The notes under the pieces are model-generated. The model was not told the DNA's origin and searched no databases. It saw nothing but the letters and a program-made list of their open reading frames with translations. From NCBI GenBank assembly GCA_003017855.1, contig PYER01000037.1:1-32952 (forward strand): DNA of 32,952 nucleotides. Direction: 5' to 3'. Position 1 is the first letter of the stretch, and each line of letters starts with the position of its first letter. Origin of the DNA: a filamentous cyanobacterium CCT1. Lineage in GTDB: Bacteria > Cyanobacteriota > Cyanobacteriia > Phormidesmidales > Phormidesmidaceae. This document shows, in pieces, positions 1 to 32,952 of this stretch. The position numbers and the translations under genes were made by a program.

Positions 1-182
1 CTTCTATCGCAGGAATTCTTTATCCAAATCTTTAGCTACTAAAAAATCGTCACAGAGGAGCATGGGTAAATAGGGCATATCCCCCATAATGAAGAGCAAG
101 TATTTAGGTGTTCCTGGCGTTGCTGATTGCTCCTGTTCTCCACCTATCCATCTACTTTCTCTCTCTCTACCCTCCCTCCTCC

Positions 183-1037
183 ATGTCCATGCTCAAATTT
201 CTCGCTGGTGTTCTGGGCATCGTAGGGACTATCTATCTTTTGCTGTGTGGGTGGCTATGGCTGGCGCAGCGGCGGCTGATGTATTTGCCCAGCCCTACGA
301 TGGGGGCTACCCCAAGCGCCTTTGGCTTGACCTACAGCGATGTCTGGATACCCCTGGCAGAGGGCGGTGGGAAGCTACACGGCTGGTGGTTGCCGACCGA
401 CGGCGGCAATGACTTAACTATCTTGTACCTCCACGGCAACGCCGGGAATGTCTCCAGCAATTTGGGTAAGGCGATACAGCTGCGATCGCTGGGTGCTTCT
501 GTTCTAGCGATCGACTATAGAGGCTATGGCCTGAGTTCAGGCCCGTTTCCCAGCGAACACCGTCTCTATGACGATGCGCTGGCGGCCTGGCAGTTTTTGC
601 AGCGCGAAAAGCAGGTTGCGCCCAACCATTTAGTCATCTACGGTCATTCTCTGGGCGGGGCGATTGGTATTGAGCTAGCCAGCCGCATTCCTCACCTGGC
701 TGGTCTGGTGGTAGAAGCTTCGTTTACCTCTATGGACGATATGGCCACTTTGTCCCCGTACAACCGTTGGTTTCCAGTCAGTCAGTTACTCAATCAGCGG
801 TTTGATTCACTGGCCAAGGTCAGTCACCTGAAGGTGCCAACGCTGTACCTGCACGGCCTGGCCGACGCCTCGGTGCCAGCGGTCATGAGTGAGGCCCTCT
901 ACCGCGCTAGCGGCGGTCCCAAGGCCCTTTGGCTCGTCCCAAACGCTGACCACAACGATCTGCCGGACTGGGCTGGCGACGAGTTCTACGGGCGTTTGCA
1001 TCAGTTTTTGCAGGACCATGTTTTGGTTCAAAACTGA
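183..1037 (+). CDS. alpha/beta hydrolase, membrane-anchored (BEM46/S33-like)
   Basis: This is a predicted serine hydrolase; its substrate cannot be read from the sequence. From the ATG at 183, residues 3-25 form one hydrophobic helix (signal anchor), followed by an alpha/beta-hydrolase fold. An LHGNAGN oxyanion-type motif lies near residue 80. The nucleophile elbow GHSLGG has Ser at about 156, and the likely acid and base are Asp at about 228 (GLADASVP) and His at about 257 (NADHNDL), so the triad is complete. The length is normal for the BEM46/ABHD13-like group. The start is uncertain: the frame is open back to a GTG at 108, and ATGs at 183 and 189 both directly precede the helix. None has a good Shine-Dalgarno; the bases before 183 are almost pure pyrimidine. 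It is followed by a hairpin region and exoD, with no sign of co-transcription. Confidence 0.85.
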   Translation: MSMLKFLAGVLGIVGTIYLLLCGWLWLAQRRLMYLPSPTMGATPSAFGLTYSDVWIPLAEGGGKLHGWWLPTDGGNDLTILYLHGNAGNVSSNLGKAIQLRSLGASVLAIDYRGYGLSSGPFPSEHRLYDDALAAWQFLQREKQVAPNHLVIYGHSLGGAIGIELASRIPHLAGLVVEASFTSMDDMATLSPYNRWFPVSQLLNQRFDSLAKVSHLKVPTLYLHGLADASVPAVMSEALYRASGGPKALWLVPNADHNDLPDWAGDEFYGRLHQFLQDHVLVQN

Positions 1038-1105
1038 GCGCCCGGTGGCTTTGCAAAGCTGGTGTGAAACCCCATTCATCTCAGGCCAGGGAATTCACTG
1101 AGTTT

Positions 1106-1167
1106 GCTATGGTTAGCACCATAGCTAAAAGCGATCGCCCCAGTTTTCGGCGATCGCTTTTAGCTAT
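1106..1167. other. two overlapping, mutually exclusive hairpins between hydrolase and exoD genes
   Basis: A perfect 19-base inverted repeat (1121-1139 with 1149-1167, 9-base loop) carries a GCGATCGC palindrome in each arm. The first five bases of its left arm also pair with an upstream arm: 1106-1112 (GCTATGG) with 1119-1125 (CCATAGC). The two hairpins share 1121-1125 and cannot both form completely. There is no long T-run after the large stem, so a classical intrinsic terminator is not clear. The position, about 70 bases after the hydrolase stop and 80 before exoD, suits transcript-end formation or attenuation. It may equally be a dispersed palindromic repeat. Confidence 0.6.
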
Positions 1168-1245
1168 TCGGGAGCAAACTGGGCAGCGGGTCCCGACCCA
1201 CTAGCCGAGCCCCCGATCCCTATTCATCACCCTATAGAACCTTTT

Positions 1246-1860
1246 ATGGCCCGTCTTTCTACTGAACTCAACCGCTACTTTTTTGAAGAGGTCAGCAAAC
1301 CCCAGGTCACCCTCAAAGAAATTCTCACCCTGGCCGGGGAACGCACCTTTGGTTTTTTGTTTGTAGTGCTGGCCCTGCCCTCCGCTCTACCTATACCGGC
1401 TCCAGGGTATTCAACTCCCTTTGGCATCGTGATGTTTTTGCTGGCGGTACAGCTAATTGCCGGGCGCACCCGCCCCTGGATGCCCGAGAGCTGGAACCAC
1501 AAGCAGTTTGCCCTGGTTTCGGTGCAAAAAATTGTCAAGGCGGGGACTCCCTGGCTGCGGCGGCTGGAGGCAGTTTCTCGCCCTCGCCTGACGCCTGTGT
1601 GCACGAGCCTGGTAGGACGCACGGTGCTGGGCATTGCGATCGCGCTAATGTCGATTTCCATGATGATCCCGATTCCGGGCACCAACACGCTGCCCGCCAT
1701 GGGTATTTTTGTTACCGGCTTTGGCCTGCTTGACGACGACGGCATCATCAGCCTGGGCGGCCTGGTGCTGTGCGCGTTGGGCGGTACCCTAACGACGCTG
1801 ATTCTGCTGTTTGGCTACGAGGCTGTCAAAACCGGGATTGAGTTTCTGCTGCAGCGCTAG
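1246..1860 (+). CDS. ExoD-family membrane protein
   Basis: The protein resembles the ExoD (exopolysaccharide synthesis) family, integral membrane proteins named after a Rhizobium gene needed for exopolysaccharide production and alkaline tolerance; the biochemical role is not known. Its 204 residues fit the family. A polar N-terminus with TLKEILTLAGERTFG leads into a hydrophobic segment with the proline-rich family signature LALPSALPIPAPGYSTPFG at about residues 42-60. Two or more helices follow (about 124-145 and 160-195), with a second PIPGTNTLPA motif. The ATG at 1246 is the natural start, although no strong Shine-Dalgarno precedes it. It stands alone on the plus strand and converges with the subtilase gene 22 bases away. 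The family call is from motif recognition and is fairly safe; function in this organism is inferred. Confidence 0.82.
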   Translation: MARLSTELNRYFFEEVSKPQVTLKEILTLAGERTFGFLFVVLALPSALPIPAPGYSTPFGIVMFLLAVQLIAGRTRPWMPESWNHKQFALVSVQKIVKAGTPWLRRLEAVSRPRLTPVCTSLVGRTVLGIAIALMSISMMIPIPGTNTLPAMGIFVTGFGLLDDDGIISLGGLVLCALGGTLTTLILLFGYEAVKTGIEFLLQR

Positions 1861-1882
1861 CTGGCTCTCCTCGTTAGCTCCT

Positions 1883-4039
1883 CTAGCTGATTCCCAAAGT
1901 AAGGCTCCAGCCTAGCAGTGTACCGGTGGCACCGGGGGCGCTGTCCACAACGCGCAATCGCCAGGTGCCTTGTGCGGGTTGGCCAATCAGCCGCATCAGG
2001 GCTGGGGTCGTTTGCAGGCTGTAGGTCTGGCGCAGCTCCGTTTGCCGTCCTAGGGTACGGCCCTGAATGAGCACGGTGGTGCCGCTGGGCGCAATCAGGC
2101 TCAGGCTCAGATCGCCCAAAAAAGCGTGGTCCATCTTAACCTCTAGCTGCATATCGCTGACGGTGCCGGTAGCCGCAATCGCTACGCCGCTCTCCACCCC
2201 GCCGGGCTGATTGTCTGGAATGGCCGTCGCCGTCTGGTTTTGCTGCTGCACCACTCGGCCCAGCTGCCGTCCGACAAAGGCTCGTCGCTGGGCCTCTCGC
2301 ACGGCTGCTGCCGCATTCACCTTGCCGTAGCCAAACCACTGGGAGTGGCCGTTAGCGTTGTAGGTGCCGTACTGTAGCCCCAGTTGGGGATCGGAGGTGC
2401 GATCGACAATCTTGTCGGCGGTGGCCTGAAGAATTTCGCGCACCTGCCGGGCGGTCAGGTTGGGGTTGACCGACAGCATCAGCCCCGCCACCCCTGCCAC
2501 CACCGGGCAGGAGCTAGAGGTGCCGCCAAAGACGTTGGTGTAGTCATCGGGGCTGTAGCCCAACCCCTGGGTGCGATCGCTCGTTACCATGCCCAACCCC
2601 GGCAAATACTGGCGCAGCGGCGGCCCTGTGGCCACACTCCCCACCTGGGGTAGGGCCATACTAGGGGGCGCGTTGTTGCTGGGGGCGGCCACGGCAATGT
2701 GTTCGCCCCAGTTGCTGTAGGCGGCCTTGGTGCCCAGGCTGGTTGAGGCCGACACCGCAATCACATCGGGGTGAATGGCAAACCCGCTGAGCCAGCGAGT
2801 AGGGCCGCTGAGGGTGTTTGGGGGCCACTGGGTTTCGTTGATCGTGCCGCTGACTGGACGGTTGGCGTTACCCGCCGAAAAGACAATCACGCAGCCCTTG
2901 CCGTTGCGGCCGGTGGTGGCGGCCCGCGTCACCGCGTTGGTCTGCCGCAGGGTGAGCGGAAAGTAGTTGGTCGCAGGCGACCAGCTGCAGACAATTACCG
3001 CTGCCCCCCGGCGCGCGGCTTCATCAAACAGCTGCTCGATCGAGCGATCGTCAATAAAGCCCGTGGTGCGAATCGGCAAAAAGGCGCAGCCAGGCGCTAC
3101 TCCGACAATGCCAATAGCGTTTTCTTCTCCAATCGCCAGGCCCGCCACCGCAGTACCGTGGTTCTCGTTTTGCTGAGTGGGCAGGGGCAGAGCATCTTTG
3201 TCTTGCAGATCGATAGGAGCTACCAACTTGCCCACGCCCTGCAGGTCGGGGTGATTCAGGTCGAAACCGTCGTCGCTGACGGCAATCACCACCGATCGAG
3301 ACCCGCGCGTAATATCCCAGGCGGCTTCGGCAAAAATATGTGACCCCGCCGCCAGGCTAGCTCCGCCATTGTGGGACAGGTGCCACTGCTGGCGGTAGCG
3401 ATCGTCGGTGGGTCGATAGAGGGGGCCGGTTTCGATCGCCAGGTTAGGTTCTGCCGCCAGCACTCCGTTGAGGGCAATCAAACGGTTGGCCAGTTTGATT
3501 GGGTTTTCGGTCGCGGCTGAAGTCGCCCTGACCACAAATGTATTGGGAATGCCCGCCAAGGGTTTCTCAATCGCCAGGCCCAGACCGCTCAGGGTAGCGT
3601 CGATGGCGGAGGCCGCTGTCTCAGGGGTAAACTGCACCGTGAGCTGCTCGGTCAGGTAAACCCAGGTCTGGGGGCTATCGGCCAACCGGTACACATGGCT
3701 TGCAAACAGCACCGTCGGATCGCGGCGAGCCAGGGCCAGGGCAGGTTCGAGGTCAGATTCGGCCACCTGCCATTCCACCAGTTGACCGCCCGCTACCGCC
3801 CGCAGAGCAATGGGGTTCAGGCGCTGGCGCAGAGGCTCCAGGGCGGAGGAGGCGCTGAGGCGGGTCGTAAACCGAGTCGGGACCTTTTCTAGCCGCAGTT
3901 CTTCGCCGCCGCGCTGCAAAATTTCTCCCCAAAAAGCAGGGCGAGGGCCGCCGCTAGGCATACGAGGATCGGCAGGAGATGCGGTCATGGCATGAAGTTG
4001 GCGGCAGGAACGTTTTGCCAGCGATACAGTCTGGGACAA
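1883..4039 (-). CDS. subtilisin-like serine protease (S8) with C-terminal P-domain; PrcA-like
   Basis: This is a predicted endopeptidase of the subtilase family. The catalytic triad is visible: Asp at about 256 (VSDDGFDLNHPDL), His at about 293 (NENHGTAVAG) and Ser at about 508 (GGTSSSCP), with the oxyanion Asn in FSAGNAN. About 230 residues precede the protease domain and probably act as a propeptide or regulatory region. A proprotein-convertase P-domain of about 110 residues ends the protein (DHAFLGDLSLSLIAPSGT through GTLLGWSLTLG). This layout resembles the calcium-dependent protease PrcA of Anabaena, which has a similar length. No convincing signal peptide is visible, so it may be cytoplasmic or exported by another route. 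The ATG at 4039 gives 718 residues; an in-frame ATG at 3985 is also possible. It is divergent from the TPR-like gene at 4168. Confidence 0.88.
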   Translation of the reverse strand: MSQTVSLAKRSCRQLHAMTASPADPRMPSGGPRPAFWGEILQRGGEELRLEKVPTRFTTRLSASSALEPLRQRLNPIALRAVAGGQLVEWQVAESDLEPALALARRDPTVLFASHVYRLADSPQTWVYLTEQLTVQFTPETAASAIDATLSGLGLAIEKPLAGIPNTFVVRATSAATENPIKLANRLIALNGVLAAEPNLAIETGPLYRPTDDRYRQQWHLSHNGGASLAAGSHIFAEAAWDITRGSRSVVIAVSDDGFDLNHPDLQGVGKLVAPIDLQDKDALPLPTQQNENHGTAVAGLAIGEENAIGIVGVAPGCAFLPIRTTGFIDDRSIEQLFDEAARRGAAVIVCSWSPATNYFPLTLRQTNAVTRAATTGRNGKGCVIVFSAGNANRPVSGTINETQWPPNTLSGPTRWLSGFAIHPDVIAVSASTSLGTKAAYSNWGEHIAVAAPSNNAPPSMALPQVGSVATGPPLRQYLPGLGMVTSDRTQGLGYSPDDYTNVFGGTSSSCPVVAGVAGLMLSVNPNLTARQVREILQATADKIVDRTSDPQLGLQYGTYNANGHSQWFGYGKVNAAAAVREAQRRAFVGRQLGRVVQQQNQTATAIPDNQPGGVESGVAIAATGTVSDMQLEVKMDHAFLGDLSLSLIAPSGTTVLIQGRTLGRQTELRQTYSLQTTPALMRLIGQPAQGTWRLRVVDSAPGATGTLLGWSLTLGIS

Positions 4040-4092
4040 GGCTGTGGAATCGGGGATGCCCCCTGGAGCAGTTGCTCGACTGGCCCCAAAAC

Positions 4093-4110
4093 CGGTATTA
4101 CGCCATACCG
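4093..4110. promoter_or_regulatory. small perfect inverted repeat in divergent intergenic region
   Basis: CGGTAT (4093-4098) pairs perfectly with ATACCG (4105-4110) around a 6-base spacer. It lies in the 128-base region between the divergent subtilase and TPR-like genes. The size and position suit a repressor or activator site, but there is no candidate regulator nearby and a 6-base arm can occur by chance. Confidence 0.25.
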
Positions 4111-4167
4111 AGATGATAAGATACCCCAGTGTTTTTCAGTTTAGTTGTCCCTCACCCCCGCGTATTC

Positions 4168-4749
4168 ATGGTCGCTTCTCCTCACTTTTTGCGTTTCACC
4201 CTGGGCGGTTGGGCCGCCGCTGCGCTATCTGTAGCCCTGGTAGGGGGAATGTCTGGAGCAGCCCTGGCCCAGAGCGACACCGAGCCGGTACGTCCGCTCA
4301 ACCAGGCCAGCAGCTCCCTGAGTATTGCTTCGGGGCAGCAGCTAATGACCGAGGCCAGCGCTGCGATCGCCGAGCAAAACTACGACCTGGCCGAAGAAAA
4401 GCTCAAGCAGGCCAGGGAGAGCTTCAACGAGCTCTCGACCTATTACCAGGAGCTGGCACAGCTGTTTGTTGGAGTTGACACCCAAATCAACCGCAGCAAC
4501 CGCGAGAAAGCGCTCGAAACCGCTCAGCTGCGCGATCAGGCCTCCTATCAACTGGCGCTGGTCTACCGCTCTCAAGACCAGCCCAACGAAGCCGTACCCC
4601 TGCTGATGGAAATTCTGCGCAGTCAGCAGCCGACGCGCGAGCTGGGGCAGCGAGCCTATCAGCAGCTGTTTGAGCTTGGTTTTGTCGATGAGCCCTATGC
4701 TGGGCGGGCGGCTACCACCCCGGCCGAACCCGAGGCACCAGCCGAATAG
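4168..4749 (+). CDS. exported TPR-like protein, function unknown
   Basis: From the ATG at 4168 the product starts with a clear Sec signal peptide: a basic start, a hydrophobic core GGWAAAALSVALVGG, and a likely cleavage after AALA near residue 34. The mature part is alpha-helical and hydrophilic. Two helix-turn-helix units look like tetratricopeptide repeats (around EQNYDLAEEKLKQARESFNE, and RDQASYQLALVYRSQDQPNE with its following helix). A Pro/Glu/Ala tail ends the protein. It is probably periplasmic or thylakoid-lumenal and may act as a protein-interaction scaffold; no partner is evident. The frame is open upstream to 4129, but that start would place 13 extra residues before the signal peptide. 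It is upstream of bolA by 137 bases, so shared transcription is possible but not shown. Confidence 0.75.
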   Translation: MVASPHFLRFTLGGWAAAALSVALVGGMSGAALAQSDTEPVRPLNQASSSLSIASGQQLMTEASAAIAEQNYDLAEEKLKQARESFNELSTYYQELAQLFVGVDTQINRSNREKALETAQLRDQASYQLALVYRSQDQPNEAVPLLMEILRSQQPTRELGQRAYQQLFELGFVDEPYAGRAATTPAEPEAPAE

Positions 4750-4886
4750 CGATCGCATCACCATTTTTCTCAGTCACCATAGCCATATTCAATGCCGCTG
4801 GGGTTATCTAGTAGGCATGTCTCCTGGCAATATGGGGGTAGGGGATTTGTGTGCCCCAGCGACCTGTCCCGCAAGGAAACTCTGTC

Positions 4887-5141
4887 ATGATTACTCCCGA
4901 TCAGGTTAGCGCCATGATTAAAGCTGGGCTCCCCGACGCTAGCGTGCAGGTGCAAGATTTAACCGGTGGTGGCGACCACTATCAGGTCGTAGTGGTGTCG
5001 TCGCAGTTTGAGGGGCGTAGCCTGGTGCAGCAGCATCAGCTGGTATATAAGGCGGTGCGCGAGGCGATGTCCTCTGAAGCTATTCATGCGCTAGCCTTGA
5101 AGACGTATACCCCGGAAGATTGGGCTGCCCAAAGCGCCTAG
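4887..5141 (+). CDS. bolA: BolA-family protein
   Basis: This is a small BolA-family protein of 84 residues. BolA proteins bind a [2Fe-2S] cluster together with monothiol CGFS glutaredoxins and act in iron-sulfur trafficking or iron sensing. The family pattern is visible: a helix [17 protein letters not shown], then [22 protein letters not shown] with the conserved G-DH and F-G positions, then [16 protein letters not shown] with the conserved Q-H--VY. The His in QQH is the usual cluster-ligand candidate. The ATG at 4887 has AAGGAA eight bases upstream, so I prefer it to the longer in-frame start at 4851. The CGFS glutaredoxin gene follows after 56 bases on the same strand, which strongly supports a BolA-Grx partnership. 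Confidence 0.92.
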
Positions 5142-5197
5142 ACCTGAATTTTTCTTTGCTTCAACCCTTTACCCCATTCTGCAAAGGTATCGACGCT

Positions 5198-5521
5198 ATG
5201 GACTCGGCAACTAAAGAAAGACTCGATCAGCTAATTCAGAACAACACCATCATGGTGTTTATGAAGGGCAACAAGCTCATGCCCCAGTGCGGATTCTCTA
5301 ACAACGTGGTGCAAATTCTCAACGTTTTGGGCGTGCCCTTCGAAACGGTTGACGTACTGGCTGATCCAGACATTCGCCAGGGCATTAAAGAGTACTCCAA
5401 CTGGCCCACGATTCCCCAGGTCTATATCAACGGTGAGTTTGTCGGCGGCTCAGACATTCTCATTGAGCTGTACCAAAACGGCAAGCTCCAGGAAATGGTT
5501 GAAATTGCGATGGCCTCCTGA
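5198..5521 (+). CDS. grxD: monothiol glutaredoxin, CGFS type (Grx4/GrxD family)
   Basis: The 107-residue product is a single-domain monothiol glutaredoxin that binds a [2Fe-2S] cluster with glutathione and hands clusters on or pairs with BolA. The active site reads [12 protein letters not shown] at about residues 28-39, preceded by the family MKGNK lysine. The glutathione-binding positions [18 protein letters not shown] are intact. The ATG at 5198 matches the usual start of the family; the frame is open further upstream to 5120, overlapping bolA. It follows bolA in the same direction and is closed by a hairpin at 5578-5616. I see no missing residues. Confidence 0.95.
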
Positions 5522-5577
5522 CGTAGGGCACTGCTGCTACCGTCCGGTCTTGTTGCCGCTGAGAATATCACTTAAAT

Positions 5578-5616
5578 AACGCCGCTAGCCTTCGCAAACC
5601 GGAGGGTAGCGGCGTT
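5578..5616. terminator. bidirectional terminator-like hairpin, grxD/marR
   Basis: AACGCCGCTA (5578-5587) pairs with TAGCGGCGTT (5607-5616), ten perfect pairs around a 19-base loop. A short T-rich tract follows on the plus side (TTTAGTTT), and an A-rich flank precedes on the left, which would read as U-rich for minus-strand transcripts. It lies between the convergent grxD and marR stops. Its right edge touches the marR stop codon (5616-5618), so it probably serves both genes. Confidence 0.65.
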
Positions 5617-6077
5617 TAGTTTGGGTTTTCAAACGGTGATGTTGCCGCCACTTGTTCCATCGCCGCCGCAAAATTTGACAGCACCGCCGCCGCTGCTTTG
5701 AGTTGGTCGTCGTCCTGGTCACTAAACTGACGCATCAGGCTATCGGCGCACTGACGATACAGCGAGGCAATCTCTGCATAGCGGTGCTGCGTAATACCGA
5801 TCTCAATTGAACGGCGATCGGTTTCTGACGGCCTGCGCTCAACAAGACCAGCCTTCTCCAGTCGGTCAATTAGCGCCGTCACCGAGCCGCTGGTTAGACC
5901 GATACTTTCTCCGATGATCCTTGGGGTGAGTGGACCATCTTCGAGGAGATTGAGCGCGCGCAGGTCATTGCGGTGTATGCCAAGGCGTTCAGAAATCCCA
6001 TAGTCGATCGCATCGATCGCTCGATAGATTCTACGGCTGGCCAGAATTAACGCCCCCAGAGTTTCGCGGTCATCCAA
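5616..6077 (-). CDS. MarR-family transcriptional regulator
   Basis: This is a DNA-binding repressor or activator of the MarR family. The winged helix-turn-helix is visible in the middle: NDLRALNLLEDGPLTPRIIG, then ESIGLTSGSVTALIDRLEK as recognition region, then the wing GLVERRPSETDRRSIEI with the conserved D-R dyad. Helices at both ends would form the dimer interface. The frame opens at a TTG at 6098. A perfect AAGGAG sits six bases before a second in-frame TTG at 6077, and I use that start (about 153 residues). It is divergent from the SRPBCC protein gene; the shared 103 bases contain a promoter and a possible operator. The likely targets are itself and that neighbour; no ligand can be guessed. 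Confidence 0.88.
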   Translation of the reverse strand: MDDRETLGALILASRRIYRAIDAIDYGISERLGIHRNDLRALNLLEDGPLTPRIIGESIGLTSGSVTALIDRLEKAGLVERRPSETDRRSIEIGITQHRYAEIASLYRQCADSLMRQFSDQDDDQLKAAAAVLSNFAAAMEQVAATSPFENPN

Positions 6078-6087
6078 AACATTCTCC

Positions 6088-6116
6088 TTGACGATCAAGA
6101 TACTTTGTAGTCTAAT
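6088..6116 (+). promoter_or_regulatory. sigma70-type promoter for the SRPBCC gene
   Basis: TTGACG (6088-6093) and TCTAAT (6111-6116) are separated by exactly 17 bases; each matches the consensus at five of six positions. This would start transcription near 6123, about 58 bases before the ATG at 6181. The -35 box overlaps the 5' end of the divergent marR gene and its Shine-Dalgarno, so the two genes probably interfere at the level of regulation. Confidence 0.6.
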
Positions 6117-6135
6117 TATATCTGAGTCTAGACAA
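6105..6135. promoter_or_regulatory. candidate MarR operator
   Basis: An imperfect dyad, starting TTGTAGTCTA and ending TCTAGACAA, covers the -10 box and start region of the divergent promoter. AGTCTA also occurs twice as a direct repeat within it. MarR proteins usually bind AT-rich imperfect dyads of this size between divergent genes. The symmetry is weak, so this is a position-based guess. Confidence 0.35.
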
Positions 6136-6180
6136 CTCGCACCATAGGGCCGTCGCTGTCAAGCCTGAAAGGAAAAAAAC

Positions 6181-6714
6181 ATGGAACTTGCTTTACTTGG
6201 ACTATTACTGCTCGTGGTCTTGATGCTCGCCTTAGTACTTCTACTGCCAAACGTTGTCCGCTACTCAGAGAAAATTGTCGTCAATGCCCCTATCGCGGAG
6301 GTTTATGACAACATTCGCCTCCAGGAACGGCTCATGTCGTGGTCGGCCTGGCCCGAGGCCACTGGCTCAACCTGCTCCCTTGAAAATGCCGATGGCACCG
6401 TTGGGGCCCGCACCGTTTTCTTTAACCAGGGCAAGCGGTTTGGGCACCAGGAAATAATCGACCTCAAGCCAAATCAAAAAGTCTCGCTGACCCTGGTGAA
6501 CAGCGGGCCGCTGAAGCACACGCCCTACCTCGATTTTGATCTACGCGCCCTTGCCAAAGACCAGACAGAAGTCACGTTGAACTTTGTTAACACCTACCAG
6601 AAGCCTTTTCAGGTGCCCGCCAAGCTGCTCGGTATTGTCAAGTGGACTCGTGCCCTTCAAGTCAAGGATCTGGAAGGGCTAAAGACCTATTCTGAACTGC
6701 AGCGGGCTGTGTGA
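6181..6714 (+). CDS. SRPBCC-superfamily protein with N-terminal membrane helix
   Basis: Residues 1-25 are almost entirely hydrophobic (LLGLLLLVVLMLALVLLLP) and form a membrane anchor. The rest fits the START/SRPBCC lipid- or small-molecule-binding fold. The typical opening is YSEKIVVNAPIAEVYDNI, followed by LMSWSAWP (the 'W' after the first helices). Beta strands follow, then a C-terminal helix KDLEGLKTYSEL, which matches the usual final 'LK' helix of polyketide-cyclase-like members. The ligand is unknown. The ATG at 6181 has AAAGGA about eight bases upstream. It is divergent from marR and so is a likely target of that regulator. Proteins of this kind often act in stress responses or small-molecule binding; here that is inference. 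Confidence 0.78.
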   Translation: MELALLGLLLLVVLMLALVLLLPNVVRYSEKIVVNAPIAEVYDNIRLQERLMSWSAWPEATGSTCSLENADGTVGARTVFFNQGKRFGHQEIIDLKPNQKVSLTLVNSGPLKHTPYLDFDLRALAKDQTEVTLNFVNTYQKPFQVPAKLLGIVKWTRALQVKDLEGLKTYSELQRAV

Positions 6715-6874
6715 TGCAATGGTTTCTTGCTGATCAGGTTCGCGATTGATGGGCTAGGGGGTCACATACGTGGGGTCTGAAAACACCCAGTGCACCCGAT
6801 CGCCGAGAGGCTACAGGTTGACCGTTTGAGGCTATTTGCAGGAGCGAAGGGCAATGCGGCTAGGCCTCGGTTTC

Positions 6875-7903
6875 TCAAGCCGTGTAGAGTGCCCCTAGAC
6901 CGAGCGATCGCAGCCCCCGGCGGTAGGCGATCGAGGTCTTGTCGGCCCCTATGTGAGATTCTGCCGCCATATCCAAAGGCAAGTCTTCAGGGTACTGGGC
7001 TTCTACGACTTCTTTATCTTCCTCAAACACCTGGTAGTTAAACTCGTACACCGGCTCCAGCGGCATATCTTTGTCAAAGTTGCGACAGATGGGTACAAAC
7101 ACCCGAGTCTTGCGGGCTGATACGGGGCTCGCCGCATTGAGAATGCACAGCCGTCCTTCCCCCGGAAAGTGCACCGTCAGCCGGGCCGTAAACGGCAAGA
7201 ATACGTCAAACACCCGCAGCCACTTAAAGTCGGCGGGAGCACGGTCTTGCATAGCCTTTGGGAAGTTGCTCACGGTGCTAAAGTACTCTGCCCGTAGACC
7301 GTGCTCGGTGGGCACCACCTCGTAGCGAGGCACCACCGGATTGTTGATGTCGCCAAAGGTTTCGGTGTGGACCCAGGCAAAGTGGGCTACATCTAAGAAA
7401 CCTTCAATCTGCCGTCCGGCTGCTGCGTCCAGATTGACGGCATCGGGCAAAATTTGCTGATAGTCGGGGTCATCCCAAGCCGGTAGCTCAGGCAGGGGAT
7501 ACTGGTTCCCGCCGCTGAGGTTCGTCCATACCAGGCCGTAGGCTTCTTTGGCTGGGTAGGTTTTGAGGCACAGCTTTTTGGGAATGCTAGCCTCCGGGTT
7601 GGCGGGCACCTTCACGCACTGCCCATCGGCAGAGTAGTGAAAGCCATGGTACTTACAGACCAGATGATCCCCCGCCACCCAACCCATACTGAGGGGCACC
7701 CCTCGATGCAGGCAAATATCATTGGCGACCGATAGGCCACCGCTGGTGCGCCAGATCACCAGCCGCTGATCGAGCAGGGTCGCGGTTACTGGTTTGTTGG
7801 TCACGTCGCGGCTAAAGGCAATGGGATACCAGAACGGGTAAAGCGCATCCCAGTCAGACTCCGTAAACGTGCAACCTCGAGGATAAATTTGCTGATGGGC
7901 CAT
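6875..7903 (-). CDS. Rieske [2Fe-2S] oxygenase, ring-hydroxylating alpha-subunit type
   Basis: This is a non-haem iron oxygenase. The N-terminal Rieske domain has CLH at residues 64-66 and CKYH at 83-86, giving the two Cys and two His cluster ligands. The C-terminal catalytic domain has the 2-His-1-carboxylate region in GRQIEGFLDVAHFAWVH, where the two His are spaced as in vanillate O-demethylase and related enzymes. About 342 residues is typical of that group. The start used is the ATG at 7903; a GTG two codons upstream is possible. No ferredoxin or reductase gene is adjacent, so electrons must come from a partner elsewhere, for example photosynthetic ferredoxin. The substrate cannot be named. 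It stands alone on the minus strand and is divergent from the MFS transporter 280 bases away. Confidence 0.85.
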   Translation of the reverse strand: MAHQQIYPRGCTFTESDWDALYPFWYPIAFSRDVTNKPVTATLLDQRLVIWRTSGGLSVANDICLHRGVPLSMGWVAGDHLVCKYHGFHYSADGQCVKVPANPEASIPKKLCLKTYPAKEAYGLVWTNLSGGNQYPLPELPAWDDPDYQQILPDAVNLDAAAGRQIEGFLDVAHFAWVHTETFGDINNPVVPRYEVVPTEHGLRAEYFSTVSNFPKAMQDRAPADFKWLRVFDVFLPFTARLTVHFPGEGRLCILNAASPVSARKTRVFVPICRNFDKDMPLEPVYEFNYQVFEEDKEVVEAQYPEDLPLDMAAESHIGADKTSIAYRRGLRSLGLGALYTA

Positions 7904-8137
7904 AGTCACGCCTCAAAAAATTCTCAGTCAGCAATAGCAGACTCGATAACTGTGCGTCTGACGCTAGCAATACAGCTTGAGGGGCAAGCCGCTGGGGCCG
8001 GAGCTTGCTAGGGTATAGCTCTGGCCCGTTCGCCGAGGACAGGTTAGAATTCCAACCGAAAAACCGGGACGGTGGCTGGGCGTGTAGCCATGGCCAACAT
8101 CCTGCTGTTGCTGAAGAGAATGTTCTGACCCGGCAAC

Positions 8138-8156
8138 AGTCTCAGTAGCAGAGACT
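8138..8156 (+). promoter_or_regulatory. short hairpin in 5' leader of MFS gene
   Basis: AGTCTC (8138-8143) and GAGACT (8151-8156) form a six-pair stem with a 7-base loop, ending 27 bases before the MFS start codon. It could affect translation or be a protein-binding site. The stem is short and may be chance. Nothing else stands out in the 280-base gap from 7904 to 8183. Confidence 0.25.
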
Positions 8157-8183
8157 ATTCCCCTTAACCCAAAGCCTGACTCG

Positions 8184-9644
8184 ATGTCTCTAACTGCTCT
8201 GCCCGCTGACTTTCAGCAGCGCCTCGATTGCTCTGCCATCACGCGCCCCATGGTGGTGCTGTGGCTGCTGGCCGCCAGTCTGATTGCCCTCGACGGGTTT
8301 GATTTTTTTATTATTGGCGTGGCGCTGCCCTTTTTGCAGCGCGACCTCAGCCTGGGGCCAGCGGAGGTAGGCACGGTAGCCTCGGCGGCGGTGGCCGGAG
8401 CGCTGGTGGGCTCTCTAACCCTCGGCCCTCTGACGGATAAAGTCGGCCGTCAGCCCATGCTGATTGTAGATGTGATCATTTTTGTGGTGGCGACTGCCGG
8501 TACGGCCCTGGCCTGGAATCTGGCATCGCTAGTGGCCTTTCGCTTTTTGGTGGGCGTCGGCATCGGGGCCGACTACCCGATCAGCGTGGCCTACATTGTT
8601 GAAAACGTTCCCGCCCGCCACCGCGATCGGCTGGTAATTGGGGCGTTTTCGTTTCAGGCGGTGGGGGCACTGCTGGGGGCGATCGCCGGATTGCTGGTCA
8701 TGCAGGGATTCAGCCAGTTCTACCCTGGCGATGAGCTGATTGCGATTCACTACGCCTGGCGCTGGATGCTGGCGATCGGGGTGGTGCTGGCGATCGCGGT
8801 AGCGCTGCTGCGGCTACGGGTTTCCCTCGAAAGCCCGGCCTATCTGCTGGCTAAAGGAGACCACGAAGCGGCTTCAGCGGCCGCTTCGGTGCTGTTGGGC
8901 GAGCCGATTACGCTAGAGCCAGCAGAAATTGCCGCCACCAACCCTCCTGCCCTCGCTTATTCAGATTTGTTTGCTCCAGCCTACCGTCGCCAAACTATTT
9001 TGGCGTCAGTGCCCTGGTTTTTGCAGGATATCGCTACCTACGGGGTGGGCATTTTCACTCCGGTTATTTTAGGTGCGCTGGCGTTTGGTCAGTCTGCTGG
9101 CCTGATGGCTCAAACGATGGCTGCAGCCCAAGGCTCGGCCCTAGTCGATCTGTTTTTGATCGGTGGTTTTTTGCTGGCGCTGCTGCTGGTGAAGCCCCTG
9201 GGGCCGATTGTGCTGCAAATTGTCGGCTTTTTGGGCATGGCGGTGGGGCTGGGGCTGCTGGCGGCCTCAACGGCACTACCCGAAAGCAGCCGCGAGGCCC
9301 TGGGGCTGGTCTTTGGCGGCTTCCTGCTGTTCAATCTGCTGATGAATGCTGGCCCCAATGCCACCACCTTCTTACTCTCGGGGGCCGTCTTTCCGGCGGC
9401 GATTCGCGCCAGTGGGGCGGGCCTGGCGGCTGCGGTGGCAAAGGGTGGGGCCGTAGTCGGCACGCTGGGCCTGCCGGTTTTGCAGCAGACGCTAGGACTG
9501 GCACCGACGCTGGTGCTACTGGCGATCCTCTGTATCGCAGCAGCGCTGGTGACCTTTGCCTTTCGGGTGGATACAGCGGCTGGGCAAGGGGCTGAACCGT
9601 CCGGATCAGACGCTTTGAGCGATCGCACCGCTACTCAGCGGTAG
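8184..9644 (+). CDS. MFS transporter, phosphate:H+ symporter-like
   Basis: This is a twelve-helix major facilitator transporter of 486 residues. The loop 2-3 signature GPLTDKVGRQPML is present. RFLVGVGIGADYPIS in helix 4 and PWFLQDIATYGVGIFTP after the central loop resemble signatures of the phosphate:H+ symporter family. Helix 1 begins near residue 25 with LIALDGFDFFIIGVALP. A hydrophilic central loop lies at about residues 215-260. The C-terminal 25 residues are polar and overlap the convergent diguanylate-type gene by 39 bases. Substrate assignment as phosphate is by motif resemblance only; sugar or aromatic-acid transport is an alternative. The ATG at 8184 lacks an obvious strong Shine-Dalgarno. 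No operon partner lies on the same strand. Confidence 0.85.
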   Translation: MSLTALPADFQQRLDCSAITRPMVVLWLLAASLIALDGFDFFIIGVALPFLQRDLSLGPAEVGTVASAAVAGALVGSLTLGPLTDKVGRQPMLIVDVIIFVVATAGTALAWNLASLVAFRFLVGVGIGADYPISVAYIVENVPARHRDRLVIGAFSFQAVGALLGAIAGLLVMQGFSQFYPGDELIAIHYAWRWMLAIGVVLAIAVALLRLRVSLESPAYLLAKGDHEAASAAASVLLGEPITLEPAEIAATNPPALAYSDLFAPAYRRQTILASVPWFLQDIATYGVGIFTPVILGALAFGQSAGLMAQTMAAAQGSALVDLFLIGGFLLALLLVKPLGPIVLQIVGFLGMAVGLGLLAASTALPESSREALGLVFGGFLLFNLLMNAGPNATTFLLSGAVFPAAIRASGAGLAAAVAKGGAVVGTLGLPVLQQTLGLAPTLVLLAILCIAAALVTFAFRVDTAAGQGAEPSGSDALSDRTATQR

Positions 9645-12107
9645 AGCAGTGGCACTGAGTAAGGCTGTAGCCTCGATCGCAGGCAGGGGCTTAGCCCAGT
9701 AGTAGCCCTGGCCAAACTCGCAGCCCAGCGATCGCAGCGCCGCCGCCTGCTCCTGGGTTTCAATGCCCTCGGCAATCAAATCCATGCCCAGGGTGTGGCC
9801 GAGGCCAACAATGGTGCGCACAATTTCGTGGTCTTCGTGGCTGTCGCCCATAGCGCGAATAAATGACTGATCGACCTTCAAGGTATCGATGGGGAAGCGG
9901 CGCAGGTAGCTTAGCGATGAGTAGCCGGTGCCAAAGTCATCCATGCCCAGCCGACAGCCCAGGGCCTTCAGCCCCAGCATGAGGTCGATGGCGGTGTCGA
10001 TATCGCCCATCACCATGCTTTCGGTAATTTCGAGCTTGAGACGGCAGCCGTCGAGGGCCGTTTCTCGCAAAATTTGCCCCAGCCGATCGGCCAGGTGGGG
10101 CTGCTCAAACTGCCGCCCCGATAGGTTGACGCTAACAATCAGCGCCCGGTCAGGAAAATCCTGCTGCCACTGGCGGGCCTGGCGGCAGGCGGTGCGACAG
10201 ATCCACTCGCCCAGGGGCAAAATCAGCCCGGTTTCTTCAGCTAGCGGAATGAATCGGGCCGGCGACACAAACCCCTGACGCGGATGCTGCCAGCGCACCA
10301 GAGCCTCGAAGCCAGCGATAGTGTTCGTTTCCAGGTTAACGATGGGTTGATAGTGAAGCACAAACTCCTGGCGAGCAATGCCGTGGCGCATCTCGGTTTC
10401 AAGGGCAAACTGATCGGCGGCACTGGCCATGCTGGCGGCAAACACCTGGTAACGAGACTGGCCCGCTCGCTGGGCTCGATACATGGCGGTTTGAGCGTCG
10501 CGCAGCAGATTTTCAGGACTGTAGGGCTGATCGGGCGGAGGGACGACAATGCCGATGCTGGCCGTGATTACAATGTCTTGCCCGTGCAGGCTAAAGGGCT
10601 CGCCTAGAGCCTGCTGAATGGCCTGCGCCAGGTCAATGAGAATCTCCCGATCGCTGGATTTGAGCGCCAGCGCCAGGTCATCGCTGCTCAGTCGCCCCAG
10701 ATGGGCCGTTCGAGGAAGCACCCGCCGGAGCCGATCGACCAGCATCAGCATCAGCCGATCGCCCAGGGCCTGCCCCAGGCTGGTATTAATCTGTCTAAAG
10801 CGATCAAACCCCACCACCATCATGCCGGGTGGATGCCGCACCTGCCGCGAGCGCGGGGTTAGACGCTGAAGCCAGGCACGCTGGTTGAGCAACCCTGTGA
10901 GCCTGTCGCGATTGTGGGTATAAAACAGCCGGTAGGCCATCGTCATTCCCAGAGCAAACGAAAACCCCACTGAGGGTTCGAACACCGGAATCCAGATGGT
11001 GCGCAGAAACAGCCCCCAGCCGCAGGTGTAGATCAGCCCCAGGGCGGCTAGCCCACTCAAACCCAGCCCCAGTGGATGGCCAAACCGCCACGCCAGCACC
11101 CCACCCGCGATCGCCCAACCCCACAGCCACAGCACCTCTCCCCAACGGGGCCAAAACCTGAAGGTCGGACGAAGGTGCAGGGCAATATCGAGCAGATGGC
11201 TCACAATCTGGGCGTGGACAATCACCCCAGGCGCATTAAAGGTTTCAAGCTCGCTGCTGTAGGGAGTGTATAACATGTCTTTGAGGCTGGGGGCGGTGGT
11301 ACCAACCATGACAATGCGATCGCGAACCTGGGCTGGCTCGATCTCCCCTGCCATTACCTGGCTCCAGGTGACGGTAGGGGCTGGGCCGTGGCGACTGCGG
11401 TAGTTGAGCAGGGTTTGGTAGCCCCGCTGATCGGCTCTCTGGTAGCCGCCGTCGGTAGACTTCAGTCGCATAATTGGGGTCTGCCCCAGCCGCAGCGTCT
11501 GAGCATCATAGCGAAACCCCTGCCCGAGAGCCGCCAGGTAACGCAGGCTGACTCGTAGCGCAAATGAATAGTAATCCTGGCTGTCGGCGGCCACAAATAG
11601 CAAACTGCGCCGCAGTACCCCATCACTATCGAGGGTCAGGTCGTTGAAGCCAACCCGATCTGGGGGCACCCCCGGCGGCGGGGCAATACCGTTAGCAACA
11701 TTGGTGATAGCCACCAGATTATCCACTTGAAGTGCCGCTTTGAGACCTGCTTCCCCAGGCGGGTGAGCCAAATCGCGGTAAAGATCTAGCCCAATTACCC
11801 GGGGCTGATGCCGCTGTAGCTGAGCTAGCCCCTGGGCCAAAATCTGATCGCTGAGGGGCCAGCCGTAGCGGTGCAAATCGGCTTCGCCAATGCCAACTAT
11901 CAGCAGGCGGTTGTCGGTGGCAACATCGGCTCGCCGCTGCATAAATTGGTCAAAGACCTTCAGCTCCAGCGGCTCTAGCCAGCCTAGAGTTTGCAGACCC
12001 AGCAGCAGTAGCGTGGTCAAACAACTGGTCAACAGAATTGATCGCCCAGCCGCACGTAACTGGCTGGGCAGAAGATACAGCATTGGCCACCGACGGCACA
12101 GCTTCAT
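9606..12107 (-). CDS. CHASE2-GGDEF-EAL membrane signalling protein, predicted c-di-GMP phosphodiesterase
   Basis: The order of parts is: one N-terminal helix (about 18-37); an extracytoplasmic CHASE2 sensor domain (about 45-300, with VFDQFMQRR and RDRIVMVGTTAPSLKD); three helices (about 310-395); a GGDEF domain (about 405-560); and an EAL domain (about 575-820). The cyclase signature is degenerate, reading LGRLSSDDLALAL where RxGGDEF is expected, so cyclase activity is unlikely. The EAL domain keeps its key motifs: FEALVRW, VNLSGRQ, LEITES, MDDFGTGYSSL, LKVDQSF, AEGIE and GQGYYWAKP. It should therefore hydrolyse c-di-GMP. The ATG at 12107 lies nine bases after the DUF928 stop, so the two are co-transcribed. 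Its 3' end overlaps the convergent MFS gene by 39 bases. Confidence 0.93.
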   Translation of the reverse strand: MKLCRRWPMLYLLPSQLRAAGRSILLTSCLTTLLLLGLQTLGWLEPLELKVFDQFMQRRADVATDNRLLIVGIGEADLHRYGWPLSDQILAQGLAQLQRHQPRVIGLDLYRDLAHPPGEAGLKAALQVDNLVAITNVANGIAPPPGVPPDRVGFNDLTLDSDGVLRRSLLFVAADSQDYYSFALRVSLRYLAALGQGFRYDAQTLRLGQTPIMRLKSTDGGYQRADQRGYQTLLNYRSRHGPAPTVTWSQVMAGEIEPAQVRDRIVMVGTTAPSLKDMLYTPYSSELETFNAPGVIVHAQIVSHLLDIALHLRPTFRFWPRWGEVLWLWGWAIAGGVLAWRFGHPLGLGLSGLAALGLIYTCGWGLFLRTIWIPVFEPSVGFSFALGMTMAYRLFYTHNRDRLTGLLNQRAWLQRLTPRSRQVRHPPGMMVVGFDRFRQINTSLGQALGDRLMLMLVDRLRRVLPRTAHLGRLSSDDLALALKSSDREILIDLAQAIQQALGEPFSLHGQDIVITASIGIVVPPPDQPYSPENLLRDAQTAMYRAQRAGQSRYQVFAASMASAADQFALETEMRHGIARQEFVLHYQPIVNLETNTIAGFEALVRWQHPRQGFVSPARFIPLAEETGLILPLGEWICRTACRQARQWQQDFPDRALIVSVNLSGRQFEQPHLADRLGQILRETALDGCRLKLEITESMVMGDIDTAIDLMLGLKALGCRLGMDDFGTGYSSLSYLRRFPIDTLKVDQSFIRAMGDSHEDHEIVRTIVGLGHTLGMDLIAEGIETQEQAAALRSLGCEFGQGYYWAKPLPAIEATALLSATALPLSSGAIAQSV

Positions 12108-12116
12108 AACGGGCGG

Positions 12117-12812
12117 CTAGGGCACAACGGTGGCGAGATCAAGCGCCTCTAGCAAACGGCTCCACTCAGCCTGTACCGCCTCGTTGTTGGGATGGGTCTG
12201 GCGTAGCTCGACCATCAGGGCGATCGCGTCACTCCACAGCCCCTCGGCCTGGTAGGTTGTGACCAAGTCGAGCTGGGTTTCGACCAGCGCTGTATCGGTG
12301 GGGGCCGGGGCGAGCGGCACCCGCCGTAGCCACCCTTCCAGCACCACATTCTGCGATAGATCGCGGGGGTTACAGGAGACGACAAAATACCAGTGGTAGT
12401 TTTGCTCTGGCCGAACCAGGTCAGTGGGCAGGTGGACGCCAACTAAAGGCTCAGTACCCGCCGTCAGGGTGGTTTCGTACAGTCGGTTTTCGTCGGCATC
12501 GTGCAGAATAAACTGGCCGTGATAGGGGGTTGCCGCCGCTGGCACCGAAAAGTACAGGGAGGGGCGATCGCTCGCCGTGACCCCCAGGTTGCTGGCCGGA
12601 TTCAGCGCCGCCAGCGATCGGCTGTCAATGGCACAGCCGCCACGGGTACCACCCCCGACCCGGCGACCAGGAAATTCGCCGCGATCGCCGTTGTTAGATT
12701 GAGCCAAATCAGCCTGAGCCAACCCTGGGGTTGCCCCTGCAACTACCCCCAGCCCCAGCCCTAAAACAAGTGAAAGTCCCAATGAAAGTTTTGATCGAGT
12801 GACGATACTCAT
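12117..12812 (-). CDS. DUF928 family exported protein
   Basis: A signal peptide (hydrophobic core LSLGLSLVLGLGLGVVAG, cleavage near TPGLAQA) is followed by the DUF928 signature GRRVGGGTRGGC at about residues 49-60. The LAALNP motif comes next, then a beta-rich domain with PSLYFSVP, YHGQFILHDADENRLYET and the YHWYFVVSCNP segment. A C-terminal helical part with a TPR-like LMVELRQTHPNNEAVQAEW stretch ends the protein. Length (231) and order match the family, which is mostly cyanobacterial and of unknown function. It is likely periplasmic. It lies between the CHAT gene and the CHASE2 gene, all in the same direction, nine bases from the latter. I recall that these three families co-occur in cyanobacteria, often with haemagglutinin-type secreted proteins; none is present here. 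Confidence 0.87.
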   Translation of the reverse strand: MSIVTRSKLSLGLSLVLGLGLGVVAGATPGLAQADLAQSNNGDRGEFPGRRVGGGTRGGCAIDSRSLAALNPASNLGVTASDRPSLYFSVPAAATPYHGQFILHDADENRLYETTLTAGTEPLVGVHLPTDLVRPEQNYHWYFVVSCNPRDLSQNVVLEGWLRRVPLAPAPTDTALVETQLDLVTTYQAEGLWSDAIALMVELRQTHPNNEAVQAEWSRLLEALDLATVVP

Positions 12813-12962
12813 AGTGCAAAAGCGTTGAATTAGTTAGTCAATGTCTCTTTTTCAAGGTAGTGATCTCTGAATCTACAAAAGAACCGTAGTACCACTGGGG
12901 ACAGGGCTTGAGGGGTGAAGTTTTGGTGAATGGTGATTAAGCTCTTATCAACGGGGTTGGGC

Positions 12963-14435
12963 TTACCAGGGGCTGCTGATCAGGCTGAATCCGGCCCAGT
13001 AGTAGGGAGCGGAAAGGTCGGCGGAACTGGCCTCCAAATCGGCAGGTACCGGCACCGCACCGCGAGACAGCAGGAGTTGATTGGCCTCTAACCGCGCTTC
13101 GCCTCGCAGCATAGCCAACTGGGCCTGGCGCAGAGCTTCGGCCTTAGTCGTTGTCTGGCCTAAAGCGACATAAAATTCATTCATCAACGCCAGGGTGCCG
13201 GCATCATCCACATTCCACAGGCTGGCCAGGGCCGACTTCACCCCCGACTGCAGGGCCAGCCCGGCAAAGCCTAACTCCGCCTCGTCATCCCCAACAGCGG
13301 TGCGGCAGGCGCTCAACACAAGCAGCTCCAGTTGGGGAGAGTTCCAGTTGACCTGGCCCATGGCCTCCAGGCTGAGCTGGCGATCCCAGAGCTGGATATA
13401 GGAGTTAGCAGGGGCACCGGGTTCGAACACCGCGTGGGTAGCCAAATGCACTACCGTAGGCGACTGCGCCCGCAGCCAGAGACGCAAGTTAGGCAAGGTA
13501 AAATTCTGATTCAAAAACGATCGCCCCTGCCAGATCTCACCCTCCGGCCTGGTGCCGCGCAGCTCTGCCAAAATGCTGGAGAGTTCGGTAGGCACGGCGG
13601 GCAGCGGCTCCTGGGCCTCAAATTCTGAAGCCCCCATGGCCAAAATATTGCCGGGCCGCAGGGCTGTGTAGTCGGTCTCAATTAGGTTAAAAGCGGGGAT
13701 GCGGGTGAGGCTGTACTTTTCAATCAAAAACTGGTCGCCATCGTGGAGCGCGGCCAGGGGCAAGCCCCGCACCCCGCCACCCAGGCAAAACAGCAGGGTG
13801 TCGATGCCTTCGGCTGCTAAAAATTCGCTCTCGTAGGGCTCAATTATCCACTCGTAGAGTTTTTGGGCGGCGGGGCGATGACGGCGGGGCACCACGCTGC
13901 TGGTTTCGAGCATAAAGTCGTTGACCACCCGGCGCAGCTCATCGTCGGGCACGTCGTAGAGATCGCGGACGATGGGCTGACCTTTGGCCGTCAGCAACAC
14001 CAGGTGCAGATGGTCACCCCGTGGGATCACCCACAGGACGGCGGGGTTGGTGTTTGTCTCGGCCCCCAGGCGAGCCAGGGTAGCGGCGATTTCGGCTGGC
14101 CCTTGGGTAACCTGCTGGGGGTTTTCGCCAAAGTATTCAGCAAAGTCTTGCTCCAGCCCCTGCTCCATCGCCAGCACCTTTTCGCTCAGGGTTTGGGCAG
14201 TGGCGGGCAGGGCGCTGAGGGTAGCGATCGCGATCGCCAGACCCCAGGTGGCTAGCTTAGCGGGCGATTCCGGGACGGATACTCGTTCCGAGTCGGGTGC
14301 CGAACGCTTTGCGAATCGCGCCGCCCAATGAACCAAAGACGACTTAACTCGTTGACAGGAACTCACTAACACGGGCCTTTTCCTCATGAACCGCTGCTGA
14401 GCGCATGACGCTTTGGCCCAGAGTGCCCATAACAA
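12963..14435 (-). CDS. CHAT-domain (caspase-like) protein, exported
   Basis: This is a predicted caspase-fold cysteine peptidase or a non-catalytic relative. The CHAT core shows both catalytic positions: His at about 334 in VVHLATHA and Cys at about 373 in ELLVLSACRTA. They are followed by the family segment GFAGLALQSGVKSALASLWNV and a terminal YYWAGFSLIS. No TPR array is present, unlike many cyanobacterial CHAT proteins. A hydrophobic stretch with an ALPATAQ cleavage-type end lies at about residues 65-82, after an unusually long basic N-terminus. Start: the TTG at 14435 has GGAG eight bases upstream; an in-frame ATG at 14387 has no Shine-Dalgarno. The annotated start is therefore provisional. 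It is upstream of DUF928 by 150 bases on the same strand. Confidence 0.85.
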   Translation of the reverse strand: MLWALWAKASCAQQRFMRKRPVLVSSCQRVKSSLVHWAARFAKRSAPDSERVSVPESPAKLATWGLAIAIATLSALPATAQTLSEKVLAMEQGLEQDFAEYFGENPQQVTQGPAEIAATLARLGAETNTNPAVLWVIPRGDHLHLVLLTAKGQPIVRDLYDVPDDELRRVVNDFMLETSSVVPRRHRPAAQKLYEWIIEPYESEFLAAEGIDTLLFCLGGGVRGLPLAALHDGDQFLIEKYSLTRIPAFNLIETDYTALRPGNILAMGASEFEAQEPLPAVPTELSSILAELRGTRPEGEIWQGRSFLNQNFTLPNLRLWLRAQSPTVVHLATHAVFEPGAPANSYIQLWDRQLSLEAMGQVNWNSPQLELLVLSACRTAVGDDEAELGFAGLALQSGVKSALASLWNVDDAGTLALMNEFYVALGQTTTKAEALRQAQLAMLRGEARLEANQLLLSRGAVPVPADLEASSADLSAPYYWAGFSLISSPW

Positions 14436-14524
14436 AAGGCTAGCTCCGCTTCAAATTAAGTGATTTAACAAGTAAGTTAGGGTTCCGCTACAGGATATCT
14501 GTTTAGATTTGCCCCAGGGCTACC

Positions 14525-16564
14525 CTAGCTCGCTGTGGCTACCGCCGCCGCCTCTTCACTTTCTGGAGCTACCTCTTCAAAGCGAATCACGTCCTGGCGA
14601 GGGCTGGCATGACTGACTCGCACCTGAAGCTGTTCGCCCAGGGACACGGCCCGGTTGAAGCGCATGGCTAGCTCCAGGCCCAAATCCTCAATCATAATCA
14701 GCCCCAGGCCTTCGTCTTCCCGCAGCCAGCGCAGCAGCATGACTTCCCAAACCCGATCCTGGTGACGGCGCAGGTACTCTAGCGCCCAGTAGCGCTTGGT
14801 TTGGCGTTCCACCAAAGTGGCCTCGTAGGCGGCCGAGCTGGCCCCGATCGCCAGCTCGGTCACCTCAGTCGAGGAAAAGGGCAGCGGCTCGCCCCGCAGG
14901 TGGGCCTTGAGCTGAAAGTGGGTAACCAGGTCGAGGTAGCGCCGAATTGGTGAGGTCACCTGGCTGTAGCTGTCTAGCCCTAAAGTGGCGTGGCGGCTGG
15001 GGGTAACGCCCACTTCGCTGCGGGTCATGCAGCGGCGAATAGCGGAGTCGCGCACCCAGCCTGTAGGCAGGGAGATCAGCTCTTCATCGGAGGGTAGCTC
15101 GGGCTGGGGCTGACTGCGAAAGGGAATGGCCAAGGCATGGGTTTGGCCGTAGCGGGCGGCGACTTCACCAGCCAAAATCATCATTTCGGCCACCATCTGC
15201 CGCGCCATCGAGTCGTTAAACACCTCGATCTCAATGGCGTCGCCCGCCTCAGACACCTTGATGCTCGACTCGGGCATGTTGATGCTGATCGCTCCCTGGG
15301 TCATGCGCCACTGGCCTCGCACCTTGGCCCAGTGGGCCAGCCCCTGCAGCTCTGGCTCGGCGGTAACACCCAGCTCCAGCATTTCATCCACGTCGTCGTA
15401 GGTGAGGCGGTAGGTGGGTCGAATCAGGGTAGGGTGAATTTGGTAGTCTTGAATGTCGCCCTCTGCGGTAAGGGTGATGCCAAAGCTGAGGGCAAAGCAG
15501 GTCTGGCCCTGAATCAGGCTCATGGCCCCGGTGGCCAGCTCCATGGGGAACATGGGAATCATGCCGGTGGGCAGATAGACCGTCGTACAGCGGCGACGCG
15601 CCTCTAGATCGAGATCATCGCCGGGCAGCAGCCAGCGGGTGGGGTCGGCGATGTGTACCCAGAGGCGCTGGGTACCGTCCTCTAGGGTTTCTAGGCTGAG
15701 ACCGTCGTCAATTTCCTGAGTGCTGGCATCGTCTACAGTGTAAACCTTGAGGTGAGTCAGGTCTAACCGTTGGGCATCGGGGTCGGGTGGCGGAGACTGA
15801 AGACGCTGCTGCGCCATAGTAAGGGTTTCCTCAGAAAAGTGACTGGGAACTTGGCTGCGGCGTAGAGCTAAATTTTCGTGAACGCTCCACAGTCCCAGTG
15901 CCACTAGGGTATCAAATGCGCCCGCCGACGTCGGGGCACTACCCAATGCGTTAAGAATTTCTACGGCTTGGGTGCGCTGGTTTGACTCGTCACCAAACAG
16001 GGCCAGGCGCTCAAGGGTTTCGAGGCGGGGGCGATCGCTTTTGTCCCAGTCCACCGTTTCGCCCGCTAGCCCCTGGCGAGCCTTGGTCATAAAGGATTCC
16101 CACTCCTGCTGGCGCTGGGTTTCGCGCTCGATTTGCAGGCGCAGTTCGTCAACTTGAGCAGCAGGGCGGGGTTCGTAGCGATCGCCCTTCTGCTTGAAAA
16201 AAACTTTGTCTTCCGCCAGCAGCCGATGGGCCGCGTAGCAAAAAGCGGGGCTTTGTTCTGAAAACAACAGCTGCGCCAAAGCAGCTGGGTCGGCAGACTC
16301 CCCGGCTTCGCTCAAAAATTCCCAGGCGATCTCCAGACTGGACGGGTCGATATAGGACTCGGCCTCGGCGACAAAGGGGCCAATATCGGCAGGTTTATAG
16401 GTATCGCCGCTGACCTCGTAGATGAAGTCGCGCGGGTGCAGGGTGTGGGCTTGGCCACGCTCGTCGATTACCACCCAGTTTTTTTTGCCCTCGGGCCGAT
16501 CTACCACCCCTAAACGGGGCTGCCCCTGGTGCTTAAATTCGACTAGCGTTCCTTTGTCAACCAA
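14525..16564 (-). CDS. RNase II/RNase R family 3'-5' exoribonuclease
   Basis: This is a processive 3'-5' exoribonuclease of the RNB superfamily for mRNA decay and rRNA maturation. The opening KGTLVEFKHQGQPRLGVVD and GKKNWVVIDERGQAHTLHPR match the cyanobacterial/plastid RNR-type enzymes. The RNB domain (about residues 265-600) has the metal-binding Asp cluster DDASTQEIDDGLSLE and the signature SQVTSPIRRYLDLVTHFQLKAH. A C-terminal S1-like beta domain follows (GEQLQVRVSHASP). The only plausible start is TTG at 16564, because a stop lies just upstream and homology begins at once; no clear Shine-Dalgarno precedes it. It follows rpsR by 35 bases and rpmG-rpsR are co-directional, so translation and RNA turnover genes share a transcript. 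Confidence 0.92.
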   Translation of the reverse strand: MVDKGTLVEFKHQGQPRLGVVDRPEGKKNWVVIDERGQAHTLHPRDFIYEVSGDTYKPADIGPFVAEAESYIDPSSLEIAWEFLSEAGESADPAALAQLLFSEQSPAFCYAAHRLLAEDKVFFKQKGDRYEPRPAAQVDELRLQIERETQRQQEWESFMTKARQGLAGETVDWDKSDRPRLETLERLALFGDESNQRTQAVEILNALGSAPTSAGAFDTLVALGLWSVHENLALRRSQVPSHFSEETLTMAQQRLQSPPPDPDAQRLDLTHLKVYTVDDASTQEIDDGLSLETLEDGTQRLWVHIADPTRWLLPGDDLDLEARRRCTTVYLPTGMIPMFPMELATGAMSLIQGQTCFALSFGITLTAEGDIQDYQIHPTLIRPTYRLTYDDVDEMLELGVTAEPELQGLAHWAKVRGQWRMTQGAISINMPESSIKVSEAGDAIEIEVFNDSMARQMVAEMMILAGEVAARYGQTHALAIPFRSQPQPELPSDEELISLPTGWVRDSAIRRCMTRSEVGVTPSRHATLGLDSYSQVTSPIRRYLDLVTHFQLKAHLRGEPLPFSSTEVTELAIGASSAAYEATLVERQTKRYWALEYLRRHQDRVWEVMLLRWLREDEGLGLIMIEDLGLELAMRFNRAVSLGEQLQVRVSHASPRQDVIRFEEVAPESEEAAAVATAS

Positions 16565-16599
16565 GCCAACACCCTAGCGATCGCCATCTTTAGCCTAGC

Positions 16600-16815
16600 C
16601 TAGCCTTCCCCATTCACATAGGGCAGCAGGGCGATAATGCGGGCACGCTTGATGGCAGTGGTGAGATCCCGCTGTTGTTTAGCGGTCAAGCCGGTGATGC
16701 GGCGAGGCAGAATTTTGCCGCGCTCGGTGATGAACTTACGGAGCAAATCGACATCTTTGTAGTCAATTGGGTCTCCAGGCTTGATTGGAGATACTCGACG
16801 ACGGAAGTAGGCCAT
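16600..16815 (-). CDS. rpsR: 30S ribosomal protein bS18
   Basis: The 71-residue product is the small-subunit protein bS18, which binds 16S rRNA at the platform together with bS6. The family pattern is complete: basic N-terminus [42 protein letters not shown], and the helix [15 protein letters not shown]. The ATG at 16815 lies nine bases after the rpmG stop. The gene order rpmG-rpsR matches cyanobacteria and plastids. Confidence 0.98.
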
Positions 16816-16824
16816 GGGTGATAC

Positions 16825-17013
16825 TTACTTGATTTCTTTGTGGACAGTGTGCTTGTTGCAGTGAGTGCAGAACTTCTTCAGCTCAATGCGGTTCGTCGTG
16901 TTGCGACGGTTTTTTTGAGTGGTGTAACGCGATACACCGTTGGAGCGCTTGTCCGGGTTGGTTCGGCACTCTGTGCACTCCAGGGTAATGACGAGGCGGA
17001 CGCCTTTAGCCAT
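16825..17013 (-). CDS. rpmG: 50S ribosomal protein bL33, zinc-binding form
   Basis: The 62-residue bL33 starts [16 protein letters not shown] and continues to [15 protein letters not shown]. Both CxxC pairs are present (CTEC near 13-16 and CTHC near 49-52), so this is the zinc-binding type. An internal [13 protein letters not shown] stretch is typical. AGGTGA lies seven bases before the ATG at 17013. It is the first gene of the rpmG-rpsR-RNase cluster, with a promoter about 50-80 bases upstream. Confidence 0.98.
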
Positions 17014-17064
17014 GACAGTTCACCTGAGAATAGGGCGGGCAAAAAAATTAAGACACAGCCTTCT

Positions 17065-17094
17065 ATTATTTCACAGCTAGCCCAGATTCGCCAA
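17065..17094 (-). promoter_or_regulatory. promoter of rpmG-rpsR-RNase cluster
   Basis: Read on the minus strand, TTGGCG (17094-17089) and AATAAT (17070-17065) are separated by 18 bases. The -10 box matches the consensus at five of six positions. Transcription would begin near 17058 and give a leader of about 45 bases before the rpmG ATG. Confidence 0.5.
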
Positions 17095-17100
17095 TTTTTG

Positions 17101-17120
17101 ATCAGTGCGCATCAGTGCGT
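17101..17120. repeat. 10-base tandem repeat, two copies
   Basis: ATCAGTGCGC and ATCAGTGCGT stand head to tail, one mismatch apart. A looser stretch rich in GCGT/GGGCGT follows (about 17120-17160). It lies just upstream of the rpmG promoter on the minus strand. No function is evident. Confidence 0.6.
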
Positions 17121-17210
17121 GGGGCTTTGGAGCGTTAGGGCGTCAGGGCGTGGAGCGTGGTTTAGGTTTAGGGAAATGGGGAAGGGCACAAAACTTATTG
17201 AGCTTAATCC

Positions 17211-17242
17211 TTGACTCTACAGCCAGCTAGAAGCTTCAGAAT
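17211..17242 (+). promoter_or_regulatory. long-spacer promoter of the type used by MerR-family metal sensors
   Basis: TTGACT (17211-17216) and CAGAAT (17237-17242) are separated by 20 bases, which is too long for normal sigma70 use. The spacer holds CTCTACAGC and GCTAGAAGC, an imperfect dyad. MerR/CueR/ZntR-type promoters have a 19-20-base spacer with a dyad and a TTGACT-like -35. It sits 29 bases before the HMA metallochaperone ATG. No merR-type gene is visible in this window. Confidence 0.45.
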
Positions 17243-17270
17243 GAAGCTATCGAGAGCTTAGAGGTCTGTG

Positions 17271-17465
17271 ATGACGATTGAACTGAAGGTGCCAAATTTG
17301 GCCTGCTCGGCCTGCGAAGAAACAGTAACCAAAGCCGTTAAGGCGATCGACCCAACGGCCCAGGTAAGCGCCGATTCCAAAACCAAGCAGGTGAGCGTCG
17401 ACGCCAGCGTCTCAGAGGCGGCTATTAAGGCAGCCATTACCGACGCTGGCTATACCGTTGCCTAA
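17271..17465 (+). CDS. small HMA-domain metallochaperone (CopZ/Atx1-like)
   Basis: A 64-residue ferredoxin-like beta-alpha-beta metal-binding domain, probably delivering Cu(I) to the ATPase encoded downstream. The metal site is CSAC at residues 12-15 within VPNLACSACEETV; the more usual Met before the first Cys is replaced by Leu-Ala. The C-terminal half, AIKAAITDAGYTVA, matches the fold's second helix and last strand. Start: ATG at 17271 directly after a GTG at 17268; GAGGT lies about six bases upstream. copA follows 259 bases downstream on the same strand, with a palindromic element between. Copper is inferred from this neighbour; the domain alone could bind other soft metals. Confidence 0.88.
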   Translation: MTIELKVPNLACSACEETVTKAVKAIDPTAQVSADSKTKQVSVDASVSEAAIKAAITDAGYTVA

Positions 17466-17529
17466 GTCAGCACAAAAAACTGGTTCCAGACCAGTATACC
17501 CATCTGCTAGTGCAGCGTTAGGGATAAAA

Positions 17530-17632
17530 TCAGGCCTTTCGTAGGTTGGGTGGCGCGCTAGCAGAACCCAACAAAACCCTTGCTGGTGTTGGGTTCCACT
17601 TCGTTTCACCCAACCTACCCATTGAGGCCTGA
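17530..17632. repeat. nested palindromic element (REP/MITE-like) between chaperone and copA
   Basis: Three nested inverted repeats share one centre: TCAGGCCT/AGGCCTGA (17530-17537 with 17625-17632), GTAGGTTGGGTG/CACCCAACCTAC (17541-17552 with 17607-17618), and AACCCAACA/TGTTGGGTT (17565-17573 with 17587-17595). All three are perfect. The GTAGGTTGGGT...ACCCAACCTAC pattern is one I recognise as common in dispersed cyanobacterial repeats. It has no room for a transposase, so it is a non-autonomous or REP-type element. It could also end the chaperone transcript. Confidence 0.8.
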
Positions 17633-17724
17633 CAACCTACCAGGGCCGCAGCCTAGAGACCGGGTTTTCGCCGTCCTGTACTAATGCTTCAGAAGGCACC
17701 CACGAAACGCTTTAAGGGGTACCC

Positions 17725-19977
17725 ATGGAAACTCAAACGTTCAAACTGCGGGGCATGAGCTGCGCCGCCTGCGCCAGCAATATTGAAGATGCCATTCGCA
17801 CGGTGCCTGGGGTCGAGACCTGCAGCGTCAATTTTGGGGCTGAGCAGGCGGCGGTGACCTATAACTCCCAGCGCACGGGTCTGGCCCAGATTCAGTCGGC
17901 GGTGGATGAAGCGGGCTACACCGCCCAGCCAATGCAAGACGACGTGCTGGCCCCGGAGGACGACGACGAGCGGCGGGAGCGCGAGGCCGAAAACCGCCAG
18001 CTCACCCGCAAAGCCGTATTCAGTCTGGTGGTTGGTGGTGTTTTAGTGTTCGGCTCGCTGCCGATGATGACGGGTCTGCCGATTCCGTTTATACCGATGT
18101 GGCTGCACAGCCCCTGGCTGCAGCTGGTGCTGACGGCACCCGTGCTGTTTTGGGCGGGCAATGGATTTTTCATCAACGCCTGGAAAGCGCTCAAGCGCCA
18201 CTCCGCCAGTATGGATACGCTGGTGGCGGTGGGTACCGGAACGGCCTTTCTCTACTCGCTGTTTCCGACGTTTTACCCCCAGTGGTTTGTGGCCCAGGGG
18301 CTCAACCCTGATGTGTACTTTGAAGCCGCTGCGGTGATCATCGCGCTGATTTTGCTGGGTAGGCTGCTGGAGAACCGGGCCAGGGGCCAAACTTCTGAAG
18401 CCATTCGCAAGCTGATGGGACTGCAGGCTAAGACCGCGCGAGTGATTCGCCAGGGCCAGGCTGTGGATATTCCCATCGCGGAGGTGGTGCTGGGCGACGT
18501 GGTGCTGGTGCGACCGGGAGAGAAAGTGCCGGTCGATGGCGAGATTGTTGACGGCACCTCCACGCTAGATGAGGCGATGGTGACCGGCGAGAGCGTGCCG
18601 GTGCAGAAAACCGTCGGTGACGAGGTGATTGGGGCGACGCTGAATAAAACCGGCAGCTTTAAGTTTCGCGCCACGCGGGTGGGCAAAGACACGTTTTTAG
18701 CCCAGATTGTCAAGCTGGTGCAGCAGGCCCAGGGGTCAAAAGCGCCGATTCAAAAGCTGGCTGACCGGGTGACGTCCTGGTTTGTGCCGGCGGTGATTGC
18801 GATCGCCCTGCTCACCTTCATCATTTGGTACAACGTCATGGGCAACATCACCATGGCGCTGATTACCACCGTGGGCGTGCTGATTATTGCCTGCCCTTGC
18901 GCTCTGGGGCTGGCGACACCGACCTCGATTATGGTGGGCACCGGCAAAGGGGCTGAGAACGGCATCCTCATTAAAGGGGCCGACAGCCTGGAGCTAGCCC
19001 ACAACATTCAGGCGATCGTGCTGGATAAGACCGGCACCATTACCCAGGGCAGACCGACGGTGACCCACTACCTGACCGTCAACGGCACGGCCACAGAACT
19101 CCACCTGCTGCAATTGGCCGGAACGCTGGAGCGCAACTCTGAGCACCCCCTGGCAGAAGCTGTGGTGAATTATGCCCAGGCCCAGGGGGTGAAGTTAGAA
19201 GATTCTCAAGCCTTTGAGGCCGTTGCAGGCAGCGGCGTCCAAGGTTCTGTAGCAGGTCAACAGGTGCAGATTGGCACCCACCGCTGGATGCAGGAACTGG
19301 GGATTGGGACCGATCGCCTGCAAAAGCCGTGGGCAGAGCTGGAATCTCAGGGCCGAACCGTGGTCTGGCTAGCGGTGGATGGCAAAGTAGAGGCGATTTT
19401 GGCGATCGCCGATGCCGTCAAACCTTCCTCTGCCGCCGCCATTGCCACCCTACAGCGTATGGGCCTGGAGGTGGTGATGCTGACTGGCGACAACCGCCGC
19501 ACTGCTGAAGCGATCGCCCGAGAAGTCGGCATTACTCGCGTGTTTGCCGAAGTGCGCCCCGACCAAAAAGCCGCCCAGGTCGAAACCCTACAGCGAGAAG
19601 GCAAGGTTGTGGCAATGGTAGGCGACGGCATTAACGATGCCCCTGCTCTGGCCCAGGCGGATGTGGGTATGGCGATCGGGACGGGGACAGATGTAGCGAT
19701 CGCCGCCAGCGACATTACCCTGATCTCCGGCGACCTGTACGGCATTGTCACCGCCATTCAGCTCTCCCGCGCCACTATGGCCAACATTCGCCAAAACCTG
19801 TTCTTTGCCTTTATCTACAACGTGGCGGGCATTCCGATCGCGGCGGGCATTCTCTACCCCATCTTTGGCTGGCTGCTCAGCCCGATTATTGCCGGGGCAG
19901 CGATGGCCTTTAGCTCGGTGTCGGTGGTGACGAATGCCCTGCGGTTGCGGAAGTTTCGGCCCAGGCTACAGGGATAG
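17725..19977 (+). CDS. copA: P1B-type Cu+-transporting ATPase
   Basis: A copper-exporting P-type ATPase of 750 residues. One N-terminal HMA domain carries GMSCAAC (Cys at 13 and 16). Eight membrane helices are predicted from about residue 95 on. The actuator loop has VTGES, the transport site is CPC at 390-392 ([13 protein letters not shown]), and the phosphorylated Asp is at about 434 (DKTGTIT). The nucleotide domain has the P1B histidine in NSEHPLAEA and the hinge [12 protein letters not shown]. The last helices, [10 protein letters not shown] and [13 protein letters not shown], carry the Cu+ (P1B-1) specificity pattern. The ATG at 17725 has AAGGGG upstream. In cyanobacteria such pumps are either plasma-membrane exporters (CtaA/CopA type) or thylakoid pumps (PacS type); the sequence alone does not decide which. 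Confidence 0.96.
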
Positions 19978-20200
19978 GGGTGGATGGGTAGCGGTCCCTG
20001 AGCGGAGTCGAAGGGAGTGCATGGGTGGATGGGTAGAGAGAAATGCAAAGTGCAAAATGCAAAATGGGGACCCTGATGCATCCACGGATCTCTCTGATCC
20101 GCCCAACCGCGCCCACTAAATTTTGAACTTTGAACTTTTCCCTTTCTCACGCATTAACCAATACCTCAATTTTGAATTTTCAATTTTGAACTTTGAATTC
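19978..20200. repeat. low-complexity direct-repeat patch downstream of copA
   Basis: The 251-base gap between copA and the cupredoxin gene holds several short repeats. TGGATGGGTAG occurs at 19981 and 20026. A CCCTGAGCGGAGTCGAAGGG imperfect palindrome lies at about 19996-20015. GCAAA(A/G)TG units repeat at about 20044-20066. TTTTGAACTTTGAA occurs at 20121-20134 and again at 20184-20197, with further TTTTGAA units between. These are typical intergenic repeats; no gene is supported here. Confidence 0.65.
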
Positions 20201-20228
20201 TTTGCCCCGATCCGCCAAATGCACCGCT

Positions 20229-20798
20229 ATGACACTCAAACCCCTCACCCTCACCACCTTCACGAGTCTGGGATTGGCCCTCAGCTTAGCTACCGGCACC
20301 CCGGCTCAGATGGAGATGGACAACGGCACTATGGGCGCGCCCCAGTCTACAGGCCAGTTTCAGCGTATCGAGCAACCGCTGTGGTCTAAGGTGGCGGTCA
20401 CTGGAGCGGGGCTGGGCCTAATTGGGCTGGAGATGTGGTGGTTTTTGCTCAGCAAGCCCAGGTCTCGCCAGGCCAGTGCCACAGATGGAGTGCAGGAAAT
20501 TACCGTCACCGTTGATGGCGGCTACGACCCCAGCGAGATTGTTGTGCAGGCGGGGCAGCCGGTGCGGCTCAACTTCTACCGCAAAGACCCCAGCAGCTGC
20601 TTGGAGGCGGTGCGGTTTCCTGACTTTCGCATTGCCAGAGAATTACCCGTCAACCAGACGACAGCGATCGAATTTACGCCCACCCAACCGGGGCGCTACG
20701 AGTTTACCTGCGGTATGAATATGTTTCGCGGCACGGTGGACGCGCGCTTTGGGGCAGAATCCCATGACAAGAATACAGAGGGCCATACCTTGGTCTAA
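20229..20798 (+). CDS. membrane-anchored cupredoxin-fold protein, copper-module associated
   Basis: A 189-residue protein: an N-terminal signal-like helix (about 5-26), a Met-rich stretch MEMDNGTMG, a membrane helix at about 55-75, then a cupredoxin-like beta domain. The domain opens with EITVTVDGGYDPSEIVVQAG and has Cys124 (DPSSCLEAVRFPD) and Cys161-Gly-Met163-Asn-Met165 (YEFTCGMNMFRG). These are the usual landmarks of cupredoxin domains seen beside Cu+ ATPases. I see no His inside the domain, so this is not a classical blue-copper site; Cys/Met ligands for Cu(I) are more likely. The start used is the ATG at 20229, which directly precedes the signal segment. It lies downstream of copA on the same strand, which suggests it receives or buffers exported copper. 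Confidence 0.82.
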   Translation: MTLKPLTLTTFTSLGLALSLATGTPAQMEMDNGTMGAPQSTGQFQRIEQPLWSKVAVTGAGLGLIGLEMWWFLLSKPRSRQASATDGVQEITVTVDGGYDPSEIVVQAGQPVRLNFYRKDPSSCLEAVRFPDFRIARELPVNQTTAIEFTPTQPGRYEFTCGMNMFRGTVDARFGAESHDKNTEGHTLV

Positions 20799-20920
20799 TG
20801 TGAATAGTGCTAACGCAGATCTGGCTCTTGCCAACTCATAAATGTGATCTGCAATACAGCCTTTTGGAACTATTAACTAGGTATGCTAACTTACCAACGT
20901 AAGAATATGGCAATACCATT

Positions 20921-22003
20921 ATGGACATTTTGATGAAGTGGCTGGAAAACGATCAAACTGTCACCAATACGGTTGTCATTGCCCTAAGTTTTATTGTTCT
21001 TTTAGTTGTATTTCTCTGTTTTGCAGCCTTTTTTCAGGGTCGCAGCATTGAGTTTTGGCCTCCAAAAATTGGCGAACGACCAGCGAGATCTTCTACATCG
21101 AACCCTGTCGATCGCTTTACGGTTATAGCTTGTTTTTTTATTTCTACGCTGCTACTTTCTCTCTTGCTAGCAGCCCGATCGGGTCCTTCACGAGAAACAA
21201 ATTCCCTGGCCACTTTATCAGGCTCTCGCCCCTATGCAATAGGTCAAGTATCCATCGAATCTAACGCAGGATTTCAAAATTCTGGCATCTACCTCAAAAC
21301 GGGTGAAAAAGTTGTTTTAGACCCAGATGGACGAATCAACTTGGCCATGTTACAAAATAGCACCTACATCAGCTTGGCAAAGGCAATTATTGCTTACAAT
21401 CTTCCTCAAACAGATGCTTATCGAGATTATAAGCAGACCTACCTGCCGAACTCACAACCAGATCAAACGCCTTTTCAGGGTAGTTTGAATAACGTTAATG
21501 ATCTTCAAACTCTTACAGGTGGGGAAGTCTTTCGAAGAGATTGGATTGGAGTTGGAGGCGAGAAAATTGATAGCCGCGACCTAAATGCTTGTTTGTTATT
21601 TCAAGGTAATGCTGGCCAGGTAGGCGATTGGGGAATGTTGCTGGCACAGGTGATGGCTAATCCTGGTTCTGCTGTTACTGACCCTTTTGAAGTACTGCAA
21701 GAAAATGACTTGACCCCTTCAGATTTGGTTCCTGTTTCTACCCAAGATTATGTGTTTGAGGCCACACAGGACGGTTGGCTAACTTTTATTGTTAATGACG
21801 CTGTCTTGTCCAGCGACGGTAGCCCAGAGAGAATCTCTTGTGTAGAATATCGACAGGCTTTGAGAAAAGCTTCAGATAATTTTAAATTTCAGGGTGATAG
21901 CTTTCGTATTCCAGAACGATCTATTCCTCTAACTTGGTATTCGGATAATCTTGGTGCTTTCCACGTTGTTGTGAAACCGTTTAATCAGCGATCGCCAGCG
22001 TAG
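20921..22003 (+). CDS. two-helix membrane protein with LecA/PA-I-like lectin domain (function unknown)
   Basis: Residues 16-38 and 66-85 are membrane helices. The loop between them is basic (GRSIEFWPPKIGERPARSS), so it should be cytoplasmic, with the large C-terminal part outside. From about residue 108 the protein resembles the PA-I galactophilic lectin (LecA) family: an opening strand pattern VSIESNAGFQNSGIYLKTGE, a GMLLAQVMANPG strand like the LecA 'ALVMKIG' strand, and a final pair GWLTFIVNDA ... WYSDNLGAFHVVV matching the calcium- and sugar-binding 'YND...NNSGSFSV' end. The domain is larger than LecA, with inserts. The likeness was judged by eye. The gene is visibly AT-richer than its neighbours. 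It overlaps the convergent exonuclease gene by 19 bases. The ATG at 20921 lacks a clear Shine-Dalgarno; an ATG at 20933 is possible. Confidence 0.72.
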   Translation: MDILMKWLENDQTVTNTVVIALSFIVLLVVFLCFAAFFQGRSIEFWPPKIGERPARSSTSNPVDRFTVIACFFISTLLLSLLLAARSGPSRETNSLATLSGSRPYAIGQVSIESNAGFQNSGIYLKTGEKVVLDPDGRINLAMLQNSTYISLAKAIIAYNLPQTDAYRDYKQTYLPNSQPDQTPFQGSLNNVNDLQTLTGGEVFRRDWIGVGGEKIDSRDLNACLLFQGNAGQVGDWGMLLAQVMANPGSAVTDPFEVLQENDLTPSDLVPVSTQDYVFEATQDGWLTFIVNDAVLSSDGSPERISCVEYRQALRKASDNFKFQGDSFRIPERSIPLTWYSDNLGAFHVVVKPFNQRSPA

Positions 22004-22485
22004 AGAGCTGAAGCGACCGCAATCTTGGCGCAGGCCTCGGCATCCGACAGGGCGTCGTGGTGGTTGAGCGGTATGCCCAGGTAGTCGCACACGTTGGGCA
22101 GCTTGGTGGGGCGAATATTCCACGCCTGACGGGCCAGTTTGACGGTGCAGACAAAGTCGGGTGCCGGGGGCGCAATGTTGTGGGCCCGGCAGCAGGCGTG
22201 GAGCACGCTGCGATCGAAGGAGGCATTGTGGGCGGCGAAGAATTCTGCCCCAGCTAGCATCGCCGCAATCTCGGGCCAGCGTTCGGCAAAGTCGGGTTGG
22301 TTAGCCACCTGCCGCCAGGTGATGCCGTGGATGTGGGTGAACTCAAACTGTCGTCGCGGCGGGCGAATCAGGTAGTGGGCTTTGTTAACCACCTGGCCCT
22401 GCTCTACTCGCACCAGGCCGATTGAGCAGGCGCTATCGCGGTAGCGATCGGCGGTTTCAAAATCGAGGGCAACGAAGGTCGTCAT
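21985..22485 (-). CDS. DEDDh 3'-5' exonuclease (DnaQ-like)
   Basis: A stand-alone exonuclease domain of 166 residues, similar to the proofreading subunit epsilon. The four acidic positions and the catalytic His are visible: FVALDFETAD near the start (Asp and Glu), FFAAHNASFDRSVL (Asp) and NHHDALSDAEACA (His and Asp). No polymerase or other domain is fused. It may act in DNA repair or RNA/DNA trimming. Start: the ATG at 22485 begins MTTFVALDFET as is normal for the family, and AGGAG lies about ten bases before it; a longer in-frame start at 22587 is unlikely. The 3' end overlaps the convergent lectin-like gene. Confidence 0.9.
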   Translation of the reverse strand: MTTFVALDFETADRYRDSACSIGLVRVEQGQVVNKAHYLIRPPRRQFEFTHIHGITWRQVANQPDFAERWPEIAAMLAGAEFFAAHNASFDRSVLHACCRAHNIAPPAPDFVCTVKLARQAWNIRPTKLPNVCDYLGIPLNHHDALSDAEACAKIAVASALYAGDR

Positions 22486-22627
22486 GGGGGCATGCTCCTG
22501 GACAACGCCTTCGCCAGGATACCCGCTCAGTACCAGCTCACTCGATAGTTTGTTGCAATGCTTATCGCTCGCGTGCAACCTTGACATACGACATTGGTGG
22601 CCGAGTCAGTTAGGGCTTACCTGGAGA

Positions 22628-23935
22628 TCACTCGGGGTTGGGAAGCTCTTTCTCGAGAGCATTGTTGCCTTCAATATGGCGTTCGTACCACCGCATGATG
22701 GGCGTGGAGGTGATGCCGTGAAGTGCCACTGAGATAGTAACGGTAGTCAGCGTTAGCCAGGCGATCAGTTCGCCGGTTGTGCCCTCCAGGCCCTGGCCCA
22801 GGGCGTAAGTTAAGTAGTAAAGCGAGCCCACACCGCGAATGCCAAACCAGCCAAACAGCCAGCGGGTGGCGGGGTGAATGGGGGAACCAATGGTGCTGGC
22901 CCAGGCGCCCAGGGGGCGAATCACAAATAGCAGAGAGCCTGCAATCACCAGCGCTGGCCCGGCAAAGCGCAGCATCGGTTCATGGCGCAGCAGTGAGCCC
23001 AGCAGCAAAATGGTGCCCACCTCAGCCAGTTTTTCGAGCCGCTCCATAAACCGCAGGCGCGAGGCCGATCGCTCGGCGCTCTCGCACTTCTGGTACATGG
23101 TGACCCCGGCGACAAACACGGCCAAAAAGCCGTAGCCATGCGCCAGTTCAGCCACAGAATAACTCAGCAAGATAATGCTGAGCCCGACAAAGTCTTCCAT
23201 TAAATCGTCAACGGCACGACCCTTTTCAATTCGATGCTCAACCCAGCAGACCCCTTTAGCCACAACGATCCCTGCCAGCAGCCCCGCCGCGATCGCCCAG
23301 ACCAGATCGACCGCTACCCATCGGGTAAACCAGTTCTGCCAGTTGTCATCCTTCAGCCAGTGCAGGCCAAAGTAGACAAAGGGAAACGCCAGGGCGTCGT
23401 TGAGGCCGCCTTCAGAGGTGAGGCCAAAGCGCAGTTCGTCACGGTCTTTGGGATCGTAGAGCTGCACTTCGGAAGCCAGCACCGGGTCGGTGGGGGCCAG
23501 AATCGCGCCCAGCAAAATCCCTTCGCCCCACTCCAAGTTGAGGACAAAGTGGGCGATCGCCGCGATCGCAAAAATGGAGAGCGGCATCAAAAAGCCAATC
23601 AGTCGAACGGTAGAATGCCACGCCCAGGCTTTGATCGGGCGGTTCATTTTGAGGCCGCAGCTAAACAGAGAAATTAGCACGACCATCTCCGTCAGCCGTT
23701 CTAGCAGCTCAGCATCGGGCCGCGCCCGAATCAGGTTAAACCCGTAGGGGCTGAGTATGAAGCCTACGATCAAGTAGATCAAGGCATAGGACAAGGGCAG
23801 TCTGCCAATCCAGCCCGACCCTAACGTGACTGCTAGCAACACCAGGCCGATCACTAGCAGGTCGAGAATATAGATATCCACAAATAATTTAGACAGGGAA
23901 ATCAACCGCCCCTTCACTGTAGGAGCTAGATTCAA
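22628..23935 (-). CDS. Na+/H+ antiporter, CPA1 family
   Basis: A twelve-helix-type cation:proton antiporter of about 430 residues. Family landmarks are APTDPVLASEVQ (the TDP of the unwound helix), TSEGGLNDALAFPFVYF (the ion-binding Asn-Asp pair) and GWFGIRGVGSLYYLTYAL (conserved Arg helix). A short polar C-terminal tail of about 25 residues follows, without regulatory domains. It should exchange Na+ (or K+) for H+ at the plasma membrane and support pH and salt balance. The start is uncertain: the frame opens at TTG 23935; GTG at 23917 or 23881 are alternatives, and none has a strong Shine-Dalgarno. It is in the same direction as the exonuclease gene, 142 bases upstream of it. Confidence 0.9.
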   Translation of the reverse strand: MNLAPTVKGRLISLSKLFVDIYILDLLVIGLVLLAVTLGSGWIGRLPLSYALIYLIVGFILSPYGFNLIRARPDAELLERLTEMVVLISLFSCGLKMNRPIKAWAWHSTVRLIGFLMPLSIFAIAAIAHFVLNLEWGEGILLGAILAPTDPVLASEVQLYDPKDRDELRFGLTSEGGLNDALAFPFVYFGLHWLKDDNWQNWFTRWVAVDLVWAIAAGLLAGIVVAKGVCWVEHRIEKGRAVDDLMEDFVGLSIILLSYSVAELAHGYGFLAVFVAGVTMYQKCESAERSASRLRFMERLEKLAEVGTILLLGSLLRHEPMLRFAGPALVIAGSLLFVIRPLGAWASTIGSPIHPATRWLFGWFGIRGVGSLYYLTYALGQGLEGTTGELIAWLTLTTVTISVALHGITSTPIMRWYERHIEGNNALEKELPNPE

Positions 23936-24036
23936 ACCCTCGGTTCAACCTTAGGTAGATCTTTCTCTGTCTTACTGGAGGGTTAATTGGGGGGTTACTA
24001 GATGTAGGGATGACTCAAAAATTTATGACTTTACAC

Positions 24037-24059
24037 AGGGGCAAACGGCGTTTGCCCCT
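24037..24059. repeat. short perfect hairpin, REP-like
   Basis: AGGGGCAAAC (24037-24046) and GTTTGCCCCT (24050-24059) form ten perfect pairs around a 3-base loop. It lies 30 bases past the stop of the minus-strand gene at 24089-24592 and could end that transcript. The GGGGCAAACGGC...GTTTGCCCC pattern is one I recognise from dispersed cyanobacterial repeats. Confidence 0.7.
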
Positions 24060-24088
24060 ACACAAGCAATGTTAGGTCGAGGGGAATT

Positions 24089-24592
24089 TTAATCGGTGCC
24101 GCCCCAGGTCCAGCGAGGATTGCCGTCACGCAGGCCCCTGAAGGTCGTTACTGTAGTGAACCCGTTGGGGTCGCCCATGCCGGTCATATCGAGAATGGCT
24201 TTGACCTGCCCATTGGCCAGCTGCACGCGGATGTAGGAGTGCCCCGCAAAACTCTCATCATCAATGCTGACAATGCCGCCCGAAGCCTCACAGTTGCGGT
24301 ACTCGGGCCTGAGGGTGCCCACCCAGGTGGTGCTGAAGCGATCGGACTGGGAGACTCGAATGTTGGTGGCAATGTCGCGCAGTTTGATCATGCCGTTGGT
24401 GGCAAAGCCGCCCTCAAAATAGGGCTGCATGGTTTCGTGGGCAATGATACGTTCAGGGCAGTTCGCCGTTGGTCCATCCAGCAGCGGTAAGACACTCAGC
24501 TCAATAGTATTGGCGAAGGCCGCTGCCCCCAGACTGCTCAACAGGCTCAGGGGTACGCTGCCCAGTAAAGCCCAGCCCAACGTTAGTTTCAT
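24089..24592 (-). CDS. small exported protein, function unknown
   Basis: A 167-residue product I do not recognise. It has a clear Sec signal peptide (hydrophobic core LGWALLGSVPLSLLSSLGAAAF, cleavage near AFANT at about 27). The mature domain is about 140 residues with beta-type spacing. Two Cys (in TANCPERI and YRNCEASGG) could form a disulfide, as expected in the periplasm. A central IKLRDIATNIRVSQSDRF and an EEDESFAGH-like acidic turn (IDDESFAGHSYIRVQL) are present. The ATG start directly precedes the signal peptide. It is divergent from the FAD oxidoreductase at 24853; the 260 bases between show no clear motif. Nothing here suggests an enzyme. Confidence 0.72.
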   Translation of the reverse strand: MKLTLGWALLGSVPLSLLSSLGAAAFANTIELSVLPLLDGPTANCPERIIAHETMQPYFEGGFATNGMIKLRDIATNIRVSQSDRFSTTWVGTLRPEYRNCEASGGIVSIDDESFAGHSYIRVQLANGQVKAILDMTGMGDPNGFTTVTTFRGLRDGNPRWTWGGTD

Positions 24593-24852
24593 CGTGACCT
24601 ATCCTTTGTGAGCGCCGCTCAAAATGGTGTTTTCTAACCAAGCTCAGTTCTGAACGTGATGTTTTCCTACCGGCAAAACTCGGTGTCTGGACTTGATTTT
24701 GGTTGATATTCACCACTACACCGGGTTAAGGGCGCATTCCTGACGGGAAAAGGCTCTCTGGGCCAGTCGTTGACCATCGCGGCTGTGCAGAACTCCAAGC
24801 CTGTGTGGCATGATCGGTTTCTGCGCTGCCCTGGGATCTTTCGCGACTCTGT

Positions 24853-26457
24853 ATGCTACGCCTCAGCCAAATCAAACTGCCCCTCGACCATCCCGAAACC
24901 GCCCTTGAGGACGCCATTCTCAAGAAGCTGCACCTGACGGCGGCAGACCTGAGCCACTTCAGCATTTTTAAGCGCAGCTACGACGCGCGCAAAAAGGGCA
25001 ACATCACCCTCGTCTACATCGTGGATGTTGAGACGCCGAAGGAAAAGGCGCTGCTGAAGCGGTTCAAAAAAGACCCCCATGTAGTGCCCACGCCGGACAC
25101 GACCTACAATCCGGTGGCCCAGGCTCCCGAGGGCTTAGAGAACCGCCCGATTGTGATTGGCATGGGGCCGTGCGGCATGTTTGCCGGGCTGATGCTGGCG
25201 CAGATGGGGTTTCGGCCCATTATTCTGGAGCGGGGCAAGGCGGTGCGCGATCGCAGCGTTGATACCTTTGGCTTTTGGCTGAAAAAAACCCTCAACCCCG
25301 AGTCCAACGCTCAGTTTGGCGAAGGCGGCGCGGGCACCTTTTCTGATGGCAAGCTCTACAGTCAGGTCAGCGACCCCCACCATTACGGCCGCAAGGTGCT
25401 CACCGAATTGGTGAATGCGGGAGCCAACCCCGAAATTCTCTATATCAACAAGCCCCACATCGGCACTTACCGCCTGGTCAAAATCGTGCAAAACATGCGG
25501 GCGAATATCGAGGCGCTCGGTGGCGAGATTCATTTTCAGCACCGGGTCGAAGACATTGATGTAGACCAGGGCCGGGTGCGGGGCGTGCGGCTCGACAATG
25601 GCGACTACCTGTCCAGCGACCACGTGGTGCTGGCCGTGGGCCACAGCGCCCGCGACACGTTTCAAATGCTGCACGATCGCGGCGTGTACATCGAGGCCAA
25701 GCCTTTTTCAATTGGCTTTCGGGTTGAGCACCCGCAATCGCTAATCGATCGCTGTCGCCTGGGCGACCAGGCCGGGCATCCTCGCCTGGGCTCTGCCGAC
25801 TACAAGCTGGTGCACCACTGCGAAAACGGGCGCACGGTCTACAGCTTTTGCATGTGCCCCGGCGGCAAGGTGGTGGCCGCCGCCTCGGAGCCGGGCCGCC
25901 TGGTCACCAACGGCATGAGCGAGTACGCCCGCGACGAGTCGAACGCCAACAGCGCGATCGTCGTTGGCATTACCCCGGAGGCCGATTATCCCGATGGGCC
26001 ACTGGCAGGCATTGCGCTGCAGCGGCGGCTGGAGGAGGGGGCCTTTGCCCTCGGTGGCGGCACCTACGAGGCACCGGGGCAGCTGGTGGGCGATTTTCTG
26101 GCTGGGCGACCGTCCACCCAGTTTGGGGAAGTGTATCCGTCCTACAAGCCGGGGGTGAAGCTGGGCGATTTGAGCGAAAGTCTGCCGGAGTACGCGATCG
26201 CCGCCATCCGCGAGGCCATTCCCGCCTTCGATCGCCAGATCCACGGTTTTGCCATGGTTGACGCCGTACTCACTGGGGTCGAGACCCGCACCTCCTCCCC
26301 CATTCGCATCAAGCGCGATGAGCACTTCCAGAGCATCAACACCGTCGGGCTCTACCCCGCTGGCGAGGGGGCGGGCTACGCCGGGGGCATTCTCTCAGCG
26401 GGGATCGACGGCATTCGGGTGGCCGAGGCCGTCGCCCTGAGCCTGGTTAAGCAGTAG
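24853..26457 (+). CDS. FAD-dependent oxidoreductase, COG2509-like
   Basis: A 534-residue flavoprotein. An N-terminal domain of about 90 residues (LRLSQIKLPLDHPE ... FSIFKRSYDARKK) is characteristic of the COG2509 group. A dinucleotide-binding motif follows, VIGMGPCGMFAGLMLAQMG, at about residues 97-115, with Glu-Arg at the strand end (ILERG). GEGGAGTFSDGKLYS is a strong family signature, as is FCMCPGGKVVAAASEPG. A final TRTSSPIRIKRD and YPAGEGAGYAGGILSAGIDGIRVAEA closes the FAD site. The substrate is not known. The ATG at 24853 starts exactly at the family N-terminus. It converges with the small gene at 26464-26706, six bases apart. Confidence 0.88.
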   Translation: MLRLSQIKLPLDHPETALEDAILKKLHLTAADLSHFSIFKRSYDARKKGNITLVYIVDVETPKEKALLKRFKKDPHVVPTPDTTYNPVAQAPEGLENRPIVIGMGPCGMFAGLMLAQMGFRPIILERGKAVRDRSVDTFGFWLKKTLNPESNAQFGEGGAGTFSDGKLYSQVSDPHHYGRKVLTELVNAGANPEILYINKPHIGTYRLVKIVQNMRANIEALGGEIHFQHRVEDIDVDQGRVRGVRLDNGDYLSSDHVVLAVGHSARDTFQMLHDRGVYIEAKPFSIGFRVEHPQSLIDRCRLGDQAGHPRLGSADYKLVHHCENGRTVYSFCMCPGGKVVAAASEPGRLVTNGMSEYARDESNANSAIVVGITPEADYPDGPLAGIALQRRLEEGAFALGGGTYEAPGQLVGDFLAGRPSTQFGEVYPSYKPGVKLGDLSESLPEYAIAAIREAIPAFDRQIHGFAMVDAVLTGVETRTSSPIRIKRDEHFQSINTVGLYPAGEGAGYAGGILSAGIDGIRVAEAVALSLVKQ

Positions 26458-26463
26458 CGGCTC

Positions 26464-26706
26464 TCAGCTTCTTTGGGTGGGCCGTCGCGAGGGCGGCTTG
26501 CGCCGGGAGGGCTTGTTTTCGGGCTCCACCATGTCGGGGTGCTGCGCTTCGAGCAGAAAGACGCGCCGCCCATCGGTGATGCGGTAGAGGGTGGTGCAGG
26601 TGCAGGTGTGGCCCTCAGCCCTTAGCTGGGTGGCCCGTTCAGCGCAGGCGGCCTGGGCCTGTTCAACTTCTTCCCAGTCGCTTTCGAGAAATATTTCCTG
26701 AATCAA
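26464..26706 (-). CDS. small hypothetical protein
   Basis: An 80-residue product I do not recognise. The N-terminal half is acidic and helical (SDWEEVEQAQAACAERATQL). A CTCTTLY segment with two close Cys and a GRRVFLLEAQ strand follow. The C-terminus is very basic and Pro/Arg-rich (SRRKPPSRRPTQRS), which suggests nucleic-acid or anionic-surface contact. The start is a TTG at 26706; a stop lies eight codons upstream in frame and there is no better start near. Codon use is like the neighbours, and the amino-acid pattern is sensible for a real protein. It sits convergent to, and six bases from, the oxidoreductase stop. Confidence 0.55.
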   Translation of the reverse strand: MIQEIFLESDWEEVEQAQAACAERATQLRAEGHTCTCTTLYRITDGRRVFLLEAQHPDMVEPENKPSRRKPPSRRPTQRS

Positions 26707-26844
26707 ACTTATTACCGTCGCTCAATACTTCAATACTATGGACCTAGCTTACTGATTTTGGCTCTAACCCGTCATAGTGACCGACAGCAAAGCTAAGAAT
26801 TCTGAACTACTCTAGCTATTCCCAAAAACTTGTAAATCTATGGC

Positions 26845-27453
26845 TCAGCGCTTAGTTTTTGCGGGGGCCACAGCCCTGGACTCGATCAAAAACTCGGGAA
26901 TATCCCAAAGAGCATCGGCATCAAGGCTGTACTGTTCGCACACCAGGCTGAGGCGGCTGCCGGAGCTGGCCATCGCATTCACCGAGTGGGTCAGGTCGCC
27001 CTGAAAGTGCAGCAGCATCCCGGCCTGGGGCCGAATTTGCGCCACCCGCTGGCGACCTCGCTGCAGCACCAGTTCACCGCTGGCTAGGTCGGGGGGCACC
27101 TGCACGTAGAGCACGCTCACTTGATCGGGCGGGTCAATGGTTTTGCAGTACGACCTGAGCGATCGATCGATGTGGGGGTCAACCCGCGACCCCTGCTTCA
27201 GCAGCAGCGGATTGAGATAGAAGGCGTTGCAGTCGGGCAGCAGCGCCTGGTCGAGGTAGGGTTTGAAGTAGGGAAACTGGCGATCGACCTCGGCCCGGCC
27301 CGCCTGGGTAAACACCACCGAGAACCCCTTGGTGGCGACAAAATCGCGGTTGAGGTTGTTGGTCGCAAAGTAGCGGCATGACTGAATCCCTCCCCGCAGG
27401 TTGTGGAGGTAGGCATCAGTAAACGCCTTGGGTTGGCAGCGGTAGTAGGCCAT
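26845..27453 (-). CDS. 2-oxoglutarate/Fe(II) oxygenase-like protein
   Basis: A 202-residue protein with the pattern of a 2OG-Fe(II) dioxygenase, similar in style to prolyl-4-hydroxylases. The iron-binding HxD lies at His94-x-Asp96 (DPHIDRS), the distal His at 156 (GDLTHSVNAM), and an Arg about 12 residues later (SGSRLSL) in the position that usually binds 2-oxoglutarate. Strands VSVLYVQVP and GELVLQRG fit the double-stranded beta-helix. The substrate is unknown. The ATG at 27453 lies eight bases after the stop of the DUF411 gene, so the two are almost certainly co-transcribed with DUF411 first. The family call is from motif geometry. Confidence 0.7.
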   Translation of the reverse strand: MAYYRCQPKAFTDAYLHNLRGGIQSCRYFATNNLNRDFVATKGFSVVFTQAGRAEVDRQFPYFKPYLDQALLPDCNAFYLNPLLLKQGSRVDPHIDRSLRSYCKTIDPPDQVSVLYVQVPPDLASGELVLQRGRQRVAQIRPQAGMLLHFQGDLTHSVNAMASSGSRLSLVCEQYSLDADALWDIPEFLIESRAVAPAKTKR

Positions 27454-27460
27454 CAGTTAG

Positions 27461-27955
27461 CTAGGGATGCTGGGCGAAGGGGGCCGTGTCGCCCGCCTGG
27501 GTAAACGAGACCACAGTGTAGGAGTCAACGCGATCGCCCATTTCCATACCCGGAGACCCCACGGGCATACCTGGGGCAGCAATGCCAAGTACATCAGGCT
27601 CTTCACTCAGCAACCGCTGCACGTCGGTCGCGGGCACATGGCCCTCAATAACGTAGTCGTCAACAAGCGCTGTATGGCAAGAGGCTAATGCTTCTGGCAC
27701 GCCGTACTGGGCTTTGATCGCGGCCATAACCTCAGTGACGACATCCTGCACCTCAAACCCAGCGGCTTTCATGTGGTCGACCCAGTGGCCACAGCAGCGG
27801 CAGGTGGGGCTGCGGTACACCATTAGCTCAGGCAGGGAGGGGTGAACAGAATCGGACGCAGCGGCGGGAGCTGGCGCGGTAAAAGCGGTCAGCAGCGCGA
27901 TCGCCACCACCAGCAGGCCCACCACCAACCGATTGAGTAAGCCCCGAAGAGTCAT
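27461..27955 (-). CDS. DUF411 metal-binding protein, exported
   Basis: A DUF411-family protein. The signature CRCCGHWVDHMKAAGFEV (in SPTCRCCGHW) and the second motif LASCHTALVDDYVIEGHVPA are intact, giving several Cys and His for soft-metal binding. DUF411 proteins are often encoded near copper or other metal-resistance genes. The N-terminus has a signal or anchor helix (VVGLLVVAIALLTAF) with an APAAAS cleavage-like site, so it acts in the periplasm. Start: ATG at 27955, with AGGAG 11 bases upstream; a TTG/ATG pair at 27982-27979 would lie upstream of this Shine-Dalgarno. It precedes the 2OG-oxygenase gene by seven bases. A strong hairpin stands about 120 bases upstream. Confidence 0.87.
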   Translation of the reverse strand: MTLRGLLNRLVVGLLVVAIALLTAFTAPAPAAASDSVHPSLPELMVYRSPTCRCCGHWVDHMKAAGFEVQDVVTEVMAAIKAQYGVPEALASCHTALVDDYVIEGHVPATDVQRLLSEEPDVLGIAAPGMPVGSPGMEMGDRVDSYTVVSFTQAGDTAPFAQHP

Positions 27956-28072
27956 CAAATACTTGTCTCCTTGCGACATCAAAGTCCTTTGTCCTTACCT
28001 TCAGGATACCTCTGCCCCAGGGGAGCATCTGGCCCCTTCGCAACTTATTCACGTTGCTGGCGGCGAGACAGC

Positions 28073-28110
28073 AACCGGGCCGCCAGGATCGAAATCCTAA
28101 CGGCCCGGTT
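28073..28110. terminator. strong two-part hairpin between DUF411 gene and upstream gene
   Basis: AACCGGGCCG (28073-28082) pairs with CGGCCCGGTT (28101-28110), ten perfect pairs. A further stem of AGGAT/ATCCT (28085-28089 with 28094-28098) is capped by a CGAA tetraloop-like turn, separated by a 2x2 internal loop. On the plus side GGTTATTCTTT follows. It lies 65 bases past the stop of the minus-strand gene at 28175-28690 and probably ends that transcript, though the T-tract is on the other side. It could also be a structured leader upstream of the DUF411 gene. Confidence 0.6.
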
Positions 28111-28174
28111 GGTTATTCTTTACGGTGTGAAATTGCTCACGCTTTTGTGGGCTAGCCGTCTCGGCTCAGGCAAT

Positions 28175-28690
28175 CTAGCGCTTGCCCAGCCACTTGGCGG
28201 CGATCGCGCCCACAGCGGCACCCACCAGCGGGTTGCTGAAGAACTTCAGAATACCGGGCTGGTCGGCCAGCACATCCTGGAAGATGTCGGGGTGGCTGTG
28301 GTAGGTGAAGGATGCCAGTTTGGTCACGTCGTCTTCGTTCATGCGGCTGGCGTGGTGGGTCGAAAGGCCTAGCTGCTTCTCCAGGTCGCGATCGCTCAGG
28401 CCGCGCTCTTTCAGGTGCTTAAACAGGTCGCGGGCAACATCGTCGCGCTCCTGGGGCTTAATTTGAGAAATCGCCTTGCGCAGTTCAGGCTCCATCTGGC
28501 TAGTGGGAATGCGATCGGGGTGGAACCCGCGCCCCAGCTCCCGCCGCTCCTCACGCGATGAGCGCTTAGCGAAATCGTCGAAGTTGGCATACTCGCGCTC
28601 GGGCTGGGTGGCTCGGCTGTCAATGCTTTCGGTGTTGCCACCGGCCAGATCGTTCATGATCTGGCGTTTATAGTCTTTGCTGCTGCTCAT
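28175..28690 (-). CDS. conserved-type hypothetical protein with C-terminal small-residue helix
   Basis: A 171-residue product I do not recognise. The first 130 residues are very polar and helical, rich in Arg, Glu and Asp (KRSSREERRELGRGFHPDR; KAISQIKPQERDDVARDL; LSDRDLEKQLGLSTHHASRM). The C-terminus is a small-residue helix, NPLVGAAVGAIAAKWLGKR, long enough to touch or enter a membrane. The ATG at 28690 has AGGA about eight bases upstream. It is the last gene of a minus-strand run (30883 to 28175) of small envelope- or stress-type proteins. A stress-related role is inferred only from this company. Confidence 0.7.
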   Translation of the reverse strand: MSSSKDYKRQIMNDLAGGNTESIDSRATQPEREYANFDDFAKRSSREERRELGRGFHPDRIPTSQMEPELRKAISQIKPQERDDVARDLFKHLKERGLSDRDLEKQLGLSTHHASRMNEDDVTKLASFTYHSHPDIFQDVLADQPGILKFFSNPLVGAAVGAIAAKWLGKR

Positions 28691-28757
28691 ACTTTTGTCC
28701 TACTCTTTCTAATTTTTTGCTTTGAAATGAACTGGTTTTTTGAAGGAACGAAACCGT

Positions 28758-29180
28758 CTACTGGTACTGGACCTGACGGGTCGTATCGTCGTAGTTGGCC
28801 GTCAAAATCAGCTCTTTGTCGGGAGCGTAAACCAGCACGCTCAGGTCGCGATTAGGGAATTTTTTGTGGAAACCCTGCACCAGCGACTGGGCTAAGGGCT
28901 TCACTTCCCGCGGCGCTACTTCGGGCGAGATCACCACACCGAGCTTGTCGTTGTCGCGCACGTAGGCGTCGCTGATCAGTCCTCGGGCGGTCTGCATGAC
29001 CCAGCGGCCATAGTTCTCGCCGCTGGCGGTATCGCCGCGCTCAAGCTGGCTGTAGGCGGTAGGGGCTAACCCGGTGCCGGTGCGAGTTTGGGTAGCAGTA
29101 CCACAGGCGCTGGTGGTAAACAGCACAACGCCCAGACACAGGGCAATAACCCCAAGGCGGATAGATTTCAAGATATTCAC
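28758..29180 (-). CDS. small lipoprotein, function unknown
   Basis: The product has a type II signal peptide: basic start, hydrophobic core VIALCLGVVLFTT, then the lipobox-like TSAC with Cys at about residue 26. The mature part, about 115 residues, contains YGRWVMQTARGLISDAYVRD and DKLGVVISPEVAPREVKPLAQ, then two strands ending in LILTANYDDTTRQVQ. I cannot name the family; the layout is loosely like YhcN/YlaJ-type lipoproteins. The start I use is a GTG at 29180 with GAGG nine bases upstream. A longer frame exists to 29237, but it would put 19 residues before the signal peptide. It is in the same direction as the genes on both sides. Confidence 0.72.
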   Translation of the reverse strand: MNILKSIRLGVIALCLGVVLFTTSACGTATQTRTGTGLAPTAYSQLERGDTASGENYGRWVMQTARGLISDAYVRDNDKLGVVISPEVAPREVKPLAQSLVQGFHKKFPNRDLSVLVYAPDKELILTANYDDTTRQVQYQ

Positions 29181-29319
29181 AAGTTTTTTCCTCAACGGGT
29201 GCAATGGGTTCAAGGATTGACGGGGCCAGATAGCCACGTCAGCTGAGTTGGCCTACGGCTTTGCCACACCTCCAACTGGGCTGGAGGCGCAGGGCAGAGC
29301 TATCAGTGGGCGGCACATC

Positions 29320-30042
29320 CTACCGAGGCACTTCTCGATGGGGGTAGCCCTGATCCATCGGGTGATCGACTCGGTTGTAGGGGTTGTCTCGGCCAGCGGA
29401 TACCTGGCCATCGCCAGCCAGACCGCTACCAGCCAGACTGCCGCCTGAAAGAGAGGGGTCTCCACTGAAGGTGGCATTGGGTGAGCCAACGGCGGCGGCA
29501 CTATCGGGAGCCTGGTAAACGCCCCAGTCTTGAATGCCAGCGGCCTTTAACGTGCGCTCGGCGCGAGCGATTTCGGGCTCAGTATCTTTGAGCATGACTA
29601 GGTAGTCGCCCTGGGCCACGCGATCGCGGTATTGCTTGGCCCGGTGCTCAGGAATGCCCATGCCAATCAGGGCACCAACAAGACCGCCCGCAGCGGCCCC
29701 GGCGGCACCGCCCACCAACGTCGACAGCGCTGCAGCGGCTTCTCCAGCCAGCAGGGCCGGGCCAATACCCGGAATGACCAGCGTACCTAGTCCAACAAGG
29801 AGACCGGTCACACCGCCCAAAATGCCCCCTGTCACCGCACCGACGGCGCCGCCTGTATCAGCCTGAGTACCTGCTTCATCTTTGACGTTGATACCGGCGA
29901 TCGCAGTCTGCCGATCTGAGTCTTTGGCAATAACTGAAACGTGGCTCATAGAAAAGCCTGAATCGTTCAGCGCCTGCAAAGCAGAAGCTGTCCTGGGGCG
30001 ATCGGGAAAAACTCCCACCGCGCGTCTGTGTTGTGAAGCCAT
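29320..30042 (-). CDS. YflT/general-stress-protein-17M-like protein with glycine zipper
   Basis: The N-terminus (RRAVGVFPDRPRTASALQAL, then GFSMSHVSVIAKD) matches the YflT domain of general stress protein 17M relatives. A glycine-zipper region follows (residues about 65-125), with GGAVGAVTGGILGGVTG and GGAAGAAAGGLVGALIG around an IPGIGPALLAGE turn; such helices pack in or on membranes. A second YflT-like half comes next (RAKQYRDRVAQGDYLVMLK), then a Gly/Ser/Pro-rich disordered tail with His and Arg at the end. The start is ATG at 30042, fixed by a perfect AAAGGAGG nine bases upstream. Family members are stress-induced; a role in osmotic or heat stress is inference. Confidence 0.82.
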   Translation of the reverse strand: MASQHRRAVGVFPDRPRTASALQALNDSGFSMSHVSVIAKDSDRQTAIAGINVKDEAGTQADTGGAVGAVTGGILGGVTGLLVGLGTLVIPGIGPALLAGEAAAALSTLVGGAAGAAAGGLVGALIGMGIPEHRAKQYRDRVAQGDYLVMLKDTEPEIARAERTLKAAGIQDWGVYQAPDSAAAVGSPNATFSGDPSLSGGSLAGSGLAGDGQVSAGRDNPYNRVDHPMDQGYPHREVPR

Positions 30043-30193
30043 AGAGCGCTTCCTCCTTTGTGCGAAGCCAGCAACCATTGCAACCTGAGCAAAGTAGGCC
30101 ACAACCGTTGCAGTATTTAACGTTTTAACAAGTGAAGCCCGGTAGCCTCATCGCTCATTGGAATGAACCAGGCGCGTAGAAAGGAAGAGATTG

Positions 30194-30883
30194 TCAAGAG
30201 GAAAGGGTTGCCCCAGGCAAAGCTTGTTTTAGATCGGTCTCGACACTGAGTAAAGTCGGTCGCCAGCAGAGATAAAGCAGCGGACCAAACAGGGGCACCA
30301 GCGCGATCGCCCAAAACCATTTGGATCGATAAACTCCGCGTCGCTGCATGTCATCGTCGAGCAGCGACGTCAGCGGAAAAATAACTCCCATCAGGCAAAA
30401 ATCCAGGGTGATCAAATGCACAAAGGCATGGGTATGAAACTGCGCCCAAAAGTCAGCCCAGTCGCCAGTAATGACCGCATAGCCAATCAGCGCGATCGCC
30501 GCAATTAACAGCCCAACACCGGTAGAGCGCTTGTCTAGCCAGCTCAGCCACTCGTCTTTTTTGCCGTCAAAGTTCTGGTTACGCTGCCGCATCAGCAAAT
30601 AGGGCAGCAGGCAAATCACCCCGGTAAAATTTGAGGCTATGAAAAAAGGCCAGGCCGGAAATGGCTGCATCTGGCCATCGGCGAACATCAGACAGGCGTA
30701 GATCATGGGCCAAACCCCCATCAGCCAAAAAATGGCCAGCAGGTAGGCGTTGATCTCGCCCCAGTGCAGCGTTATTAAACTGCGCGCAAACGTCCAGGTG
30801 TAGGGGCGATCGAGCGGTGCCAGCCAGAGAACGTAGCCCAAAAATTCGATCCAGATAGCGGCTAAAACCAACCGTCGCCCCAT
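30194..30883 (-). CDS. polytopic membrane protein, function unknown
   Basis: A 229-residue membrane protein I do not recognise. About six hydrophobic segments are visible (about residues 5-23, 45-65, 76-97, 121-140, 152-175 and 188-208). A polar loop NQNFDGKKDEWLSWLDKRS lies in the middle, and acidic patches LDDDMQRRG precede the last helix. A His pair in AQFHTHAFVH, followed by TLDF, sits at a helix edge and might bind a cofactor, but that is speculative. The ATG at 30883 is the only good start. It heads the minus-strand run of envelope-type genes. Confidence 0.72.
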   Translation of the reverse strand: MGRRLVLAAIWIEFLGYVLWLAPLDRPYTWTFARSLITLHWGEINAYLLAIFWLMGVWPMIYACLMFADGQMQPFPAWPFFIASNFTGVICLLPYLLMRQRNQNFDGKKDEWLSWLDKRSTGVGLLIAAIALIGYAVITGDWADFWAQFHTHAFVHLITLDFCLMGVIFPLTSLLDDDMQRRGVYRSKWFWAIALVPLFGPLLYLCWRPTLLSVETDLKQALPGATLSS

Positions 30884-31010
30884 TGAGTCCTCCCCTACAT
30901 TCCCCCTGTGCCCATGAATTTGATTGTCAAATCGGTGGCGAGGGTTTGTGCTCTACCAAGTAGAGGGTTCTGAACAGGCGCAGGGAAAGTTGTGGGGAGA
31001 ATAGCGTCAA

Positions 31011-31045
31011 TAGCGCATAAGCCGGCTCGGGTAGCCTATGCGCTA
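31011..31045. repeat. inverted repeat in gap
   Basis: TAGCGCATA (31011-31019) pairs with TATGCGCTA (31037-31045), nine perfect pairs. The loop contains GGCT/AGCC, able to extend the hairpin. It could be a terminator or a structured RNA element. Confidence 0.5.
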
Positions 31046-31309
31046 CAGCGTTTAACGCAATTTCTGGGTGAATTGAAACGTCAGAGCTGCAGCTGGTGCG
31101 AGATGTGCTGCGGCCAGTTTTTTATTAATGACAAAAAAGATGCGATCGCAGCATTAGTACTTTTTGGAGCAAAGCTTACCCGCGCGGGTACTGTGGCATT
31201 TGGGCTGGCTTGTTTAAGTTAGACATGTGCTGAGGACGAGCCGTCTTAAACCGTCACTGGTTAAAAGACACAGGCTTTTGTCCACATTTCAGTGGTGCTC
31301 TACGGCTGC

Positions 31310-31333
31310 CAGAACTTGGCTGACAAAGTTCTG
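31310..31333. repeat. hairpin upstream of haloperoxidase gene
   Basis: CAGAACTT (31310-31317) pairs with AAGTTCTG (31326-31333), eight perfect pairs with an 8-base loop, about 165 bases before the haloperoxidase start. It might be a leader element or an operator. Confidence 0.5.
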
Positions 31334-31496
31334 ATTCATCCCCTTTTGTCCTATGGATTTCAGGAAGCTTTTCGGATATTTGTGGCTGCAATTCTCTCCT
31401 GAAAAGCCGCCCCTCCTGGCGCTCCCCCCGGCCTCTCTGGGGCCTGACGCGAGTCAGCCATCCCCTGGAACGTTACCAGCCCATTCATCGAGGAAC

Positions 31497-32952
31497 ATGT
31501 CTATGTCTGACTGCCATTTCTACGCCCAACGCCCTGGTCGCGACTTCGAAGCGCGCCGCAACGAAGCTCGCGCCCTGCGCGACCAGAAGCGTGATAAAGC
31601 CTTTGATGAGTTTAGCCTCGATTCTCCGGCCACTAACTGCGATGAGGAACGGTTTGAGCAGATTGGGTTGCCGGGGTTTGCCTCGTTTACCAAAGCCCTG
31701 GTCCACGACGACAAAGGGCTGGTTGACCCCGCATCGCTGCGATCGCTGCTCGATGCCCTTCAGGTCGGTACCCAAGAGGCCCTGGAGCGGGTGCAACTCG
31801 GTGGTGGAGAGCGTCGCCTGGTCAACCCGCTCAACGCCTTCTCCTACCAGGCGATCGGCAACGACTCCAACGGCGCCCGGATGGCCGCTGCCCCAGCCTT
31901 TGCCAGCCGCAGCACCGCGATCGATATGGTTGAACGCTACTGGATGGCCCTCTGCCGCGATGTGCCCTTTGACCAGTACGCCAACAGTGGCCTGATTCAG
32001 GCCGCCTGCGACGACCTCAATGCCCTGGGTTTTGAAGACCAGTTTGGCTTTTTCTGCACACCTCAAACGCTGTTTCGCGGTCCCTATGCGGGCTGCGCGG
32101 TCGGCCCCCATGTGTCGCAGTTTCTGCTGCAGGACTTTAACTTTGGCAACCAGCCCATTCGCCAGCAGCAGCGCTACCCGCGCCCCGGTCTCGACTACAT
32201 GACCGACCTGGATACCTGGAACCGAGTCAACAACGGCGATATCGACCCCAACGGTACTGATATTGTCGATGGCACTCGCTATATCACCACCCTGCGGGAT
32301 GCCGGGCAGTGGGTACACATCGACTTGCCGCACCAGGCGGGGCTGTGGGCCACCCTCATGCTGCTGGGTCAAAAGGCAACCCTGTCGGATGCAGTTCCCT
32401 ACGGCAAGGACAGAGAGGGACGAGATAAAGCGATCACCACCGCCGATGGCTTTGGCAGCTTAGGCGGGCCAGACATCAGCATTCAGGCTGGCCTGGCCGG
32501 GGTCTATGCCCTCAAGCACGCCTGGTTCCAGAAGTGGTGTGTGCACCGTCGCCTGCGGCCTGAGGTCTACGCCCAGCGGCTAGAGCTCTTCCGCCGTGGC
32601 GTTTTCGGTGGCCATAGTGAAAATCCCTGCCATAGCGAGAAGTTTAACGACTTCTTTGGCGAGGGGGCCGACGTGTGGCGGCGCCCCCAGGTGCTCGATC
32701 GCATTTTTGAGCACAACCGCCAGCAGAATGTGGCCCAAAGCCGGGGCGATTGTCAGGGGAACTGGTTGCTGCCCATGGGCTTCCCCGAGGGATCTCCTAC
32801 CCACCCGGCCTACCCCGGCGGCCATTCCGTGTTCATCGCGGCGGCGGCAACGATCGCTAAGGCTTACTTCGCTGACTCCGAGTTCCCCTGTCCGGTGGTG
32901 CCGATTGAGGGCGGCCAGCGACTGGGGGCCTACCGGGGCAAAGCCCTGACTG
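31497..32952 (+). CDS. vanadium-dependent haloperoxidase (3' end beyond the window)
   Basis: The frame is open from ATG 31497 to the window edge, 485 codons, with no stop; the C-terminus is missing. The protein resembles algal and cyanobacterial vanadium bromoperoxidases, which use vanadate and hydrogen peroxide to oxidise halides. Vanadate-site motifs are visible: Lys346 and the following Arg in KWCVHRRLRPEVY, and PAYPGGHSVF with His443, the usual proximal-region His. In the commonest form the latter motif is P-S-G-H; here Ser is Gly. The final Arg/His motif lies beyond the edge. The N-terminal part, with FGFFCTPQTLFRGPYAGCAVGPHVSQF, fits the family. GAGG is three bases before ATG 31497 and nine before an in-frame ATG at 31503, so the second may be the true start. 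No other gene is adjacent in view. Confidence 0.87.
   Translation, partial: MSMSDCHFYAQRPGRDFEARRNEARALRDQKRDKAFDEFSLDSPATNCDEERFEQIGLPGFASFTKALVHDDKGLVDPASLRSLLDALQVGTQEALERVQLGGGERRLVNPLNAFSYQAIGNDSNGARMAAAPAFASRSTAIDMVERYWMALCRDVPFDQYANSGLIQAACDDLNALGFEDQFGFFCTPQTLFRGPYAGCAVGPHVSQFLLQDFNFGNQPIRQQQRYPRPGLDYMTDLDTWNRVNNGDIDPNGTDIVDGTRYITTLRDAGQWVHIDLPHQAGLWATLMLLGQKATLSDAVPYGKDREGRDKAITTADGFGSLGGPDISIQAGLAGVYALKHAWFQKWCVHRRLRPEVYAQRLELFRRGVFGGHSENPCHSEKFNDFFGEGADVWRRPQVLDRIFEHNRQQNVAQSRGDCQGNWLLPMGFPEGSPTHPAYPGGHSVFIAAAATIAKAYFADSEFPCPVVPIEGGQRLGAYRGKALT

What the first reader, a model, noticed from the sequence alone, without database searches (positions are those of the whole stretch)
20921..22003. 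AT-rich gene for a two-helix membrane protein carrying a LecA-like lectin domain
Seen: two N-terminal helices, a basic loop with FWPPKIG, then a domain with the strand pattern of the PA-I/LecA galactose lectin, including a final FIVNDA ... DNLGAFHVVV pair. The gene is AT-richer than its surroundings and overlaps the next gene. LecA proteins are normally small, soluble and secreted; a membrane-tethered, larger version would be unusual and could be a cell-surface or phage/host recognition protein. I also have a vague memory of FWPPKIG-like loops after the first helix in other predicted membrane-bound proteins.
Basis: partly seen in the sequence, partly recalled or inferred. Interest (0 to 1): 0.65.

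Follow-up and report, generated by a model that had tools for sequence, protein, structure and literature searches.

The report
Mobile membrane anchor carrying lectin-like domain
A foreign-looking gene in a cyanobacterial genome makes a membrane protein whose outer part resembles a sugar-binding lectin and whose front end is an unnamed membrane module that occurs in other bacteria joined to quite different proteins, a layout known from bacterial sensing and self-defence systems.

Summary
The gene at 20921-22003 is as described: 360 aa, two predicted membrane helices, FWPPKIG loop, 43% GC against 57-63% for 14 other window ORFs, 19-bp overlap with the next gene. Two same-genus genomes have the flanking genes side by side without it; with its composition this favours acquisition. 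Residues 103-352 carry PA-IL/LecA blocks in order: 60 bits against at most 27 in 1500 shuffles and 23 in 464 non-PA-IL controls. No curated model matches, hhalign is weak and no independent fold confirms it: a LecA-like domain is probable, not proven. The larger finding is the first ~57 residues, one helix plus QGRxIxFWPPxIG: the same module starts ten other proteins from several phyla, fused to kinase, methyltransferase, DctP, DUF1045-like or unnamed domains. Kinase and methyltransferase versions with one helix must face the cytoplasm, so this lectin-like domain, behind a second helix, should face outwards. I read it as a horizontally spread anchor displaying exchangeable sensor or effector domains, here a glycan sensor. 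Function is inferred.

The parts
20921..22003 (+). Gene for the 360-aa two-helix protein with a LecA-like C-terminal domain
   Evidence: ORF, composition, N-terminal relatives
20921..21091 (+). N-terminal FWPP module, residues 1-57: short N-terminus, transmembrane helix 1, QGRxIxFWPPxIG loop
   Evidence: Alignments A1 and A5; profile match E 4.2e-27 is by construction, the window being a row of the profile; plain protein match to the G006 kinase protein E 1.9e-12
20972..21028 (+). Transmembrane helix 1, residues 18-36
   Evidence: Hydropathy 3.19
21038..21073 (+). Juxtamembrane motif GRSIEFWPPKIG, residues 40-51
   Evidence: Sequence; a looser FWPPxIG DNA pattern occurs once in this genome; the GRxIxFWPPxIG pattern in 10 stretches of the species-genome collection
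21116..21172 (+). Transmembrane helix 2, residues 66-84
   Evidence: Hydropathy 2.5
21227..21976 (+). LecA/PA-IL-like domain, residues 103-352, with long inserts
   Evidence: Five-block test; HMMER three collinear weak segments
21767..21799 (+). PA-IL block 4, QDGWLTFIVND
21938..21973 (+). PA-IL block 5, YSDNLGAFHVVV; DN stands where PA-IL lectins have GDN/GNN
20748..22003 (.). Stretch absent from the same place in two same-genus genomes; borders approximate
   Evidence: blastn of L033 and L035 against the window
20193..20798 (+). Left flank: cupredoxin-domain gene; alignment to both relatives stops before its last codons
   Evidence: Pfam PF13473
21985..22587 (-). Right flank: DnaQ-like 3'-5' exonuclease gene, convergent, 19-bp overlap
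   Evidence: Pfam PF00929

Best explanation
The gene is a horizontally acquired member of an unnamed modular family. Its first ~57 residues are a mobile membrane module: a short N-terminus outside, one helix, and a conserved cytoplasmic QGRxIxFWPPxIG loop. The rest is exchangeable. Where the fused domain needs ATP or SAM it follows directly and sits in the cytoplasm; where it is a binding domain (DctP in L016, LecA-like here) a second helix carries it outside. Here a LecA-like beta-sandwich, with the Asp/Asn positions of PA-IL lectins kept, would bind a sugar-bearing ligand at the outer face of the plasma membrane, and binding or clustering would be passed to the cytoplasmic FWPP loop, which engages a common partner or assembles. 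The likely setting is conflict/defence or envelope surveillance. Shown: the gene, hydrophobic helices, module sharing, patchy distribution, empty site in two relatives, block similarity. Inferred: acquisition, orientation, sugar binding, signalling through the loop, defence role.
For: Plain protein search finds the module in a same-genus kinase protein, 47% identity, E 1.9e-12 (kinase). Of 10 exact-motif stretches in the species-genome collection, 9 encode an N-terminal helix-FWPP module; a further member with FYPP was found by profile, E 8.4e-14. Fused domains: kinase in L014 and L015, methyltransferase L017, DctP L016, DUF1045 L010 (TIGR03223 there is below its cut-off), no named domain in L009, L011, L012, L013 and L030. 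K+R are more numerous in the 28 residues after helix 1 than in the shorter stretch before it in 11 of 11, net charge after it is positive in 10 of 11; a second helix is called only in the window protein and the DctP protein. Gene GC is below the rest of its locus in 11 of 11, by 5 points or more in 8. Empty site in 2 relatives. PA-IL blocks. Conflict-type neighbours in some loci: EAD4 (L010), NACHT and Roc-COR (L013), a RelA/SpoT gene overlapping the module gene (L009); in the Calditrichia contig phage-type RecT, SbcC-like and replication-O-like genes stand nearby.
Against: No full-length homologue was found, so neither this fusion nor its orientation is seen conserved. The five window neighbours scanned are ordinary chromosomal genes or unnamed. 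No PADLOC match for the window protein; the PADLOC matches of L014, L015 and L017 are what any kinase or methyltransferase domain may give. I saw no neighbour common to the module loci in the ORF lists, but most neighbours were not scanned. The L010, L016 and L017 genes are only 1-3 GC points below their loci. The K+R comparison sets 28 residues against fewer and is biased. The LecA similarity fails curated cut-offs, and an MAFFT identity count is no better than shuffles.
Confidence: 0.45

Rival explanations
1. It is only a tethered surface lectin: the module is a plain membrane anchor without a partner, and the lectin-like domain binds the cell's own or a neighbour's polysaccharide, for aggregation or envelope contact, with no signalling.
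For: LecA-like domain after helix 2; single AT-rich gene, no other gene in the extra 1.2 kb.
Against: A plain anchor needs no particular loop, yet the loop is kept next to unrelated domains, including kinases and a methyltransferase; most of its conserved columns were, however, fixed by the search pattern.
Confidence: 0.2
2. A phage- or prophage-derived superinfection-exclusion or defence protein: the module brings variable domains to the membrane and blocks or senses phage entry, here by binding a glycan or glycoprotein.
For: The Calditrichia member stands near phage-type RecT and replication genes; patchy, low-GC, one copy per genome in 9 of 9.
Against: No match in the phage collection at E 0.01 or among plasmids (and at E 10); no true hit in IMG/VR; no phage gene among the five window neighbours scanned.
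Confidence: 0.2
3. The C-terminal domain is not LecA-related: another beta-rich domain with a chance likeness.
For: No Pfam hit at E 10; hhalign about 5%; MAFFT identity count within the range of shuffles and controls; single-sequence model unusable.
Against: Five ordered blocks: the best of 1500 shuffles has 27.3 and the best of 464 non-PA-IL control segments 22.8, target 60.0 (best of a further 600 shuffles 34.1); without the last block z 5.5, without block 4 z 7.6.
Confidence: 0.15

Closest known systems
PA-IL / LecA galactose-lectin family (Pfam PF07828; LecA 1l7l, PllA 5odu, EclA N-terminal domain 6ygq)
   Same: Ordered blocks: LKxG(D/E), W and G of WxxPxG, LLxxI/V, DGxLxxxxND and [FY]xDNxGxFxVxV
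   Different: The PDB lectin chains seen here have 121-146 residues; this domain stands behind two helices, has inserts of tens of residues between blocks and is below all curated cut-offs
EACC1 two-gene membrane conflict system (PMC7159879; passages and section 33 read)
   Same: Conserved single-helix constant component with many alternative partner domains, including helices followed by an extracellular periplasmic-binding-protein domain
   Different: There the constant component is a separate 5' gene and the variable domains follow a caspase or cyclase in a second gene; here the module is fused directly to the variable domain
Lectin-fold sensors of bacterial conflict systems, NPCBM and FGS (PMC8195603; passages and section 7 read)
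   Same: A lectin-fold domain sharing an adaptor with enzymes such as kinases or TIR domains
   Different: Those are called intracellular sensors in that paper and use death-like or EAD adaptors; here the domain is PA-IL-like, predicted outside the membrane, with a helix-FWPP module

Membership tests
PA-IL / LecA (PF07828) | Match over the family's curated HMM cut-off | tested here: not met
   No Pfam family at E 1 for the whole protein or at E 10 for the domain; own genome without PF07828 match at E 0.01
PA-IL / LecA (PF07828) | Family-conserved sequence blocks in order | tested here: met
   60.0 bits; 0 of 1500 shuffles reach it (best 27.3); 464 non-PA-IL control segments at most 22.8; 4 PA-IL segments 129-145; six runs. 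True order is best of 120, but by only 1 bit
PA-IL / LecA (PF07828) | PA-IL beta-sandwich fold | tested here: inconclusive
   Best VIA-align rows EclA Z 8.1, PllA 7.9, LecA 7.4, but the model (mean pLDDT 41.8) was made with PA-IL rows and such Z can mean a common arrangement; Foldseek best E 0.65, PllA rank 16
PA-IL / LecA (PF07828) | Calcium-dependent galactose binding | not testable with these tools
   ND and DN positions are present; that such positions bind calcium is recalled, not from a call
PA-IL / LecA (PF07828) | Small soluble lectin | tested here: not met
   360 aa with two predicted helices
EACC1 membrane conflict system | EACC1 domain | tested here: inconclusive
   No such match in the Pfam scans of the window protein, nine other module proteins and L030; that Pfam holds an EACC1 model is recalled
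EACC1 membrane conflict system | Adjacent gene with caspase or cyclase | tested here: inconclusive
   None among the window neighbours scanned or the neighbours of other members scanned; many neighbours were not scanned
FWPP-module family (defined here) | N-terminal helix followed by QGRx[IV]xF[WY]PPxIG | tested here: met
   A5: 9 columns invariant in 10 rows (the L010 row of A1 was left out there). Motif columns of the pattern-found rows are fixed by the search; A36, F37 and Q39 are not, and are invariant in the 10 rows of A1

The most novel reading that the evidence does not exclude
The helix-FWPP module is an undescribed constant component of a membrane-based bacterial conflict network: it serves both sides of the membrane, holding cytosolic effectors (kinase, methyltransferase) or, with an extra helix, extracytoplasmic sensors (LecA-like, DctP), all reporting through one conserved cytoplasmic loop.
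Probability: 0.3. Interest if true: 0.75.

Novelty: new variant of a known kind. Interest (0 to 1): 0.55.

Why it matters
It ties a lectin-like receptor, kinases, a methyltransferase and a solute-binding protein to one small membrane module that none of the family libraries scanned here names. If the FWPP loop is a shared docking or assembly element, one partner would explain a scattered set of orphan genes in several bacterial phyla, and the lectin version would be an unusual outward-facing sensor of such a system.

Tried and rejected
Homologues of the whole protein; 2 of 143 genomes, the window's own and the N-terminal match in G006; a second, weak place in the own genome (E 0.19, L002); 2 of 386, the own one and E 0.0097 in G407, inside a 515-aa ORF that looks like an efflux outer-membrane protein by eye (L004); 24 stretches matched a peptide pattern, none confirmed. 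Plasmids and phages none at E 0.01; the C-terminal part in plasmids at E 10 gave two Streptomyces places at E 4 and 6; IMG/VR none confirmed.

A phospholipase-D-like reading of the unnamed domains in L009 and L011-L013 was my impression only; the profile against PDB gave best E 0.065 to ribose-1,5-bisphosphate isomerase and nothing of that kind, so I call them unnamed.

LecA tests that came out weak: hhalign, just above the best shuffle; MAFFT identity count, target 12 of 26 invariant columns against shuffles mean 9.1 and top 17 (300) and 135 control ORFs top 14, any-identity count 52 against shuffles top 55 and controls top 56, which warns against over-reading alignment A4. Foldseek with the single-sequence model: no significant match. 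PF07828 in relatives: 2 of 115 genomes, one over cut-off (L006); the other, L007, has stops inside.

L018 (Frankia) matches the motif, but the 134-aa frame has no helix before it: chance. L031 (IMG/VR) likewise. At the insertion only short repeats, no border repeat noticed, one promoter-like site against 2.0 expected and no terminator against 1.2. Module against PDB: best E 0.018 (a light-harvesting subunit), then PsaJ chains at 0.27-1.3, none over the FWPP part. Paper searches for FWPPKIG, FWPP motif, FWPP with transmembrane, LecA/PA-IL terms and conflict-system terms listed no paper that, by title, abstract start or the passages I opened in three of them, describes the module; the library lacks most subscription papers.

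Full report
The gene. The window is G000:C373:1-32952 of a 6.85-Mb, 546-contig genome. ORF 20921-22003 (+) encodes 360 aa. Its GC is 43.2% (GC3 35.2%); 14 other window ORFs measured have 57-63%. It runs towards, and overlaps by 19 bp, a DnaQ-like exonuclease gene on the other strand; upstream are a cupredoxin-domain gene and a copper P-type ATPase. The same-genus genome G006 and the genome of L014, titled Leptolyngbyaceae cyanobacterium M65_K2018_010, give the same match at the same coordinates, so the window probably comes from a Leptolyngbyaceae-type cyanobacterium (inference).

Insertion. Of 26 genomes of the genus, the own one included, 15 have the cupredoxin protein. Among the 22 loci returned, exonuclease sequence lies beside it in three: the window's own, L033 (G022) and L035 (G016). 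In those two, cupredoxin, exonuclease and antiporter follow in the window's order without the target gene: L033 aligns to the window up to 20747 and again from 22018, L035 up to 20740 and from 22004, a net difference of 1.15-1.18 kb. With composition and the lack of relatives this favours acquisition; loss in both is not excluded. In the other 19 loci no exonuclease match lies in the stretch held, some of which is cut short, so they do not bear on the site.

The N-terminal module. Protein search gave one relative in 143 genomes besides the window itself: residues 4-61, 47% identical, at the start of a 393-aa protein of G006 with a kinase domain. A DNA pattern for GRxIxFWPPxIG over the species-genome collection (84,980 species by the tool's description) gave 10 stretches; about one chance hit is my own rough estimate. 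In nine the motif lies in frame after a hydrophobic helix near the protein's start (the start of L015 is an internal ATG of my choice); the tenth, Frankia L018, does not. The nine bear kinase (L014, which is the G006 gene, and L015), methyltransferase (L017), DctP (L016, partial), DUF1045 (L010) or no named domain (L009, L011, L012, L013); L009 and L012 are 51% identical. A profile found one more, with FYPPEIG and another unnamed domain (L030). Profile searches, the centre genome counted each time: 2 of 143 relatives; 1 of 319 of the class, with only 20 candidates scored per genome in the rows printed; 2 of 231 and 1 of 231 in the groups around L009 and L017. Each of nine module genomes has one copy. 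The module is rare and patchy. In A5, from which the L010 row was left out, nine columns are invariant; most were fixed by the search pattern, but A36, F37 and Q39 were not and are invariant in A1, which holds L010. L030 shows that W46 and I43 can vary.

Topology. In 11 of 11 module proteins K+R are more numerous in the 28 residues after helix 1 than before it, and net charge there is positive in 10 of 11 (L014 is -2). The comparison is biased, the stretch before the helix being shorter, and in L012 and L015 the called helix lies early. Kinase and methyltransferase domains need cytoplasmic substrates, so the loop should be cytoplasmic. A second helix is called only in the window protein and the DctP protein; DctP proteins are extracytoplasmic by family knowledge. 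This places the window's C-terminal domain outside, by inference.

The C-terminal domain. Four HMM libraries give no useful match. hhalign against four PA-IL sequences scores 22.15, above 200 of 200 shuffles (best 20.6), but at 5% probability; with eight rows 23.08 against a maximum of 22.01 in 150 shuffles. HMMER with filters off finds three weak segments in the family's order, 8.4 bits in all. A three-block test gave 28.0 bits; best of 1000 shuffles 19.0, best of 172 control segments without L006 7.9, L006 itself 49.3. A five-block test from PA-IL conserved columns gives 60.0; 1500 shuffles have mean 4.5, sd 5.6, maximum 27.3; of 468 control segments four are PA-IL (129-145) and the other 464 reach at most 22.8. 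I chose gap limits and the two small blocks after seeing the target. With one gap limit of 150, four runs with fewer blocks and one without the L006 row, z is 5.4-9.0 and 0 of 600 shuffles reach the target in each of the six runs, the best shuffle being 34.1 against 60.0. Most of the score comes from the last two blocks (16.5 and 24.6). Against it, an identity count on MAFFT alignments lies within the range of shuffles and controls. The single-sequence model is useless beyond the helices. A model with four PA-IL rows has pTM 0.43 and mean pLDDT 41.8; VIA-align ranks EclA Z 8.1, PllA 7.9, an uncharacterised Bacillus protein 7.8 and LecA 7.4 near the top, while Foldseek finds nothing significant. 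PA-IL rows were in the alignment, so this is not independent. I put a true PA-IL relationship at about 0.8.

Neighbourhoods. L009's module gene overlaps an HD-RelA/SpoT gene; L010 has an EAD4 protein nearby; L013 has NACHT and LRR-Roc-COR genes; L011 is followed after 9 bp by an Fpg-like glycosylase gene. In a fuller stretch of the Calditrichia contig the module gene lies beside a small gene that I take for a repressor by eye only (no Pfam or PHROG match), with RecT, SbcC-like and replication-O-like genes beyond. In the ORF lists of L014, L016, L017, L070 and L071 I noticed no such context, but those neighbours were mostly not scanned. So a conflict setting is suggested by some loci, not by the window's own neighbours.

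Literature. PMC7159879 (passages and section 33 read) describes EACC1, a single-helix constant component encoded beside caspase genes with up to 50 alternative domains, including helices with an extracellular binding-protein domain. PMC8195603 (passages and section 7 read) proposes NPCBM and FGS lectin folds as invader sensors. PMC10907252 (passages only) has neither FWPP nor LecA in its text. A constant membrane part with interchangeable domains, and lectin sensors, are thus known kinds; I found no description of the FWPP module or of a PA-IL-like sensor on it in the searches listed.

Verdict. An accessory, probably horizontally acquired gene; module sharing well supported; LecA-like domain probable; function inferred.

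Noticed in passing
L068:745-2180 and 3389-7411 (Calditrichia contig G629:C79): Module gene beside a possible repressor gene (by eye), with RecT, SbcC-like and replication-O-like genes on the other strand: looks like the immunity region of a prophage with a cargo gene.
   Followed up: partly
L009:1974-4108: Module gene overlaps by 19 bases (first start codon taken) an HD-RelA/SpoT gene; both 35% GC while the other ORFs of the locus have 46-53%: possible two-gene cassette.
   Followed up: partly
L011:4369-5892: Module gene followed after 9 bp by an Fpg-like DNA glycosylase gene of the same low GC: another possible two-gene cassette.
   Followed up: partly
L034, L040, L047, L048: In these loci the window's cupredoxin matches twice in tandem beside the copper ATPase, unlike in the window.
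   Followed up: no
window 20748-20798: Alignment to both relatives with the empty site stops before the last codons of the cupredoxin gene, so the change at the site may also have replaced that gene's 3' end.
   Followed up: partly
window 20921-21030: The module's first ~30 positions weakly resemble photosystem I PsaJ N-termini (E 0.27-1.3); not significant.
   Followed up: no
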